DNA from: Rhodothermus bifroesti
GTDB taxonomy: Bacteria > Bacteroidota > Rhodothermia > Rhodothermales > Rhodothermaceae
Assembly (NCBI RefSeq): GCF_017908595.1
Contig: NZ_JAGKTL010000002.1
Span: 124,001-188,000 of the forward strand
Direction of reading: 5' to 3'
DNA: 64,000 bases
The position numbers and the translations under genes are program-made. Numbering within the stretch: position 1 is the stretch's first letter; each line of letters starts with the position of its first letter. Below are positions 1-64,000 of this stretch, piece after piece. Below the pieces are notes generated by a model, which was given only the letters and a program-made list of their open reading frames with translations, ran no database searches and was not told the DNA's origin.

Positions 1-347
1 TCGAGTTGCAAGAGCGTCAGCAGCCGGTCGGCGATTTCAGGAAATTGACGACCGATCTGACGCGCCAGATGCTCCTCATCCAGGCGCCAGAAGGCCCGCA
101 GCCACTGGCCAAGATGCCACACAATTAGCGCGAGCGAACCCAGCACAAGCCCCAAAAGCAGCACAGTACGCCACGTAGCTGGCAGCCAAAATAGAACTTC
201 CAGCAGCAAAGCCACTCCCCAGAGGAGTCCTAAAGCCCCTGCAAGCCGCAATAAAGCCATGGTTAGCTGCGCAGCGATCCAGCGCCGCCGCGTCTGGGCC
301 AAGCGTTTTTGCAGTAATGCAATGGATGGGTGAGGGGCTTCGGTCAT
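1..347 (-). CDS. DUF4175-like membrane protein, N-terminal part (runs off left edge)
   Basis: An open frame of 115 codons starts at the ATG complementary to 345-347 and is still open at base 1, so only the N-terminus is present. It begins MTEAPHPSIALLQKRLAQ, has a basic stretch (QTRRRW), then two hydrophobic segments (about residues 30-55 and 60-80), and then a charged part reading LDEEHLARQIGRQFPEIADR followed by LLTLLQL. This layout of two membrane helices, 'LAR.I..RFPE', then 'DRLL..LQL' is how I remember the DUF4175 family of large membrane proteins beginning. The family assignment is from memory and the function is unknown. It is divergent from glgA. Confidence 0.55.
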   Translation of the reverse strand, partial: MTEAPHPSIALLQKRLAQTRRRWIAAQLTMALLRLAGALGLLWGVALLLEVLFWLPATWRTVLLLGLVLGSLALIVWHLGQWLRAFWRLDEEHLARQIGRQFPEIADRLLTLLQL

Positions 348-494
348 GCCTGCAAGCCTTGGGCGCTTTTGCAGCATGTACCCAGGGCACCAAGTCGGGT
401 TTCAGGGGCACGTAACAAAGTTTTTGTATTCTCTGGCGCGATTCTGACGGTGAATGATGTATTTTTAAGAAAAGTGCTTTTGGTGGTTGCCTTT

Positions 495-1967
495 ATGGAT
501 ATTCTCCATGTAGCCTTTGAGTGTGCACCTATTGCCAAAGTTGGGGGGCTTGGCGACGTGCTGGGAGCACTGCCAAAGTTTTTAAACCGGAGAGGGGTGA
601 ACTCAGCCGTGTTTATGCCCCGCTTTGGGGATGCGCATGTCGATCCTGCAAGCTTAACATTGGTGCATGAGGGCCGCTTGCGGTACCGTGGCCGGGTGTT
701 GCACTATCGCCTCTGGCAACAGGCAGCCCATGTGCTGGGATTCCCGGTGTACCTGTGGGAGGAGCCTGTGCACTTCGAGCGGCCAGGCATTTACCAAGAT
801 CCTGCTACCGGCCGAGACTTCCCCGATCAGGGGGATCGGTTTTTTGTGTTTCAACAGGGATTATTGACGATACTCAAAGCCCAGGTGCTTAAACCTGATC
901 TGCTGCATTTGCATGACCACCATGCAGCCTTGATTCCGGTTTGGCTGCGTGAGGACCCTGCCTATCAGGACTGGGCTACGTTACCGCTAGTGCTGACAGT
1001 ACACAATGCAGAACATCAGGGGCGCTATGACTGGTCGATATGGAAAGAAATCGGGGTGCCTGTTGCGCGACCAGAGGATCTGCAACATCATGGCCAACTC
1101 AATGCACTCAAAGCCGGTATGCTTTGGGCCGATGCCGTAACGACGGTCAGTCCTGGATATGCCCGAGAGCTGCAGGAGCGGGACGATATGGCTGCTGGAC
1201 TGCGCGAGGTGTTTCAGCGTGTGGCCTTCAAAATGCGCGGTATTTTAAATGGCATCGATCCGGAAGTTTGGAATCCAGCTACCGATCCACTGCTCTTTGC
1301 TCCATATACCGCAGAGACGCTAGAAGGTAAGCAACAAAACAAACAAGCCCTGTGTCGGGCATTAGGCCTTGATCCTACGCAGCCGCTGGTGATTTTTATC
1401 GGGCGTCTCATGCGAGAAAAAGGAATAGACCTGCTTGTGCGTGGATTAGAACGCTTTCTGCCAAGGCATCCAGACGTTTCTGTCGTTGTATTGGGCACGG
1501 GCTTGCCCGAATATCATGCCGCATTAGAAACCTTAAAGCAGCGCTTGGAAAACTTCGACGCAGTCCATCGGCTGGTGCTGCGTTTTGAATTTAACAATAC
1601 CCTGGCCCACCAGCTCTATGCAGCGGCCGATATACTGCTGATGCCTTCTCGGGTAGAGCCTTGCGGGCTCAACCAGCTGTATGCGATGACCTATGGGACT
1701 GTACCCGTAGTGCATGCTGTAGGTGGGCTGCGCGATACCGTGATGCCTTGGAATCCACATACCCAGACCGGTACGGGGTTCCGATTTGAATCCTTTACGC
1801 CCAAAGCGATGCTACAGGCCCTGCAGCAGGCACTGCTAACCTATCGACAGCCGAAGCTGTGGCAGCAATTGCAGCGTAACGGCATGCAGCAAGACTGGTC
1901 ATGGGACCGATCGGCTCAGGAATATATTGCTTTGTATCAAAGCCTCATTCCAGTAACCTCTAAATGA
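495..1967 (+). CDS. glgA: Glycogen synthase (GT5, GlgA type)
   Basis: Transfers glucose from a nucleotide sugar, normally ADP-glucose, to the growing alpha-1,4-glucan chain; cytoplasmic. The protein has 490 residues, normal for GlgA. The sugar-nucleotide loop KVGGLGDV (residues 15-22) sits in the GT5 N-terminal lobe. The C-terminal GT-B lobe has FIGRLMREKGIDLL and, near residue 386, EPCGLNQLYAM, the family's E..GL signature with catalytic glutamate. I chose the ATG at 495 because homology begins at MDILHVAFECAPIAKVGG; the open frame continues upstream to 330 but that part looks non-coding. Its stop overlaps the glgC start (ATGA), so the two are probably translationally coupled. Confidence 0.93.
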   Translation: MDILHVAFECAPIAKVGGLGDVLGALPKFLNRRGVNSAVFMPRFGDAHVDPASLTLVHEGRLRYRGRVLHYRLWQQAAHVLGFPVYLWEEPVHFERPGIYQDPATGRDFPDQGDRFFVFQQGLLTILKAQVLKPDLLHLHDHHAALIPVWLREDPAYQDWATLPLVLTVHNAEHQGRYDWSIWKEIGVPVARPEDLQHHGQLNALKAGMLWADAVTTVSPGYARELQERDDMAAGLREVFQRVAFKMRGILNGIDPEVWNPATDPLLFAPYTAETLEGKQQNKQALCRALGLDPTQPLVIFIGRLMREKGIDLLVRGLERFLPRHPDVSVVVLGTGLPEYHAALETLKQRLENFDAVHRLVLRFEFNNTLAHQLYAAADILLMPSRVEPCGLNQLYAMTYGTVPVVHAVGGLRDTVMPWNPHTQTGTGFRFESFTPKAMLQALQQALLTYRQPKLWQQLQRNGMQQDWSWDRSAQEYIALYQSLIPVTSK

Positions 1968-3292
1968 ATAGAACCATGCAACAGGCGTTTTCTGCTTCGT
2001 TAGATTTAGAAACGCTACGCTTAAGTGAACAGACCATTGCGGTTGTTTTAGGAGGCGGGGTCGGCAGTCGGTTGTTTCCGCTCACACTGATGCGCTCAAA
2101 GCCTGCAGTACCGCTGGCTGGCAAGTACCGGCTGATCGATATCCCCATTTCCAACTGTATCAACTCGGGTATCAACCGCATTTTTGTGCTGACCCAGTTT
2201 AATTCAGCTAGCCTCAACCGGCATATCGTCCAGACCTATCGGTTTGACCGGTTCCGGTCCGGATTTGTCTCAATCTTAGCGGCCGAGCAGACCCCTTCGT
2301 CGCGTGAGTGGTTTCAGGGAACAGCCGACGCTGTGCGTCGCAGCATGGCGCATATTGCTGTCTTTCGGCACAACTATGTACTCATCCTTTCGGGCGACCA
2401 GCTCTATCTAATGGATTACCGCCAGCTTCTGGCTTATCACCGAGCCAAACAAGCTGACGTGACAATTGCTACCATTCCGGTGCGGGCTGAAGAAGCGCCT
2501 GCCTTTGGCATTCTTAAAACCGACGCAGAGGGAATCATTACGGAGTTCTATGAAAAACCGCCCCTGCATGAGCTGGCAGGTAAAGAAAGCCCTGTGCCGC
2601 CCGAAATGGAGGCTCAGGGGCGCATTTACCTAGCCTCTATGGGGATTTACGTCTTCAGCAAAGAAGTTCTGCGCCAACTGCTCGAAGAAAACCCAACGGA
2701 CCACGACTTTGGCAAGCAAATTATTCCAAAAGCGATCTGTGGCTTTCGGGTGGTGAGCTATCCGTTTACGGGCTACTGGAGTGACATTGGGACGATCCGC
2801 TCCTTTTACGAGGCCAATTTGATGCTAGCGCAGCGGCACCCTCCTTTCGATATGTACAATCCGCAAATGCCGCTCTACACCAATGCGCATATGCTACCTC
2901 CGGCTAAGGTGCAAAGCTCATTTGTACAAGATTCGATTATTGCCGAAGGTAGCGTGATCGTCAATAGCCAGATCGTCAACTCGGTGATTGGCATCCGCTC
3001 AGTTATTCGCGAAAATGCTACGGTGAAAAATGTCGTGATGATGGGGGCTGATTACTATCCTTGGCATGACCCCGAGGTGCGCGATCCGGTAGAAGGGCCT
3101 GAAAATCCTGGGATTGGTGAGGAGTCCTACGTAGAAGGGGCTATCATCGATAAAAACGTCAGCATTGGTCGGCGCTGCGTGATCAAAAACCGGGATCAGG
3201 TGCAGGAGGGCGAGGGACCGAATTTTTACATCCGCGACGGGATCGTGGTGCTCCCCAAAAATGCACATATTCCTGACGGTACCATTATCTAA
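1964..3292 (+). CDS. glgC: Glucose-1-phosphate adenylyltransferase (ADP-glucose pyrophosphorylase)
   Basis: Makes ADP-glucose from glucose-1-phosphate and ATP, the committed step supplying GlgA. At 442 residues it is of normal length. The nucleotidyltransferase signature GGGVGSRLFPLT lies at about residues 30-41, followed by the family-specific PAVPLAGKYRLIDIP and 'SNCINSGI'. The substrate loop includes FQGTADAVR and, later, EFYEKPP. The C-terminal third is a left-handed beta-helix (IVNSQIVNSVIG, NVSIGRRCVIKN). The ATG overlaps the glgA stop by four bases. No further glycogen gene follows. Confidence 0.95.
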   Translation: MNRTMQQAFSASLDLETLRLSEQTIAVVLGGGVGSRLFPLTLMRSKPAVPLAGKYRLIDIPISNCINSGINRIFVLTQFNSASLNRHIVQTYRFDRFRSGFVSILAAEQTPSSREWFQGTADAVRRSMAHIAVFRHNYVLILSGDQLYLMDYRQLLAYHRAKQADVTIATIPVRAEEAPAFGILKTDAEGIITEFYEKPPLHELAGKESPVPPEMEAQGRIYLASMGIYVFSKEVLRQLLEENPTDHDFGKQIIPKAICGFRVVSYPFTGYWSDIGTIRSFYEANLMLAQRHPPFDMYNPQMPLYTNAHMLPPAKVQSSFVQDSIIAEGSVIVNSQIVNSVIGIRSVIRENATVKNVVMMGADYYPWHDPEVRDPVEGPENPGIGEESYVEGAIIDKNVSIGRRCVIKNRDQVQEGEGPNFYIRDGIVVLPKNAHIPDGTII

Positions 3293-3391
3293 ACGCTGTG
3301 CAAAAAAGCCCTGAAAAGCGCACGCATTGCTTCTTTTTGCCATAGAAAATGCGGATTTTTTAAAACCATCGATAGATCTCTAGGGAATACT

Positions 3392-3964
3392 ATGCCGCAT
3401 TTGCGACAATTGTACGGGGCCGGTTTGGTTTTGGGACTGATGCTCGCTGGGTGTCGTTTTTATGGTTATCCAGAAGGCGTATCTCTAACGTTACAGCAGA
3501 TCGAGGCGCTTAATGAACAGGCCGCTGCCGCACTGCAGGAAGCACTGGCCGAAGCAGAAGCGCTGCGATTGCTTTTGGATCGCTACCCCGAACTTTCCTC
3601 TTACCAGGCGCAATACGAAGCGATTTTACAGGCGCACCAAAAGGCTCTGGTTACCTTTGGACAGTGGGCACAAGCTGTAAAGGCTCACCCAAAGGATTAC
3701 CGACGTGCACAACGCACGCTGAACGCTATCTTGGCAAACCTTACGGCGCTCGAAGACCAGTATGCTAAAGTGGCATGGTCTGTGGCGCAGCACGTAGGGA
3801 CGGCTCAGCGGATATCAGCCGTTTCTGTGGGGCCGCGCTATTTCTTTGCGGTTGTACCTCCCCAGTATGCGCGCCTGCAAAACGTCCAGGCTAATTCGCC
3901 CCTTTACCTTTTGCGCAAACTGGTGCAACAACAACTCGAAAGTTTAACCCAAGGCAATCCATAG
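3392..3964 (+). CDS. Putative lipoprotein of unknown function, helical
   Basis: 190 residues. It has a lipoprotein signal peptide, a hydrophobic run ending in the lipobox LMLAGC (Cys about residue 21), so it is probably anchored in an envelope membrane facing the periplasm. The mature part is alanine/glutamine-rich and probably alpha-helical (EQAAAALQEALAEAEALR), suggesting a coiled-coil or helical bundle. I do not recognise a family. It starts 99 bases after glgC with no convincing terminator between, so it may be read from the glg transcript or from its own promoter. A terminator follows its stop directly. Confidence 0.7.
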   Translation: MPHLRQLYGAGLVLGLMLAGCRFYGYPEGVSLTLQQIEALNEQAAAALQEALAEAEALRLLLDRYPELSSYQAQYEAILQAHQKALVTFGQWAQAVKAHPKDYRRAQRTLNAILANLTALEDQYAKVAWSVAQHVGTAQRISAVSVGPRYFFAVVPPQYARLQNVQANSPLYLLRKLVQQQLESLTQGNP

Positions 3965-4000
3965 GAATCCGCCTGGTAATTAGGCAGATTCTTTGTTTTT
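3965..4000 (+). terminator. Intrinsic terminator after the lipoprotein gene
   Basis: Arms GAATC.GCCT (3965-3974) and AGGC.GATTC (3982-3991) pair with one internal mismatch around a 7-base loop and are followed by a T-rich tract (TTTGTTTTT). It lies immediately after the lipoprotein stop and overlaps the tail of the convergent HDOD gene. Confidence 0.65.
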
Positions 4001-4943
4001 ACGACGCAGCTGCACTCTCTCCATTGCCCTTTAGGAGCATGTGGATGTAGTGCTCTATTTGTGGACGGATATCCGAGATGCGCTTGACCAGTTCAGACTC
4101 GCTCAGGCCCTGATGTAACAACAGGGCTGCCTGTGATGGAAGTGCGGGAACGCTTTTTCCTGAAAGATGCAACTGTTCGGCTAAAGCGCTACCGGTAGCA
4201 ACCAGTGCGGCTTGAAGTTGCAGTTCAGGCGTTGAAAGCGTATGGGGCGTCTCTAAAGCGCTCAAAATCTGGCCTAACTCTTCCGGTAGGTGCCATTCTT
4301 GTGCAGCTTTTTCATTGAGTTCTAAATAGCTGACGCCAAAAATTTTATGCTCGGCCTCGGCGGAAGGGACTGCCCCATCTTCGTTTGTGTACCAAAGCGC
4401 TTCATAGTCATCTGGACGGTTGTAGAGCAGCACCAGGCGCCCGGCCGTGTGGAGCAGCCCCATGGTGAACACGCGGCGCATGTAAGGAAGACCTAGCCAC
4501 TGGGCCAAGTGTTGCGCATAGATGGCGCTGCCAATGCTGAGCTGCATGAGCTGCTCAAAAATATGCTCCTGCTCTCGGGTTGAAACCGACTCGCGGAGCT
4601 GCAGCATGGCCGCGGTAAGGACGATGTTGCTGACTTCCAAAAAACCCAAAAGGGCTATGGCCTTGTGAATCTCACTGACGCGGCGCCGCAGGCCATAATA
4701 AGCCGAATTGATCCGGCGCAGGACCAACTGCGTGACAATGGGATCTGCGTGTACAATCTCGATGAGCTGCTTGAGGTTAGGGTCAGCGCTTTCTTCGCTT
4801 AGCATCCGAGCGACTTCGGCTGCAGTACGTGGGAGTGGCGGAAAGCGAACGTTCAAGTTCGGCGTCGGACTGAAGCGCGTCGCCGGAATAGGCCGTTCGG
4901 TCTTGGACATTGAGGGTTGAAGTGTTGGCCAGAGGGCACGCAT
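3999..4943 (-). CDS. HDOD-domain signalling protein
   Basis: 314 residues. HDOD domains are catalytically dead relatives of HD phosphohydrolases and act in bacterial signalling; the partner here is unknown. The domain covers about residues 35-240: PPLPRTAAEVARML, ADPIVTQLVLRRINSAYYG and the typical 'I..ALGFLEVSNIVLTAAM' stretch, with no catalytic HD pair. The C-terminus is variable. The start is uncertain: the ATG at 4943 gives MRALWPTLQPSMSK, while a later in-frame ATG at 4910 would remove 11 residues; a weak AAGG lies just before the first. It is convergent with the upstream lipoprotein gene. Confidence 0.8.
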   Translation of the reverse strand: MRALWPTLQPSMSKTERPIPATRFSPTPNLNVRFPPLPRTAAEVARMLSEESADPNLKQLIEIVHADPIVTQLVLRRINSAYYGLRRRVSEIHKAIALLGFLEVSNIVLTAAMLQLRESVSTREQEHIFEQLMQLSIGSAIYAQHLAQWLGLPYMRRVFTMGLLHTAGRLVLLYNRPDDYEALWYTNEDGAVPSAEAEHKIFGVSYLELNEKAAQEWHLPEELGQILSALETPHTLSTPELQLQAALVATGSALAEQLHLSGKSVPALPSQAALLLHQGLSESELVKRISDIRPQIEHYIHMLLKGNGESAAAS

Positions 4944-5010
4944 GCCTTATGTCGCTAACGCCACATGTAATCCTTGTGCTCCTTTTGTAATCGACCAATC
5001 CAGCTCATTT

Positions 5011-6342
5011 TTAAGGTGTAGGTAAGTCTTCACGTTCGGCGCCAATGGCGTAGCGGCCAATGGCGCATTGCAGGCAGCGAATGCGCGCGCACCAATCCTG
5101 ATACAGTTGGTGTAGTGCTTGCGAGAAAAAAGCGTTGGGCGGCTGGTAGTTCAGTGCAGCAAAGCGCCGGACGACACGGTCATTTTCGGGAGGCATTTGC
5201 TGGAGCAGGCCAAGCAGCGGCTCAGAAGCGCCCATCAGTGCGCAGAGTACCGGCAATACAGCATTTTGCAGTAGCCCATCGATGCGATCGCGTCCTAGGG
5301 CGTGACGGGTTGGAGGGGTTGAGGCTTCGAAATGCACGTGGCGCTGCCAGAAGGGTGAAGGCGTAGCATGTAGGAGGTGCCGTAAAGTTTTTAGTGGATG
5401 GGGGCTATGCAATGCCTGTCTGAGGTAGAGGAGGGGCTCATGGCGCAGCCAGCCTTCAGGTCCTAACCAGGCGGCGGCCTGAGCCAGGCGTAGTGTAGGT
5501 TGGTTGCTGGGACGCAGCCGAGCACGTTGCCAAAGTGCAGCGGGTAGGGGTTCGGCTGGAAGCCTGGCTTGCAGAGCGCAAAACCGTTCCCATAATTCGC
5601 CCACGTAGCGTCGGGCCTCGGCTTCCTGAGGAAGGGTTGCCGGTAAGAGCCCAGCCATGCCTAGCAGGGCAGCCTCAACGTCCTGCTGCGCAGGGAGGGT
5701 GCATAGCCAGGCAAGGGGTAAGCGTTGGGCCAATAGGCGCATTGGTTCAGCATTCGGAGTGTATCCCAGTGTCGTCAATAGGCGCTCGTAGAGCACTTGC
5801 TCAGGAGATACTTCGCGTAGGCGATCCCGAATCGCATGCGCGCGAGCAGTCAGGCGTTCAATTCCCAGCACTTGGAGCCATTGCGTGCGCAGCGCCTCCG
5901 GCACGCTCGCCCAGTGGGCTGCGCAAGGTAGCATTGGTGCCGGTCGTCGGTAGAACGCATAAATCAGTGTCCGAAGGGGCTGAGCGAGATAAGGCGTCAA
6001 GATGAGCTCTGGAAGGGGGGTGCCATCGGCCCGTTGCAGACGGCCAGTATAGGCATCGGCTTCCAGCACCACGTGTAAAATAACGCTGTTGTAGCGTGCA
6101 TCTTGATGATGCCTATGGGTATTCCAGTCGCGCGAGCGCACGTGCACTTCGACACTGCCATACCAGCGGGTTTCACCTAAATACAATTGCGCATTTAAAA
6201 AATCCGGTCCTTCCTCTGCATTGGGGATGCCGGGATGCACAATGCGTATGGGTTGGCCGTCGCAAGTGCGCAGCGTTTCCGTTTGGAAAAGCACGTGCTG
6301 CCAAAGATCGTGCAGCAAAGCCTCCGGCGTCCTAGGGGCCAT
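5011..6342 (-). CDS. DUF2851 family protein
   Basis: 443 residues, normal for this family, which is common in Bacteroidota and relatives and has no known function. Characteristic N-terminal motifs are present: HPGIPNAEEGPDFLNAQL, then GSVEVHVRSRDW, then a histidine-rich HRHHQDARYNSVILHVV. The conserved E, D and H residues suggest a nuclease-like or metal-binding core, but that is inference. The C-terminal half is helical and arginine/leucine-rich. It lies between pyrF and the HDOD gene on the same strand with short gaps (about 65 bases each side) and could share their transcript. Confidence 0.85.
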   Translation of the reverse strand: MAPRTPEALLHDLWQHVLFQTETLRTCDGQPIRIVHPGIPNAEEGPDFLNAQLYLGETRWYGSVEVHVRSRDWNTHRHHQDARYNSVILHVVLEADAYTGRLQRADGTPLPELILTPYLAQPLRTLIYAFYRRPAPMLPCAAHWASVPEALRTQWLQVLGIERLTARAHAIRDRLREVSPEQVLYERLLTTLGYTPNAEPMRLLAQRLPLAWLCTLPAQQDVEAALLGMAGLLPATLPQEAEARRYVGELWERFCALQARLPAEPLPAALWQRARLRPSNQPTLRLAQAAAWLGPEGWLRHEPLLYLRQALHSPHPLKTLRHLLHATPSPFWQRHVHFEASTPPTRHALGRDRIDGLLQNAVLPVLCALMGASEPLLGLLQQMPPENDRVVRRFAALNYQPPNAFFSQALHQLYQDWCARIRCLQCAIGRYAIGAEREDLPTP

Positions 6343-6407
6343 AGCAAAGGACTTTTTGGGAAAGACACCAGGGCGTTTGCTGCGTAACCTTGCAGTGTGA
6401 TTAGGTT

Positions 6408-7223
6408 TTAGGCAGGGCAGGCTGGAAGCAGCTGCTGGCGGAGCTGGGCAGCTACGCGGCCGGCAGCTGCAGCAAAGTCCTCTTGTGCCGAGGCGTAAAG
6501 GATCTGGCGGCTACTGTTGACGAGCACGGGGCTACGACGCGCTACCTGCAAAATAGCGGGAATGTCGCCTCCCTGTGCACCAATGCCGGGAATAAGCAGG
6601 GGCAGGCCTGGGCAGGCCAAGTGCACGGCTGCTAGCGCATATGGATCGGTGGCTCCTACCACCAAGCCGGCCGTTCCAGGCAGCTCCCGGTCCCACTGGG
6701 CAACGGCCCGCGCTATAGTTAAGTACAACGGCTCTCCATCGCAGCGACGCTCCTGAAAGTCGCGTGCACCGGGATTAGATGTGCGCGTTAGGACAAAAGC
6801 AGCGCGATCGGCATACTGCAGAAACGGTTCAACGGCATCCCGACCCATATAGGGAGAGACAGTGCAGGCGTCAAACGGCAACTGTTCAAACACCGCCCGG
6901 GCATAAAAACGCGCCGACGAGCCAATATCACCTCGTTTACCGTCGGCAATGAGCAGCACATCGGGGGGCATTTGCTCCAGCATGGCCTCCAAGATCTGCC
7001 AGCCCTCCCAGCCTAAGGCTTCAAAGAAGGCCAGATTGAATTTGTAGGCGCAGGCTAGCTCATGGGTGGTCTCGATGATTTCGGAAAGAAATAAACGGAC
7101 AGCTTTGGCTACTTCTTCACCTTGGAGCGGTTGTGGCAAGCGCTCAGGATCAGGATCTAAGCCTACGCAAAGCACCGTTTGCTTGCGTCGCTGCAAAGCC
7201 CGTAAACGGTCGGTAAACGTCAT
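6408..7223 (-). CDS. pyrF: Orotidine 5'-phosphate decarboxylase, type 2
   Basis: Last step of UMP synthesis: decarboxylates OMP to UMP. 271 residues, the longer 'type 2' form. The catalytic motif DGKRGDIG lies at residues 94-101, giving the Asp-Lys-Asp network. The early GLDPDPERLP and the AYKFNLAFFE stretch (substrate-binding Lys/Asn) are also typical. Near the C-terminus 'LLIPGIGAQGGD' forms the phosphate-gripping loop. It is divergent from the acyl-CoA dehydrogenase gene across 202 bases and heads a leftward group with the DUF2851 and HDOD genes. Confidence 0.93.
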   Translation of the reverse strand: MTFTDRLRALQRRKQTVLCVGLDPDPERLPQPLQGEEVAKAVRLFLSEIIETTHELACAYKFNLAFFEALGWEGWQILEAMLEQMPPDVLLIADGKRGDIGSSARFYARAVFEQLPFDACTVSPYMGRDAVEPFLQYADRAAFVLTRTSNPGARDFQERRCDGEPLYLTIARAVAQWDRELPGTAGLVVGATDPYALAAVHLACPGLPLLIPGIGAQGGDIPAILQVARRSPVLVNSSRQILYASAQEDFAAAAGRVAAQLRQQLLPACPA

Positions 7224-7349
7224 CGAAGCCAGCGCTGGTGGATAACCAAAAATACACCAGCTGTCGGGCTTGCCGTGCCAAGAGTCCGGAAAAAATCAGG
7301 GGATTCTGCGAAATTGGAACTTTACCGCCAGACTTCAGGTTGCCCCAAC

Positions 7350-7375
7350 AGCGCGTTTAAAAAAGGCGCTTTTTT
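7350..7375 (+). promoter_or_regulatory. Terminator-like hairpin in the leader of the acyl-CoA dehydrogenase gene
   Basis: AGCGC (7350-7354) and GCGCT (7366-7370) form a perfect 5-bp stem around an A-rich 11-base loop, followed by TTTTT. The orientation is that of a plus-strand terminator, but no plus-strand gene lies upstream; it sits in the divergent gap between pyrF and the dehydrogenase, 50 bases before the latter's start. It could be an attenuator or a chance structure. Confidence 0.35.
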
Positions 7376-7425
7376 GCTTCATGATTCGGAAGCGCTTTCT
7401 GTAAAGCATTAAACCTGGAAATGCT

Positions 7426-9447
7426 ATGTCGTTGCTAGATCGTTTACAGCGCATCTCGGCCCAGGATCGTCGCATGATTGCGGACATCGAAGCCATGCTG
7501 GGCCCGGAGCCCGAAGAATTGGGCTTTATGAAAAGCTTATTTTGGGGTCGTTTCCGCGAAGAGCTTGTGCTGCCTTACCCTGAAGCGTCGCCTGAAGAGC
7601 AAGCAGCTTGTGATGCGCTGCTTGAACGCCTAGAAGCTTATCTCAAGCACGAACACCCGGCCATCCTGATCGATCAAGAGCAGTATATCCCCGAATGGGT
7701 GCTGGAGCGGCTTTTCGAAATGGGCATTATGGGGCTAACGATTCCCAAAGAATATGGGGGGCTTGGGCTGGGCGTGACCAGCTATAATCGCGTTTTGGAG
7801 TTGATTGGCCGCTATTGTGCTTCAACAGCTGTGGTGGTTTCTGCCCATCAATCTATTGGCTGCAAAGCGATCATGCTGTTTGGCACTGAAGCGCAAAAGC
7901 GGAAATACTTGCCGCTTGTGGCCCGAGAAAAACTGGCCGCCTTCTGCCTCTCAGAGCCTGGCGTGGGTTCGGATGCTGCAGGCCAAGAAACGCGCTGCAC
8001 GTTGAGCGAAGACGGGCAGTATTACATACTCAACGGTGAAAAGAAATGGTCGACTTCGGGGGCAATGGCGGGGGTGCTCACCGTGATGGCCAAGCAGCGC
8101 CTGCGGGATCCCAAAACAGGGCGAGAGGAGGATCGGATTACAGCGCTGATCGTTACGCCCGACATGGAAGGGGTGGATGTTTTTGAAAAAAACCGAAGCA
8201 AAGCCGGCATTCGCGGGACCTGGCAAGCACGCATTCGCTTTACGAATGTTCGGGTGCCCCGTGAAAACTTGCTCTACAAAGAAGGCAAAGGCTTAAATGT
8301 CGCGTTAACGTGCCTAAACTACGGCCGATGCACGCTTTCGGCTGGGGTGCTGGGCGGGGCTACTTGGGCTATGGAACAAAGCATCAAGTGGGCTCAGACG
8401 CGCTATCAGTTTGGCCGCCCGATTGCTGACTTCGAATCTGTCCAGCAGAAAATTGCAAAAATGGCGGCTTTAACCTATGGGATGCGTGCGCTGCTGTATC
8501 TGACCACGGGCATGCTCGATCGGCAGGATACGGACGTGATGCTCGAGACTGCTGCCACAAAGGTGTTTTGTTCGCAGATGGGCTGGGAAGTGATCGATGA
8601 GGCCATGCAAATCATGGGGGGCGAAGGCTACATGACCGAAAATGAGTTGGAGCGCGTCTGGCGTGATCATCGCATCCACCGCATCGTTGAGGGGGCAAAT
8701 GAAGTCATGCAATCGTTCATCTTCGCTTATGGAGGTAAGCAACTGGCAGAGCAGATGCTGGCCATAAAGCAGGCACTCAGTTGGGATGCCAACCAGTCGC
8801 CTATAGGGAATTTGCAGCGTATTGTGCGGAATGCATTCAACCCGCGGCTATTGCGGCGGGCATTGCCGTTGGCCGCAGAGCTGTTTCTAGGCTTTCGGCC
8901 CAAAGCCCCCTCCATGCGCCGGGTACATCCTGCTTTACGGCCCTGGGCTGATCGGCTTGCCCGTTTGGTACAACAACATGCGCACTATTTCAAGCTGCTC
9001 AGTAAATGGGAAGGGGAAGCCATCGTCAGCCGGCAAGTCCAACAAGCCCGTTTGGCTGACAATGCCATGTATCTGTTTGCGCTTAGCGCAGCGCTTTCCG
9101 ACATGGATCGGCAACTTCGAAAAGGTGCCTCGGGCCTTGCTTTTGAGCGCGACCGGGCAGCTTTTGAACACCTGTTCGATCTATTAGAAGTTCGGATTCA
9201 GCAGCAGCTGGGCCTGCTACGTCGCAATGCCGACAAGAGCATGCATCAGGCAGCACGAGCGGCCTTGCGCTACGTTGATGCGCTGCCCAATCGCGACTAT
9301 TACATCCACGAAGCCTCGCCCGTTGCTAAAGGTACGGGTAAGCCCGTATCCAAGAAGCATATCAAGCAATTTCCTGGTGACCGTTATGTGACCGCCGGTG
9401 GTGATGGTGCTACGGCAACGCCGTCGGCGGCACGGTCGGAAACGTAG
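7426..9447 (+). CDS. Acyl-CoA dehydrogenase with C-terminal extension
   Basis: Flavoprotein that introduces the alpha,beta double bond in acyl-CoA during fatty-acid oxidation. At 673 residues it is longer than the roughly 380-residue core and resembles very-long-chain forms. N-terminal helical domain: MGIMGLTIPKEYGGLGLG. Middle beta domain: AAFCLSEPGVGSDA and the FAD/substrate part GEKKWSTSGA. C-terminal flavin-binding helices: QFGRPIADFESVQ, then IMGGEGYM, then IVEGANEVM, whose glutamate matches the catalytic base. About 240 further residues form a helical extension ending in a Gly/Ala/Thr-rich tail. It has its own leader with a hairpin at 7350. Confidence 0.92.
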   Translation: MSLLDRLQRISAQDRRMIADIEAMLGPEPEELGFMKSLFWGRFREELVLPYPEASPEEQAACDALLERLEAYLKHEHPAILIDQEQYIPEWVLERLFEMGIMGLTIPKEYGGLGLGVTSYNRVLELIGRYCASTAVVVSAHQSIGCKAIMLFGTEAQKRKYLPLVAREKLAAFCLSEPGVGSDAAGQETRCTLSEDGQYYILNGEKKWSTSGAMAGVLTVMAKQRLRDPKTGREEDRITALIVTPDMEGVDVFEKNRSKAGIRGTWQARIRFTNVRVPRENLLYKEGKGLNVALTCLNYGRCTLSAGVLGGATWAMEQSIKWAQTRYQFGRPIADFESVQQKIAKMAALTYGMRALLYLTTGMLDRQDTDVMLETAATKVFCSQMGWEVIDEAMQIMGGEGYMTENELERVWRDHRIHRIVEGANEVMQSFIFAYGGKQLAEQMLAIKQALSWDANQSPIGNLQRIVRNAFNPRLLRRALPLAAELFLGFRPKAPSMRRVHPALRPWADRLARLVQQHAHYFKLLSKWEGEAIVSRQVQQARLADNAMYLFALSAALSDMDRQLRKGASGLAFERDRAAFEHLFDLLEVRIQQQLGLLRRNADKSMHQAARAALRYVDALPNRDYYIHEASPVAKGTGKPVSKKHIKQFPGDRYVTAGGDGATATPSAARSET

Positions 9448-9497
9448 CCCTCTAAGCTGCCTGTGCAGGGAGCGCCCCGCACAACTCAGCAGGTATG

Positions 9498-10322
9498 CTA
9501 TTGGGTCTCTGGGCGAGGCACCAGAGCGATGATGCGTAAGGGGCCACCGCTGCCACGGTGGATTTTCATGGGTAGCGCAATGACAAAGGCTCCGCGCGCA
9601 GGGAGCTGGTCTAAGGCGGCTACATTCTCGAAAGCAGGTACATTTTCAGCAAAAAGCACCTGGTGCGTCTCAAAGAGGGTAGATTGGCCATAATCAATGC
9701 TGGGCGTATCGATGCCTACCGCTTTGGGGCGGCGGTTTGCAAGCAGCCAGCGGGCGGCTTCGGGATGCAGACCAGGAAAATGCAGTTGGGCTACGGCTTC
9801 AGGCCCGCGGGCATCGGTGCCCATGTAGCGCACGCGGTCGGGCCAAAACTGACTATAGCCAGTGCGGAGCAGCACGATGGCGCCTTCCGGGATCGATCCG
9901 TGTTCAGCTTCCCAGGCTTCAAGGTCGGCTACCTGAATCTGATAGTCGCGGTTTGCCAGCGCTTTTTCAGATACATCGATCACCACGGCTGCGCCCATAA
10001 GCTGGGTGAGCGGGATTTCATCGGTGCTCCACTTTCCTTCTGCAAAGTGCACCGGTGCGTCGAGGTGCGTGCCCCCATGTTCGGCTGTGCAGAACGTGTT
10101 CGCTTCATAGTAGTAACCTGCCTCGGTATACCCACGGTGATCGATGCGAAGCTGAAAACCTTCAGCCGTAGGCCAGTAAATCGTCGTCTCGTCGTACGGA
10201 TAGCTCAGGTCAAGCACTTCATAGCCGGCAGGAGGAAACGTAAAAGGCCGAGGCGCTTCTGGGGAGGGGCGGCATCCGAAGAACAGCAACCCTGCCGCAA
10301 GCATCCCATAAAATCGGTTCAT
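9498..10322 (-). CDS. Cyclase-family (kynurenine formamidase-like) lipoprotein
   Basis: 274 residues. Members of this family are metal-dependent amide hydrolases; the substrate here is unknown. The signature HGGTHLDAPVHF is at residues 82-93, giving the His/His/Asp/His metal ligands. Unlike the cytoplasmic formamidase it carries a lipoprotein signal peptide with lipobox LFFGC (Cys17), so it acts outside the cytoplasm, probably tethered to a membrane. That export argues against a simple role in tryptophan breakdown. It lies downstream of the lpd terminator with only about 38 bases between the hairpin and its start codon, so its promoter must be very compact or expression comes from readthrough. 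Confidence 0.85.
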   Translation of the reverse strand: MNRFYGMLAAGLLFFGCRPSPEAPRPFTFPPAGYEVLDLSYPYDETTIYWPTAEGFQLRIDHRGYTEAGYYYEANTFCTAEHGGTHLDAPVHFAEGKWSTDEIPLTQLMGAAVVIDVSEKALANRDYQIQVADLEAWEAEHGSIPEGAIVLLRTGYSQFWPDRVRYMGTDARGPEAVAQLHFPGLHPEAARWLLANRRPKAVGIDTPSIDYGQSTLFETHQVLFAENVPAFENVAALDQLPARGAFVIALPMKIHRGSGGPLRIIALVPRPETQ

Positions 10323-10360
10323 GGCATCAGGCGCTTGGGGATGATGGATTCAAAAAATAC

Positions 10361-10392
10361 AAAAAAACCCCGGCATCTGAATACCGGGGTTT
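10361..10392 (-). terminator. Strong intrinsic terminator after lpd
   Basis: AAACCCCGG (10365-10373) and CCGGGGTTT (10384-10392) form a perfect 9-bp stem. Read leftward it is followed by a run of seven T, as expected for termination of the minus-strand dihydrolipoyl dehydrogenase gene that ends at 10413. Confidence 0.9.
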
Positions 10393-10412
10393 GAGCAGGG
10401 CTGCGAGGTCTT

Positions 10413-11837
10413 TTAGATATTGATTGGTTCGCCAATGGCCGCGCGGGCGGCTTCCATAATCGCTTCGGAGAGCGTCGGGTGGGGATGTATCGATTCGATG
10501 ATCTCATGGAAGGTGGTCTCCAGCGTGCGGGCCGCGACAGCTTCCGCAATCAGCTCGGTCGCGTCATGCCCAATAATGTGGCAGCCGAGGAATTCGCCAT
10601 ACTTAGCGTCGAAAATCACTTTAACAAAACCCTCAGTATGGCCCAGGGCTGTTGCCTTGCCTGAAGCAGTGAAGGGGAATTTGCCCACCTTAATGTCGTA
10701 GCCGGCTTCACGGGCTTTTTCTTCTGTGTAGCCGACCGAAGCGATCTGCGGTTGACAGTAGGTGCAGCCTGGAATGTTATTGTAGTTGAGTGGCCGCACG
10801 TCCTTACCTGCAATTTTTTCTACACACAAGATGCCCTCGTGGCTTGCTTTGTGCGCCAACCATGGTGGTCCGGCGACATCGCCAATAGCGTAAATGCCTG
10901 CCACGTTAGTCCGGTAGAACTCATCGACGACAATGCGACCGGGTTTGGTCTCAACGCCTAGGTCTTCGAGGCCTAAGTCCTCAATGTTACCTACGACGCC
11001 CACTGCTGAAAGCACCTGATCGGCTTTGAGGGTCTCCTGGCCGTTTTTTGTTTTAACCTGGATTTTGAGCTCTTTGCCTTTGGTATCCACCGATTCGACT
11101 TGAGCGCTGGTGAGCACCTTGATGCCCATTTTGCGGTAGGCGCGTTCGAGCTCTTTCGATACTTCAGTATCTTCGAGCGGGACGATCCGGTCCATCAGCT
11201 CCACTAGCGTGACCTCGGTCCCCATGTGGTGATAAAAATAGGCAAACTCGACCCCGATGGCGCCGGCCCCTACGATGACAAGCCGCTTAGGCTGTTCTTT
11301 TTGCAGCAGGGCTTCTTTATAGGTGATAATTTTCTTGCCGTCTATCGGCAGTGCAGGAATCTGGCGTGCCCGTGCCCCTGTAGCCAAGATGATGTGCGCA
11401 GCTTCGAGCGTGCGGGCTTCGCCAATTTTTTCCCCATCCATGTTGACCGATGGCTGCACGTCGATTTTGCCTTTAGCCACCAGGCGAGCACGGCCAAAGA
11501 TCACATCGATCTTGTTTTTTTTCATCAGAAAAGCCACGCCTTTGCTCATTTTATCGGCCACGGCGCGGCTGCGCTCGATGACTTTAGCAAAATCGGGTTC
11601 GACTTTGCCTTCGAGTTTTAGGCCGTAGGCTTGCAGGTTACGCGCCTCTGCGGCCATCTCAGCGCTTTTGAGCAGGGCTTTGGTGGGAATGCAGCCAATG
11701 TTTAAGCAGACGCCACCGAGTTTGTCTTTTTCGATAATGGCAGTTTTAAAGCCGAGCTGAGCAGCCCGGATAGCGGTTTCGTAGCCCCCTGGGCCGGAAC
11801 CGATTACCACGACGTCGTAGCGGGCATTGTTGGCCAT
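10413..11837 (-). CDS. lpdA: Dihydrolipoyl dehydrogenase (E3)
   Basis: FAD enzyme that reoxidises dihydrolipoamide in 2-oxoacid dehydrogenase and glycine-cleavage complexes, passing electrons to NAD+. 474 residues, normal length. N-terminal Rossmann motif VIGSGPGGYE; redox-active disulphide in GGVCLNIGCIPTKA (Cys44, Cys49); second nucleotide-binding motif VIVGAGAIGVEF; C-terminal catalytic pair in HPHPTLSEA. It stands alone: none of the E1/E2 genes lies nearby, so it may serve several complexes. A strong terminator isolates it from the downstream cyclase-family gene. Confidence 0.95.
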   Translation of the reverse strand: MANNARYDVVVIGSGPGGYETAIRAAQLGFKTAIIEKDKLGGVCLNIGCIPTKALLKSAEMAAEARNLQAYGLKLEGKVEPDFAKVIERSRAVADKMSKGVAFLMKKNKIDVIFGRARLVAKGKIDVQPSVNMDGEKIGEARTLEAAHIILATGARARQIPALPIDGKKIITYKEALLQKEQPKRLVIVGAGAIGVEFAYFYHHMGTEVTLVELMDRIVPLEDTEVSKELERAYRKMGIKVLTSAQVESVDTKGKELKIQVKTKNGQETLKADQVLSAVGVVGNIEDLGLEDLGVETKPGRIVVDEFYRTNVAGIYAIGDVAGPPWLAHKASHEGILCVEKIAGKDVRPLNYNNIPGCTYCQPQIASVGYTEEKAREAGYDIKVGKFPFTASGKATALGHTEGFVKVIFDAKYGEFLGCHIIGHDATELIAEAVAARTLETTFHEIIESIHPHPTLSEAIMEAARAAIGEPINI

Positions 11838-11945
11838 ATGCGCGTGCAGAGTTTACGTGGTCAAAGAGAACTTCCAAAAAATAACCGGTAGCGGGCGTTT
11901 TTGCTGCAGCGCTCCGGCAAGCTTATGTGAAAATGCCCATGGCTT

Positions 11946-13139
11946 TTAGCGCGGCCGTAGCCAGGGCGTGGGGTTGAGCACTTCCCCGCCGCGAAAGAGG
12001 GAGAAAAACACGCCGGCACGTTTGGGTTCGGCATCGGTGCCAGCACGGCCGATGACCTGTCCGGCCCGGACTTCTTGGCCAATCGATACGTAGACCAGCG
12101 ACAGGTTGCTGTAGAACGTTTGGTATTCGCCGTGTTGGATGAGGATATAGGTGCCATATTCCGGCATGGCGTCTACCGCGATGACACGGCCATCGAAGAC
12201 GGCCCGCACTTCGGCTTGTGGGGCTGTGCCAATGAGGATGCCGGGGTTAGGCGTACGCGTGCCATAGACTGGATTGACAATATCGCCAAACGGTTCAATG
12301 ACGGCTCCTTCGGCTGGCCAGGGTAAGCGTCCGCGGTTTTGTTCAAATGAGCCGGAAAGTTCGGCAAAGGCCACAGCTGCGCGGGGATCGGCAGCTTCAC
12401 GAGCCCGCTGTCGTTCTCGTTCCGCTGCCAAAAGAGCCTGAATACGCGACTCCAGTTCCTGAGCTGCCTGCCGCTTTTGGGCGAGTGACTGCTCAAGCGA
12501 TACGCGCTGGGTGCGAAGCGCTTGAATGACACGTCGCCGCTCCTGCTCCAAGCGCGCTAGGCGCTGGCGTTCGGCTTCAGCTTCCTGAAGAAGTTGTTCG
12601 GTTTCTTGGCGTGCAGCCAGCAGTTCCTGGCGGCGGACTTCAAGCTGGGCTGTTGCCTGCTGGATGGCTTCGAGCTTGGCGCGGCGTTGCCGGGCAAAAC
12701 GGCCCAGATAGCGGGCACGAATCAGCATTTGGTTGATGGACTCAGCCGACAAGAGCAAGGCCAAGTCGTGCATTCGGCCATATTTGTAGGCATGCAACGC
12801 CCGCCGCCGGTACTGCGCCTTAAGCGTTTCGATCTCCTGGCTCAGCAATCGCGCTGCCTGCTGGAGCGAGTCGATGGTTTGGGCCAATTGCTCCATACGT
12901 TGCCGATAGCTGCGCACCAGCTCACGGCGGATGGCGATCTGGCGCTCTAGATTTTCCAGGGTTTGCAGCGTAGCCTGTTCGGTCTGGACGGTTTCGCTTA
13001 GACGTGCCTCTTCCTGGCGAATTTGTTCTCGCAGGGCGCGTAGGCGACGCTCGATGGCTGTGCGATCGTTTTCGCTTTGGCCATAAGCGGCCAAAACCAA
13101 TAGCAAGCAACAAAACAGGCCGAGCAGCTGTGGCTTCAT
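11946..13139 (-). CDS. envC: Murein hydrolase activator EnvC-like (coiled coil + degenerate M23)
   Basis: 397 residues. EnvC-type proteins activate cell-wall amidases at division; they act in the periplasm. A signal peptide (MKPQLLGLFCCLLLVLAAYGQ) is followed by a long coiled coil (about residues 25-250, rich in Glu/Arg/Gln) and a C-terminal LytM/M23 domain. In that domain the zinc-ligand positions appear lost: where peptidases have H..G.D this has 'NPGILIGTAP', which fits an activator rather than an enzyme. I chose the ATG at 13139 because it starts the signal peptide and overlaps the DUF4292 gene's stop as ATGA; the open frame extends to 13193. Confidence 0.88.
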   Translation of the reverse strand: MKPQLLGLFCCLLLVLAAYGQSENDRTAIERRLRALREQIRQEEARLSETVQTEQATLQTLENLERQIAIRRELVRSYRQRMEQLAQTIDSLQQAARLLSQEIETLKAQYRRRALHAYKYGRMHDLALLLSAESINQMLIRARYLGRFARQRRAKLEAIQQATAQLEVRRQELLAARQETEQLLQEAEAERQRLARLEQERRRVIQALRTQRVSLEQSLAQKRQAAQELESRIQALLAAERERQRAREAADPRAAVAFAELSGSFEQNRGRLPWPAEGAVIEPFGDIVNPVYGTRTPNPGILIGTAPQAEVRAVFDGRVIAVDAMPEYGTYILIQHGEYQTFYSNLSLVYVSIGQEVRAGQVIGRAGTDAEPKRAGVFFSLFRGGEVLNPTPWLRPR

Positions 13140-13915
13140 GGCTGATCGCTTAAGGCATTCAAAGGCAGACGCTGCGTACCTGTAGGGTTCCAAGTGAATG
13201 CTAACGAGGGTGGATTGAGCGTCAGTTCACGATAGTATAGCCGGACCTCGAAGCCTTGTAGCGGCTGCGCCATCCGTAAACGCCGCGGGAGAAACACGTT
13301 TCCAAAGCGGTCAAAGGCATCAAAGTGAAAAGCTTCAATCACCTGGCCTGCAGCATCGTAGTGTTCGTAGCGCACTACGCACCATCGGGTTGGGTCAATC
13401 CTGTAGCGATAGCTGCCAGCTGTGTCCTGAAGCACATAGGAGGTAGAATCTGCCATAACTTGCCAAAAACCTGCAGGGGGGTAAAAAGCTCCAAGTAGGC
13501 TTAGGAATGGGTCCTGATGGGTCATTATGGGTAGCCAATAGCGTATGGGGTCGTGCCGCGCTGCTGTGTACAAACGCCGGTGAATGCGGTCGTGCAAGAA
13601 AACGCTGTCGGGTGTGATCAAAAGTCGGGCCGCTTCAATACCCCAACCTGCATGAAGGCGTACCAGGATCGAATCGCTGCGGCGTGCAGTTACGGTGGCC
13701 GAAAGGTTGTCGATCCCTGCTGGAGAGCGAAGTTGCACGTTGGCTTTTGCAGTAAAACTTAGCAGGGTGTCGAGGGGCAGCCGAAGATGGGCTCGGATTT
13801 GTTCAGCGGTGTGATAGGGAAAGCGGGCGGGCAGCTCAGGGGCTTCGACAATTCGGGGGCCACGGCTGCAGCCAGCCAAAAGGAGCAGGCAGACGATCAG
13901 TCCTTGGATACGCAT
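13136..13915 (-). CDS. DUF4292 family lipoprotein
   Basis: 259 residues from the ATG at 13915, which begins MRIQGLIVCLLLLAGC, a lipoprotein signal with the modified Cys at residue 16. The remainder is beta-rich with phrases such as 'FTAKANVQLRSPAG' and 'YRYRIDPTRW' typical of DUF4292, a family related to LolA/LolB-like lipoprotein carriers in Bacteroidota. The role is unproven. It lies between a TPR gene (7-base gap) and envC (ATGA overlap), a gene order I know from Bacteroidota, which supports a cell-envelope assembly function. Confidence 0.8.
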   Translation of the reverse strand: MRIQGLIVCLLLLAGCSRGPRIVEAPELPARFPYHTAEQIRAHLRLPLDTLLSFTAKANVQLRSPAGIDNLSATVTARRSDSILVRLHAGWGIEAARLLITPDSVFLHDRIHRRLYTAARHDPIRYWLPIMTHQDPFLSLLGAFYPPAGFWQVMADSTSYVLQDTAGSYRYRIDPTRWCVVRYEHYDAAGQVIEAFHFDAFDRFGNVFLPRRLRMAQPLQGFEVRLYYRELTLNPPSLAFTWNPTGTQRLPLNALSDQP

Positions 13916-13922
13916 AGGCACT

Positions 13923-15563
13923 TCAGGGACTGCGGTAAGTGGACAGAAGCTGGCGCAGGTGGGCATTTTCGGGGTCGCGCTGGAGGGCTTCCTGCCAGGC
14001 TTGCCGTGCTGCGTCGAGCAAACCCAGGCGCGCTAGCGCTTCACCGTAGTAGGCGTAGGCCAACGGTGAAGCACGCTTGGCAGACAACAGCGGCTGCAAG
14101 ACATCCTGGGCGGCTTCGGGACGGCCAGCTTGCAGCTCAAGCCAGGCCAACGTTTCTAGCATCCAAGATTCCTTGCTTTCTCGGGCAGCCTGTCGCGCCT
14201 GACGAAGGGCTGCTTCGGGCTGTTGGCCTACCAGAAACTGGACCACAGCACAGTGGGTAGCTACAGCCGGTGTGGTGCCTGCGCGACCGAGCGCTTGAGC
14301 ACAGGCTTGACGTGCTTTTTCAGGGGCCTCGAGCTGGGCCCACAGCCGTCCCGCAAAGGCTTCCCATTCGGCCACTTCTTCAGGAGACAGCTCTAGGTAT
14401 TCCTCCTGCAAAGCTAGCAGCGTTTCAAGATGGGTTAACGCAGCCCGAAGGTTGCCCGTTTGCAGCTGCGCGTACGCTGCTAGACGAAGCAGCGGTAATT
14501 GACCGGGAAAGAGAAACAGCCCTTCTTCGGCTATGCGGGCGCTTCGGTGAGGATAGCCCGCCAGGAGCCAAAGGCGCGCAGCGTCCGTCCAAGCCTTTAA
14601 GTCGCGGGGATCTAGATGCAAGCTGCGTTCCAGCAAGGCAGCAGCACGCTCGGGCTGGCGTTGTTGGAGCAAGGTGGCCTGCAGACGCAGCGCCTCAACC
14701 TGGCTAGAGTCTTGTGCTAAAAGCTGATCGAGGAGCTGCTGAGCTTCTTGAAGCGTCAAGCTGTCGGTTGGTGTATGGAGAAGCTGGCGAATGCGGGCCA
14801 GCAAAGCGCTGGGTGTGGTAGGAGCTTCCGCCAAACGGCTTAACAGCCGAGCTGCAACGGTGTCACGAGGATCAAGGCGTAGGGCATATTGCAGCGCTGA
14901 TCGGGCTTGGGGTACCTGACGGCGGGCGAGGTAAAGGGTACCTATCGTGCGCCACAGCGCTGGATCGTTTGGAGCGAGCTGTACCAGAGCTTCAAGCGAG
15001 GTTAGGGCAGCTTGCGTATCTCCTGCAGCCAACTGCAACGGCCAAAGGGCACGATACCAGGCAGTATCGGGGCCGTATTGTGCCAGCAGGTGTTCGTACA
15101 GATAGCGGGCTGTAGCAAAGTCTTGGGCTTTGCGTGCTTCCTCGGCCCGAAAGGCCAGTGCACGCGGGTCGTTAGGATGGCGCTGTAAGATATAGGCTAC
15201 CAGAGCACGGGCTTCGCCAAGCCGCTGGTTAGCTTGCAGGAGATCAAGGGCTTCATGGCAGTAGCTCACCTCCTCGGAAGCACGGCGACAGGCTTGTTCA
15301 GCATAAAAAAAAGCTGTTTCGAGGTTGTTTTGCTGCTGATATGCGTGGGCCAGGGTGATTAAAAGCGCTGGCTCACCCGGAAGCAATGAGAGCGCTTCTT
15401 CCAACAAGGGAATGGCCTGATCTGGTCGATCCACTTGCAAATACGTTAGGCTGCGCACCAGCAGTTGCTGAGCCCGTAGCGTATCGGCCATTTGGCTTTG
15501 GGCAACCGCCGGGTTTAGCGGTAGCCATACAAGAGCAAGTAGCCAACAGCCCCAAACTCTCAT
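13923..15563 (-). CDS. Exported tetratricopeptide-repeat protein
   Basis: 546 residues with a cleavable signal peptide (MRVWGCWLLALVWLPLNPAVAQ). The rest is a chain of TPR-type helix pairs, for example DRPDQAIPLLEEALSLLPGE, 'PQARSALQYALRLDPRD' and 'DAARQAWQEALQRDPENA' near the C-terminus, spread from about residue 35 to 540. TPR arrays are protein-interaction scaffolds; the partner is unknown. It heads the TPR–DUF4292–EnvC operon, so a role in envelope or division machinery is likely by context only. Confidence 0.85.
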   Translation of the reverse strand: MRVWGCWLLALVWLPLNPAVAQSQMADTLRAQQLLVRSLTYLQVDRPDQAIPLLEEALSLLPGEPALLITLAHAYQQQNNLETAFFYAEQACRRASEEVSYCHEALDLLQANQRLGEARALVAYILQRHPNDPRALAFRAEEARKAQDFATARYLYEHLLAQYGPDTAWYRALWPLQLAAGDTQAALTSLEALVQLAPNDPALWRTIGTLYLARRQVPQARSALQYALRLDPRDTVAARLLSRLAEAPTTPSALLARIRQLLHTPTDSLTLQEAQQLLDQLLAQDSSQVEALRLQATLLQQRQPERAAALLERSLHLDPRDLKAWTDAARLWLLAGYPHRSARIAEEGLFLFPGQLPLLRLAAYAQLQTGNLRAALTHLETLLALQEEYLELSPEEVAEWEAFAGRLWAQLEAPEKARQACAQALGRAGTTPAVATHCAVVQFLVGQQPEAALRQARQAARESKESWMLETLAWLELQAGRPEAAQDVLQPLLSAKRASPLAYAYYGEALARLGLLDAARQAWQEALQRDPENAHLRQLLSTYRSP

Positions 15564-15665
15564 AGAACCCTATTGGAGATGTACGAAACGTTACGTCGCT
15601 GCAGCAACGAAGGCACGTGCCAGAGGTTTCGGATCCTAAACGCTGTAGCGTGATACCCTCTGAGG

Positions 15666-15682
15666 TGCTGTTTGTAACAGCA
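15666..15682. promoter_or_regulatory. Inverted repeat upstream of the RND efflux operon
   Basis: TGCTGTT and AACAGCA flank a 3-base centre, a perfect 7-bp inverted repeat suited to a dimeric repressor. It lies in the 203-base divergent gap between the TPR gene and the RND operon, about 85 bases before the adaptor start. A second palindrome, GGCACGTGCC, lies near 15612. No regulator gene is adjacent. Confidence 0.35.
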
Positions 15683-15766
15683 TGGTGCGGTTCGTGAAGG
15701 CTCTGGTATCCGAAGGCAAAGTGGCGGGGTATAACCTTCGTGGTTAAAATCGGCAAAGGCATAAAT

Positions 15767-16816
15767 ATGGTACGTAAGGCGCTCTGGGGGCTGATTGGCT
15801 TAGGCGTCGTTGCAGGTTTGGTGTATGCCCGCTGGCCTAAAAATGCAGAAGTCACGGCAACGCCTGCAACGCAGCGATTGCGGGTACAGGCGGTTGTGCT
15901 ACAACCAGCGCGGGTGGCAGATCGGCTGACAGTAACGGGTACGGTGCGGGCTGGCGAAGCGGTTGAGCTGCATAGTGAGATATCTGGTATTGTGGAGGCA
16001 TTGTTTTTTGAAGAGGGGCGGCCAGTGCAGCAGGGAGCACTGCTGGTGCGGCTTAACGACGACGAGCTGCAGGCGCAGCTGCGGCAGGTGGAAGCTCGGG
16101 TGCAATTGGTGCAAGAACAGCTCCAGCGCCAAGAGCAATTGCTTGAGCGGGGCGGCGTAAGTCAGGAGACCGTCGACGCTACGCGGAGTGAGGCGCGCGT
16201 GCTCCAAGCCCAAGCGGACTTGATTCGGGCACAGCTTGCCAAAACAGAGGTGCGTGCCCCGTTTAGCGGGGTGATCGGGCTACGTTCGATCAGCGTAGGC
16301 AGCTATGTAACCCCCAATACACCGATTGCCCTGTTGCAGGCACTCGACTCAGTGAAAATCGAGTTTGCTGTTCCAGAGCGTTATGCCCATCGCGTGCAGG
16401 TCGGGCAGCGCATTCGGTTTACTGTTGAAGGCCAAACGCGAACCTTTGAGGGACGCATTTATGCCGTTGAACCGCGTATCGACGAGAGCACGCGCATGCT
16501 GCGCGTTCGGGCCATCAGCCAAAATAGCGAGCGGCTTTTGGTTCCGGGCGCTTTTGCGCGTATTGAACTGATCTTTCAAGAGATTGACCAAGCATTGCTC
16601 GTACCTGCGATCGCGGTCATTCCGGAGATGGGTCAAAGTAAAGTGTTTGTCTACGAAGACGGTCAAGTTGCTGTACGTTATATCACCCTGGGCCTGCGCT
16701 TAGAAGACAGCGTGCAGGTGCTTGAAGGATTGCAGCCGCAAGATACCGTGATGATTACGGGTATGCAGCTATTGCAACCCGGCATGCCGGTCGAGGTCGA
16801 GGTGGTCCAGCCTTAA
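15767..16816 (+). CDS. RND efflux periplasmic adaptor (membrane fusion protein)
   Basis: 349 residues. Connects the inner-membrane pump to the TolC channel. An N-terminal hydrophobic anchor (about residues 5-20) precedes the lipoyl/barrel-sandwich half (VTGTVRAGEAVELHSEISG), a Gln/Glu-rich helical hairpin (residues about 95-140), then the second lipoyl half (KTEVRAPFSGVIGLRSISVG) and the beta-barrel and membrane-proximal domains. I chose the ATG at 15767: AAAGG lies seven bases before it, and the longer frame from 15740 adds only nine residues without signal character. First gene of a three-gene efflux operon. Confidence 0.92.
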   Translation: MVRKALWGLIGLGVVAGLVYARWPKNAEVTATPATQRLRVQAVVLQPARVADRLTVTGTVRAGEAVELHSEISGIVEALFFEEGRPVQQGALLVRLNDDELQAQLRQVEARVQLVQEQLQRQEQLLERGGVSQETVDATRSEARVLQAQADLIRAQLAKTEVRAPFSGVIGLRSISVGSYVTPNTPIALLQALDSVKIEFAVPERYAHRVQVGQRIRFTVEGQTRTFEGRIYAVEPRIDESTRMLRVRAISQNSERLLVPGAFARIELIFQEIDQALLVPAIAVIPEMGQSKVFVYEDGQVAVRYITLGLRLEDSVQVLEGLQPQDTVMITGMQLLQPGMPVEVEVVQP

Positions 16817-16829
16817 ACCTTACGTTGCC

Positions 16830-19800
16830 ATGAGCCTATATTCTGTAAGCATTCGACGCCCTGTGCTGGCCATCGTGCTTTCGCTGGTCATTGTGCTGTT
16901 CGGCCTGGTCAGCTTTACCTATCTGGGCGTGCGTGAATATCCGGCGGTTGATCCTCCGATTATTACGGTGTCGACCAACTACCGAGGCGCAAACGCCGAG
17001 GTCATTGAATCCCAAATTACGGAGCCCCTAGAAGAGTCAATCAACGGGATTGCGGGGGTGCGTTCGATCACGTCGGTCAGCCGCGATGGACGCTCGACGA
17101 TTACCGTAGAATTTGAGTTGGATGTGGATCTTGAGCAGGCGGCCAACGATGTGCGTGACCGGGTTTCGCGGGCCATGTCTAATTTGCCCCCTGATGTGGA
17201 GCCGCCTATTGTCTCCAAAGCGGATGCCGATGCCCAGCCGATCGTTTTCCTCAACATCAAAAGCGACCGGCGCAACTTGCTGGAGCTAACGCGCCTGGCT
17301 GAAGAGCTGTTTAAAGAGCGACTGCAGACCATCCCAGGCGTAAGTTCAGTTGATGTCTGGGGAGCCAGGCGCTATGCTATGCGGATTTGGCTCGATCCGC
17401 ATAAGTTGGCGGCCTACCGGCTCTCGCCTATGGACGTGCGGGATGCGCTGCAAAGGGAAAACGTGGAGCTGCCTTCTGGGCGCATCGAAGGTGGTGCTGT
17501 TGAACTTTCCATCCGTACGCTGAGTCGGCTTGAGACGCCAGAGGATTTTAATAACCTGATCCTTAAAGCAGAGGGAGGCCAGCTGGTACGGCTACGCGAC
17601 GTCGGATATGCCGAGCTGGGGCCAGAGAACGACCGAACTGTGCTTAAGCGCGACGGCATCCCCATGGTGGGGGTGGTACTGCGACCTCAGCCTGGAGCGA
17701 ACTACATTGCTATTGCCGACGAATTTTATCGTCGCTTGGAACAAATCAAAAAAGAACTGCCAGCTGACCTCGAGCTGGGCATTGGCTTTGACATTACCCA
17801 ATACATTCGAGAGTCTATCCGTGAGGTGCAGCAGACGATCTACCTAGCGATCGTCTTGGTTGTGCTGATCATCTTTTTGTTCTTGCGCGACTGGCGCACA
17901 ACGATCATTCCGGTGCTGGTCATTCCAGTGTCCCTGATTGGGGCGTTTTTTATCATGTACGTTTTGGGCTTTTCCATCAACGTACTGACGCTGCTGGGGA
18001 TTGTCTTGGCCATCGGATTGGTCGTCGACGATGCTATTGTCGTGCTTGAAAACATCTATGCAAAGCTAGAGCAAGGTCGTCCACCTGTTGAAGCGGGAAT
18101 TGTGGGTACACGTGAAATCTTTTTTGCGGTTATTGCCACGACGCTGGCTTTGGTGGCGGTGTTTATGCCGCTACTGTTTCTAGGAGGACTTACCGGCCGG
18201 TTGTTTCGGGAGTTTGGCATGACGCTGGCTGGCGCCGTGGTAATCTCTTCGTTTGTGGCCCTGACGCTTACGCCAATGCTGGCTACACGTTTGCTGCAGG
18301 GCCATTCAGGCCACTCTTGGTTTTATTACAAAACTGAACCGTTTTTCCAACGTCTGGCCCAGGGGTATCGACGTTCACTAGAGGCTTTTTTGCGGCGACG
18401 GTGGCTAGCCTTTCCGGTACTGGCGACTGCAGCGGCGTTGATCTTTGTGTTCTTTAAGGCCCTTCCAGAAGAGCTGGTCCCTACCGAAGACCGAAGCAGC
18501 ATCGTGATTTCAGCCACGGGACCGGAAGGGGCTACCTTTGCCTACATGGAGCAGTACATCGATCAGCTCGTGCGCATGGTCCAAGAAGAGGTGCCTGAGC
18601 ACGAAGCCATCATTTCGGTTACTTCACCAGGGTTTGGGGCTGCCTCGGCGGTCAATTCAGGGTTTGTTCGGCTAATCTTGAAAGATCCAGACCAGCGGGA
18701 GCGGACCCAGCAAGAGATTGCCAACTATTTGACCCGAAGGGTGCGCGACTTTCCAGGCGCTCGTACCTTTGTAGCCCAACCGCAGTCTATTGGAGATCGT
18801 CGCGGGGGGTTACCGGTGCAGTACGTATTGCAAGCCCCTAACTTGGAAAAACTCCAAGAAGTGTTGCCACGCTTTCTGGCCGAGGCTGAAAAAGACCCAA
18901 CCTTTACCTTTGTAGACGTCAACCTGAAGTTTAACAAACCTGAGTTGCGCCTGCGTATCGACCGGGACCGTGCGCGGCAGGCTGGCGTGTCGGCTGTAGA
19001 TATTGCGCAGACGATCCAGCTTGCGCTTAGCGAGCAGCGCATCGGCTATTACATTATGGATGGTAAGCAGTATCAGGTGATTGCTCAGGTGCAACGTGCA
19101 AACCGTAACGAACCTTTAGATCTGCGCACACTCTACGTACGCAATACCCGTGGCGAGCTGATTCCTCTGGATAATCTGGTAGAACTTCGCGAGGAAAGCA
19201 CACCGCCGCAGCGCTATCGGTTCGACCGTTACGTGTCGGCCACCATATCGGCAGGCCTTGCTCCGGGCAAAACCATTGGTGACGGCATTGAGGCCATGGA
19301 TGCAATTGCCGAGCGGGTGCTGGACGAAACGTTTTCCACAACGCTGAGCGGCCCCTCACGAGATTTTGCCGAAAGTAGTCAGAGCCTCCTGTTTGTGTTT
19401 CTGTTTGCGCTTGTACTGGTGTATTTGATCTTGGCTGCTCAGTTCGAAAGTTTTCGTGACCCACTGATCATTATGCTTACGGTGCCACTAGCGTTGGCAG
19501 GGGCGCTACTGGCCCTGTGGTATTTCCAGCAGACGCTGAATATCTTCAGCGAAATCGGAATGATCATGCTTATCGGTTTAGTAACCAAAAATGGTATTCT
19601 CATTGTAGAATTTGCAAATCAGCGTAAAGCAGCAGGCTTAAGCATCTTTGAAGCGATCATCGAAGGGGCTGCTGCCCGGTTCCGGCCTGTGCTGATGACC
19701 AGCCTCTCGACCATTCTGGGCATTTTGCCCATTGCTTTAGCCCTCGGTGCCGGCTCTGAGAGTCGCATTCCGATGGGGATCGCCATTATCGGTGGCCTGC

Positions 19801-19919
19801 TGATCGGCACCTTGCTGACCTTGTACGTGGTACCGGCGATGTACACGTATCTAACGCGTCGGAAGGTCGCTGCCGTACATAAAGTCGAACAACCGGTGCT
19901 GGAAACCACCTCCGTATGA
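16830..19919 (+). CDS. RND efflux transporter permease (HAE1/AcrB type)
   Basis: 1029 residues, a full-length proton-driven pump with 12 expected membrane helices and two large periplasmic loops. Proton-relay residues are visible: the Asp pair in IGLVVDDAIVVLEN (helix 4) and the Lys in LIGLVTKNGILIVEF (helix 10). The start SIRRPVLAIVLSLVIVLFG is typical of helix 1. It is closer to multidrug (HAE1) than to heavy-metal pumps, but the substrate cannot be read from sequence. It lies 13 bases after the adaptor and overlaps the TolC gene by ATGA. Confidence 0.94.
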   Translation: MSLYSVSIRRPVLAIVLSLVIVLFGLVSFTYLGVREYPAVDPPIITVSTNYRGANAEVIESQITEPLEESINGIAGVRSITSVSRDGRSTITVEFELDVDLEQAANDVRDRVSRAMSNLPPDVEPPIVSKADADAQPIVFLNIKSDRRNLLELTRLAEELFKERLQTIPGVSSVDVWGARRYAMRIWLDPHKLAAYRLSPMDVRDALQRENVELPSGRIEGGAVELSIRTLSRLETPEDFNNLILKAEGGQLVRLRDVGYAELGPENDRTVLKRDGIPMVGVVLRPQPGANYIAIADEFYRRLEQIKKELPADLELGIGFDITQYIRESIREVQQTIYLAIVLVVLIIFLFLRDWRTTIIPVLVIPVSLIGAFFIMYVLGFSINVLTLLGIVLAIGLVVDDAIVVLENIYAKLEQGRPPVEAGIVGTREIFFAVIATTLALVAVFMPLLFLGGLTGRLFREFGMTLAGAVVISSFVALTLTPMLATRLLQGHSGHSWFYYKTEPFFQRLAQGYRRSLEAFLRRRWLAFPVLATAAALIFVFFKALPEELVPTEDRSSIVISATGPEGATFAYMEQYIDQLVRMVQEEVPEHEAIISVTSPGFGAASAVNSGFVRLILKDPDQRERTQQEIANYLTRRVRDFPGARTFVAQPQSIGDRRGGLPVQYVLQAPNLEKLQEVLPRFLAEAEKDPTFTFVDVNLKFNKPELRLRIDRDRARQAGVSAVDIAQTIQLALSEQRIGYYIMDGKQYQVIAQVQRANRNEPLDLRTLYVRNTRGELIPLDNLVELREESTPPQRYRFDRYVSATISAGLAPGKTIGDGIEAMDAIAERVLDETFSTTLSGPSRDFAESSQSLLFVFLFALVLVYLILAAQFESFRDPLIIMLTVPLALAGALLALWYFQQTLNIFSEIGMIMLIGLVTKNGILIVEFANQRKAAGLSIFEAIIEGAAARFRPVLMTSLSTILGILPIALALGAGSESRIPMGIAIIGGLLIGTLLTLYVVPAMYTYLTRRKVAAVHKVEQPVLETTSV

Positions 19920-21235
19920 ACAACAGCATGCGTTGGCGGACTGTCGCTGCGGCTTGGGTAGCTGTCTGGGGAAGCTTGAGCTTGGCTAAAGCACAGCCGC
20001 TTTTGACCCTTGATGAGGCGCTTTCGATAGCCAGACAAGCTAACCCTGCATTGCAACGCGTTTGGTTAGTTGCCGAGCAGGCCGAAAATAATGCGGCCCC
20101 TGGTGCAGCAGGTCTGTTGCCGCAGCTTTCCTTGAGCATGGGCTGGAACGGAAGCGTGGCTAATACGCGGCAGCAGTTTTTGACCAATCCAGAGCCGGTC
20201 ATTCGGAAAGGTGCGCAAACGCGCCAGCTTAACAGTGGCGTGCAGTTTCGGTGGACGGTATTTGACGGCTTGGGCCAGTGGGCCCGCTATGAGCGCTTGC
20301 TGGCAACATCTGAACAGGTCGCTTCGGCAGCGAAAGAAACGCAGGCCACCCTACTGGCCGATGTAGCAGTGGCTTACTACAACTTGGTGCGCCTCGAGCA
20401 GCAGCGGGCCGTGCTAGAAGCTACCGTGGCTATTTCGGAAGAACGCCTGCGTATTGCTGAAATGCGCTACAGCCTAGGCGCTGCCTCCCGCCTGGAGGTC
20501 AGTCGCGCCCAAGTTGACCTCAATGCCGATCGTGCGGCGCTTTTGCGCCATGAGGTGCTGCTTGCGCAGCAACGGGCTGCATTTAATGAAATGCTGGGGC
20601 GAGACCCAGAAACGCCCTTTCGGACCATCGACACCATTGTGGTAGACGAAACGCTTACGCTTGAAGCCCTGCAAGAAGCAGTGCGTCGCCAAAATCCCTC
20701 GCTGCAGCGTGCGCAGGCCGCTTTAACCGTGGCTGCGCATACGCAGCGCGAGTTGGCAGCGCAGCGTTGGCCCCAGGTGGATCTGGTCGCGGGCTACGGC
20801 TACACGAACCTAAACTCGGAAAGTGGCTTCATGCAGCAAAGCCGGACCCATAACTTTAACTACGGCTTCAGTCTCACGTTTAACCTGTTTGACGGGTTTA
20901 ACCGAAAGCGCCAGATCGAAAACGCACGCCTAAGCTATCAAGCTGCGCAGCTTCAAATGCAGGAAACGACGCAGGCGCTTCAAACAGCACTAACGCAGCA
21001 ATATGCAGCCTACCGACACTATCTAGCGTTGGTCCAGCTAGAACAAGAAAACTTAGAAGCAGCCCGACTGAATGTCGAGGTAGCTTTAGAGCAGTTCCGC
21101 TTGGGCACCATTACTTCGGTAGAGCTACGTGAAGTGCAACAGGCCCTGCTTCAGGCCGAAGAGCGTCTGGTGAGCGCTCGCTATGAAGCCAAGGCGGCAG
21201 AAATCCGCCTGCGCCAGTTGGCTGGGGCTTTCTAA
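19916..21235 (+). CDS. TolC-family outer-membrane efflux protein
   Basis: 439 residues with a signal peptide ending near SLSLAKAQP. Two related halves of long helices form the periplasmic tunnel; each half begins with the family pattern 'L.LDEAL.IARQANPALQ' and later 'LQEAVRRQNPSLQRAQ'. Outer-membrane strands include FNYGFSLTFNLFDGFNRKRQ and, in the first half, FRWTVFDGLGQWAR. It completes the tripartite pump and is translationally coupled to the permease gene (ATGA). The transcript ends at the hairpin at 21241. Confidence 0.93.
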   Translation: MNNSMRWRTVAAAWVAVWGSLSLAKAQPLLTLDEALSIARQANPALQRVWLVAEQAENNAAPGAAGLLPQLSLSMGWNGSVANTRQQFLTNPEPVIRKGAQTRQLNSGVQFRWTVFDGLGQWARYERLLATSEQVASAAKETQATLLADVAVAYYNLVRLEQQRAVLEATVAISEERLRIAEMRYSLGAASRLEVSRAQVDLNADRAALLRHEVLLAQQRAAFNEMLGRDPETPFRTIDTIVVDETLTLEALQEAVRRQNPSLQRAQAALTVAAHTQRELAAQRWPQVDLVAGYGYTNLNSESGFMQQSRTHNFNYGFSLTFNLFDGFNRKRQIENARLSYQAAQLQMQETTQALQTALTQQYAAYRHYLALVQLEQENLEAARLNVEVALEQFRLGTITSVELREVQQALLQAEERLVSARYEAKAAEIRLRQLAGAF

Positions 21236-21263
21236 CAAAAAAGCGACAGGAAAACTGTCGCTT
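21236..21263. terminator. Terminator between convergent tolC-like and acidic-protein genes
   Basis: AAGCGACAG (21241-21249) and CTGTCGCTT (21255-21263) form a perfect 9-bp stem with loop GAAAA. A run of A precedes it on the plus strand, giving a T run when read leftward, so it best terminates the minus-strand gene ending at 21293; the stem may also end the efflux transcript. Confidence 0.8.
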
Positions 21264-21292
21264 GTGCATCGCCCCTCATCAAATCCCAAAGG

Positions 21293-21793
21293 CTAATCTT
21301 TCTCTTCGTCGTCTTCAAAATCGTCTTCGAAGTTCTCCTCGTCCAGATCTTCGTCCAACGCCTCTTCTAAGTCTTCTGCCTCTTCTTCAAGTTCTTCCTC
21401 GATTTCTTCGTCTACTTCAGCGGCCACATCTTCAGGAGCTTCCAGGATCGCGCCCAGTTCGTCCGTTTCATCTGGTTCCTCCACTACGTGCGGCCGCTGC
21501 CGCTGTCCCTGTTGTAGCTCCGCTTTAACCTCAGGGGCTAGCTCATAAATGACCCCCAGATGATGCGTACCCGTCTGCACGACCAACCCCTGCTTGATCA
21601 TCAGGCAAGCAATATCGTAGGGGCACATTTCGTAGCCCTTACCACGAAGGTAGAAGTTGGCATTACGACGGGTGGTGCCTACAATCAACACGTATCCCCG
21701 GGCCAGCTTGTTTTTCGCGTGGCTGACCCATTTTTCCTTGGAAACGGTTGGGCCAACGCGCCGCTCAGGTTGAAATTCACTGACAGGTTCCAT
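21293..21793 (-). CDS. Unknown protein with strongly acidic C-terminal tail
   Basis: 166 residues in two parts. Residues 1-95 are a compact, balanced domain (SKEKWVSHAKNKLARGYVLI, then 'YEMCPYDIACLMIKQGLVVQ') with no family I recognise. Residues about 100-166 are almost entirely Asp/Glu with a few Ala/Leu, a low-complexity acidic tail that is probably disordered. Such tails can mimic nucleic acid or bind basic proteins or metal ions, but that is general inference. The gene stands alone: convergent with the efflux operon and divergent from mscS. Confidence 0.72.
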   Translation of the reverse strand: MEPVSEFQPERRVGPTVSKEKWVSHAKNKLARGYVLIVGTTRRNANFYLRGKGYEMCPYDIACLMIKQGLVVQTGTHHLGVIYELAPEVKAELQQGQRQRPHVVEEPDETDELGAILEAPEDVAAEVDEEIEEELEEEAEDLEEALDEDLDEENFEDDFEDDEEKD

Positions 21794-21869
21794 AATGCCG
21801 GTCTTTCATGCTGCTTAAAAAGCAGAGCGATGCAACCGTCATGCCTGCGGGCTGTTCCGCGTTCACAAA

Positions 21870-21922
21870 GGGCCTGATAAATTTTATCAGGCCCAAAAAA
21901 GCCAGAAACTTCCGGCTTTTTT
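21870..21922 (+). promoter_or_regulatory. Two adjacent hairpins in the leader of the MscS gene
   Basis: First, GGGCCTGATAAA (21870-21881) with TTTATCAGGCCC (21883-21894), a near-perfect palindrome. Second, AAAAAAGCC (21895-21903) with GGCTTTTTT (21914-21922) around a 10-base loop, ending in a T run like a plus-strand terminator. They lie between divergent genes, where no plus-strand gene would end. An attenuator for mscS, or the end of a small RNA starting near 21800, would both fit. Confidence 0.5.
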
Positions 21923-21990
21923 ACTTGCCCTTCTGGAAGCTAGCCCTATTTTAAAGCCAAAGGTCTCATTGAACCAAAACTGAAAGCATC

Positions 21991-23109
21991 ATGCACATGC
22001 TGTTGCAGTTTTTCTATCAAGGGGAACCAATCGTAGTTGCGGGCGCGCTTTTGGTAGACTGGCTTAAAGCCTTAGGGGTTTGGGCTGCGCTATCTGGTTT
22101 GTTTATCGGCCTGCGATGGGTTCTGGCCAATCGACTTACGGCGCTGGCCCAGCGCACCCGGACCCATCTGGATGACATCGTAGCGAACGTATTGCACCGG
22201 ACGCGGGCTTATTTTCTGGTGGGTTTGGCTTTCTATGCTGCTGCAGCCATCGTGCAACTGCCCAGCGTAGTGATTCGCTGGGGAGGCCGCATTGCCTTTG
22301 TGCTGCTGCTTTTGCAGATCGTACGCTGGGGAAGTGGTCTGATCACCTTGTATGTTGAGCGCTATCGTCAGCAAAAATTGGATCAAGACCCCGCGGCCGT
22401 TACCTCGATGCAGGCCCTAGGATTTATTGGGCGACTGGCGCTCTGGACGCTCGTGCTTTTGGTGGCGCTTGATAACTTCGGTGTCGATATCACGGCGCTG
22501 ATTGCCAGCGTGGGCATTGCTGGCGTGGCCATTGGCTTGGCGGTGCAAAACATCTTGGGGGATCTGTTTGCTTCGCTCTCAATCGTGCTCGACAAGCCGT
22601 TTGTTGTGGGGGATTTCATCATTGTGGATAACTACTTGGGCACGGTTGAATATATCGGCCTAAAATCGACACGTATCCGTAGTTTGACCGGTGAGCAGCT
22701 TATCTTTTCCAACAGCGACCTGCTCAAAAGCCGTGTGCGTAATTTTAAGCGCATGCAAGAGCGGCGCGTTGCCTTTACCATCGGTGTCGTATATCAGACC
22801 CCGAAAGAAAAACTCGAAAAAATTCCGCAGATGATCCAAGAGGCGATTGAGTCGCAGGAACTGGTGCGGTTTGATCGGGCGCATTTCAAAGAATTTGGTC
22901 CGTCCTCGCTCAACTTTGAAGCGGTCTACTGGGTGCTGAGCCCAGACTATACGGTTTACATGAACATTCAGCAGGCGATTAACTTGGCCTTGGTTTCGCG
23001 TTTTGCACAGGAAGGGATCGAGTTTGCCTATCCGACGCAGACGCTTTACGTCTACCCCATGCAGCCTGCCGCTGAGCCAGCACGAAACGCAGCGCTTGAA
23101 CAGGTCTAA
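21991..23109 (+). CDS. MscS-family mechanosensitive ion channel
   Basis: 372 residues. Opens under membrane tension to release solutes after osmotic downshock. Hydrophobic segments near residues 20-45, 65-85, 90-110 and 130-155 precede the pore helix, GIAGVAIGLAVQNILGDL (glycine/alanine-packed TM3), followed by the conserved SIVLDKPFVVGDFI and the cytoplasmic beta domain 'STRIRSLTGEQLIFSNSDLL'. A C-terminal alpha/beta vestibule follows. Its leader contains two hairpins. It ends three bases before the convergent M28 gene ends. Confidence 0.92.
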   Translation: MHMLLQFFYQGEPIVVAGALLVDWLKALGVWAALSGLFIGLRWVLANRLTALAQRTRTHLDDIVANVLHRTRAYFLVGLAFYAAAAIVQLPSVVIRWGGRIAFVLLLLQIVRWGSGLITLYVERYRQQKLDQDPAAVTSMQALGFIGRLALWTLVLLVALDNFGVDITALIASVGIAGVAIGLAVQNILGDLFASLSIVLDKPFVVGDFIIVDNYLGTVEYIGLKSTRIRSLTGEQLIFSNSDLLKSRVRNFKRMQERRVAFTIGVVYQTPKEKLEKIPQMIQEAIESQELVRFDRAHFKEFGPSSLNFEAVYWVLSPDYTVYMNIQQAINLALVSRFAQEGIEFAYPTQTLYVYPMQPAAEPARNAALEQV

Positions 23110-23112
23110 GCG

Positions 23113-24744
23113 TTAGGGTGTATTTTCAGGCTGCGGTAAGGGTTTGCGGGGCAGGCGGGCGTCGCGTTCAGCCGCATGGTAGGCGAAGGCAGCGATGATG
23201 GTAGCTGCTTGTTTGAGGTCGTCTTCGATCAGATGGTCGAAGACGTCCATGTTCGAGTGATGTGTACGCGTGCCGTAGGCCAAGTGGTCTTGAATGAACT
23301 GAAAGCCTGGCAGTCCAGCAGCATCGAACGACAAGTGGTCGGTCCCTCCCGTATTGCGGAGCGAGACGGTAGCCGCGCCGAGGTCGTGAAAAGGTGCCAG
23401 CCAAGCGCGAAAAATGGGTACAACGGCTTCGTTACCTTGCGTGTAAATGCCCCGGATCTTACCGGCGCCGTTGTCCAGGTTAAAATAGACAGAAAACTTT
23501 TCGTGGGCGGGTTTAAGACGTCTTGGGGGCTGTCCCCAGGAGCCTAGCTCGGCAAAGTGCTGGTTGACGTAGGCCCGCGAGCCCAGTAAGCCTTGCTCTT
23601 CGCCTGTCCAAAGCGCCAGTCGGATGGTTCGACGCGGCTTGCGCCCAAGCCGATCGTAGACGGTCTTGAGAATACGCATGGCCTCCATCATGACGGCCGA
23701 GCCAGCCGCATTGTCCGTAGCTCCTGTGCCTGCATGCCACGAGTCGAAGTGGGCACCCAGCATGACCAGTTCATCGCCTATTTCAGGATCGGCACCAGGC
23801 AGCTCAGCAATCAGGTTGTACGCATACGGGTCTTCTTCGTGAAAGGCAACTTTGAGATCGACTGTCATTTCCACGCGAAAGCCTCGTTCAAGCAGCCGGT
23901 AAATGCGGTTGTAGTGCTCCGCAGCTACGATGAATTGAGGGATCACCTGTGCGTTGGTTGCCCAGGGGCCAAATCGTACATCCCAGAACGCGGCGGTTGG
24001 GGTAGGCACATCCGCTCCATCTACGAAGACCGTGCCGTAGTCGCCACGATAGCCTCGGTCTAAAATGGCCAATGGGCGCTCTTGGTAAAGAAACTCCAGT
24101 CGACGCTGCGCAAGCGCTCTCTGGCGGAGCACCTCAGTGCTGTAGCGCGGCGTGCTGCTTCCTGATGCTGGCGCATTGGCTAGAGACAGCAAGTCTTCGG
24201 CGTCGCGGCGCCGCGCCAGCGGCTCAAAAGGTTCTTTAAGCGCACGAGGCGGTTCCAAGAGCACAATTTTGCCCTGGAGCTTACCTTGGTAAGTTGCAAA
24301 AGCGGTTGTGTCTTCGACATCAAAGCGCACCACCTCGGCCGTAACTGGGCCGTCGATGCTGGGCGACCACGCTTTGGGATAGGCCAGCACAGGAAAACGT
24401 ACCGGTGCCGTTACTTCCATGCGAACGTGCTCAAGCGACCAGCCGCGGCCAAAGGGGCCCCAGCGTTCGCGGTGCACATTGGCTAAGCCCCAGCTTTCCA
24501 ATCGGCGCATTGCCCAGGCCGTAGCGCTGTCGAGCTGGGGCGATCCGGTCAGGCGTGGGCCATACACATCGGTTAGCCAGAAAACCGTCTCCATGACCTG
24601 GCTGCGTTCTAGACCTTCCTCACGAATGAGCCGTATAGCCGCGGTATCGACCGGCTCCTGTGCCCAAAGCGCAGGGGCCCAGCACAGGATAAGCAGCAGG
24701 CTCGTTGGTTTAAGCTTCCGTGCGATGGCGATACCGGATAACAT
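23113..24744 (-). CDS. Exported M28-family zinc peptidase
   Basis: 543 residues with a signal peptide (TSLLLILCWAPALWAQ), so secreted or periplasmic. Zinc-aminopeptidase motifs in order: GAHFDSWHAGTGATDNAAG (His and bridging Asp), WTGEEQGLLGS (catalytic Glu and ligand Glu), NLDNGAGK (Asp ligand) and, near the C-terminus, RTHHSNMD (last His ligand). A protease-associated-type insert lies between about residues 120 and 290. It probably trims peptides for nutrition. Its start overlaps the DUF190 gene end by 35 bases, so it may be the last gene of the YkvA–crcB–DUF190 operon. Confidence 0.9.
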   Translation of the reverse strand: MLSGIAIARKLKPTSLLLILCWAPALWAQEPVDTAAIRLIREEGLERSQVMETVFWLTDVYGPRLTGSPQLDSATAWAMRRLESWGLANVHRERWGPFGRGWSLEHVRMEVTAPVRFPVLAYPKAWSPSIDGPVTAEVVRFDVEDTTAFATYQGKLQGKIVLLEPPRALKEPFEPLARRRDAEDLLSLANAPASGSSTPRYSTEVLRQRALAQRRLEFLYQERPLAILDRGYRGDYGTVFVDGADVPTPTAAFWDVRFGPWATNAQVIPQFIVAAEHYNRIYRLLERGFRVEMTVDLKVAFHEEDPYAYNLIAELPGADPEIGDELVMLGAHFDSWHAGTGATDNAAGSAVMMEAMRILKTVYDRLGRKPRRTIRLALWTGEEQGLLGSRAYVNQHFAELGSWGQPPRRLKPAHEKFSVYFNLDNGAGKIRGIYTQGNEAVVPIFRAWLAPFHDLGAATVSLRNTGGTDHLSFDAAGLPGFQFIQDHLAYGTRTHHSNMDVFDHLIEDDLKQAATIIAAFAYHAAERDARLPRKPLPQPENTP

Positions 24745-25054
24745 GGGCTTTCTCCAATGTGATTAAGCCTTCTTGCACGACCTCCTCCAGAAAAGGTAGG
24801 ATTTTCTGGATATTTTCCTCGGTATCTACAATTTCTATGACAACTGGTAGGTCCTCTGAGAGGCGAAGCAGCTTGGCCGTGTGCACGCGGCTAGAAGCCC
24901 CAAAGCCCATCAGGCCGCGCAGCACGGTAGCCCCAGCCAGGTTAAGTTCGCGCGCTTTCAGTACAATCTGCTCGTAAAGTGGCCGTCCGTGATGGCGGTC
25001 GGTCTCACCAATAAAAATGCGCAGCAGAACCCCCTCTTTGGGCAACTGGGTCAT
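24710..25054 (-). CDS. DUF190 family protein, CrcB-associated
   Basis: 114 residues. DUF190 proteins resemble small PII-like ligand-binding folds and are often encoded beside crcB; their role is unclear. Typical phrases: LLRIFIGETDRHHGRPLYEQI, then GATVLRGLMGFG and LPVVIEIVDTEENI. The ATG at 25054 overlaps the crcB stop (ATGA), which fixes the start; the longer in-frame extension upstream runs antisense-like through crcB and has no homology I recognise. Confidence 0.9.
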   Translation of the reverse strand: MTQLPKEGVLLRIFIGETDRHHGRPLYEQIVLKARELNLAGATVLRGLMGFGASSRVHTAKLLRLSEDLPVVIEIVDTEENIQKILPFLEEVVQEGLITLEKAHVIRYRHRTEA

Positions 25055-25443
25055 AGCCAACCCCCTCCATGCAGGATCAGGCGAGCGGTTAGAAATCCCA
25101 GGGCAACGCAGCATAGCCCTAGCAAGCTGCTTCCGAGCAGATTGAGGAGCCCAAGCAGCAGTTGGTTGTCGCGTAGCAGGTTCAAAGTTTCCAGTCCGTA
25201 TGTCGAAAACGTCGTATAAGCCCCAAAGAGCCCGACAAAAATCAGCGGTGAGACGTAGCTGGGCATAATGAACACTTCCGAAAACGCCCAAAGTAGGCCA
25301 ATGCCGTAGCATCCTGTTAAGTTGACCACCAGCGTTCCCCAAGGAAATCCCGGGCCTAACCATTGATAAACTAGACCTGAAATGCCATAGCGCAAAAGGG
25401 CACCAACAGCTCCTCCAAGAGCAATGAGCAAAAGTTTGGTCAT
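25051..25443 (-). CDS. crcB: Fluoride channel CrcB/Fluc
   Basis: 130 residues with four hydrophobic helices; Fluc channels are dual-topology dimers exporting fluoride. Key motifs: GGAVGALLRYGISG near the start, the 'GTLVVNLTGCYGIGLL' helix with the conserved Asn, and GLFGAYTTFSTYGLET, the pore Phe/Ser/Thr stretch. The ATG at 25443 overlaps the preceding gene's stop. I looked upstream for a fluoride riboswitch and saw none. Confidence 0.93.
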   Translation of the reverse strand: MTKLLLIALGGAVGALLRYGISGLVYQWLGPGFPWGTLVVNLTGCYGIGLLWAFSEVFIMPSYVSPLIFVGLFGAYTTFSTYGLETLNLLRDNQLLLGLLNLLGSSLLGLCCVALGFLTARLILHGGGWL

Positions 25444-25871
25444 TTTTTGGGTTGAGGTGGCCGTCGGGTGGACTTTTGGGTGCTCTCCCATAACCGGAAG
25501 CGCTCAAGATCTGACTGAAGCATACGGGCAACTGCAGCCACCACGGCTACATCGTCGACCAAACCCAAGCCTACAACCACGTCCGGAATGAGGTCAGCCG
25601 GATTAACAAAGTACACCAGGGCTGCTACACCGTAGAGCAGCGACCGCCAGGGAATCGCGCGATACTCACCGCGCGCCCAAGCTTGCACCAGGCGCAAAAG
25701 CGTTTGCACCTCACGGCGTACTGGGGTTAGGCCGGCTTGGTTGAGCACCAGCCGGCGATAACCATGCATAACCAGCCGTAGCAATCGGCTCCGACGGGTA
25801 AGGGCGCGCTGCGCAGCCCGAAACGCTAAGGTAAATGCCCGCGTGTGCAGCGGAGCAACTTCTTGTGACAT
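25440..25871 (-). CDS. YkvA/DUF1232 family membrane-associated protein
   Basis: 143 residues from the ATG at 25871. The C-terminal half holds the DUF1232 signature YFVNPADLIPDVVVGLGLVDD followed by a hydrophobic helix (VAVVAAVARML). The N-terminal half is arginine-rich and basic (RAAQRALTRRSRLLRLVMHG). Function unknown. First gene of a compact leftward operon: its stop and the crcB start form ATGA. An earlier in-frame ATG at 25940 would add 23 residues, but that part is AT-rich and looks like leader. Confidence 0.82.
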   Translation of the reverse strand: MSQEVAPLHTRAFTLAFRAAQRALTRRSRLLRLVMHGYRRLVLNQAGLTPVRREVQTLLRLVQAWARGEYRAIPWRSLLYGVAALVYFVNPADLIPDVVVGLGLVDDVAVVAAVARMLQSDLERFRLWESTQKSTRRPPQPKK

Positions 25872-25960
25872 CGTGTGCCAAGGTAGCAAAAACCTTAAAG
25901 AATATAAGGCATTCGGTAAAATAGGGGGGCTACAAAGCATAAAATTATGTTAAAAGGCCG

Positions 25961-26920
25961 TTAGGTATTACGCAACCTGAGCTCTTTGGGGTAGGGTTCT
26001 AAATACACCTGTGTGCGAATCCAAGGATGTACGGGAAAGCGCCGAAAATGGTGGCGTAGCAGCACAATGGGTGTAATGAGGGGCACGAGGCCTTGGCGAT
26101 AGTCTTCAATTAGCGTGTGCAGCTCTGCTCGGTCTTCTGGAAGTAAGTAGTCGCGCAGATATCCTGCCAGATGGAACAAGACGTTTGCGTGCTTTTTGCG
26201 TGTGGCCATTACGTTCATGGCTGACATAAACTGCTGGGCATAGCTTTCGAGCAGCTCTTCCCAGGGCGCATTGCCCGCTTTGGCAACCAGTTGACCAAGG
26301 CTTTTAAGGTGCTTGGGGCTGTGGGACATTAAGGTCAGTTTGTGGGCTGTATGAAAGCGAACTAAGGTTTGAGGAGAAGGATTTTCTTGTAAAAACTGTC
26401 GCAACCGATGATAAGCAAATAATCGATCTATAAAGTTTTCACGTAGTAAAGAGTCCTGCAAGCGTCCTTCTTCTTCCACAGGCAATAGAGGAAAGCGGCG
26501 TACCAGAGCTTCGGCAAACAGGCCACGGCCTTCCTTATGAGGGATGCCATTATGGTCGTAAACCTTCACACGAAAAAGCCCGCAGGTGGGGGAGCGACTT
26601 TTGAAAATATAACCGTCCAAGTCCAGTAGAGCTAAGTGTTCAAGTTGGGCTTCAGTCCAAATGCGCATGGCTTCAGTCCAGTCTTGGCCTGTAGTAGCGC
26701 CCACCAGCCGAGGGGCGTGTACATCGCCGACGAGTCGGACTGCTTCACGCGGTATTCCCATGCCTGCGCCTACTTCTGGGCAAACAGGGACCCATTCCAC
26801 GTAAGGTCCCAACAGCTCAAGTAACGAGCGGTCGCGGGCATGGCCACCATTAAAACGGACTGGTTCTCCGAGTAGACAACTGCTAATGCCTATGCGGAGC
26901 CGTTGTGTTGTCCACGTCAT
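25961..26920 (-). CDS. DUF523–DUF1722 (YbgA-type) protein
   Basis: 319 residues. The N-terminal DUF523 domain begins [20 protein letters not shown] and has VCPEVGAGMGIPREAVRLV and the cysteine in KSRSPTCGL. The C-terminal DUF1722 domain (about 195-310) has LVRFHTAHKLTLMSHSPKH and 'HPWIRTQVYLEPYPKEL'. In E. coli the DUF1722 gene ybgA sits beside the photolyase gene, and here too it lies in a photolyase cluster. Function unknown; the fixed cysteines suggest metal or redox chemistry. The ATG at 26920 overlaps the end of the lycopene cyclase gene by 38 bases, so it is the last gene of the leftward light-cluster operon. Confidence 0.88.
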   Translation of the reverse strand: MTWTTQRLRIGISSCLLGEPVRFNGGHARDRSLLELLGPYVEWVPVCPEVGAGMGIPREAVRLVGDVHAPRLVGATTGQDWTEAMRIWTEAQLEHLALLDLDGYIFKSRSPTCGLFRVKVYDHNGIPHKEGRGLFAEALVRRFPLLPVEEEGRLQDSLLRENFIDRLFAYHRLRQFLQENPSPQTLVRFHTAHKLTLMSHSPKHLKSLGQLVAKAGNAPWEELLESYAQQFMSAMNVMATRKKHANVLFHLAGYLRDYLLPEDRAELHTLIEDYRQGLVPLITPIVLLRHHFRRFPVHPWIRTQVYLEPYPKELRLRNT

Positions 26921-27635
26921 GCGTCGTTTGAGGATGTAAAAGTAACGCAAGTCCCTGCAGGACCATTAAGCTAGTTAGGAAGAAAAAAAGCGCTTCTTCT
27001 ACAGGCAAGGGCCCGATTTTAAGACCAGTACTGGTCTGAGCAGCTATGGTCCAAATTTGATCATGGATAGCCCAGGAATCAATGATCCAAAGGTAGGTGA
27101 CTCCTACGCTCAAAGCTTTTAGTACAGTTGGGGCGTATGTACGAATCAAATGCGCACCAAAGGCCCACTGTCCTAGCAGAACTGGTCCTGCCCAGACGAG
27201 GATCAAGCCAGCATACAATAAACGCTCGTATTTCAAGGCTACTACGCCTAAAAACGTTAGTAAGCTGTAGATCAGGGTACCCTTCCAATGGCTGGAGTGC
27301 CAGCGTAGACTAGGTTTAGGTGGGAAAAAAGTCTTAGGTAGAAAGGCTAAAAAAAGCAAGGACAAAAATAGGGGCTGCAATAGAAAAAACAAATATTCCT
27401 CAATGGGCACGTAGCCGATAGTGCCAATAACCCGGTTGCTTCCATATAACCAAACGCCGCGGTACACCAGGTAGTTGTCCCAGGGCGTAGTATACACCAA
27501 AGCAATGAGGCTTAGCAGCATAAGGGTACTTAGAGGACGGTGAATGCGCCTCATAGGTAGTTGCTTGCGGTTGTAGAATGCAAGCAAAACTATGGGAATT
27601 ACCAAAAAAACAAGCAAAAACGTGAGGTATTTCAT
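26883..27635 (-). CDS. crtYcd: Lycopene cyclase, fused CrtYc–CrtYd type
   Basis: 250 residues of integral membrane protein. These cyclases form the beta-ionone ring(s) of lycopene to give gamma- or beta-carotene. Two tandem halves, separate subunits in some actinobacteria, are visible: the first with [14 protein letters not shown] and [11 protein letters not shown], the second with [13 protein letters not shown]. About seven hydrophobic helices. The ATG at 27635 overlaps the stop of the CrtO-like gene (ATGA), which fixes the start. With a CruF-type hydratase in the other arm, cyclisation at one end only (gamma-carotene type) is the likely outcome. Confidence 0.88.
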
Positions 27636-29167
27636 AGCCGTCCTCGTTCTAGATCTTCTAAAAGAAGGTAAGCCGCGTTGCGGCCTGAAGCGCCCATAAT
27701 ACCGCCGCCGGGATGTGTGCTGGCTCCCGTTAGGTAAAGACCGCGCACGGGTGTGCGATAAGCTGACCATCCTAGGGCTGGACGTAAGCTAAACATCTGG
27801 TCTATGCTCATTTCCAGATGCATCACATTACCGTGCCGCAAACCGAGTTCACGTTCTAGCCATACCGGATGTTGAAACAGAGCGCCTACAATGTGCTTGC
27901 GCGTTTCTGGGGCATACCGCTCAAACTGATCAAGTAGGCATTTTTCCACTTGGGGAGCCCATGTTTCCCAAGATCCGCAGTTTAATGCATATGGAAAATA
28001 TTGTGCCCAAAGCCAAAGCACTTCTCCGCCTGGTGGTGCTAGCGTGTCGTCAATTGCGCTAAAGGTCATGGCTAGCAGAGGGGGATCTTGGGCAGGCTGA
28101 CCCATGCGATAAGCTCCGTAGGCCTGTTCGATTTGATCGACTGAGCGGCAAAGCAATTGCAGGCCAATGCGTGCTTCTGGACTATCTGTAGCTGCATAGC
28201 GTACCGGAGCATTGAGCGCTAGGCGCAGCATAACTCCAAAGCCATTACCTACCCGAAGGAGCGGTCGCAGTGCTTGCAGTTCAGGAATGGGTAAAAGATG
28301 ATCGATGAGCTCTAAAAGATGCGTGCCACAAAGCACGGCTCGGGCGGTGTAAGTGTCGCCGTTGTGCAGTGCAATGCCTTGTACGCGTCCGTTGTGATAA
28401 AGTAGCTTTGCTACAGGGGTACTGGTGTACACGAGTCCACCATGTGCTACAATGCAACGCTGCAAGGCGGTAGAAAGCATGCCCGAGCCGCCACGTGGAC
28501 GGGCAATGCCGCCTTTGTGGTACAGCGGATGCCAAAGCACAAATGGTGCACTTAAGGGTTCGCTAGGAGGAGGGCCCGATTGGGCGGCCATCCAAGCCAT
28601 AAGAGCTTTAAGTTTTGTAGAGCGAAAAGCTTCTTCAAGTACTTGCCCAAACGGTTTGAGAATACGAGGCAGGCTCCATAGCCAGCGGGGTAATCCTCGT
28701 CGAAAGGCAAAAGCGCGGCTTATAGCCCAAGGTGTTGGTGGACGTAAAAATGCCTCACATACTGCTTCAGCAAAGGGCTGCCATGTTTGACAAAACCGAA
28801 AGTAGGCTTCACCTTCACCAGCCTGGTGCGTTTCGAGATGGGCAGCAGTGCGCTCTAAATCACGATAGATAAAGAGCGTTTCCCCATCTTCAAAAGGGGC
28901 CACAAAAAGGGGATCGAGCTCAAGGTATTCTAGTCCGTAACGGTGCAGTTCGAGCTCTTCCACAATAGGCGTGAGGCGAATCAGAATGTGCGCGCTACCC
29001 CCTAGGTCAAAGCGATACCCCGGAAGGTACTCTATGGTTGAAACTGCACCGCCTGGCTGTGGGCGACGCTCAAAGACCATGACCCGGTAGCCTGCACGGG
29101 CCAGATATGCAGCAGCCACCAGCGCGTTGTGTCCGCTTCCTACCACAAGGACATCAGCATCGTGCAT
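27632..29167 (-). CDS. crtO: CrtO-type carotenoid ketolase/FAD oxidoreductase
   Basis: 511 residues. FAD-dependent enzyme of the phytoene-desaturase superfamily; the closest match I recall is CrtO beta-carotene ketolase of cyanobacteria and Deinococcus. The dinucleotide-binding motif [20 protein letters not shown] has the GHN.LVAA spelling typical of CrtO rather than CrtI. It is followed by [20 protein letters not shown] and [17 protein letters not shown]-terminal FAD motif: [21 protein letters not shown]. It may add a 4-keto group to the ionone ring, as in salinixanthin, but a desaturase or isomerase role is possible. Twenty-four bases after the FAD oxidoreductase gene. Confidence 0.75.
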
Positions 29168-29191
29168 ATGCGGCCTGCCAAAGTGCAGGGA

Positions 29192-30451
29192 TTAAAAATG
29201 GTGGAGATCAAGGATTTTATGCGCCACCTGCTCAGCATGCCAGAGTGCTCCTTGAATGGAAGCTGGCCCTAGATAGTCGCCGCAGAGCCATACCGATTGA
29301 CCTATCGCTGGTGAAGGGGCACGCCAGCCTTTAAGTTCTGCAGGAAGAGCATAGCGGATAGGATAGCAGGCCAGTGGGCGCCAGCGATCGACCTGTTTAC
29401 CGAACCAGCGGCGCAATTGAAGTCGAGCGGCTGCGAAAGCATCGGTTTCGCGCTCCAGTAACAAACCTGGCATGTTGGCTGAAATCAATGCGGCTCCTTT
29501 AGGAGCGTACGAGGGAGCGATTCGATGGAGCGCTGCTGCCGTTGCTACTGGCCCACTCTCCGCCTCGCCTTCGACAAGTAGCACCTCGGGTAGATCACCT
29601 GCGCTTTGCTCAGTGGCAAAATAGACGGTTGTTTCACAGTTCCATGCCATTGCAAAATGGTGATGCGGCCATAGTTTGCTGAGTGCTGCTGCATCGGTGG
29701 CTAATACAGTATAGCGTGGCCGAACTACAGCGCCGTTGTGCAGATGCACGCTACCATTAGGCTCGACGTATACTGCAGCGCAATTCAAATGGAGATGCTC
29801 AGGGGGCAACTGTCGAGCAAGTTGTTCAGCCAGCGCCTGCATCCCTTGAGCTGGGAGTGCTGCGTATCCTTCACGAAAAGCCTTAAGTACAAAAAAGAGC
29901 TTTTCAGCCCTTGTATCAAGTGCGCGTTCTAGAAATACACCGCTGAAAAAAGGTTTTAGAAATCGCTGGAGAAATTTTTCAGAGAATCCGAGCTGTTGCA
30001 AGGCTTCTAAAGCAGTGCTGTCGTTAGCTTCAGCTTGCGGTTGTGCCTCTAGATCTACCGTTTCCAGTTGGCGAGCTAAGCGCAAAAAAGCAATCAAGTC
30101 TTTAGCCTGAAGTAGGCCGCTTCTAAGAGTCCCCCACAGCTGGTCTGGGTGCCGTAAAGGATCAAAAAAAGGATAAAAATGCCCCTCAGAAAACACGAAA
30201 GCTCCCGAAGGGAAACAATGAAGATCGAGCGCCTTGTAGTCGAAGGCTCGTTGTGCTGCGGGATAGGCAGTTTGTAATACTTGAAATCCGCGATCTAACC
30301 GAAACCCGTCAATGAGATCAGTGCGTACGCGCCCTCCTACGCCCTCTTGACGCTCAAAAACGTGTACCTCTAGGCCTTGGGCATGTAGGAGGGTAGCACA
30401 TCGCAGGCCTGCCAGACCAGCACCGATAACGGCAACCTCGGGAGATTTCAT
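29192..30451 (-). CDS. FAD-dependent amine-oxidase-like desaturase
   Basis: 419 residues. N-terminal FAD motif VAVIGAGLAGLRCATLLHAQG followed by FERQEGVGGRVRT; C-terminal FAD contact 'VWLCGDYLGPASIQGALW'. The fold is that of flavin amine oxidases and carotenoid desaturases. By position in the pigment cluster it could carry out an extra desaturation (CrtD-like), but substrate and reaction cannot be read from sequence. The ATG at 30451 overlaps the photolyase stop (ATGA), so I prefer it over the one at 30478. Confidence 0.72.
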   Translation of the reverse strand: MKSPEVAVIGAGLAGLRCATLLHAQGLEVHVFERQEGVGGRVRTDLIDGFRLDRGFQVLQTAYPAAQRAFDYKALDLHCFPSGAFVFSEGHFYPFFDPLRHPDQLWGTLRSGLLQAKDLIAFLRLARQLETVDLEAQPQAEANDSTALEALQQLGFSEKFLQRFLKPFFSGVFLERALDTRAEKLFFVLKAFREGYAALPAQGMQALAEQLARQLPPEHLHLNCAAVYVEPNGSVHLHNGAVVRPRYTVLATDAAALSKLWPHHHFAMAWNCETTVYFATEQSAGDLPEVLLVEGEAESGPVATAAALHRIAPSYAPKGAALISANMPGLLLERETDAFAAARLQLRRWFGKQVDRWRPLACYPIRYALPAELKGWRAPSPAIGQSVWLCGDYLGPASIQGALWHAEQVAHKILDLHHF

Positions 30452-31890
30452 AGGGGTTGGCTTAGTTGTGTTTTCCATCGTTCATACATCTCGAGTGCTT
30501 CGTTTCGGCTTTTCTCAAGCGGGACAAGTGGGCGGGGATAGCTGGTTGCATGGAGCTGTTGCTGGCAGCAATCGTTCTCCCAGGGACTGTGAATGCAAGA
30601 GGTAGGCAAGGAGGCCAGGGCTGGAAGCCAATAGCGAATGTAGAGCCCCTCGGGGTCAAATTTTTTACTTTGTAGCACTGGATTAAATAAGCGAAAATAG
30701 GGGGCCGAATCGGCCCCGCAGCCAGCCACCCACTGCCAGCCCAGGGTATTGTTGGCTAAATCCGCGTCGACCAACGTATCCCAGAACCATTCAGCTCCGC
30801 GCAGCCAATGGATACGCAGGTTCTTGGTGAGAAACGAAGCAACAAGCAGCCGAGCGCGGTTGTGCATCCAACCGCTGCACCAAAGCTGTCGCATGGCCGC
30901 GTCGATGATCGGATATCCCGTTTGGCCTTTCTGCCAGGCGTAGAGCTCTGGTGCCTCGGTGCGCCAAGGAAAGCTTGCCCACTCCGAACGAAGCGGCTGC
31001 TCTACCGTTTCCGGAAAGTGATAAAGTAGGTAATACCCAAACTCTCTCCAGCCAAGCTGGCGACGAAAGGCAGCTACCGCCTGGGCAGAGATACCATTTT
31101 TCTGCGCCTCGCCACTTACCCGCCAGATTAAATGTGGGCTTATTTCCCCATGGGCAAGGTAAGGTGAAAGCCGGGAGGTCAGGTCCCGATCAAGTCGGTC
31201 TCGATTATGGTGATAATGCGGCAAGCCGTAGGCTAAGAATTGTCGCAGCAGACCCCAGGCAGCCGTTTCTCCAGGCTTCCAGTATTGAGCGATAGTTTCA
31301 GTAGCCCAGTCTGGTTTAGGTAGGAGCTCGAGTGCCGTTAAAGGAGCAGATTCCGGCCAGCTTTCGGGCGCAGGCAACGTGGCTGGTGGAATAAAAGGGG
31401 TGGGCGGAGTGTAATGCTGCTGAAGCGCTTTCCAAAATGGAGTAAAGACGCGGTAGATATCGCCGTTTTGCGTTCGAAGTTCAGATGGATTCATCAAGGT
31501 ACATCCATCCGTTTCTATAAGATGGATGCCCTTTTGACATAGATGCATGACCTTTGTTAGGGTGTATCGCTCATGAGGCAAAAGTGGACGATTACAGCAC
31601 AACGTACTGACAGGTAAGTTGGTTAGCAGGAATCCAAGTTCTTGGATAGGATCATCTGTTACACGCAAAATCAAACGACTACTGCGCTGGCGCAGCTCAG
31701 CATCCAAGGATGCTAGACTGTGATGCAACCACCATCGCCGAGCGGCACCAAGGCGAGCAAAGCCGGAAGCCTTGCGGTGCCAAATAAACACCGGCACAAT
31801 CGGCCTTCCCGTGCGCAAGGCGGCTTCTAAAGCGGGGTTTTCTGTAAGCCGAAGATCCCCAGAAGAAAACAGCAGTAAGGTAAGGGACAT
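30448..31890 (-). CDS. phr: Deoxyribodipyrimidine (CPD) photolyase, class I
   Basis: 480 residues. Uses blue light and FADH- to split cyclobutane pyrimidine dimers. The N-terminal alpha/beta antenna domain starts LTLLLFSSGDLRLTENPAL. The C-terminal helical FAD domain has RLSPYLAHGEISP, FRRQLGWREFGYYLLYHFP, then QTGYPIIDAAMRQL and GWMHNRARLLVASFL, the standard signature of class I photolyases. WDTLVDADLANNTLGWQW contains the conserved Asn facing the flavin. Second gene of the leftward arm, 14 bases after the SDR gene, consistent with light-controlled co-expression with pigments. Confidence 0.95.
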   Translation of the reverse strand: MSLTLLLFSSGDLRLTENPALEAALRTGRPIVPVFIWHRKASGFARLGAARRWWLHHSLASLDAELRQRSSRLILRVTDDPIQELGFLLTNLPVSTLCCNRPLLPHERYTLTKVMHLCQKGIHLIETDGCTLMNPSELRTQNGDIYRVFTPFWKALQQHYTPPTPFIPPATLPAPESWPESAPLTALELLPKPDWATETIAQYWKPGETAAWGLLRQFLAYGLPHYHHNRDRLDRDLTSRLSPYLAHGEISPHLIWRVSGEAQKNGISAQAVAAFRRQLGWREFGYYLLYHFPETVEQPLRSEWASFPWRTEAPELYAWQKGQTGYPIIDAAMRQLWCSGWMHNRARLLVASFLTKNLRIHWLRGAEWFWDTLVDADLANNTLGWQWVAGCGADSAPYFRLFNPVLQSKKFDPEGLYIRYWLPALASLPTSCIHSPWENDCCQQQLHATSYPRPLVPLEKSRNEALEMYERWKTQLSQPL

Positions 31891-31904
31891 AGGGATGCAA
31901 AAAA

Positions 31905-32651
31905 CTATGCCGCAGGTTCAAGCACCGTTAGACTTGAGAGTCCGCCATCCACAGCAAGCACCTGTCCCGTAATCCAGCTGCTAGCTGGGTCCAGTAGGAA
32001 AGCGATAGCTTGTGCTACGTCTTCTGGCTTACCTAGCCGTCCTAGGGCGTGGTAGCGTCGAGACAGCTCTACAACGGTTGGGCGTGAAAAAAGGGAAGCA
32101 GTTAAAGGGGTTTGTGTAAGTCCTGGTGCAATCACGTTAATGCGTAAGCCCCGACGGGCATAGGTGGCTGCTGCCGAGCGTGCCAACCCAATCACAGCTC
32201 CCTTAGCAGCAGCAATCGCTTCATGGTTGGGCAACCCATGAAGGGCAACAGCTGAAGCTGTAAGTACAATGCTCCCGCCTTGAGGCATCAAGGCACGCAC
32301 CCCCTGGCGTAGCACATGAAACGCACTCCAGAAGTTTTGAGCGAGAACTTCTTCCATTTCTTCAGGAGGGGTGGCCATCAATGGTTTGAGGTATATAGAA
32401 CCTATCAGATGGGCAATACCGCTAACCTTACCATACGTGCTTTGGGCTTTCTCAAAAACGGATCGTACTGCCTGGGGATCACGTGCATCAGCAGGAATCG
32501 CTAAGGCGTTATACCTTGAAGCCAAAGCCTGTAGCGATTCAGCCCGACGAGCCACCAACACCAAAGCCTCCTGTCCACGCTGATGTAAAATTTGGACTAG
32601 CGCAGACCCAATGCCCCCTGTGGCACCAAAGATCAAAATACAGCCCTGCAT
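31905..32651 (-). CDS. Short-chain dehydrogenase-like protein lacking the catalytic tyrosine
   Basis: 248 residues, normal SDR length. The Rossmann loop GATGGIG is at residues 9-15 and the C-terminal cofactor/assembly part is typical ([19 protein letters not shown]). The catalytic Ser133 is in place and Lys150 is in place, but the residue four before the lysine, normally the catalytic Tyr, is Ile146 ([12 protein letters not shown]). It therefore probably cannot do ordinary SDR chemistry unless another residue substitutes. First gene of the leftward light-cluster arm, transcribed away from the regulator gene; substrate unknown. Confidence 0.85.
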
Positions 32652-32730
32652 ATAGAGACGTGATCAATTGTGTCTTTTGATCTTTTTTACTAATATAATA
32701 ACAAGGATAATAAAGTCAAAATTCGATCTT
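32652..32730. promoter_or_regulatory. Divergent control region of the light/carotenoid cluster
   Basis: AT-rich 79-base gap between the SDR and carH starts. An inverted repeat GATCAA (32662-32667) / TTGATC (32677-32682) has a 9-base spacer. Leftward, TTGACT (complement of 32714-32719) and TATATT (complement of 32692-32697) are 16 bases apart, a good sigma-70-like promoter for the SDR–phr arm. Rightward, TATAAT lies at 32694-32699 with only weak -35 candidates. The two -10 regions overlap, so one bound regulator could control both arms. The promoter calls assume canonical sigma-70 recognition, which may differ in this lineage. Confidence 0.5.
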
Positions 32731-33630
32731 ATGTTAGATAAAGACGAATTAATCCTTTCCTCTACAGAGGCTGCAGCGTTACTGGAAATTCACGTTTCTT
32801 CGATTAAGCGATGGAGTGACGAGGGACGGTTAGAGGCTGTACGTACACCTGGGGGACATCGCAGATTTTCCCTGCAAACGCTGCTCATGTTTGCAAAGCA
32901 GGAGCAACTGCGCATTCCCCTTTTAGGGTTTGCGCCATATGAGGCTAAGGTGTGGCGTGGGTTGCAGCAGTTGCGCCAAGGCATGGTGCCCAAAGAACTG
33001 CTTGCATTAATGTATCAGTGGCTTAAAGAGGGAAAAAGCGGACGTTTAATCCGGCTTATTTTATTTTTTTATCGCTACGGCGTCTCGATAGCCAGCTTGG
33101 GTGATTATTTGCTGGGGCCTTTGATGGATCAGGTTGGTGCAGCTTGGGAAGTGGGCGAGGTAGGCATTGGCGAAGAGCATCGAATGACCCAAGTGCTGGT
33201 GGATGCGCTCTATGCGCTTAGGCATGTAGAACAGGAGCCTGAAGAGCCAATAGCGCTTGTAGCTTGCCCAGAAGGCGAGCAGCACGAATTGGGAGCATTC
33301 TTAGTGCGTCTCATTTTAGAGGAGCATCGATGGCGGGTGCTTTACCTAGGAGCTGATGTTCCAGCTGAAGAAGTGGGATGGCAACAGCAACAGTGGCGGG
33401 CAAGCCTTGTGGCGCTTTCTTTTGTGCCACCGCTAGGGCGTGCTGATGTTTTACGGACGATTCGGGTGCTCGATCAACTTTACAATCCAGATTGTCCATA
33501 TACGCTCATCCTTGGAGGTAAAGGGACTGCAGCGGTTAGATGTATCCATGGATCTTTTAAAGAAATAGTTATCTTCCAAAAACTTGAAGATTTTGAATTA
33601 TGGCTTTACCAACATCACGCGCAACGTTAG
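32731..33630 (+). CDS. carH: CarH/LitR-type B12-dependent light-responsive MerR regulator
   Basis: 299 residues. An N-terminal MerR helix-turn-helix (STEAAALLEIHVSSIKRW, then RTPGGHRRF, residues 11-46) is followed by a helical bundle and a C-terminal cobalamin-binding Rossmann domain. The CarH hallmark Wx9EH is exact: W139 with E149-H150. The B12 lower-ligand motif ExHxxG is E183-Q-H185-E-L-G188, and a late LGGKG fits the base-binding loop. Such proteins bind DNA as AdoB12 tetramers in the dark and let go in light. Residue 140, after the Trp, is Glu where Thermus CarH has His132. I chose the ATG at 32731; the earlier in-frame ATG at 32668 lies in the promoter region. Likely represses both arms. 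Confidence 0.88.
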   Translation: MLDKDELILSSTEAAALLEIHVSSIKRWSDEGRLEAVRTPGGHRRFSLQTLLMFAKQEQLRIPLLGFAPYEAKVWRGLQQLRQGMVPKELLALMYQWLKEGKSGRLIRLILFFYRYGVSIASLGDYLLGPLMDQVGAAWEVGEVGIGEEHRMTQVLVDALYALRHVEQEPEEPIALVACPEGEQHELGAFLVRLILEEHRWRVLYLGADVPAEEVGWQQQQWRASLVALSFVPPLGRADVLRTIRVLDQLYNPDCPYTLILGGKGTAAVRCIHGSFKEIVIFQKLEDFELWLYQHHAQR

Positions 33631-35351
33631 GGCAAGTTGACCGATTTCTACTCTATGGCCTGTATGGGTTTACACTGGTTGCGGTTGCAGGCTTTGGTGT
33701 CTTTGGGCTAAATCCGGAGCTTTTGGGACGCTGGCCTGGGCTTGCGCCTTTTTATGTGCGCTCGTTTTCCTTTTTTGCCCGCCTGCACGTGCTGCTTACA
33801 GCGCTGGTGATTGTGGTTTACTTGGCGCGCCGTGTTGGACTAAAGTGGGTTCCAGCAGCAATTGTGGTGTATGCTTTGAGCTTGCTGAGCGAAACTCTAG
33901 GTACAACGTACGGCCTACCTTTTGGCTCATACCGCTATACCGCCCTTTTAGGGGAAAAATGGTTTGGACGTGTGCCTTATCTGATACCCTTGAGTTGGTT
34001 TGTAATGGCCGTGCCTTGCTTTGCCCTAGCCTATAAAACTTTTCCGGAGCGGCGGTGGTTTGGCCGTGTGCTCCTAGCGACTTACTTACTGGTGGTGTGG
34101 GATCTGAGCCTAGATCCAGCTATGAGTTATCTAACTTCTTACTGGACCTGGGAAGAGAAAGGCCTGTATTACGGTATGCCTTTGATCAATCTGGCTGGAT
34201 GGGCGCTGACGGGTCTAGGGATCATGATTACGCTAGAGCTGATGCGTAGTACGCGATGGGCAGTGATGTTGGATGCGCGCTGGATGACGGCGTTCTATGG
34301 CGCTGTGCTTTTGATGCCTTTAGGTATGCTAGCTGCAGCGGGACTTTGGGGGGCCGTTGGCGCTACTTTGGGAGCACTTGCTTTAGCTTGGGGGATCATC
34401 AGGCGAGGTCGCCGGCGTTTGGCTGCGCTTGGCAGGTCCGCAACCTCCGGGGAGCAAGCAGCTCAGTTCGAAAATGATCCGTCACGTTTTTTTGCTCGCC
34501 ATGCCCGCTCTTTTGCTTTTGCTGCTCGCTTTTTTCCATCAAGTTTTCGGAGGGAAGTAGTTCTACTTTACGGTTTTTGTCGCCTCACCGACGATTTGAT
34601 TGACGCTGCTGAGCGTACGGTGTCTCCTGAGCTGCTGCATGAACGCTTCAAGCTTTGGCAACAATGCGTGCAGGATGCTTACGATGGGAGGCCATCTAGA
34701 TTGCGCTGGTTAGACGAGCTAATGCAGCGTTCGCGCGCAAGCGGATTGCCTTGGGTGGTAGTTCAAGCACTGCTTGATGGCGTAAGAAGTGACATTGGTC
34801 CCGTGCGTTTGAGGTCATATCCCGAGTTGGATCATTATGCCTATTGTGTAGGCTCAACGGTAGGCTTATGGATGTGCTATCTGATGGGTATAACAGAGCC
34901 CAACCTATTAAAACGGGCCGAAGCCTTGGGAAGAGCAATGCAGTACACCAATATTGTACGTGATGTAGGGGAAGACTTGCTGCGTAATCGCATCTACTTG
35001 CCCGCTGAGCGTTTAGCAGCCTATGGTTTAGATGAGGCAACTTTACGCCAGATGCAGCAAACAGGCATTTTAAACCCTGCTTACCCTATGCTTCTTGAAG
35101 AAATTATGCAGCGCGCCGAGCATGACTACGCTGCGGCCTGGGAAGCCGTCCCGGCATTGCCGTCCCGCATGCGTGAAGCTATCGCTGTAGCTTTAGAGCT
35201 ATACCAAGGCATTCATAGGGCTTTGCGACGCAATAGCTATAACAACCTCACGCGCCGAGCTTATATCTCAATGATTGAAAAGTCAGCTTTAGCTTTGCAT
35301 GCTCTTTGGCGTTTGCATGGTTTCCCCAAGCTTAAATCCGCCTTAACATGA
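33600..35351 (+). CDS. cruF-crtB: CruF (carotenoid hydratase) – CrtB (phytoene synthase) fusion
   Basis: 583 residues joining two enzymes. Residues about 15-265 are an integral-membrane CruF/DUF422 domain, thought to hydrate the 1',2' end of carotenoids: SETLGTTYGLPFGSYRYT, WDLSLDPAMS and YYGMPLINLAGW are its marks. A short charged linker (about 268-295) leads to phytoene synthase, which condenses two geranylgeranyl-PP. Both Asp-rich motifs are present, DDLID (331-335) and DVGED (455-459), with YTNIVRD before the second. The first and a late step of the pathway are thus in one chain, tethered to the membrane. The ATG lies 31 bases inside the end of carH. Confidence 0.9.
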   Translation: MALPTSRATLGQVDRFLLYGLYGFTLVAVAGFGVFGLNPELLGRWPGLAPFYVRSFSFFARLHVLLTALVIVVYLARRVGLKWVPAAIVVYALSLLSETLGTTYGLPFGSYRYTALLGEKWFGRVPYLIPLSWFVMAVPCFALAYKTFPERRWFGRVLLATYLLVVWDLSLDPAMSYLTSYWTWEEKGLYYGMPLINLAGWALTGLGIMITLELMRSTRWAVMLDARWMTAFYGAVLLMPLGMLAAAGLWGAVGATLGALALAWGIIRRGRRRLAALGRSATSGEQAAQFENDPSRFFARHARSFAFAARFFPSSFRREVVLLYGFCRLTDDLIDAAERTVSPELLHERFKLWQQCVQDAYDGRPSRLRWLDELMQRSRASGLPWVVVQALLDGVRSDIGPVRLRSYPELDHYAYCVGSTVGLWMCYLMGITEPNLLKRAEALGRAMQYTNIVRDVGEDLLRNRIYLPAERLAAYGLDEATLRQMQQTGILNPAYPMLLEEIMQRAEHDYAAAWEAVPALPSRMREAIAVALELYQGIHRALRRNSYNNLTRRAYISMIEKSALALHALWRLHGFPKLKSALT

Positions 35352-35902
35352 CACTGCTAATGCTCTTTTTTCTTGTAAATGCACCAAAGTGTGAAATGGC
35401 CCAAACCGCACCGATAGAATGTGTGCGTTGGTATTATCTACAAAGTGCAGAGCAAGAGACCGCAATTGTGCACGGGTTAGCGTTTCTAGATCAGCATGCC
35501 AAGCAACTTCCTCCTGAACTGGTAAAGGCGTATCGCGCAGCGCTGATGGTCATGAAAGCCCGTTATGCCTTCTGGCCTCAGGCTAAAATGAATTACCTTC
35601 AGCAAGGTTTGCCTGTGCTAGACCAGTTGGTTGATCAAGATCCTAAGCATACGGAAATTAGAATCTTGCGTCTTTTGAGTATCTACTATTTGCCGTTTTT
35701 CTTAGGGCGCAAGACTATGGCTCGCCAAGATATGCAAATGCTTACAACACAACTGCTCCTCGGAGAGGCAGTCTTGCCAGCTGCTTATCAGCGCATGATG
35801 GTAGAATTTTTACTAGCAAACGCACCCCTTGAGCCCGCGCAGCGGGCGCAGCTCCAGTCGCTCTATGCTCAGCTGAGGCATTCTACGCTTACGCTGCCAT
35901 GA
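35348..35902 (+). CDS. Unknown protein within the carotenoid operon
   Basis: 184 residues; I do not recognise the family. It begins with a short hydrophobic run (MTLLMLFFLVNAPKCEMAQ) that could be a signal peptide. The rest is probably all helical, with repeat-like pieces (ETAIVHGLAFLDQHAKQLP, 'YLQQGLPVLDQLVDQDP') reminiscent of TPR-type repeats. Its start overlaps the cruF-crtB stop and its stop overlaps the acyltransferase start, each by ATGA. Such tight coupling suggests it belongs to the pigment pathway or to carotenoid placement in the membrane; that is inference. Confidence 0.7.
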   Translation: MTLLMLFFLVNAPKCEMAQTAPIECVRWYYLQSAEQETAIVHGLAFLDQHAKQLPPELVKAYRAALMVMKARYAFWPQAKMNYLQQGLPVLDQLVDQDPKHTEIRILRLLSIYYLPFFLGRKTMARQDMQMLTTQLLLGEAVLPAAYQRMMVEFLLANAPLEPAQRAQLQSLYAQLRHSTLTLP

Positions 35903-36600
35903 ACAAGCCTGCTTGCTGGTGTAGACCCGTAGTCAAGGTTTTTTTTAGCTTTTTTGCTCCTTATAGATGGTTATGTTTGCACCGTGTGCTTATTGCTGAA
36001 TCCAGCCCGCCTCTAGGGTCTGATCGTGCCGTACTGCTGTGTGCGAATCATGTAAGCTGGTGGGATGGCTTTTTACTTCGGGCTGTGCATCATCGTTTAG
36101 CAGCCCATATGCCTTTATACACTGTAATGCTTAGTGCGCAGCGGCAACGGTTTTTCTGGTTTCGCTGGATGGGGGCTTTAGGGATAGATCCTGGGAATGT
36201 GGGGTCTCTACGTCGGTTGTTTCGCTTTTTGCATCAAGAACGCAAGCGTAGACCTTACTGGCTGGCGTTTTTTCCACAAGGAAAGATTAGACCCTCTTTT
36301 GCGCGTCCCTTGCGGTTTCAGCCCGGTATTCGTCTAATGGTGCGTGCCGTGCATCCGGGATGGATTATACCGGTTGCATTACACCTGGAGCCGTTGCGCT
36401 ATCCAGGACCTACGGCTTTTGTGATACTAGGCAGGCCTATAGACACTACCGAAGACCCTAGCCCAGAGATGTTAGAGGCAGCGACCCAAAACCTCCTAGA
36501 TCGGTTATTGATGTGGCTTAGTGAAGTAGGCGAAGATGCTGAAGCGCGTTGGCCTCAGTTTGTTGCGGACCTGGTCAATTCAATCTCAAATGCATCATGA
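35899..36600 (+). CDS. PlsC-type acyltransferase of the carotenoid operon
   Basis: 233 residues. Glycerolipid-acyltransferase fold: catalytic NHVSWWD (the HX4D motif), then a substrate loop and FFPQGKIRPS (motif III-like, EGT replaced by PQG), then 'IIPVALHLEP'. By context it probably esterifies the sugar of a glycosylated carotenoid with a fatty acid, as in salinixanthin-type pigments; classic phospholipid acylation is the alternative. No glycosyltransferase (CruG-like) gene lies in this cluster. ATGA overlaps on both sides couple it to the unknown 184-residue protein and to crtI. Confidence 0.82.
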   Translation: MNKPACWCRPVVKVFFSFFAPYRWLCLHRVLIAESSPPLGSDRAVLLCANHVSWWDGFLLRAVHHRLAAHMPLYTVMLSAQRQRFFWFRWMGALGIDPGNVGSLRRLFRFLHQERKRRPYWLAFFPQGKIRPSFARPLRFQPGIRLMVRAVHPGWIIPVALHLEPLRYPGPTAFVILGRPIDTTEDPSPEMLEAATQNLLDRLLMWLSEVGEDAEARWPQFVADLVNSISNAS

Positions 36601-38111
36601 AGGAACAAAGCGCAGTGGTTATCGGCAGCGGTTTTGGCGGCTTAGCGGCTGCTATCCGGCTGCAGGCTATGGGTTTTAAGACGATCCTATTTGAGCAGCG
36701 TGCACGTGTAGGAGGGCGGGCTTATCAGCTTCTGGACCGGGGTTATACGTTCGATATGGGCCCAAGTTTGATTACAGCGCCCTCTCTGCTTAAACACTTG
36801 TTTGCAATTGCCGGACGCGATCTAGAAGCCTATGTTTCGCTTGTGCCGCTAGATCCCTTCTATCGTGTCTATTTCCACGACGGTACGTATATCGACTACA
36901 CAGCCGATCCAGAGCGCATGCGTGCTCAAATGGCGCGCTTCAATGAGAAAGACGCTGCGCACTATGACCGTTTTATGAAGGCTACGCAGCCTATTTATGA
37001 AGCTGTTATGCAGGAAGGATTAGGGGCTCGGCCTTTTGATACAGTCGGCAAGCTGCTGGCTTTTCTTCCTAGAGCCCTACGCTTGGGAGCCGTGCAGCCT
37101 GTAAGTCGTTTTGCACGGCGTTTTTTCAAAGATTTCCGTCATCACTTTCTTTATAGCTTCCACCCCTTGTTTATCGGCGGCAATCCGTTTCGCGCACCGG
37201 CGGTTTATATCATGATTCCTTATTTAGAACGGAAAGAAGGGGTTTGGTTTGCACTAGGAGGAATGTACAGTTTAGTAGAAGCTATGGCCCGTGTATTTTT
37301 AGAATTAGGAGGAATCATTCATACCGCTACGCCAGTAACGCATATTGTGGTCAAAAACGGACGGGTTAAGGGCGTTGAAACAGCTAAGGGCTTTTATGAG
37401 GCTAAGCTGGTCGTCAGCAATGCTGATCCCGGCTTTACCTATCAACACCTCGTCGATGCGACCTATCGCCGGCGTTGGAACGATCGTCGCATTGCTCGCC
37501 TGCACTACAGCATGAGCTGCTTTTTGCTTTACCTGGGCGTGCGACAAACCTACCCACAGTTACTGCACCATACACTTATCCTTTCGCACCGCTATCGGGA
37601 GTTGATTCGGGATATTTTTGACCGAAAAATTTTGGCTGCCGACTTTAGCTTGTATCTCCATGCCCCTACGCGTACAGATCCTTCGATGGCTCCTGAAGGT
37701 GGAGAAAGCCTTTATGTATTGGCCCCGGTACCCAATCTCCTATCAGGGGTTAACTGGAAAGTCGAAGCGCCCCGCTATGCTGATCGGCTCCTAAGCTTTT
37801 TAGAAAACTGGGGACTTGAAGGACTTCGAGCGAAGCTCGAGGTTTTGCACTGGTTTACGCCAGAAGATTTTGCCGTGCAACTTTCTACGCCTTATGGCAG
37901 TGCCTTTAGCATCGAGCCGCGCCTGCTGCAAACGGCTTATTTTCGCCCGCACAACCGCAGTGAAGACGTGCAGGGGCTGTATTTTGTAGGGGCTGGAACA
38001 CACCCCGGAGCTGGGTTGCCTGGCGTGTTGCTTTCAGCAGAAGCAACGGCCTATGCCATTGCTCAAGACTACAACGTAAGGGCAACTTCCCGAACAGCTA
38101 CTTGGGCATAA
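36597..38111 (+). CDS. crtI: Phytoene desaturase
   Basis: 504 residues. FAD enzyme that converts phytoene to lycopene through successive desaturations; membrane-associated. N-terminal FAD motif VVIGSGFGGLAAAIRLQAMG, then ARVGGRAYQL and YTFDMGPSLITAP, a CrtI spelling. C-terminal signature VGAGTHPGAGLPGVLLSAEATA, the standard CrtI end motif. The ATG at 36597 overlaps the acyltransferase stop (ATGA). Last gene of the rightward arm; its final 43 bases overlap the tail of the convergent M23 peptidase gene. Confidence 0.93.
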   Translation: MKEQSAVVIGSGFGGLAAAIRLQAMGFKTILFEQRARVGGRAYQLLDRGYTFDMGPSLITAPSLLKHLFAIAGRDLEAYVSLVPLDPFYRVYFHDGTYIDYTADPERMRAQMARFNEKDAAHYDRFMKATQPIYEAVMQEGLGARPFDTVGKLLAFLPRALRLGAVQPVSRFARRFFKDFRHHFLYSFHPLFIGGNPFRAPAVYIMIPYLERKEGVWFALGGMYSLVEAMARVFLELGGIIHTATPVTHIVVKNGRVKGVETAKGFYEAKLVVSNADPGFTYQHLVDATYRRRWNDRRIARLHYSMSCFLLYLGVRQTYPQLLHHTLILSHRYRELIRDIFDRKILAADFSLYLHAPTRTDPSMAPEGGESLYVLAPVPNLLSGVNWKVEAPRYADRLLSFLENWGLEGLRAKLEVLHWFTPEDFAVQLSTPYGSAFSIEPRLLQTAYFRPHNRSEDVQGLYFVGAGTHPGAGLPGVLLSAEATAYAIAQDYNVRATSRTATWA

Positions 38112-39343
38112 AGGGACTCGCTGTCTTCAAAGCGAAGATGCGGCATGAGTTGATCTCGAAGCGCAAAGAAAGCGCTACGTAAGGAGTCGGGTACAGGATC
38201 ACCCGGCGGCATAGGTTCACGGAGCGGGTCAATCTGCTGGCCGTTTTTCCAGAAGCGGTAACATACGTGGGGACCCGTAGCCAAGCCCGTGCTACCCACG
38301 TAGCCGATCACTTGGCCTTGACGCACGCGAACGCCCGGACGAATGCCTGGGGCAATGCGTGAGAAATGCAAATAACCCGTGGTATACACCGCATTGTGCC
38401 GGATTTTAACGTAGTTGCCATTATACTGATCATAGCCTGCCGCGATGATCACGCCATCTCCGGTGGCATAGACAGGCGTGCCAGCAGGTGCTGCATAATC
38501 CGTACCTAGGTGCGGCTTGTAGCGTTTTTGAATCGGGTGAAAGCGGCTTAGGCTATAACGAGAAGTAATGCGGCTGTAGCGTAGCGGCGCTTTTAAAAAG
38601 GCCTTACGCAGGTTGCGCCCTTGTTCATCGTAGTAGTCCCCTAACGGGGCATGTTCAAAACGAAATGCGTAAAAATCTTCTCCTTGATGTTGAAAACGAG
38701 CAGCCAGTATGCGCTCGACCCCTATGGTTTCGCCATCAATGCGGGCTTCCTCGTAAAGGGCGACAAACCGATCTCCGCGTTGAATACGGTAAAAATCAAT
38801 CTGCCAGGCAAAGATTTCTGAAAGCCGTACAGCGAGTTCAGGATCAGCACCTGCCTCTTGTAGCGTTTCGTAAAGCGAACCGCGAATGGTACCGTGCACC
38901 ACGCGCGGCACGCGCTCTACAGCACGCCGACCAGAGTAGACGTGCACAGGTTCGCGGCGGTCAAAAACCACGAAGCGTACAGGATCTGGCTGATAGACAA
39001 ACAGCTGGGCGCCTGTGGAATCGCGATAAACGTGCAGCAGCCGTCCGGCCTGAAGTTGACGGATGTTAAATACCCCCTTTGCGGCCTGCGTGAGCGCAAG
39101 AATGTCGTTGTAGGGCACTTCGTAACGCGCCAGTATTGCTGCGAAGGTTTCACCCTGACGAATGCGATGCGTCAGCCGTTCATACTCGCCTTCCTCAATG
39201 CCAAAAGCGTCGTAGGTAATGGTCAGCACTTCTGGAGGGCTAGACTTCTCGACAGTAGGAGGGGGGGTGGAAAACGAGATTAGGTGAAGGGTTACGTACA
39301 GGCTAATCCCTAAAAGCAACGCTAAAAACCACGGGGTCCGCAC
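38069..39343 (-). CDS. M23-family cell-wall endopeptidase with OapA/LysM-like domain
   Basis: 424 residues. An N-terminal membrane anchor or signal (PWFLALLLGISLYVTLHLI) is followed by an OapA/LysM-like domain (HRIRQGETFAAILARYEVP) and a C-terminal M23 zinc peptidase domain: HLGTDYAAPAGTPVYATGDG (His and Asp ligands) and later HVCYRFWKNGQQIDP (last His ligand). In contrast to the EnvC homologue at 11946 its metal site looks intact, so it should cut peptidoglycan cross-links. It overlaps crtI tail to tail by 43 bases. Confidence 0.9.
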   Translation of the reverse strand: MRTPWFLALLLGISLYVTLHLISFSTPPPTVEKSSPPEVLTITYDAFGIEEGEYERLTHRIRQGETFAAILARYEVPYNDILALTQAAKGVFNIRQLQAGRLLHVYRDSTGAQLFVYQPDPVRFVVFDRREPVHVYSGRRAVERVPRVVHGTIRGSLYETLQEAGADPELAVRLSEIFAWQIDFYRIQRGDRFVALYEEARIDGETIGVERILAARFQHQGEDFYAFRFEHAPLGDYYDEQGRNLRKAFLKAPLRYSRITSRYSLSRFHPIQKRYKPHLGTDYAAPAGTPVYATGDGVIIAAGYDQYNGNYVKIRHNAVYTTGYLHFSRIAPGIRPGVRVRQGQVIGYVGSTGLATGPHVCYRFWKNGQQIDPLREPMPPGDPVPDSLRSAFFALRDQLMPHLRFEDSESLYAQVAVREVALTL

Positions 39344-39440
39344 GGCTTACACCAGTTGGTTAAAACAACCCACACCAAGGTAAAAGGCAGGCCCAATATA
39401 CAATCCCTGAAATAATCCTGCACGGCATCTCACCGTTTCT

Positions 39441-40007
39441 TCAAGAAGAAGCGCGAGGGAATGAAGATTTCCAAGGTGTTTCGGCCATGCCATGGGTGTG
39501 GTTCACCCATCGCGCCAGTACGAAGAGCAAATCGGAGAGTCGGTTCAAGAACCGAAGTAGCTCGGGATTAATGGCTTCTTGCTCCGCTAGTGCAGACACG
39601 CAGCGCTCCGCGCGTCGGCAGACCGTGCGGGCTACGTGAAGCATTGCAGCTGCTGGGGTCCCTCCTGGTAAAATAAAATGCCGTAGGGGAGGCAATACAG
39701 TTTCTAAGCGATCGATTTCTTGTTCCAGGGCCTCGGTATGCTCGGGCGTGATGCGCGTGATGCGGGCTCGGCTATGGAGCGGTGTGGCTAAATCCGCTCC
39801 GACTTCAAAGAGCAGGCGTTGGAGCTGGACAAGCAAGGCTTCTGCTTGGTGGTCGTCAGGCGCTAGGTACGTACGCGCCAATCCTAAGAAGGAATTCAAC
39901 TCATCGACCGTCCCGTAAGCCTCCAGCCTTGGGTGGTGTTTAGGAACGCGATCCCCGCCAAAAAGTCCGGTGGTACCGTCGTCGCCGGTTCGGGTATAGA
40001 TCTTCAT
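39441..40007 (-). CDS. pduO: Cob(I)alamin adenosyltransferase, PduO type
   Basis: 188 residues from the ATG at 40007. Transfers adenosyl from ATP to cob(I)alamin to give adenosylcobalamin. Family motifs: KIYTRTGDDGTTGLFGG at the start (ATP loop), VDELNSFLGLAR, and near the C-terminus 'RRAERCVSAL' and LNRLSDLLFVLARW, the usual PduO ending. It follows the ABC ATPase gene with an ATGA overlap. Its product is the chromophore expected for the CarH regulator encoded 6 kb away, as well as the cofactor of any AdoB12 enzymes. Confidence 0.93.
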   Translation of the reverse strand: MKIYTRTGDDGTTGLFGGDRVPKHHPRLEAYGTVDELNSFLGLARTYLAPDDHQAEALLVQLQRLLFEVGADLATPLHSRARITRITPEHTEALEQEIDRLETVLPPLRHFILPGGTPAAAMLHVARTVCRRAERCVSALAEQEAINPELLRFLNRLSDLLFVLARWVNHTHGMAETPWKSSFPRASS

Positions 40008-40801
40008 GGAGAAAGCGCCAGTTCGGGAATTGGATAAAGGTAATGAATGCAAAGGGCTCCATCAGCCAGGCGGCAAAGGCGCGCGGCCATGCGAAACACA
40101 CGCGCAATCAGCGCTTCGGTTAATACGGCTTCGGGAGGGCCGTCGCCGACCAGCTGTCCTTGATGGAGCACCAACAAGCGGTCGGCATAGCGCGCAGCCA
40201 GCTCCAGGTCATGAAATACGGCTACGACTGTGCGGCCCTCGGCGGTTAAGGCACGCATGCGCTCCAAAAATTCAAATTGGTAGTGGACGTCTAGGTGGGC
40301 TGTGGGCTCGTCCAGTAGCAACAGGTCCGCTTCTTGCACAAGTGCTTGGGCCAGAAACACGCGCTGCTGCTCCCCACCGCTCAAGGTGTGGAGCAGGCGA
40401 TGAGCTGCGTCAGCCAGGTCAACAGCTGCCAGCGCCTTGCGCGCTTTTGCACGGTCTTGCGCGGTAAAAGGCGCTAGCCAACCTTTATGCGGCGCATGCC
40501 CCAGCAGAACTACGTCCTCAACGGTGAAGTCAAAGCTCAGTGTAGGGGCTTGGCGCACGACGGCCACGCGGCGCGCCAAAGCACGTCGGGGCCATTGCCG
40601 CAGCGGTCGCCCCTCCAGCTGCAACCGGCCTTTGTAAGGCAACACACCGCTGAGCGCTCGAAGGAGCGTTGTCTTGCCACTGCCATTGGGCCCTAGGAGC
40701 CCTACAAAGGAACCCGCCGAGATCTCAAAAGTGAGCCCGTGCAAGATCGTACGTCCACCAAGCGAGACGCTCAGCGCTTCTGCTGAAATGATCGGTATCA
40801 T
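40004..40801 (-). CDS. ABC transporter ATPase of the B12/haem/siderophore importer type
   Basis: 265 residues. Walker A is GPNGSGKTT, the signature is LSGGEQQRV, and Walker B is ADLLLLDEPTAHLD; the 'R.VAVVRQ' Q-loop and HD.ELAARYAD H-loop match the FecE/HmuV/BtuD group. No permease or binding protein is next to it, so the rest of the importer must lie elsewhere. Coupling to the cobalamin adenosyltransferase by ATGA overlap favours B12 import, by context. The start codon (complement of 40799-40801) shares its bases with a possible start of the divergent lipoprotein gene. Confidence 0.85.
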   Translation of the reverse strand: MIPIISAEALSVSLGGRTILHGLTFEISAGSFVGLLGPNGSGKTTLLRALSGVLPYKGRLQLEGRPLRQWPRRALARRVAVVRQAPTLSFDFTVEDVVLLGHAPHKGWLAPFTAQDRAKARKALAAVDLADAAHRLLHTLSGGEQQRVFLAQALVQEADLLLLDEPTAHLDVHYQFEFLERMRALTAEGRTVVAVFHDLELAARYADRLLVLHQGQLVGDGPPEAVLTEALIARVFRMAARLCRLADGALCIHYLYPIPELALSP

Positions 40802-40808
40802 GCCGTGC

Positions 40809-41321
40809 ATGCCAGGATGCCGGGGGGTTGCTACGCTAAAACCCCAGCTCTGGATTCTCCTTTTGCTGGGAGGACTGTTAGGCTGCAGCAGTGCACCTCA
40901 GGAAGACTTTGTGCGGGACGCGTTTCGTCCCCCCGAAGGCTTTACGCGCACCGATGAAAATGGGCAGGTGCTTGCCGAGGACCCAGACGACTGGCGCGTA
41001 GCCCCAGCGTATCGTGGCTATTTGCGTTTTGATCCCGCCTATCCGAACCCATTTTCAGGGGGCGTAGTGCGGCTGCCTTTTCATGTATTTTCGCCCTTAA
41101 GCGGCACGCTAAGCTTGTGGGCTGAAGACGAAGAAAAGCGCCTACGGTTGCTGGACGAATCGGCTTCACTGTCGCAACCTGGGCTATATGTCTTCACCTT
41201 TAATCCGGCAATACTAGCCCGTGACGGCAGCCTTTCACGACTGGCGGGCCTCCATCGACTGCGCATTTACCGGGGCAATGATCTGGTATCCTACGGTGAC
41301 CTGATGATTCAGCCGCAATAA
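40809..41321 (+). CDS. Lipoprotein with sorting-type beta-sandwich domain
   Basis: 170 residues. Signal peptide with lipobox LLGC (WILLLLGGLLGCS). The mature part contains PAYPNPFSGG followed by alternating beta-strand pieces and 'QPGLYVFTF' and 'GDLMIQPQ', the outline of a FlgD-Ig/type IX sorting-type beta sandwich, but here behind a lipid anchor. Function unknown. The ATGs at 40800 and 40809 are both possible; either way the gene begins head to head with the ABC ATPase gene. It ends three bases from the convergent sorting-domain protein that shares its PAYPNPF motif. Confidence 0.7.
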   Translation: MPGCRGVATLKPQLWILLLLGGLLGCSSAPQEDFVRDAFRPPEGFTRTDENGQVLAEDPDDWRVAPAYRGYLRFDPAYPNPFSGGVVRLPFHVFSPLSGTLSLWAEDEEKRLRLLDESASLSQPGLYVFTFNPAILARDGSLSRLAGLHRLRIYRGNDLVSYGDLMIQPQ

Positions 41322-41324
41322 ACG

Positions 41325-41696
41325 CTATCGAATGAGTAGCACGCGCCGCGTGACCGTAAAGGTTGTGCCTTGCACCCGGTAGAGATATACCCCGCTAGGC
41401 AAATCTCCGGCCTCGATGTGAAAGCTACGCGGCTCTCCGCCAGGAAGCCAGCCATCATAGAGCAAACGCAAGCGCTGGCCCAGGAGGTTAAATAATTCAA
41501 TGCGCACAGGCTGCGCTTGCGCAACGGTGAGCGTAAACGTGGTTGTGGTTTGAAAAGGATTAGGGTAGGCTGGCGTCAGCTGATAGACCTCTGGAAGCAC
41601 GCTGGCTTCTTGTGCCCTTGCAGACACAGCAACCAGGAGAGCTAAGCATACCCATAAACCGAAAAGCTGTAACGCGCGCGGCATGGTTGCGTGCAT
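41325..41696 (-). CDS. Small exported protein consisting of a type IX sorting domain
   Basis: 123 residues. A signal peptide (FGLWVCLALLVAVSARAQ) is followed almost at once by a complete T9SS C-terminal domain: PAYPNPFQTTTTFTLTV, RIELFNLLGQRLRLL, then LPSGVYLYRV and a basic end, RRVLLIR. Normally this domain ends a large secreted cargo; here there is essentially no cargo. A second start at 41684 is equally possible. It may be a remnant, or a small secreted protein in its own right. It shows that the organism should have a type IX secretion system. Confidence 0.78.
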   Translation of the reverse strand: MHATMPRALQLFGLWVCLALLVAVSARAQEASVLPEVYQLTPAYPNPFQTTTTFTLTVAQAQPVRIELFNLLGQRLRLLYDGWLPGGEPRSFHIEAGDLPSGVYLYRVQGTTFTVTRRVLLIR

Positions 41697-41779
41697 TTTA
41701 AATGCCAGGGCCTACCTAGCTACGCTGCAAAAAGTGTGCACATCGCAACTAAAAGCGCATCGTCTTGGGGAAAGTTCCG

Positions 41780-42733
41780 TTACTTTGCAGCTGCCCGTTC
41801 TAGGCGATCCATGAGGGCTAAACCCAGGCCGATGCGTGGGACACGCTGGGCGTAGATGCGTTTGCAGCCCGCTGCGTCGCTCCGGCGAAAAAAGTCAAAC
41901 AACTCGTAGGCATAGGTGGCTACGTCGGGGCATACGCAGCACAGACCAAAGGCTTCGGGGTGCGTTGGCGAAGCAAGCCCAATGTAGGCATGCTGCGGAT
42001 GCGGCTGGGCTGCCTGGGGCGTATCCACCAAAATAACTTGGGCCTGGGGCGCATAGTGACGGTAACGGGTCCCGGGACTGCGTGCTTGGCGTACATCATC
42101 AGGCGTTGCCAAACGGGTTTGGGGTACCACTGCTTGTAAAGCCTCTAAGGGCACCGCACCAGCACGCAGCACCAGAGGCTCTGCTCCAGTACAATCGACT
42201 ACGGTTGACTCCAGGCCCATATCGCTACGATCTCCCTGGAGGATACAGGCAATGCGACCGTTGAGATCAGCATAAACAGCCTCCCACCGCGTAGGGCTGG
42301 GGCGGCCGGACCGGTTGGCCGAAGGGGCAGCTACAGGGATACCACAGGCCCTAAGAAACGCTTGGGCCATAGGATGGCGTGGCATGCGCACCCCAACCGT
42401 TGGTAGCCCAGCGGTTACCTCATCTGGAACTGCTGGATGGCGCGGCAACACCAACGTCAAAGGTCCAGGAAAAAACCGATCGATAAATCGCTGGGCCGTT
42501 TCCGGCACTTCTTGCACTAACGCAGCAAGTTGTGCAGGTTCGGCAATGTGCACAATGAGGGGATTATCCAGCGGCCGACCTTTAGCCTCAAAAATTTTGC
42601 GGACAGCCTCTGGATTGAAAGCATCGGCCCCTAGGCCATAGACCGTTTCTGTGGGAAAGGCCACAAGTTCCCCTTGGCGAACCAAGGCAGCAGCAACCTC
42701 AACATCGCGTGTGAGGAGCGTAGCGTGAGACAT
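41780..42733 (-). CDS. tsaC: Threonylcarbamoyl-AMP synthase (Sua5 form)
   Basis: 317 residues from the ATG at 42733. Makes threonylcarbamoyl-adenylate for the t6A37 modification of ANN-decoding tRNAs. The N-terminal YrdC domain has FPTETVYGLGADA, KGRPLDNPLIVH and PGPLTLVLPR, with PSANRSGRPSPT and the 'LESTVVDC' strand. It is the longer two-domain Sua5 form, with a C-terminal Sua5 domain linked by SPGTRYRHYAPQ. Translation starts opposite the B2-like gene, leaving about 113 bases for divergent promoters. Confidence 0.93.
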   Translation of the reverse strand: MSHATLLTRDVEVAAALVRQGELVAFPTETVYGLGADAFNPEAVRKIFEAKGRPLDNPLIVHIAEPAQLAALVQEVPETAQRFIDRFFPGPLTLVLPRHPAVPDEVTAGLPTVGVRMPRHPMAQAFLRACGIPVAAPSANRSGRPSPTRWEAVYADLNGRIACILQGDRSDMGLESTVVDCTGAEPLVLRAGAVPLEALQAVVPQTRLATPDDVRQARSPGTRYRHYAPQAQVILVDTPQAAQPHPQHAYIGLASPTHPEAFGLCCVCPDVATYAYELFDFFRRSDAAGCKRIYAQRVPRIGLGLALMDRLERAAAK

Positions 42734-42846
42734 CACTTCCGTGGGTTTCAGATCTCCGCCTGCTTGCGCCAAAAGCAGATGACTCTAGGGCCGATGATGA
42801 AATACCTTTGCTATTAAAGGTTTCGATATCAAGTAAGTGATGCGTT

Positions 42847-43416
42847 GTGATTACACGTTGGCGCAGTGCCCGGCCCAATCAAGCACCCCTCACACCTGAT
42901 TTAGCGCAGCCGCCTTCGCTGCGCCGGATGTTAAGGCTTTCCTTGCGCAAAGATGCCTTACGCAAACTCAGAAAAGGGGATTTGTCGTTACTCTGGAAGA
43001 TTTTTAAGCTTATTGCCAAGCTAGAGTGGCAGCAACGACGGTTGGCCTTGCCGGAACTCATGCAGCAATTTGAACCCCAGCTTGGCGAATTGCCACTTTC
43101 ACCAGCCATGCTGGAACGTGCAGAGCGCTTGACGCTAGCCGTACTACGACGCCTTTATGGTTATAACTTCTGCATGAAACAAGCACTGCTATTGTACTAT
43201 TTCTACAAACGTGCCGGGAAGTCGGTTTGCGTACGCTTTGGCGTGCGCAAGGAAGCAGGCGGTTTGCAAGGGCATGCCTGGATCGAATGCCACGGCATTC
43301 CTATTGCTGAATTAGAAGATCCCAGAAAGCAATTCGTGATTACCTATACCCATCCAAATCCGCTTTTGTCCAAATTGGGGGAATCATTTCAGGAACAGAA
43401 TTTGCAAAGAAAATAG
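42847..43416 (+). CDS. Lasso-peptide-type B2 protein (transglutaminase-like protease)
   Basis: 189 residues from the GTG at 42847, or 162 from the ATG at 42928 (MLRLSLRKD), which looks closer to the usual B2 start. The transglutaminase-like B2 fold removes leader peptides in lasso-peptide synthesis. Visible marks: catalytic Cys in YGYNFCMKQALLLYYFYKRAG, then 'VRFGVRKEAGGLQGHAWIE' with the catalytic His, and a following Glu/Asp-rich strand. It is paired with a PqqD-like gene 100 bases downstream. I see neither a precursor nor an asparagine-synthetase-like cyclase, so its present role is unknown. Confidence 0.78.
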   Translation: MITRWRSARPNQAPLTPDLAQPPSLRRMLRLSLRKDALRKLRKGDLSLLWKIFKLIAKLEWQQRRLALPELMQQFEPQLGELPLSPAMLERAERLTLAVLRRLYGYNFCMKQALLLYYFYKRAGKSVCVRFGVRKEAGGLQGHAWIECHGIPIAELEDPRKQFVITYTHPNPLLSKLGESFQEQNLQRK

Positions 43417-43515
43417 CAAGCCTTGGTTTTCAGATCACCGATTTGTGCACTGTCCGGCTAGGAGGAACTGGAAGAGGCCTATACCTATCGCCAAACTCAA
43501 ACCTAGCGCTATCCT

Positions 43516-43791
43516 ATGAAATGCTATGAACCTATCCCTGAGGTAAGCTTTACCCGATTCGATGAAGGGGAGGGGATCTTGCTGCACCTAGCGAACAACA
43601 CCTACTACACGCTTAACGCTACGGGGGTGTTTATCTGGGAGCAGCTCGCGCAAGGGCCAAAAAGTGTTTCCGAAGTGGCAGAAGCGCTGCTGGCGCACTT
43701 TGACGTGTCGCCTCAAGAAGCTTGGCGACAGGCCGAGCTCTTCTTAGAAGAACTTGCCCAACAGGGCTTAGTAAAAGCCCAGGCTGGTTAA
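43516..43791 (+). CDS. PqqD-family peptide-recognition protein (lasso B1-like)
   Basis: 91 residues. PqqD domains (RiPP recognition elements) bind leader peptides for modifying enzymes. The sequence fits well: FDEGEGILLHLANNTYYTLN (beta-hairpin with the typical 'L....YYLN'), GVFIWEQLAQGP, then a helical end with 'LLAHFDVSPQEAWRQ'. With the B2-like protein upstream it makes a B1–B2 pair, the front half of a lasso-type system. The 100 bases between them hold no clear promoter or terminator. Confidence 0.82.
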   Translation: MKCYEPIPEVSFTRFDEGEGILLHLANNTYYTLNATGVFIWEQLAQGPKSVSEVAEALLAHFDVSPQEAWRQAELFLEELAQQGLVKAQAG

Positions 43792-44003
43792 AAGATCGTT
43801 ATTGGGCTTTGCTTTGGGGAATTTTATATGTAAATTTTGCGACGTTCCTGGAGTGTCCGGGGCGTGTAATTTTGTGAAACCGTTATTGTAATCCAAAAAA
43901 GCTTTCCCAAGTCCAACAATCCACATAGGGTTTTTGCTGCCCCACGCTCACGGGCACGCCGCGCACCGTTTCGAAAGTTTCCTTTTAGCCCGTGGGTGGT
44001 AGT

Positions 44004-44504
44004 ATGAAAGGGCACGTGCTTGTTCTGAATCAGGACTTCAGCGTGCTCACGGTGTGCAGCGTCGAGCGCGCGCTTATCCTGGTTTTTTTGCAAAAGGCAG
44101 AGGTGGTAGAGGCCTATGCGGATCGGTTTGTGCGTTCCCCTAGTCTTCAGTTTCCTTGGCCTAGTGTGGTTCGGCTTAAAGGATATGTGCGCGTGCCTTA
44201 CAAGCACATCATGCTCAGTCGCAAGAACATTTTGCGCCGGGATCGCTACCGTTGCCAGTATTGTGGCAGTCGTGAAAACCTAACGGTTGACCATGTCATT
44301 CCACGCTCACGCGGCGGGAAAGATACGTGGGAAAACTTGGTGACGGCCTGCACGCGCTGCAACAACCGCAAAGGGAATCGGACGCCAGAAGAAGCCGGCA
44401 TGCAACTCCGCAGTCAGCCCTTCCGTCCCAGCCACATTATGTTTATTCGCGACTTTGTGGGCGTGATCGACGAGGCTTGGAAGCCGTATTTGTTTCTGGT
44501 TTGA
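44004..44504 (+). CDS. HNH endonuclease family protein
   Basis: 166 residues from the ATG at 44004. The C-terminal HNH domain has RDRYRCQYCGS and CTRCNNRKGNR as the two zinc-knuckle pairs, with LTVDHVIPRSRGGKDTWEN between them holding the catalytic His and Asn. The N-terminal 80 residues (VLVLNQDFSVLTVCSVERAL) belong to the common stand-alone bacterial HNH family, which is widespread outside mobile elements and of unknown role. The 212 bases upstream hold no other gene I can support. Confidence 0.9.
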   Translation: MKGHVLVLNQDFSVLTVCSVERALILVFLQKAEVVEAYADRFVRSPSLQFPWPSVVRLKGYVRVPYKHIMLSRKNILRRDRYRCQYCGSRENLTVDHVIPRSRGGKDTWENLVTACTRCNNRKGNRTPEEAGMQLRSQPFRPSHIMFIRDFVGVIDEAWKPYLFLV

Positions 44505-44596
44505 AGTCTAAAAATCCGCGTAGGCTAAACCGATTGACCAAAGGATCGTTTGGAGGGTTTAGATTATCCTTCCAATCCACTTAGCTTGTACGCGTT

Positions 44597-45079
44597 GTGA
44601 CCACACCGATGGTTCGATGGATTGCGCGGGCCTTGTGGCTAGCACCTGCTTTGCTTTTTGCGCTTGCGGTATACCAGGCCTGGGTGGCTTATGCGCTACA
44701 CCGCACCTGGACGGAAGGCATTCCGGCGGTGGCTGCCATCACAGCGCTGGAGATTTCGCAGCGCATGGATGTTACCTACGACTACGTAAACCTGCGGGTG
44801 CATTTGCCCGACGGTCGGCTGTTGGAGCGTGAAAAGCTCAGTCTACCGCATACGCTGGCTCCTCTGCTGCGCGGGCGCGACTCGGTGCAGGTGCGCGTGC
44901 GCCCTGAGTCTCCCGAAGATCTAGTGATTGTTGATTTAGCCCGGGCCCAGTGGCGTATGGCAGCCATTCAGGCGATTATGAGTTTACTAGGCGGGGCTGT
45001 GTTTGCCTTCGGCGTAGGGTGGTGGAATCGGCTGCTGCGGCGGCAAGGCGACCCAGCGTTGCGCGCGCCAGAATCATGA
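44597..45079 (+). CDS. DUF3592-like membrane protein
   Basis: 160 residues from a GTG at 44597 (or the ATG at 44609). Two membrane helices, residues about 10-32 (WLAPALLFALAVYQAWVAY) and 118-140 (AIQAIMSLLGGAVFAFGVGW), enclose a beta-strand-rich loop with VTYDYVNLRVHLPDGRLL and VRVRPESPEDLVI. This layout is that of DUF3592 proteins; function unknown. The PLP decarboxylase gene follows 13 bases later on the same strand, so they may be co-transcribed. Confidence 0.68.
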   Translation: MTTPMVRWIARALWLAPALLFALAVYQAWVAYALHRTWTEGIPAVAAITALEISQRMDVTYDYVNLRVHLPDGRLLEREKLSLPHTLAPLLRGRDSVQVRVRPESPEDLVIVDLARAQWRMAAIQAIMSLLGGAVFAFGVGWWNRLLRRQGDPALRAPES

Positions 45080-45092
45080 CGTTACAACGGTC

Positions 45093-46493
45093 ATGGATCT
45101 TACGGTTTGGTTATCACAGCTTGTTACAGCCATTCGGCATTGGGAAGCTTCGTGGGGTGCCTATATGCCGCATCCTGCCATGCGGGTAGAGGCAGAAGCG
45201 TTGCAAACGGCGCTTGAGCAGTACTTAGAGCGGCTGCGGGGGAATTATCCGTTTTTCCATCCGCGCTATGCCGGGCAGATGCTTAAGCCGCCGCATCCAG
45301 TGGCGGTGATCGGCTATTTGGCGGCTCAGCTCATCAATCCCAACAACCATGCCCTGGACGGTGGTCCGCCAACCGGTCAGATGGAAAAAGAAGTGGTACA
45401 AGCGTTGGCGGCCATGTTGCATTTTCCGGAGACGGCACTGGGGCATCTAACCGGAGGGGGAACGATGGCTAACCTAGAGGCGCTTTGGGTGGCGCGTTGC
45501 CTCCATCCGGATCGGGCAGTGGCTTTTTCGCAGGAGGCGCACTACACGCATGCCCGCATGAGCGCGCTCCTGCAACTTGAAGCCATAGAGCTCCCTGTAG
45601 ATGCTGAAGGACGCATGGACCTGGAAGCGCTAGAGGCGGCATTGCGCACAGGCCGCATCGGTACCGTGGTCCTAACAGCCGGCACAACGGGTCGGGGCGT
45701 GGTGGATCCGATTGCTGATGCCCTAAGGCTTTGTCAGGACTACGGCTGCCGTGTCCATGTGGATGCGGCTTATGGGGGTTTTTTTGCACTGCTGGCCCAT
45801 GCCCAAGCGTCTGAACTTGGAGAGGCGACCGCCCGGCACCTGCGCGCGCTGGCAGCATGCGATTCGGTAGCGATTGACCCTCACAAACACGGCTTGCAGC
45901 CCTACGGCTGTGGTGCAATTCTTTTCCGGGATCCTTCTGTAGGCCGTTTTTATCAACATGATTCTCCCTACACCTACTTTACCTCGGAAGCGTTGCATCT
46001 GGGCGAGATCAGCTTGGAATGCTCACGGCCTGGGGCAGCTGCAGGGGCGCTTTGGCTGACGTTACAGGTACTGCCTTTAGCTGCTGATCGGGGACTGGGG
46101 CCCATCCTGGCTGCTTGCTTGCGGGCAGCGCGCCGCTGGGCAGCGTTAATCGAAGCCTCCGAAGAGCTACGCCTAGTACAGTTACCGGAGTTGGACATTT
46201 TGACGTTCTATCCGGTGCCACCCTCGCTTACGGCATCGGCTGTTGATGCCCTTAGCCAACGCTTGTTTCAAGTAGCAATGGAGGAACCAGAAGATCCGGT
46301 GTTTCTTAGCGTATTGCGACTACAGGCCGAAGGCTTGCGCGTGCGATATCCAGCGTTGGTGGTGGATCGTCCGCAAGTGCGCGTTTTGCGCAGTGTACTC
46401 ATGAAGCCGGAGCATGAAGACTACGTGCCGCACCTGCATGAGCGACTGCAGGTGTTGGTACGTCGCCTGCAACCGCGCACATCCTATGCGTGA
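45093..46493 (+). CDS. PLP-dependent group II amino-acid decarboxylase
   Basis: 466 residues. Fold-type I PLP enzyme of the glutamate/tyrosine/aspartate decarboxylase group. GGTMANLEAL is the phosphate loop, VHVDAAYGGF provides the PLP-pyridine Asp, and DPHKHGLQPYGCG holds the Schiff-base Lys265. N-terminal HPRYAGQM and NPNNHALDGGP are typical of aspartate/tyrosine-type members. Aspartate decarboxylation to beta-alanine would serve pantothenate synthesis, but the substrate is not certain. It overlaps the start of rlmB by eight bases. Confidence 0.88.
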   Translation: MDLTVWLSQLVTAIRHWEASWGAYMPHPAMRVEAEALQTALEQYLERLRGNYPFFHPRYAGQMLKPPHPVAVIGYLAAQLINPNNHALDGGPPTGQMEKEVVQALAAMLHFPETALGHLTGGGTMANLEALWVARCLHPDRAVAFSQEAHYTHARMSALLQLEAIELPVDAEGRMDLEALEAALRTGRIGTVVLTAGTTGRGVVDPIADALRLCQDYGCRVHVDAAYGGFFALLAHAQASELGEATARHLRALAACDSVAIDPHKHGLQPYGCGAILFRDPSVGRFYQHDSPYTYFTSEALHLGEISLECSRPGAAAGALWLTLQVLPLAADRGLGPILAACLRAARRWAALIEASEELRLVQLPELDILTFYPVPPSLTASAVDALSQRLFQVAMEEPEDPVFLSVLRLQAEGLRVRYPALVVDRPQVRVLRSVLMKPEHEDYVPHLHERLQVLVRRLQPRTSYA

Positions 46494-47244
46494 GGAGATC
46501 GATCGCTTGGTCGGCCGCAATCCAGTGCGTGAAGCGCTGGAGCAGGCGGAAACGCGCGTGGAGAAGGTCCTCTTGCAAGAAGGTGCTGGGGGTCCTGCGA
46601 TCGAAGCAATCCGCAGGGCGGCTGCCGCTCGAGGCATTCCAGTGCAAACGGTGCCTAAGGCGCGTTTAGATCGGTTGGTGCCTGGTGCCACGCACCAAGG
46701 CGTTGTAGCGCTGATCGCACCAGTGGCTTACTGGGATTTGGAAGACCTGCTCGCTACAGTAGCCCCAAGCCCAGAGCTGGTTACTGCACACCGTCCCCTG
46801 TTGCTCGCCTTGGATCAGATTGAAGACCCACATAACTATGGCGCCATTTTGCGGACGGCTGTCGCTGCCGGGGTATCCGGCGTGATTGTGCCCCGCCACC
46901 ACATGGCTCCCCTAAGTGCTGTGGCCGTAAAAGCCAGCGCTGGTGCAGCCCTACGCCTGCCAATTGCTCGGGTCACGAACCTGGCCGAAGCGCTTGAATC
47001 CTTAAAATCTTACGGTTTCTGGATTGCCGGTGCTAGCCCACAAGGACAGATAACCCTTTGGGAAATGGACTGGCACCGACCGCTCGTTTTGGTGCTGGGC
47101 AACGAAGGGCGCGGTTTACGCCCTCGCGTTGCCCAGACCTGCGATGTGCTGGTTTCGATCCCGCTACGCGGCCCCGTAGCCTCACTGAACGTATCGGTCG
47201 CCGCTGGCATTTTGCTTTTTGCGGCGATTCGGGAGCGCCCTTAG
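46486..47244 (+). CDS. rlmB: 23S rRNA (guanosine-2'-O-)-methyltransferase RlmB (SpoU family)
   Basis: 252 residues from the ATG at 46486. The trefoil-knot SPOUT enzyme methylates G2251 of 23S rRNA. An N-terminal substrate-binding domain (LVGRNPVREALEQAETRVEK) is followed by the three SpoU motifs: ALDQIEDPHNYGAILRTA, LVLGNEGRGLRP and PLRGPVASLNVSVAAGILL. The earlier in-frame ATG at 46414 lies inside the decarboxylase gene and is not needed. Its stop is interlocked with the stop of the convergent small gene. The exact rRNA site is inferred from the family. Confidence 0.9.
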   Translation: MREEIDRLVGRNPVREALEQAETRVEKVLLQEGAGGPAIEAIRRAAAARGIPVQTVPKARLDRLVPGATHQGVVALIAPVAYWDLEDLLATVAPSPELVTAHRPLLLALDQIEDPHNYGAILRTAVAAGVSGVIVPRHHMAPLSAVAVKASAGAALRLPIARVTNLAEALESLKSYGFWIAGASPQGQITLWEMDWHRPLVLVLGNEGRGLRPRVAQTCDVLVSIPLRGPVASLNVSVAAGILLFAAIRERP

Positions 47245-47492
47245 TGCTGTCCGTTCCCGCGATAGACAATCTTGCGGATGGTGTCGAACTGCAGGTAAGG
47301 GTACTCCTCCTGAATCCGTTCGATAGCATCGTAGGCCGGTATGTTCTGCGCGCGAAGCTGGCGAAAGCGCTGCCGGATGCAATAATCGCGAACGCCTTTC
47401 TCATCCAGCAGATCGTGTTCGACCAGCATCTGATACACCTCGTCGCTGATCAGATCGGCAAGCGGGTTGTGGTGTTTTACAAGGGCTTCCAT
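47241..47492 (-). CDS. Small conserved-looking helical protein
   Basis: 83 residues from the ATG at 47492. It is rich in charged and aromatic residues, with a helical middle (RDYCIRQRFRQLRAQN) and an ending 'ERIQEEYPYLQFDTIRKIVY' that resembles a helix-turn-helix-like unit. I do not recognise the family. The stop TAA (47241-47243) overlaps the rlmB stop TAG (47242-47244) on the other strand. I chose this start because the longer frame to 47627 has no protein-like character. Confidence 0.65.
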   Translation of the reverse strand: MEALVKHHNPLADLISDEVYQMLVEHDLLDEKGVRDYCIRQRFRQLRAQNIPAYDAIERIQEEYPYLQFDTIRKIVYRGNGQH

Positions 47493-47639
47493 AGGTCCGG
47501 CTGCTGGTGAAGGTGAACAAAAAGAGCATGGCTGCGCGACAGCTAAAGTGTAAACAAACCCGGAAGCATTTTCATGCAGAACGAGGTGAACGGTCAGTAA
47601 AGGTGAATAAGCCGCAAAGAGCGCCAAGTGAGCCGTTGT

Positions 47640-48698
47640 TCAGTGCGTATTGGAAGGGCTTTGGGTGGATTTTGAAAACGCTTCTAGTTCAACCATTGCC
47701 CGCCACCCTGTGCCTTGAAGCAATAAACAACCAAAACCGATTACGGTGTAAATCACCATCTGTGCACCATGTGCTAGTACGGCGTAAGTAACTGCTGGTC
47801 CTTGAGGCACTCCAAAGACGTGTACCAAGGTTTGTACGGTGATGTAATGATAGGAGCCCAGTCCACCAGGCACAGGCAAGGCAACGCCTACAGCACCCAA
47901 CACAACCAGCACCCAGGCATCCCAAAGCGTCAGCTGGTAAGGTCCGGCAAGATGCAGCATTATTAGCGGCAGATAGGCCATCGGGATATAGCATATCCAC
48001 ATGGCTAAGGTGCTTAGCAGTAAGGCAGCTGGGCGACCTGTGCGGTTGAGTGTTAGCAGGCCCTGAGTAAAGGCCTCTAAGAAGATTTTTATTCGCCCTA
48101 CCCAACGCTTTTCGCGGTGTTGCTGCCATAAGTATCTCAAAATGAGGAAACATAACCCCAGGCCTATGGCAAGCAGTACCGCGAGGTGCCACTGGCTAAA
48201 GACTGGTGCAATAAACAGCCGATAGACAATGCCCCATCGTTCTAGCAAGAGGATCCCAACGCTAAAAAGCGCCACAAGTAAGGTGGCAATGTCTAAAAGT
48301 CGTTCTCCTGCCACGGTGCCTAGCGTGCTACTTAAGCGCATGCCGCTACGTTGGCGCAAGACGGCCGCACGTGCCAGTTCGCCCAGCCTAGGGGCAGCAT
48401 AGTTGACCATATAGCCAATCATGAGTGCGGCAAAGGCTTCCCCCAGGCGGATGCTTGAAGGATGCTTGGAGTCCGAAAGAGCATTCAGCAGCAAACGCCA
48501 TCGCCAGGCTCTTAAAACAAGCGTCAGCACCATGAGCCCCACCAGGGGCAACAGCAAACCGTACTGGGCAGTTTTGAGCTCATTCCAAATCTGCGCTAAA
48601 GCTACACCACGAAGGGCCAGATAGAGCAAAATGCCAGCAAGGGCAAAGCTCCCTAACCGAAAAAGCCAGGCACGATAGGCAGTACTTAGGCGCGACAT
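47640..48698 (-). CDS. Flippase-like integral membrane protein (LPG-synthase TM family)
   Basis: 352 residues with about eight hydrophobic helices. Signature phrases: 'LVLRAWRWRLLLNAL', YMVNYAAPRLGELARAAVL and VAGERLLDIATLL, then a C-terminal LPVPGGLGSYHYI, all of the UPF0104/lysylphosphatidylglycerol-synthetase-TM family. Relatives move or modify lipids; no aminoacyltransferase domain is attached here, so lipid transport or a glycosyltransferase-like role is possible. It starts two bases after the lolA stop and is the last gene of the thpR–lolA–flippase run. Confidence 0.85.
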   Translation of the reverse strand: MSRLSTAYRAWLFRLGSFALAGILLYLALRGVALAQIWNELKTAQYGLLLPLVGLMVLTLVLRAWRWRLLLNALSDSKHPSSIRLGEAFAALMIGYMVNYAAPRLGELARAAVLRQRSGMRLSSTLGTVAGERLLDIATLLVALFSVGILLLERWGIVYRLFIAPVFSQWHLAVLLAIGLGLCFLILRYLWQQHREKRWVGRIKIFLEAFTQGLLTLNRTGRPAALLLSTLAMWICYIPMAYLPLIMLHLAGPYQLTLWDAWVLVVLGAVGVALPVPGGLGSYHYITVQTLVHVFGVPQGPAVTYAVLAHGAQMVIYTVIGFGCLLLQGTGWRAMVELEAFSKSTQSPSNTH

Positions 48699-48700
48699 AC

Positions 48701-49369
48701 TTACTCTCGCAAATCTACAATCTCAACGCCTGAAGGAGGGTGAAACGTGAACGCGTCATTAGGCACGACTGGGTTAAAGCGAATGTCGGTTAGCATAAAC
48801 GTTAGATGGGTCTCGTTCACGTCGCGCACTTCCAGCCGCGTTATGGCTAGGTCTCGGTCTCGTACCCATAGGGTTACTTCTTGCACCGCTGCATCGCGCT
48901 GGCGAGGTCGTAAACGCAGCCGGTAATGCCGCTCGCCCTGGTAACGCACCGTCTCTCCTCCTTCAACATTGTAGCGCTCTGGGTAACGCACAAGAAATTC
49001 GTGCAGCGAGAAAGCAGTTTCGTCAACTACGTAGCGGTTCATCACCACCTGGCGGGTTTCCGGTAGGTAAACCCAGGTGGTCTGGCCATCGGTAACCAAA
49101 AGCTGGCGGGGCGTTTCAATGCGGTAACGGTCGCCTGAGAGCAACAATGTGCCTTTTAGCGTATCGCCGCCGTTGGCATAGGGAGTTTGCGTAATTTGAA
49201 TAAAGGAAGCCTGCAGGGCTTTGAGTTGCGCGTAGCGCTCCCGTAAGCGCTCCATCACCTGCCGGGCAGGCGACTGTGCTTGAAGCGGAAGGGTGTAAAG
49301 CAGAACCAACCCAAACAAGACCCATAGGCCTCGGTTATGCCTGTAGCGGAAACTGTTGTAGCGAAACAT
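48701..49369 (-). CDS. lolA: LolA-like outer-membrane lipoprotein carrier
   Basis: 222 residues. Periplasmic chaperone that carries lipoproteins to the outer membrane. Signal peptide (LWVLFGLVLLYTLPLQAQ), then the beta-barrel-like LolA body with QASFIQITQTP, GTLLLSGDRYRIETP and 'DGQTTWVYLPETRQVV'. The start at 49369 is decided by a strong AAGGAG six bases upstream (complement of 49376-49381), unusual in this window where clear Shine-Dalgarno sites are rare; the longer frame to 49459 lies inside thpR. The first 35 bases overlap the thpR tail. Confidence 0.88.
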   Translation of the reverse strand: MFRYNSFRYRHNRGLWVLFGLVLLYTLPLQAQSPARQVMERLRERYAQLKALQASFIQITQTPYANGGDTLKGTLLLSGDRYRIETPRQLLVTDGQTTWVYLPETRQVVMNRYVVDETAFSLHEFLVRYPERYNVEGGETVRYQGERHYRLRLRPRQRDAAVQEVTLWVRDRDLAITRLEVRDVNETHLTFMLTDIRFNPVVPNDAFTFHPPSGVEIVDLRE

Positions 49370-49880
49370 AGCGAGCTCCTTGAGGATGCAAGTGGCTTTC
49401 AAAAAGCGTAAAATGGGCCACGCTAAACGGCTCGAGGGAGAAGTTCTGGTAGCGCTCAAGGAACAGGCGTACCCTTGTAGGCGCGACCTGTTTCAGCCGG
49501 GCGAGGGTAATGTGCGGGTGAAAGGGCTTAGGCTCGGGCGCAAACCCTAAGTCCACAACGCGCCGCTCAATCTCTGCCTGTAAGGTGCGCAGTGGCGCTG
49601 CAGGGTCTACCGCTGCTGCGAGCACGCGGGGACGCGTGGGTGAGGGAAAGACCACAAGACCGCGAATATGAAGCCAAAAAGCCGGAAGTCTAATGTCCGC
49701 TAGCGTGTGCTCTAGGGCAGGCAACACTTTTTCTTCGACCTGGCCCAAGAAACGGAGTGTCAGGTGAAATTGTTCAGGAGTAGCCCAACGGGCTTTCCAG
49801 GAAGGATCCCGGAGGGTATAAAGACGGTGCCGATGCGCTTCAGGCACTTCTAAGGCAATGAATAAGCGCAACGAACCCAT
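49335..49880 (-). CDS. thpR: RNA 2',3'-cyclic phosphodiesterase (2H family)
   Basis: 181 residues. Opens 2',3'-cyclic phosphates, as on tRNA halves. The two HxT motifs are clear: HLTLRFLG near residue 40 and HITLARLK near residue 125. N-terminal RLFIALEVPEAH is the usual family start. Its start codon shares bases with that of the divergent molybdenum-carrier-like gene (CATG at 49878-49881). It begins the run thpR–lolA–flippase. Confidence 0.9.
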   Translation of the reverse strand: MGSLRLFIALEVPEAHRHRLYTLRDPSWKARWATPEQFHLTLRFLGQVEEKVLPALEHTLADIRLPAFWLHIRGLVVFPSPTRPRVLAAAVDPAAPLRTLQAEIERRVVDLGFAPEPKPFHPHITLARLKQVAPTRVRLFLERYQNFSLEPFSVAHFTLFESHLHPQGARYVSLQQFPLQA

Positions 49881-50346
49881 GCTACGGATAGAAAAAGTTG
49901 TTTCTGGTGGACAGACCGGTGTCGATCGCGCAGCGCTCGACGCAGCACGCTCGGCTGGAGTTCCAGTAGGCGGTTGGTGTCCTAAAGGACGTTGGGCCGA
50001 AGATGGTGTGATTCCACCACACTATCCGCTTCAGGAAACGCCTTTGCCTGACCCTTCACAGCGCACAGCCTGGAACGTACGGGATAGCGAGGCCACGCTC
50101 ATTTTACACCCTGGAGGGCCGCTGCGGGGCGGGACAGCCCAAACCGAACGCGAAGCCCGTCAACAGGGTAAGCCTGTGCTGGTGCTTGCGTTGGATCGCC
50201 CTGTAGAGCAATTGGTGTCGGACATCCGTCAATGGCTTGAAGCCCATCGCGTTCGCGTACTTAACGTGGCTGGCCCTCGCGAAAGCCAGGCCCCTGGCAT
50301 TTACCAACGTGCCTATGAGGTGTTGACTGCCCTGTTTCATTCTTGA
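49879..50346 (+). CDS. Putative molybdenum carrier (MoCo-carrier-like)
   Basis: 155 residues from the ATG at 49879, which matches the family start (LRIEKVVSGGQTGVDRAALD); an earlier ATG at 49858 adds seven residues. The Rossmann-type fold has the nucleotide-like loop SGGQTGVDR, then GGWCPKGRWAEDG and ILHPGGPLRGGT, as in the molybdenum-cofactor-carrier and YpsA-like families. Real ligands are uncertain. It is head to head with thpR and its last ten bases overlap the convergent small membrane gene. Confidence 0.82.
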   Translation: MLRIEKVVSGGQTGVDRAALDAARSAGVPVGGWCPKGRWAEDGVIPPHYPLQETPLPDPSQRTAWNVRDSEATLILHPGGPLRGGTAQTEREARQQGKPVLVLALDRPVEQLVSDIRQWLEAHRVRVLNVAGPRESQAPGIYQRAYEVLTALFHS

Positions 50347-50630
50347 TTTAGGGTGTCAGGGTGAGGCCGATGGCGATGCAGATCTTCACCCCGGGCTACG
50401 CGTTGCGCAGCGCGTAAAAACAACGCTACACTGGCCGTGGTGCATAGCAGCACAAAGCCAAGCATAGGAATCCACAATGGCGCCTCGGCACTACCTTGGC
50501 GGGCTAAGATGTGGGGATAACGCACCGCCTTGTCGGCCAGCCAGAGCGCTATGGTCAAGCCCAGGACACCAAACAATAACGCGGCGCCTTGTAGCAGACG
50601 TACCTGTCGGCGGATTTCAGGCGAAAGCAT
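50337..50630 (-). CDS. Small two-helix membrane protein downstream of hisF
   Basis: 97 residues. Two hydrophobic helices (about 15-32, [19 protein letters not shown], and 50-70, [19 protein letters not shown]), then a basic, His-rich tail ([11 protein letters not shown]). I do not recognise a family; the hydrophobicity and good overlap with neighbours make it likely real. The start lies 14 bases inside hisF on the same strand, so it is probably the last gene of the his operon without taking part in histidine synthesis. Confidence 0.65.
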
Positions 50631-51408
50631 CGACCGTTTCGGCTAAACGTACGGGAATGCCGGCCCGGTGGAGGTAAAGCTTGGCCTCTTGGATGGTATA
50701 CTTGCGAAAGTGAAAGATCGAAGCGGCCAGCACAGCATCGGCTTGGCCTTCGATAAAAGCCTGGCGCAGGTGTTCCAGCGTGCCAGCACCTCCTGAAGCG
50801 ATAACCGGAATGGATACGGCGTTGCTGATAGCACGAAGCAATTCCAGGTCGTAGCCGTCCTGGGTCCCATCCCGATCCATCGAGGTAACGAGCAGCTCTC
50901 CGGCACCGCGTGCTTCAGCTTCCTGTGCCCAAGCGACAGCATCCAGGCCTGTAGGACGGCGTCCTCCGTGCGTGTAGACTTCCCAGCGGGGCGGATGGTC
51001 GGCCACACGCCGGGCATCGATGGCTACCACAATGCACTGGCTACCAAAGGCCTTGGCGCCGGCTGTGATCAGTTCTGGATTACGAATGGCGGCCGAGTTG
51101 ATCGATACCTTATCGGCTCCTGCCTCGAGCATGGCGTGCAGGTCTTCGAGCGTGCGCAGCCCACCACCCACCGTAAGCGGAATGAACACCTGGTCAGCTG
51201 TGCGACGCACCACTTCGTGCAGGATCGCCCGGTTTTCGTGGGTGGCCGTGATGTCCAAAAACACGAGCTCGTCGGCGCCGGCGGCATCGTAAAAGCGGGC
51301 TTGCTCGACGGGATCGCCGGCATCAACCAGGTCAACAAACTGCACTCCTTTGACCACGCGGCCGTGGTCGACGTCCAGGCAAGGAATAATGCGGCGTGCT
51401 AGCGGCAT
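50617..51408 (-). CDS. hisF: Imidazole glycerol phosphate synthase, cyclase subunit
   Basis: 263 residues. (beta/alpha)8 barrel that, with HisH, turns PRFAR and ammonia into imidazole-glycerol phosphate and AICAR. Catalytic Asp in [16 protein letters not shown] near residue 12 and the second Asp in [13 protein letters not shown] near residue 130. Phosphate-binding loops [11 protein letters not shown] and [11 protein letters not shown] are clear. It lies five bases after hisA. Confidence 0.95.
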
Positions 51409-51413
51409 AGGGT

Positions 51414-52205
51414 TTAGGGCAGCGTCACATCTCGTTTAAGCGGGGCCGTGGAGAAGCGCGTCAGGTCGACCTCATCTTTATGGTGCCAGCACCAGAACTG
51501 CTGGCAGGGGAAGCGATTTTCATAAAGCGCGCGGCCGATAATGACTGAGTCAACCCGATAGGGTTCCAGTTCCTGCAGGCGCATCAGGTCGCGGTAGCCG
51601 CTTACGCCTCCAGAAGCGGTGATGCGGGCTTTTTGGAGCCGCCTTCCTAATGCACGGTACATTTCAATGTTGGGGCCTTCGAGCGTACCATCGCGGCTGA
51701 TATCGGTGTAGACAAAGCGGCGCACGCCACGCTGCTCCATGTCTAGGGCCAGGGCGATGGCATCAACGCCGCTGCCCGATGTCCAACCTTCAATGCGCAC
51801 CTCCCCATCCCGGGCGTCGATACCCACAACAATGCGGCTACAGCCATAGCGGGCCAAGGCTTCGGAAATGAGATCGGGCTCGCGTACCGCCGCCGTACCT
51901 AGTACAACACGGTAGACACCTTGCGCTAAGAGCGCTTCAATGTCTTCCAGCGTTCGGATGCCCCCGCCCACCTGCACCGGAATGTCCAGTGCCTGGCAAA
52001 TGGCGCCGATCACCTCCCGGTTATGGCCTTGGTTGCGGGCAGCATCCAGGTCGACCACGTGCAGTACCCGAGCATTTTGCACCCGCCAAAGCCGGGCCAT
52101 CTTGACCGGATCGTCGAAGTAGACCGTCTCCCGCTCATAGGATCCCTGGTACAGACGTACGCAGCGTCCTCCACGCAGATCGATGGCAGGGATCACCAGC
52201 AGCAT
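51414..52205 (-). CDS. hisA: Phosphoribosylformimino-AICAR-P isomerase
   Basis: 263 residues. Isomerises ProFAR to PRFAR, the substrate of HisF. Same barrel family as His[19 protein letters not shown] holds the first catalytic Asp, [14 protein letters not shown] the second; [13 protein letters not shown] and [11 protein letters not shown] bind phosphates. The C-terminal 25 residues ([17 protein letters not shown]) extend slightly beyond the usual HisA end. Forty-eight bases separate it from hisH. Confidence 0.94.
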
Positions 52206-52253
52206 CGCATAAAAAATTCGTTTCGGTAGGCTTTTGTAAACTCTAAAGCGGTT

Positions 52254-52877
52254 CTAGAACAATAGATCCGCAAAATTCTTTAGGATGCGAAGACCATATT
52301 GCTGGCTTTTTTCAGGGTGAAACTGCACACCGAAGATGCGATCGCGTCCCACAATTGCGGGAAACGGTATGCCATAGGTGCTGCTGGCCAGCACATCCTC
52401 TGGACGGGTAGCAGCAGCATAGTAGGAATGCACAAAATAAAAAAATGCCCCCTCTGGGATCCCATCAAGCAACCCTCCAACCTGGTGGCGCGTGATGGTA
52501 TTCCAGCCCATATGCGGGATTTTCAGGCGCTGGCCATCGGGTGTGGTTTCGGGAAAGCGGATGACCCGACCCGGTAGCAGGCCCAGCCCTCGGTGGCGGC
52601 CGTGCTCTTCGCTTTCCTCGAAAAGCAGCTGCAGCCCAGCACACACCCCCAGGAGCGGTGTGCCGCGGTCGACTGCCTCCAAGATAGCCTGCTCTAGTCC
52701 ACGGCGACGAATCTCTGCTATGCACGCACCAAAGGCACCAACGCCTGGAAGCACCAGCCGCGTTGCCTGCCGCACCCGTTCTGGATCGTCGGTGCGGAGC
52801 ACCTCGACGCCCACGGCCTGGAATGCCTTCTCCAGCGAACGTAGGTTGCCTATGCCGTAGTCAATAATGGTGACCAT
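52254..52877 (-). CDS. hisH: Imidazole glycerol phosphate synthase, glutaminase subunit
   Basis: 207 residues. Class I glutamine amidotransferase supplying ammonia to HisF. IDYGIGNLRSLEKAF at the start is typical; the nucleophile is in LLGVCAGLQLLFE (the usual form is GICLGMQ), and the His/Glu of the triad are in GVQFHPEKSQ. Starts four bases after the proC stop. Confidence 0.94.
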   Translation of the reverse strand: MVTIIDYGIGNLRSLEKAFQAVGVEVLRTDDPERVRQATRLVLPGVGAFGACIAEIRRRGLEQAILEAVDRGTPLLGVCAGLQLLFEESEEHGRHRGLGLLPGRVIRFPETTPDGQRLKIPHMGWNTITRHQVGGLLDGIPEGAFFYFVHSYYAAATRPEDVLASSTYGIPFPAIVGRDRIFGVQFHPEKSQQYGLRILKNFADLLF

Positions 52878-52881
52878 GCGG

Positions 52882-53727
52882 TCAGTCGTGGTTGCTGAGC
52901 TGGCTCAGTTCCTGGGAACGTCGGGTAGCAGTAGCTACCGCGTTGATAAGCATGGTGCGCAGGCCATGGGCTTCTAGCTCGGCCACGGCCGCAATAGCAG
53001 TGCCTCCCGGTGTGGTCACTTCATCGCGCAAAATGGCCGGATGACGCCCCGTTTCCAGCACCAACTTTGCTGCTCCGTAGACGGTCTGCGCAGCCAAGCG
53101 GAAGGCAATCGGACGTGGCAAGCCTTGCTTAACACCAGCATCTGTTAGGGCCTCGATAAACATAAACACGTAAGCTGGTCCACTCCCCGAAAGACCTGTG
53201 ACGGCATCCATCAGGTATTCGGGCACAGTCTCTACTTTGCCAACGGCTTCAAAAATTTGGCGGCACAGCTCTACATGCTCCGCTCGGGCATGCGCGCCGG
53301 CAGCCAAGGCTGTAGCCCCTTCATCAACCAGCGCAGGGGTGTTTGGCATAGCGCGGACTACAGGCAGCGGCCTGCCAAACAAGCGCTCAATGGAGCTGGT
53401 TGTCAAACCGGCAAGTACCGAAAGAATTAAAGCCTCGGGAAGCACTTGCGCCCGGATTTCTTCAATCACCTCGCGGGCGTTTTGCGGCTTAACAGCCAGC
53501 ACAATCAAGGTAGCTTCCCTTACAGCCTGCAGGTTGCTTGTGGTCGTCTGAATACCAGGAAATTCAGCCTGCAGCGCCTCTAGCGCTGAGGGATTGCGGC
53601 GCGTAGCACGAATTTGCTCAGGGGCCAGTTCATGGCCGCGTAACAATCCGCCAATGAGCGCCCGGCCAATATTTCCTGCTCCGATGATGGCAATGGTTTG
53701 ATGAGTCAATAGGGCAGCAGCGGTCAT
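52882..53727 (-). CDS. proC: Pyrroline-5-carboxylate reductase
   Basis: 281 residues. Last step of proline synthesis, reducing P5C with NAD(P)H. Rossmann motif IAIIGAGNIGRALIGGLL; cofactor specificity strand 'RATRRNPSALEAL'; C-terminal signature DAVTGLSGSGPAYVFMFIEAL and 'EVTTPGGTAIAAV'. It sits between hisB and hisH, joined to hisB by an ATGA overlap, so proline synthesis is transcribed with histidine genes. Confidence 0.95.
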   Translation of the reverse strand: MTAAALLTHQTIAIIGAGNIGRALIGGLLRGHELAPEQIRATRRNPSALEALQAEFPGIQTTTSNLQAVREATLIVLAVKPQNAREVIEEIRAQVLPEALILSVLAGLTTSSIERLFGRPLPVVRAMPNTPALVDEGATALAAGAHARAEHVELCRQIFEAVGKVETVPEYLMDAVTGLSGSGPAYVFMFIEALTDAGVKQGLPRPIAFRLAAQTVYGAAKLVLETGRHPAILRDEVTTPGGTAIAAVAELEAHGLRTMLINAVATATRRSQELSQLSNHD

Positions 53728-54332
53728 AGCACGCCTTTGGTCGAAAGCACTGGGCCATAGCGCGCGTCGCGCGCTACAGCTTCGCGCAACGCCCGCGCTA
53801 CGGCTTTGAAGATGGCTTCTACTTGATGATGGGTGTTTTCTCCGTAAAGCACGCTAATATGGAGGTTGCAGCGTGCGTGTTCCGCAAACGAGTACCAAAA
53901 ATGCCGCACCAGTTCAGTGGGCAAATCCCCAACGGTAGGACGCGCAAATTGGGCGTCAAAGACCAGGTAAAAGCGCCCTGAAAGGTCAACGACGGCCCGA
54001 GCTAGCGCCTCGTCCATAGGCACATAGGCCATACCGTAGCGAGCAATGTAGGCCTTGTCCCCCAGGGCTTCAGTAAAGGCTTGACCTAGGGTGATGGCTA
54101 CGTCTTCGACCGAATGATGCTCATCAACATGCCGGTCGCCTTGGCAGTGGACCACAAGGTCAAAGCTACCATGACGTGCCCAAAGCGCCAGCATGTGATC
54201 CAGGAACCCAATGCCCGTCTTACAGTCAGACCGGCCCGTGCCATCTAAAGTCAAGACGACCTCGACATCCGTCTCGCCTGTAGTGCGATGGCGGGAGGCT
54301 GATCGGGGGGTAAACGTGGGGATTGTAGCCAT
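53724..54332 (-). CDS. hisB: Imidazoleglycerol-phosphate dehydratase
   Basis: 202 residues, monofunctional (no N-terminal phosphatase). Dehydrates IGP to imidazole-acetol phosphate at a dimanganese site. Metal ligands in FLDHMLALWARHG, DEHHSVEDVAITLGQA and 'HARCNLHI', HQVEAIFKAVARAL. First his gene of the leftward run, divergent from metG across about 136 bases, where the promoters of both must lie. Confidence 0.95.
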   Translation of the reverse strand: MATIPTFTPRSASRHRTTGETDVEVVLTLDGTGRSDCKTGIGFLDHMLALWARHGSFDLVVHCQGDRHVDEHHSVEDVAITLGQAFTEALGDKAYIARYGMAYVPMDEALARAVVDLSGRFYLVFDAQFARPTVGDLPTELVRHFWYSFAEHARCNLHISVLYGENTHHQVEAIFKAVARALREAVARDARYGPVLSTKGVL

Positions 54333-54468
54333 CGAACCGATTACGCTAGCTAAGCGTTTGCGCTACCCACAGCATGCAGATAGCTGCGCAAATTTCTGAA
54401 ACCTGGCAAGCGAATGCTAGCCACTTGCACCAAAATCCTGCGATTTTCTTAAACCGTTTTGGTCTTTT

Positions 54469-56571
54469 ATGGAAGCAACGCGCTTTGAACGCATTCTGGT
54501 TACTGCAGCTTTGCCGTATGCCAATGGCCCAATTCACATTGGGCATCTTGCTGGGGCCTATTTGCCGGCAGATCTATACTGTCGCTACCAGCGTCTGAAA
54601 GGCCGGGATGTACTGTTTATCTGCGGTTCCGATGAGCTGGGCGTGGCCATTTTGATGCGCGCTCTTGAAGAAGGTACGACACCGCAAGCGATTGTGGACC
54701 GCTACCACCCGATGATTCGGGAGAGCTTTGCCCGCTTTGGGATCAGCTTTGATTACTACGGCCGCACCACTTCGCCGGTGCATTTTGAGACCAGCCAGGA
54801 CTTCTTCCGTCGTTTGGATGCACAAGGCTTCTTTAAGCTGAAGACCGAAAAGCAGCTCTACGATCCCGAAGCCGGGCTGTTTTTGGCTGACCGCTTCGTG
54901 CGCGGCACGTGCCCGGTATGCGGCTATGAAGAGGCCTATGGAGACCAGTGTGAGCGCTGCGGTACTTCGCTGAGCCCCACCGATCTCATTAATCCACGCA
55001 GCGTGCTCTCTAAAGCGACTCCTGAACTGCGCGAAACCACCCATTGGTATTTGCCGCTGGGCGACTGGCAAGAACGCCTAGAAGCATGGATCGCGACGCA
55101 CCCGGAATGGAAACCTAACGTGCTGGGACAAGTCCGCAGCTGGCTCCAACAAGGGCTGCGCGACCGCGCCGTCACGCGCGACATTCCTTGGGGCGTGCCT
55201 GTGCCGGAAGACGTAGCCCGTCGACATGGCGTGTCTGCCGAGGGCAAAGTGCTCTACGTGTGGTTCGATGCCCCCATAGGCTACATTTCTGCCACCCGCG
55301 AGTGGGCACAGCAGCAGGGCGATCCGGAAGCCTGGCGGCGCTACTGGCAGGATAAACGCACGCGCTTAATTCATTTCATTGGAAAAGACAACATTGTCTT
55401 TCACTGCCTGATGTTTCCTGCAATGCTCATGATGCATGGCGCGTTCGTGCTGCCCGACAACGTGCCCGCCAACGAGTTTCTCAACCTGGAGGGTAAAAAA
55501 CTGTCTACCAGCCGTGGCTGGGCAGTCTGGCTGCACGAATATTTGGAAACATTCCCGCCCGATTTGCTGCGCTACGTCTTAACCACAATGCTGCCCGAGA
55601 CGCGGGATGCGGACTTCAGCTGGAAAGAGTTTCAGCAGCGCGTCAATGCAGAACTGGCCGACATTTTGGGCAATTTCGTTTACCGCACGCTCACCTTTGC
55701 TCAGCGGTTTGCTGAGGGTAAAGTGCCTCCGCTACGCAACCCGCGGCCTGTCGATGCAGCCGTGCTCGCCGAACTGGCCTCCTATCCCGAACGAATCGGT
55801 ACCGCCTACGAGCAGTTCCGTTTTCGTGAAGCCGTTCAGGAGACCATGAACTTGGCTCGGCTTGGCAATAAGTACTTTAACGACACCGAACCTTGGCATA
55901 CGCGGAAAACCGACCCCCAAGCCTGTGCCAATACAATCCATATCTCGTTGCAGCTTTGCGCAGCCCTTAGCATTCTGCTCGAGCCGGTCTTGCCCTTTGC
56001 AGCAGCCCGCCTGCGTCAAATGTTGCGCCTAGAAGGCGTACGCGCTAGCACCCCCGAACGCACTACGGGCACACTTGGATGGGACGATGCCGCACGTCCT
56101 TTGCTCGCTGAAGGCCACGTTCTTGGCAATCCTGAAATTCTGTTTTCTAAGATCGAAGATGACATCATCAACCAGCAAATTGCCCACCTGGAGCAGCGAG
56201 CAAAACAAACCCCTTCCCAAACCAATGCAACCCCTTATGCGCCGCTGAAACCGGAAATCCTCTATAGCGATTTTGACCGGCTAGACCTAAGGGTTGGGAT
56301 AGTGCAAAAAGCAGAGCGCGTACCTAAATCACAAAAGCTGCTTCGCTTAGAGGTTGACCTGGGGTTTGAAAAACGGCAAATTCTGGCTGGTGTGGCTGAA
56401 CAGTGGGCACCAGAGGCCCTAGAAGGACGACGTGTGGTGGTGGTAGCCAACCTGCAGCCTCGACGGCTCATGGGACTTGAAAGCCAGGGGATGCTGCTTA
56501 TGGCTGAGGATCGTGAAGGCCGTCTGGTGCCGGTTACAGCCGAAAGCGAACCCGGTGCTGTGGTGCGTTGA
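54469..56571 (+). CDS. metG: Methionyl-tRNA synthetase with C-terminal tRNA-binding domain
   Basis: 700 residues. Class I synthetase: HIGH motif in PIHIGHLAGAYLPAD, KMSKS equivalent as GKKLSTSRGW, and a zinc knuckle with two CxxC pairs (CPVCGYEEAYGDQCERCG) near residue 145. The anticodon-binding helical domain is followed by a linker and a C-terminal EMAP/Arc1p-like OB fold (DFDRLDLRVGIVQKAERVP, then LMGLESQGMLLMAED) that aids dimerisation and tRNA binding. A strong terminator follows. Confidence 0.95.
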   Translation: MEATRFERILVTAALPYANGPIHIGHLAGAYLPADLYCRYQRLKGRDVLFICGSDELGVAILMRALEEGTTPQAIVDRYHPMIRESFARFGISFDYYGRTTSPVHFETSQDFFRRLDAQGFFKLKTEKQLYDPEAGLFLADRFVRGTCPVCGYEEAYGDQCERCGTSLSPTDLINPRSVLSKATPELRETTHWYLPLGDWQERLEAWIATHPEWKPNVLGQVRSWLQQGLRDRAVTRDIPWGVPVPEDVARRHGVSAEGKVLYVWFDAPIGYISATREWAQQQGDPEAWRRYWQDKRTRLIHFIGKDNIVFHCLMFPAMLMMHGAFVLPDNVPANEFLNLEGKKLSTSRGWAVWLHEYLETFPPDLLRYVLTTMLPETRDADFSWKEFQQRVNAELADILGNFVYRTLTFAQRFAEGKVPPLRNPRPVDAAVLAELASYPERIGTAYEQFRFREAVQETMNLARLGNKYFNDTEPWHTRKTDPQACANTIHISLQLCAALSILLEPVLPFAAARLRQMLRLEGVRASTPERTTGTLGWDDAARPLLAEGHVLGNPEILFSKIEDDIINQQIAHLEQRAKQTPSQTNATPYAPLKPEILYSDFDRLDLRVGIVQKAERVPKSQKLLRLEVDLGFEKRQILAGVAEQWAPEALEGRRVVVVANLQPRRLMGLESQGMLLMAEDREGRLVPVTAESEPGAVVR

Positions 56572-56661
56572 GTCTTGGGGAGGCGCAACGACGGATTGGG
56601 GAAGGGACTGAACAAAAGCCAACGTATCAGAGAGACAGCAGTAAAGCTAAAGAAGAGAGAA

Positions 56662-56701
56662 AAACCTAAAAGGGCCCGCACTTGCAGGCCCTTTTAGGTT
56701 T
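56662..56701. terminator. Bidirectional terminator between metG and the Ala-rich lipoprotein gene
   Basis: AAACCTAAAAGGGCC (56662-56676) and its exact complement (56687-56701) form a 15-bp stem with a 10-base loop. A-rich sequence on the left and T-rich stem ends give a usable T tract in either direction, so it can end both convergent genes. Confidence 0.9.
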
Positions 56702-56714
56702 GCGTTAACCTCTC

Positions 56715-58022
56715 TTAGCCAAGATGAAGCAACGCTAGCACGGTTGCTGCCAGCCCCGCCCGTGCGTTGCCTTGCAGCGAATTGCTGATGGTGCTTTCAG
56801 CGCTGCTGTAGAAAGCTAAAGAAGCTTCCGCAACGGCTGTAGCCGAGCTGGCTAGCGAAAGCGCCGTCTGCAAGGCGTTTTTAGCCGCGCTTAAAGAAGC
56901 TTTGAGGTTAGCCATAGCCTGGCTGCTAAGGCCTAGCGTAGCAGCCAGTGCAGCTTCTACGGTCGCAATATATTGGGCACGGGCTTGCTCCATGGCCGTT
57001 GTGCTGCTTGCGGCCCGCAAGGAAGCAAACCAATCTGCTCGTGCCTGCACAAGGGAATCCATGCGGGACTGAGCCACACCCTCGGCCCGGAAAGCGGCCT
57101 CAACAGCAGCTGTAGTGGCCAGGGCGCTCAGAATTTCTGCCTGCTTGCGTAGGGCAATGCGTGCCGTCTGACTACCCCCAGCTACCAAACGCGTAGCAGC
57201 CAAGCGTGCCGTTTGCAGCAGCTTTGCCCGAGCTTCAGCCGAAAGTCCTGCCTCGGTGTAAGCTTCCAAAAAAGCAGCCTCGAAGCTAGCTATGGCGTTG
57301 CTTTCGGCTTGTGCACTGGTGGCCGTATGCAACGCAGCCTGGAGGGCTGCCCAAGCCGAAAGTTGCCGCTGACGTGCTTGCGCTAACGCCTGAGCCGAAG
57401 CTCCTGCCCGGCTTACAAATGCAGCTTCAGCACGAGCGATTTGCTGCAAGGTAGTGGCAAGCTGCGCTGTGGTAAGGCCACCTGCCTGCAATTCGGCCGC
57501 TACCGAGCTAGTTATATAAGCGGCCACCAGTGCCGGCGAGGCGTCGCCCGCATCTTCCTGGCCGTTGTCATCCTGATTGCGTACCGTAACATAAACCTCC
57601 GCTTCCGCTTTGGATTCGGCCGTCATAGGCATCGCACGCACCGTGCCACCGCTACCTACATGCACATAGACCAGCACCGCTGAGCGAAAGCTGCCTTTTT
57701 CAGCCCGCAGCATCAGCAGATCACCGCTTCGTGCTGCAACATTTAAAGCAAAGGCTCCAGTAGCGTCGCTCTGGACTTGCCCTTCCAGCGGTTGTAACGT
57801 ACCATTGCCCTGGAGACGGGCAGCTGTAACCACGGCTCCCTCAATAGCAGCCTGGACGGCTGCTACTCCTTGCTTGCCCGCCCCACCAGTCTCACCATAG
57901 CCCTGAGCATCGGTGACGCGCCCTTCTAAACGAACCGTTGCCACGTCGCCTCCGCTGTCACATCCCATCAGCCCCAGTCCTAAAGCGAATAAGGCTATTC
58001 CAAATAGCTGTGCTACCTTCAT
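56715..58022 (-). CDS. Large alanine-rich lipoprotein
   Basis: 435 residues from the ATG at 58022. Lipobox GLMGCDSGG, so anchored outside the cytoplasm. Residues about 30-150 form a beta-rich domain like carboxypeptidase-regulatory/Ig-type repeats (VRLEGRVTDAQGYGE ... SDATGAFALNVAA). From about 160 to 435 it is almost all Ala/Ser/Gln/Leu helices with a loose repeat (EAAFLEAYTEAGLSAEARAK; 'ATVEAALAATLGLSSQAMA'). I recognise no enzyme motif; a helical stalk or adhesin-like surface protein is possible. Isolated by a terminator downstream and about 280 bases of leader. Confidence 0.72.
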   Translation of the reverse strand: MKVAQLFGIALFALGLGLMGCDSGGDVATVRLEGRVTDAQGYGETGGAGKQGVAAVQAAIEGAVVTAARLQGNGTLQPLEGQVQSDATGAFALNVAARSGDLLMLRAEKGSFRSAVLVYVHVGSGGTVRAMPMTAESKAEAEVYVTVRNQDDNGQEDAGDASPALVAAYITSSVAAELQAGGLTTAQLATTLQQIARAEAAFVSRAGASAQALAQARQRQLSAWAALQAALHTATSAQAESNAIASFEAAFLEAYTEAGLSAEARAKLLQTARLAATRLVAGGSQTARIALRKQAEILSALATTAAVEAAFRAEGVAQSRMDSLVQARADWFASLRAASSTTAMEQARAQYIATVEAALAATLGLSSQAMANLKASLSAAKNALQTALSLASSATAVAEASLAFYSSAESTISNSLQGNARAGLAATVLALLHLG

Positions 58023-58304
58023 CAGTCTCTCCGCTTGGTTACCTTTCAACAGACACCCTTCAGTACCCCGAAAATCATGCCATCTGCCAATTTCCTAGTG
58101 AAACAGCCTAACGTTGCTCGAATGATGTGCATATCTCGAAGCGAATGTGCAAAGAGTGCACTATAACCAAACGAGGCACACTTTCCAGTAAGCCGGAGTA
58201 GGTAGCCTGCAGGAATCTTCACAAAACTGTAAACCCTTTGTGGTGGGGAGGGCCTTGCATTTTAGGAATTAAAGCGTTTCTTTTGTGAAACCGCTGTCGC
58301 TAGT
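58023..58304. other. Divergent intergenic region, nothing recognised
   Basis: 282 bases between the alanine-rich lipoprotein and the oxidase operon. It must carry promoters for both directions. I found no strong inverted repeat, no RNA gene and no open frame I would support. Confidence 0.5.
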
Positions 58305-58520
58305 ATGAAAGAATCTGTCCGTTTGTTCGTGCAAATGGGGGTGATAGTGATGGTGGGGATTCCTATAGTTGCCTATTTATGGGAAACGCTAAACCAGTTG
58401 TTGTCGCTGCATGTGCAGCCGACGCGTTTGTGGATTTCGTTGCCCTTACTGGTTGTGCTGTGGGTTTGGTTGCGTTGGCTTTCCCGACGTGCGCAGGATG
58501 GGATGAAAACGAGCCCGTAA
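58305..58520 (+). CDS. Small membrane protein at the head of the ba3 oxidase operon
   Basis: 71 residues with two hydrophobic helices (about 8-28, FVQMGVIVMVGIPIVAYLWE, and 43-58, WISLPLLVVLWVWLRW) and a basic tail. I do not recognise a family. It stands 28 bases before the subunit IIa gene on the same strand, so it may be an accessory or assembly subunit of the oxidase, which is inference from position. Confidence 0.62.
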   Translation: MKESVRLFVQMGVIVMVGIPIVAYLWETLNQLLSLHVQPTRLWISLPLLVVLWVWLRWLSRRAQDGMKTSP

Positions 58521-58548
58521 CTCTGCTAACCTAAGCTGTTGAACTGCT

Positions 58549-58689
58549 ATGGCCGAAGCAAGACCTGTCCAGCAGCCTGCTCCGCCAGAAGAGCCTGACG
58601 TGCGGGGCACACTTTTTTTGACCTTGATTTTTTTAGCTATGGTTTTTGGATTTTGGATTATCGTGTACCTTATGCTTTTAAACCGGTAA
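58549..58689 (+). CDS. cbaD: Cytochrome ba3 oxidase subunit IIa (very short)
   Basis: 46 residues. A proline/glutamate-rich start (MAEARPVQQPAPPEEPDV) is followed by one membrane helix, GTLFLTLIFLAMVFGFWIIV, and YLMLLNR. This matches subunit IIa of ba3-type oxidases, which has a single helix with a 'P.G......FW..Y' pattern. The gene lies four bases before subunit II, exactly where subunit IIa is expected. It is short enough to be missed by automatic calling. Confidence 0.75.
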   Translation: MAEARPVQQPAPPEEPDVRGTLFLTLIFLAMVFGFWIIVYLMLLNR

Positions 58690-58693
58690 GCCT

Positions 58694-59161
58694 ATGAAAG
58701 TCCATGCCTACGAGCGCACTTTTATGGCCGTTGGGGGCGTTTTGCTGGTGCTTTGTCTGGTAGCCCTCGTTTACGCCTCGTTTGCTATGGGCATTCATTT
58801 GCCTGGGCGTACGGGGGAGATTGAGCCTGGCAAGGTTTTTACAACGCCGCCGTTTGACCGTCCTGGCGTGCATCAAACGGGGCCCAACCGGTACGATGTG
58901 GTGATTATTGGACAAGCCTGGCGTTTTCACCCGATGGAGCTGCGCGTGCCGGTCGGAGCGGAGCTTAACTTCATCGCGACGGCCTTTGACGTCATCCACG
59001 GCTTTTCTATTGAGGGGACGCGCGTGAACATGATGCTCATTCCAGGCCAAATCACCCGTTTAAGCTATCGCTTCCGCTCGCCTGGGGAGTACCTGATCGT
59101 ATGTCATGAATACTGTGGCGCTGGCCACCATAACATGTACGGAAAAATCATCGTCGAATAA
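58694..59161 (+). CDS. cbaB: Cytochrome ba3 oxidase subunit II (CuA)
   Basis: 155 residues. One N-terminal membrane helix (VGGVLLVLCLVALVYASFA) and a periplasmic cupredoxin domain. The binuclear CuA site is complete: the upstream His in DVIHGFSIEG, and CHEYCGAGHHNMYG with both Cys, the His and the Met. Accepts electrons from a soluble donor (cytochrome c or HiPIP; which one is unknown). No fused cytochrome c domain, so it is not the caa3 enzyme. Confidence 0.93.
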   Translation: MKVHAYERTFMAVGGVLLVLCLVALVYASFAMGIHLPGRTGEIEPGKVFTTPPFDRPGVHQTGPNRYDVVIIGQAWRFHPMELRVPVGAELNFIATAFDVIHGFSIEGTRVNMMLIPGQITRLSYRFRSPGEYLIVCHEYCGAGHHNMYGKIIVE

Positions 59162-59164
59162 GCC

Positions 59165-60850
59165 ATGGCTGAACATGTTGTTGCTTCGACGCCAGTTGTT
59201 GCGGATCCCACGCCGATCACGCTATCGGAAACCCAGCGTCGCGTATTGCGCTGGACGCTATACGTGGGCTACGCGGCACTGACAGCCGGCATTTTTCACG
59301 GTTTAGCCCAGGCCCTTTCTTATGCCGGCATCAACATTTTGGGCTACTTTCCAGCTTTACGCAGCTACTACCAAGGCCTCACAGCCCATGGGGTAGCCAA
59401 TGCGATTATCTTTACGTTCTCTTTTTCCAACGCTTTTCTTCCGCTCATGGTGGCGCGGGCTTTGTCACGCCGCCTAGATGACCGCCTGCTATGGTCCAGC
59501 TTCGGCACGCTGGTCGTGGGCAATCTGCTGGTGATTTATGCCGTTGTGACCAACAAAGCCAGCGTGCTCTACACCGCTTATGCACCGCTGCAGGCGCACT
59601 GGACCTACTACGTGGGGTTGGTTTTTGTGGTGATCAGCACCTGGCTAGCTTTGCTCAATATGCTGCTAAGCTGGCGCGGATGGAAACGTGACCATCCAGA
59701 AGCACGCTTACCGCTTTTGGCCCACATCTCGATCGTCTCTTATGTGATGTGGTTTTTGGCTTCGCTACCCATTGCGGTGGAGTTTTTAGTGTTTCTCATT
59801 CCTTGGTCGTTGGGATGGGTAGAGCGGACCGACCCGCTGCTGACGCGCACGCTTTTTTGGTTTACTGGCCATGCTATTGTCTATGCTTGGCTGCTTCCGG
59901 CTTATGTGTCTTGGTATGCGCTGGTGCCCCGCCAGGCCGGGGGTAAGGTGGTGAGCGATTCGCTTACCCGATTTGTGTTTATTCTCTTTTTGTTGCTTTC
60001 CATCCCGACAGGATTTCACCATCAGTACACCGATCCCGGCGTCCATCAAGGATTTAAGCTGGTGCATGCGGTGCTCACGTTCGGGGTGTTCTTCCCGAGT
60101 CTGATCACCGCTTTTAGCGTCATGGCTTCCTTGGAGATGGGGGGGCGGGCCCATGGGGGCCGTGGACTTTTGGGATGGATCCCTAAGCTGCCCTGGAAGG
60201 ATCCTTCGCTATCGGCTCAGCTTCTGGCGATGATTACGTTCGTTTTTGGCGGCATTACAGGTCTGATTAACGCCTCGTTCACGATGAACCAGGTTGTGCA
60301 CAATACGACCTGGGTGCCAGGGCACTTCCACATGACGGTAGGCAGTGCGGTAGCCATGACGTTTATGGGCGTGGCCTACTGGATGGTGCCTTATCTGACC
60401 GGACGCGGCCTTTGGGGACGCAGCTGGGCTTTGGCCTCGAATTGGATCTATACGATCGGGTTGCTCATCTTTGCACGCGGCATGATCTCGGCCGGCCTGG
60501 AAGGCATGCCGCGTCGCACATTCATGGTCCAAGCACCCTACAACGATCCTGACTGGCTCGTCGGACAAATCCTTACCGGGGTCGGGGGCACGCTAATGTT
60601 TATTGGTATTGCCCTGTTTTTTGTGGTCATTGTAATGACGATCTGGAAAGGCCGCCCAGGCGAAGGCCCCCAGGACATTCCCTGGTCTGAAACGCTGACG
60701 TCTCCTGCTGAAAATGGTTGGGCGCGTCGGCTGGACCGGATTGGCTTCTGGGTCGTTGTGGCCATTCTGCTGATTGTCATTGCCTACGGTCCGTTCTTTG
60801 CCACCTATCTACCGCCCAAGCTTTTTTCACCTGGCTTTCGGATTTATTGA
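59165..60850 (+). CDS. cbaA: Cytochrome ba3 oxidase subunit I
   Basis: 561 residues, about 13 membrane helices. Haem-copper oxygen reductase, B family. Low-spin haem ligands: TAHGVANAIIFTF (first His) and VPGHFHMTVG (last). CuB ligands: FTGHAIVYAWLLPAY, with the His-Tyr cross-link pair, and GFHHQYTDPG. These are close to Thermus ba3. Suited to low oxygen at high temperature. Ends before a strong terminator. Confidence 0.94.
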   Translation: MAEHVVASTPVVADPTPITLSETQRRVLRWTLYVGYAALTAGIFHGLAQALSYAGINILGYFPALRSYYQGLTAHGVANAIIFTFSFSNAFLPLMVARALSRRLDDRLLWSSFGTLVVGNLLVIYAVVTNKASVLYTAYAPLQAHWTYYVGLVFVVISTWLALLNMLLSWRGWKRDHPEARLPLLAHISIVSYVMWFLASLPIAVEFLVFLIPWSLGWVERTDPLLTRTLFWFTGHAIVYAWLLPAYVSWYALVPRQAGGKVVSDSLTRFVFILFLLLSIPTGFHHQYTDPGVHQGFKLVHAVLTFGVFFPSLITAFSVMASLEMGGRAHGGRGLLGWIPKLPWKDPSLSAQLLAMITFVFGGITGLINASFTMNQVVHNTTWVPGHFHMTVGSAVAMTFMGVAYWMVPYLTGRGLWGRSWALASNWIYTIGLLIFARGMISAGLEGMPRRTFMVQAPYNDPDWLVGQILTGVGGTLMFIGIALFFVVIVMTIWKGRPGEGPQDIPWSETLTSPAENGWARRLDRIGFWVVVAILLIVIAYGPFFATYLPPKLFSPGFRIY

Positions 60851-60860
60851 GTTGCAAACG

Positions 60861-60898
60861 AGGGGATAGACCATAGGGTCTATCCCCTTTTCTTTTTG
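60861..60898. terminator. Terminator between the ba3 operon and argB
   Basis: AGGGGATAGACC (60861-60872) pairs perfectly with GGTCTATCCCCT (60877-60888) around a 4-base loop and runs into TTTTCTTTTT, a classical plus-strand terminator. It lies just before the argB stop, so the arg transcript from the other side may also end here. Confidence 0.9.
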
Positions 60899-60900
60899 GG

Positions 60901-61686
60901 CTAAGCTACCACCCGCGTAGCTTGCCGACGCTGCACCAAGTCTTCGGGGGCAAGGATGTAAACCTCGGGAATACCTGCCTGCAGGGCCTGAAAGGCAACA
61001 TCGAGTTTGATGCGCATGCCACCACTGATCCAACCGTCTTGCACCCCGGAGTCGAAGGTGGCCCTGTCGCAACAAGGAAGTAGGCTGTTGGGGTCGGAGG
61101 GGTTGCGCCGCACACCACCCGTTTCTGTAACCAGTAAAAACGTGTTGGCTTGGAGCGCTTTGGCCAGGGCACAGGCTACGGTATCGGCGTTCACATTGTA
61201 AAGCTGCCCGGCTTTGTCAATGCCCAAGGGTGCCACGATGGGCATATACCCCCCCGAGAGCAAGTGCTGCAGCAGCTTGGGATCCACATGTTCTACATCT
61301 CCTACAAAACCAAAGTCTACCACTTCTCCTTCGATGGTCCAGGGTGGACGGCGCGTGACTTGCAGCATGCCTCCATCGGCGGCAGCAAGCCCTACCGCGG
61401 GCAGTCCATGTCGCAGGGCAGCAGCAACCAGGCGCAGATTCAGTTCGCCGCGCAACGCCCATTGCAGAATCTGCAGGTCCAGCGCTGTGGTAACGCGTCG
61501 GCCTTGAACAATGCGAGGCCTATGGTCCAGCCTCTGGGCTAGTGCCGTTGCTTGCGGCCCGCCTCCATGTACGACCACCACGGGTGCCTGTTGACGCAAG
61601 GTGGATAGCGCAGTCCAGAAAGTTTCTAAAGTGTCGGGCGCCTCGAGCAGCGCGCCCCCAAGCTTGACCACAACCAGCGCACTCAT
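60901..61686 (-). CDS. argB: Acetylglutamate kinase (N-acyl-glutamate kinase)
   Basis: 261 residues. Second step of acetylated arginine synthesis. KLGGALLEAP, VVVVHGGGPQATALA and the glycine-rich nucleotide site typical of the amino-acid-kinase fold are visible, then 'YNVNADTVACALA' and 'GGMRIKLDVAFQAL'. The start overlaps the carbamoyltransferase stop (ATGA). If the neighbouring carbamoyltransferase is the succinyl form, the kinase should accept succinylglutamate. Confidence 0.9.
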   Translation of the reverse strand: MSALVVVKLGGALLEAPDTLETFWTALSTLRQQAPVVVVHGGGPQATALAQRLDHRPRIVQGRRVTTALDLQILQWALRGELNLRLVAAALRHGLPAVGLAAADGGMLQVTRRPPWTIEGEVVDFGFVGDVEHVDPKLLQHLLSGGYMPIVAPLGIDKAGQLYNVNADTVACALAKALQANTFLLVTETGGVRRNPSDPNSLLPCCDRATFDSGVQDGWISGGMRIKLDVAFQALQAGIPEVYILAPEDLVQRRQATRVVA

Positions 61687-62723
61687 CGGTCAAACGGTGG
61701 AAGATGCCATACGTATTCTAAAATGGCCTTTTGTGCATAAAGCCGAAAGGCAGCCTCCTTAAGATGGATAGCCTGGGGGCTATCGAGCACTGCATCGTCG
61801 ACAACGACATTGCGGCGCACAGGTAGGCAGTGCATGAAAGCGGCTTGGCGCGTGCGCGCCATAAGCGCTGGCGTAACGCGCCAGGACCTATACTGCTGCC
61901 GCAGTTTGGCCTCTTCTTCGGGGTGCGTATAGAGCAGCCGGCTAGCCCAGGCTTTGGCGTAGACGATTTCAGCACCTTCGAAGGCTTCGGCCTGGTTATG
62001 CACGACGATGACTCGTCCCCCTTGGCGCGTTGCATCGCACCGGGCGCGTTCCATAACCGCTTCGTCCAGCTCGAAGCCCGGCGGATGCGTCACCACAACT
62101 TCCATCCCCAGACGTGCTGCCATAAGCAAGGCCGAGTTTGGTACAGCCATCGGTAGTGGGCGTGGGTGATAGGCCCAGCTCAGCACAAAGCGTCGCCCTT
62201 GCAAGTTTCCGCCAAGATGATCGACAATCGTGGCCGCATCGGCCAGCGCTTGGCAAGGATGGTAAAAAGCGGATTCCAGGTTAATGACGGGCACGGTAGC
62301 AATTTGGGCGATCTTGTGCAGCAGTACATCGTCGCGATCTTGGGCATAGTCGGTTTGCGAGGCAAAGACGCGTACCCCAAGCGCATCGTAGTACTGCGAT
62401 AGCACCCCAATGGCTTCGCGGATGTGCTCTGCTTCTGGGCCATCCATGACGACGCCGTCGCGCCACTCAATTTGCCAGGTACCTTGACCAGCAACCAGCG
62501 TGGTGGCGTGGGCCCCAAGCTGGATAGCGGCCAGTTCCATAGAGGTACGGGTGCGCAGCGAAGGATTGAAAAACAGCAGGCCCAGACTGCGGTTGCGAGC
62601 TACATGACTGTAGGCATTTTTGCCTTGTCGGTAATGCTCTAGCGTACGGTTTAGGCAGGCGTTCCAAATGTGATCGTCAAGGTACTGCCAGTCCAGCAAG
62701 TGGCGAGGTGGTGGAAGTTCCAT
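61683..62723 (-). CDS. argF': N-acyl-L-ornithine carbamoyltransferase (acetyl/succinyl form)
   Basis: 346 residues. Carbamoylates an N-acylated ornithine instead of free ornithine. The carbamoyl-phosphate loop is FNPSLRTRTSMELAA and the later WAYHPRPLPMAVPNS, EIVYAKAWASR and FMHCLPVRRNV all match this family (Bacteroides and Xanthomonas type). At the position that separates the succinyl (Pro) from the acetyl (Glu) form, this protein has Ala in DGPEAEHI, so the substrate cannot be assigned from it. Coupled to argB and argD by short overlaps. Confidence 0.9.
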   Translation of the reverse strand: MELPPPRHLLDWQYLDDHIWNACLNRTLEHYRQGKNAYSHVARNRSLGLLFFNPSLRTRTSMELAAIQLGAHATTLVAGQGTWQIEWRDGVVMDGPEAEHIREAIGVLSQYYDALGVRVFASQTDYAQDRDDVLLHKIAQIATVPVINLESAFYHPCQALADAATIVDHLGGNLQGRRFVLSWAYHPRPLPMAVPNSALLMAARLGMEVVVTHPPGFELDEAVMERARCDATRQGGRVIVVHNQAEAFEGAEIVYAKAWASRLLYTHPEEEAKLRQQYRSWRVTPALMARTRQAAFMHCLPVRRNVVVDDAVLDSPQAIHLKEAAFRLYAQKAILEYVWHLPPFDR

Positions 62724-63916
62724 CAGGCCGTAGTGGTTTGAGGTTGGTTTACAGAGGTAAGCACGTGAAGGAACGTATCGATGAACATTTCAATGGCCTC
62801 GTCCGGCGTGTTCAATGGAGGCATCAGCCGAATGACATTCGGATGGCTTGCATTACCGGCCAGAATGCCAGCTTCTCGCAGCCGGCTAAGTACCGGTGCG
62901 GCCGGACGGTCTAGCTCGAGCCCAATCAGGCAGCCGCGGCCACGCACGGCTACCACATGATCGGCTACGCCATCGCGAATGCGCGCAAAAATTTGTGGTG
63001 CCCGTTTCATTAAGCCTTCCTCACGCAGCGTTTCGAGTGTAGCTGTAACAGCGGCCATGGCCAACATGCCGCCGCCAAAGGTGGTGCCTTGATCACCATA
63101 GCGCACTGAAGCAGCAATGGCATCCGAAACGAGCACGGCGCCAACCGGTACACCTGAGCCTAAGCTTTTAGCCAGCGTGATCAGGTCGGGCCGAATGCCA
63201 TACTGTTCGGCGATAGAAAAGGTGCCGGTACGTCCAACGCCCGTTTGCACCTCATCGAAAATAAGCAATGCGTTGTAGCGGTCGCACAGGGCACGCAGGG
63301 CGCGGTAGTACGCTACGGGAGCCTCGTAGACGCCCGCCATGCTCTGGATGGGCTCTAGGATGATCGCTGCAATATCATCCCGCTGTGCAAGCAGCTGTTC
63401 CACAGCCTCTAAGTCCCCCAGAGCAACAAAATGCGTGGGGGGCAGCACGGCCAGATACGGCTTGCGGTAGCCTATCGGTTCAGTAACTGCCAGGCTACCC
63501 AGCGTGCGACCGTGAAAGCCTCCTATAAGGGCAATGACTCCAGGTTTGCCAGTGTAGGTTCGGGCTAGTTTGAGGGCTGTTTCGTTGGCTTCAGTACCCG
63601 AGTTGCAAAAGAATACATGCCGCAGGCCTTCGGGAGCCATTTCAGCTAGCAAGGCTGCAGCACGGGCCCGTACGGGACTGTAGACCACATTGGAGTAAAA
63701 AAGTAACTGTTCAACTTGCTGCTTAAGTGCTGTCACCACGCGGGGAGGGCAGTGCCCTAGCAGCGTAACACAGTGGCCACCGTAAAAATCTAGGTAACGG
63801 TTGCCTTCGGCATCCCACACATAGCACCCTTGACCCTTGACCAGGGCTACAGGGTATTTACGGTAGGTAGGAATCTGATACGTGTCTTCCAAAAGAATCG
63901 TCTCTTGCGTGTTCAT
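62723..63916 (-). CDS. argD: Acetylornithine aminotransferase (class III)
   Basis: 397 residues from the ATG at 63916. PLP enzyme that makes N-acyl-ornithine from the semialdehyde. LDFYGGHCVTLLGHCPP, NSGTEANETALKLAR (phosphate loop), LIFDEVQTGVGRTG (PLP Asp) and ITLAKSLGSGVPVGA (Schiff-base Lys) are clear. It starts an arg run, argD–argF'–argB, with a one-base TGATG junction to argF'. An earlier in-frame ATG at 63970 would include the terminator hairpin and is unlikely. Confidence 0.93.
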   Translation of the reverse strand: MNTQETILLEDTYQIPTYRKYPVALVKGQGCYVWDAEGNRYLDFYGGHCVTLLGHCPPRVVTALKQQVEQLLFYSNVVYSPVRARAAALLAEMAPEGLRHVFFCNSGTEANETALKLARTYTGKPGVIALIGGFHGRTLGSLAVTEPIGYRKPYLAVLPPTHFVALGDLEAVEQLLAQRDDIAAIILEPIQSMAGVYEAPVAYYRALRALCDRYNALLIFDEVQTGVGRTGTFSIAEQYGIRPDLITLAKSLGSGVPVGAVLVSDAIAASVRYGDQGTTFGGGMLAMAAVTATLETLREEGLMKRAPQIFARIRDGVADHVVAVRGRGCLIGLELDRPAAPVLSRLREAGILAGNASHPNVIRLMPPLNTPDEAIEMFIDTFLHVLTSVNQPQTTTA

Positions 63917-63933
63917 AGCCTTTTCAAACCCAT

Positions 63934-63962
63934 AAAAAAAGCCGGGTCGTGGCGGCCCGGCT
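63934..63962 (-). terminator. Terminator upstream of argD, ending a gene beyond the right edge
   Basis: AGCCGGG (63940-63946) and CCCGGCT (63956-63962) form a 7-bp GC-rich stem; read leftward a run of seven T follows. It lies only 18 bases before the argD start codon. It probably ends the transcript of the gene to the right, and may double as an attenuator for the arg genes. Confidence 0.75.
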
Positions 63963-63966
63963 GCGG

Positions 63967-64000
63967 TCAAGTGAGCAATGTTTCGGGGGTAGGGGTAGGG
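63967..64000 (-). CDS. Possible C-terminal end of a gene beyond the right edge
   Basis: Read leftward, the last frame ends PTPTPETLLT and a TGA (complement of 63967-63969), directly before the terminator hairpin. The position of the stop suggests this is the end of a coding region, but only about ten codons are visible and nothing can be said about its product. Confidence 0.3.
   Translation of the reverse strand, partial: PTPTPETLLT

Follow-up and report, generated by a model that had tools for sequence, protein, structure and literature searches.

The closest described systems are lasso peptide pathways with a split leader peptidase, such as PadeB1/PadeB2 of paeninodin and BsfB1/BsfB2, in which a stand-alone RRE accompanies a transglutaminase-like protease (PMC5067487, PMC8498205, PMC10368454). 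In paeninodin, release of the core takes both proteins, and B1 or B2 by itself does not cut (PMC5067487). The Rhodothermus bifroesti genes described here are of the same make-up, and the likeness extends to the leaders, which carry the W/YxxPxL motif and T(-2), and to a kinase and a nucleotidyltransferase among the associated genes (PMC5067487, PMC8498205, PMC10368454). Unlike in the split B1/B2 systems, however, the Rhodothermus B2 is encoded outside the lasso cluster and belongs to a separate clade, and the cluster contains a second PqqD. One lasso peptide enzyme encoded away from its cluster has been reported, namely the citrulassin PAD deiminase (PMC12971885), but this is an accessory tailoring enzyme, whereas the distant Rhodothermus enzyme is a predicted core leader peptidase. 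The HPr-rel-A system (TIGR04352 kinase, TIGR04353 PqqD) also places an HprK-related kinase beside a PqqD-like protein, and both Rhodothermus counterparts show weak similarity to it; nevertheless the kinase scores far below the curated cut-off and the PqqD below its own. A literature search, with most subscription journals outside it, found neither a Rhodothermus lasso peptide nor a lasso cluster whose B2 is encoded elsewhere.

The analyzed stretch of R. bifroesti DNA, 64,000 nt in length (hereafter the window), contains the following features at the locus:

41780..42772, minus strand: YrdC/Sua5-like gene, a conserved flank anchoring the locus in the genus
42773..42846, plus strand: 74-base gap, where in five relatives YrdC and B2 are separated by an NTP_transf_5 gene of about 1070 bases
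42847..43416, plus strand: B2-type leader peptidase, a transglutaminase-like cysteine protease of the satellite clade (from profile scores, tree and catalytic residues)
43417..43515, plus strand: 99-base gap, occupied in five relatives by the gene for an HprK-related kinase, about 980 bases long
43516..43791, plus strand: PqqD-family peptide-recognition protein (RRE/B1-like) of the satellite type (from profiles, nearest structure and tree)
43992..44504, plus strand: HNH endonuclease-like gene, the conserved flank on the opposite side

The sequence-only reading had recognized a B2 homologue and a stand-alone PqqD in 42847-43791, and profile searches confirm both assignments. The B2 protein (189 aa) matches Pfam Transglut_core3 (E 2.6e-13, 50.3 bits, cut-off 26) and NCBIfam NF033537 lasso_biosyn_B2 (56.6 bits, above the curated cut-off of 33). 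Its Cys109 and His143 are invariant across homologues, and Glu155 is kept except in the most distant one. In the AlphaFold model (mean pLDDT 73.7) Cys109 lies at the start of a helix and His143 on a strand. Foldseek and VIA-align searches with this model retrieved mainly transglutaminase-like enzymes and proteases, together with unrelated chains, all with low scores and low Z, while a PDB sequence search yielded a single spurious helicase match and nothing else; the assignment of B2 to the transglutaminase-like fold is thus mainly supported by sequence profiles. The PqqD protein (91 aa) is a member of the PqqD/RRE superfamily according to Pfam PF05402 (E 2.1e-19, 70 bits, cut-off 23.4), and among solved structures the lasso RRE TbiB1 is closest to it in sequence. 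It scores below the lasso-specific cut-offs (NF033536, 48.1 vs 80; NF033530, 42.9 vs 70). Genome-wide searches of R. bifroesti detected one Transglut_core3/B2 protein, i.e. the window copy, and two PqqD proteins, only one of which is in the window. No promoter-like site was found at the pair, where a terminator was predicted only at chance level, and the window contains no Rfam or tRNA features.

Inspection of the neighborhoods of the pair in relatives, which the sequence-only reading had suggested, revealed that the window pair is a reduced form of a four-gene operon. In five Rhodothermus genomes (G001, G002, G004, G005 and G006) the same locus comprises NTP_transf_5, B2, HprK-like kinase and PqqD, in that order, flanked by the YrdC and HNH genes wherever the contig extends to them. 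A further relative, G003, has an NTP_transf_5 pseudogene spread over several frames and a degraded kinase region, with B2 and PqqD intact; in the window genome (G000) both the kinase and NTP_transf_5 are absent, no remnants of either were detected in the 74- and 99-base gaps, and the intact B2 and PqqD are still neighbors. B2 is found in all seven Rhodothermus genomes examined (60-62% identity), each time together with an intact PqqD of the window type. Where dS is measurable, including pairs with G003, dN/dS of B2 is about 0.06-0.19, compared to 0.17-0.31 for the HprK-like kinase of the operon; B2 is under purifying selection, which is suggested also along the G000 branch, where dS is near saturation. 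These data bear on the proposal, raised initially, that the pair is a remnant. It holds in the sense that the two genes are the leftover of a four-gene operon, two members of which are gone in G000 as well as in G003. That the pair is decaying and no longer has a role is nonetheless very improbable, given that B2 and PqqD have stayed intact in 7/7 genomes, being retained while their neighbors were lost, and that B2 combines the low dN/dS with a preserved Cys/His site.

The pair had been regarded as an orphan with neither precursor nor cyclase. This is correct for the window, as we found no precursor or cyclase at the locus, but not for the genome (2.88 Mb, 8 contigs), in which a search for lasso cyclases and leader-like peptides, proposed together with that reading, located both about 160 kb away on the same contig (C2, about 326.7-333 kb). 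The gene order of this remote cluster is glycosyltransferase, NTP_transf_5, GMC oxidoreductase, oxidoreductase, HprK-like kinase, cyclase, two short genes, ABC exporter, and PqqD. Its cyclase is one of two asparagine synthetase homologues above the cut-off in the genome and the sole lasso cyclase (NF033535, 714.8 bits, cut-off 525); its N-terminus reads MSAIFG instead of MCGI, i.e. it lacks the glutaminase cysteine of true asparagine synthetases. The shorter of the two precursors exceeds the cut-off of the "rhodolasso" model NF033534 (102.6 bits vs 30), and the cluster PqqD just exceeds that of the lasso PqqD model NF033536 (81 bits vs 80). The cluster departs from the NF033534/NF033535 families in having no B2, either by HMM or by tblastn, and in predicted cores with neither Asp nor Glu at positions 7-9. 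Thus, although neither cyclase nor precursor adjoins B2, the genome as a whole holds a lasso set comprising a cyclase, a leader-bearing precursor, an RRE, a B2, and an exporter. Wherever the relevant part of the cluster was read in a Rhodothermus genome, it includes a kinase and a PqqD of its own; an NTP_transf_5 of its own is present in G000, G003, G004 and G006.

Next to the cluster PqqD of Rhodothermus we also observed a gene whose product looks secreted and carries an FTxCxxxTxxNATL-like motif (L020:12963-13919, L061:14865-15686), and a related motif adjoins the isolated second PqqD of Roseithermus (L166:3355-8874). G005 contains two lasso cyclases with separate precursors, while in G006 the GSG-type precursor and its cyclase are on different contigs (L066/L068 and L065/L067 for these two genomes); either the number of lasso clusters varies within Rhodothermus or the assemblies are broken.

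Both short genes of the remote cluster encode leaders of the form W(-17)xxP(-14)xL(-12)...T(-2), with the spacing of exactly -17/-14/-12/-2 that published lasso precursors show (PMC10368454). When the seven Rhodothermus genomes were searched with a degenerate DNA pattern of the leader, nine exact matches were obtained, all nine within clusters of the remote type, compared to one match for the reversed pattern used as a control. Widening the pattern to Tyr added four matches that are scattered, unrelated and not shared between genomes, close to the control level (seven); one of the widened-pattern matches, the third in the window genome (C3:371737), was rejected, as it is out of frame with any small gene. 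Recurrent matches in the seven genomes therefore occur only in the B2-less cluster, with the reservation that more divergent leaders escape the pattern. Canonical leaders (L020:10080-10659 and equivalents in L061-L067) precede cores of two families, one with two Cys residues (GSCWYGKQGGQYDADLGPGTLSDCR) and the other rich in Gly, Trp, His and Pro and ending mostly in LSGL. The classical Asp/Glu at positions 7-9 of the core is missing from both window-genome peptides, which have LGK and PWL there, and likewise from the cores with T(-2) leaders in the relatives; for this reason the product of the Rhodothermus cluster is only a candidate lasso peptide.

We compared 244 genomes of the class. A lasso-type B2 is present in 49 of them and a lasso cyclase above the cut-off in 24, all of which also possess B2 (Fisher p 6e-20, with relatedness ignored). 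In most other genera the lasso cluster consists of PqqD, B2, cyclase, precursor, kinase and exporter, and in other genera of the order the cluster B2 adjoins PqqD and the cyclase. B2 lies outside the lasso cluster in 7/7 Rhodothermus genomes, Roseithermus sacchariphilus G171 and G181, and the same applies to one of the clusters in G154. The clearest example of a distant B2 is Roseithermus: in G171 the cluster lacks B2, and the sole B2, of the same clade as that of the window, is 1.7 Mb apart on one contig; the genome has a lasso cyclase, and the precursor has a classical core from A1 to E8 (AYGINGAE). A scan of the genome contigs with a profile built from the B2 alignment retrieved only Rhodothermus, Roseithermus and one doubtful match in Deinococcales, which overlaps an NTP_transf_5 frame.

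In the B2 tree the Rhodothermus proteins, including that of the window, form one fully supported clade with the only B2 of Roseithermus and the second one of G155; this clade sits on a long branch separate from the cluster B2s. G154 has a B2 similar to this satellite clade, and in G155 the satellite B2 exists alongside a cluster B2. The tree thus rejects relocation of the cluster's own B2 to the window locus: the window B2 is no ortholog of the cluster B2s, and the pair did not come out of the cluster. In the PqqD tree the window protein groups with the second Roseithermus PqqD and with one from G154, with weaker support than in the B2 tree, so that it probably falls in the satellite group as well. 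A satellite B2 coincides with a B2-less cluster in three of four genera, vs one of ten (one-sided Fisher p 0.04, from few independent events).

Membership of B2, and probably also of PqqD, in satellite groups could mean that the pair is what is left of an independent system without a cyclase (precursor, RRE, B2, HprK-like kinase and NTP_transf_5), which trims another peptide. Such systems exist in other genera of the class, as we found quartets of PqqD, B2, HprK-like kinase and NTP_transf_5 without a cyclase, adjacent to a precursor with a lasso-type leader, in four genomes:

L177:1845-4974, cyclase-less quartet in G225
L179:5065-8556, cyclase-less quartet in G221
L182:2980-6437, cyclase-less quartet in G186
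L183:1915-5358, cyclase-less quartet in G185

The quartet cores are AEYGGLD...LFAMASP in two genomes and short and rich in Ser, Thr and Pro in the two others. These quartets are possibly an undescribed linear type of RiPP, and since they have a precursor of their own, the ancestral substrate of the satellite clade may differ from the lasso precursors. For Rhodothermus, however, we consider the independent system the main competing explanation but an unlikely one: in none of the seven genomes does a leader-bearing precursor adjoin the pair or an intact quartet, the recurrent leaders are confined to the remote cluster, and that cluster would be left with no B2 at all.

The explanation we favor, and regard as probable, is that a lasso-type RiPP pathway is split over two loci and that the window pair serves as its module for removing the leader. 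The main argument for a joint function is that G000 and G003 have dropped genes that are duplicated in the remote cluster, and that what they have kept includes the B2 absent from that cluster. Among the options put forward initially, that of a precursor encoded elsewhere is the best supported: the genome has a single B2, a single lasso cyclase and two or more lasso-leader precursors, the latter in a cluster devoid of B2. According to this scheme, the precursors, cyclase, HprK-like kinase, ABC exporter and second PqqD would be made from the remote cluster, the window PqqD or the cluster PqqD would bind the leader and present the precursor to the window B2, the Cys/His site of the latter would cut after the residue following T(-2), and the cyclase would then act on the freed core. 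By analogy with paeninodin, binding of the leader by PqqD and cutting near T(-2) by B2 is the most likely way in which leader removal works here; the cleavage of the remote leaders by the window B2 is the role we predict from sequence. As to the history, the satellite B2 would formerly have belonged to the NTP_transf_5-B2-HprK-PqqD operon, the cluster's own B2 would have been lost, which would have made the satellite pair its sole leader peptidase, and the kinase and nucleotidyltransferase, duplicated by the remote cluster, would then have been dropped in the window species; the order of these losses is likewise conjectural.

Either PqqD may be the partner of the window B2; the cluster PqqD is of the lasso type and the window PqqD scores below the lasso cut-offs. 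This difference would suit an arrangement in which the window B2 works only with the cluster PqqD and the window PqqD does something else, e.g. serves a different enzyme, yet we give it little credence, because the window-type PqqD and B2 occur together in 7/7 genomes and remain neighbors after the loss of the kinase and NTP_transf_5, and because a related PqqD has also been kept in Roseithermus.

If leader removal is indeed carried out from a distance, a RiPP pathway can swap a core enzyme for a distant relative from a sister system. Genome-mining tools seek lasso genes side by side, and a pathway with a distant protease would seem incomplete to them; by the same token a Rhodothermus or Roseithermus cluster cloned alone would fail, and B2 and PqqD should be added for expression. 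A more tentative generalization, which we find somewhat doubtful, is that the satellite B2 clade, at first a part of the cyclase-less quartet, has on repeated occasions assumed leader removal in trans for lasso clusters whose own B2 was lost (in Rhodothermus, Roseithermus, and perhaps G154), and that the quartet represents an undescribed RiPP type with lasso leaders and without a ring-forming enzyme; it points to a testable cyclase-less group of lasso-leader peptides. In G154 an unrelated frame of about 200 aa (L169:8115-9040), which reads like a putative 2-oxoglutarate oxygenase, is located between PqqD and the cyclase, where the sister genus has B2.
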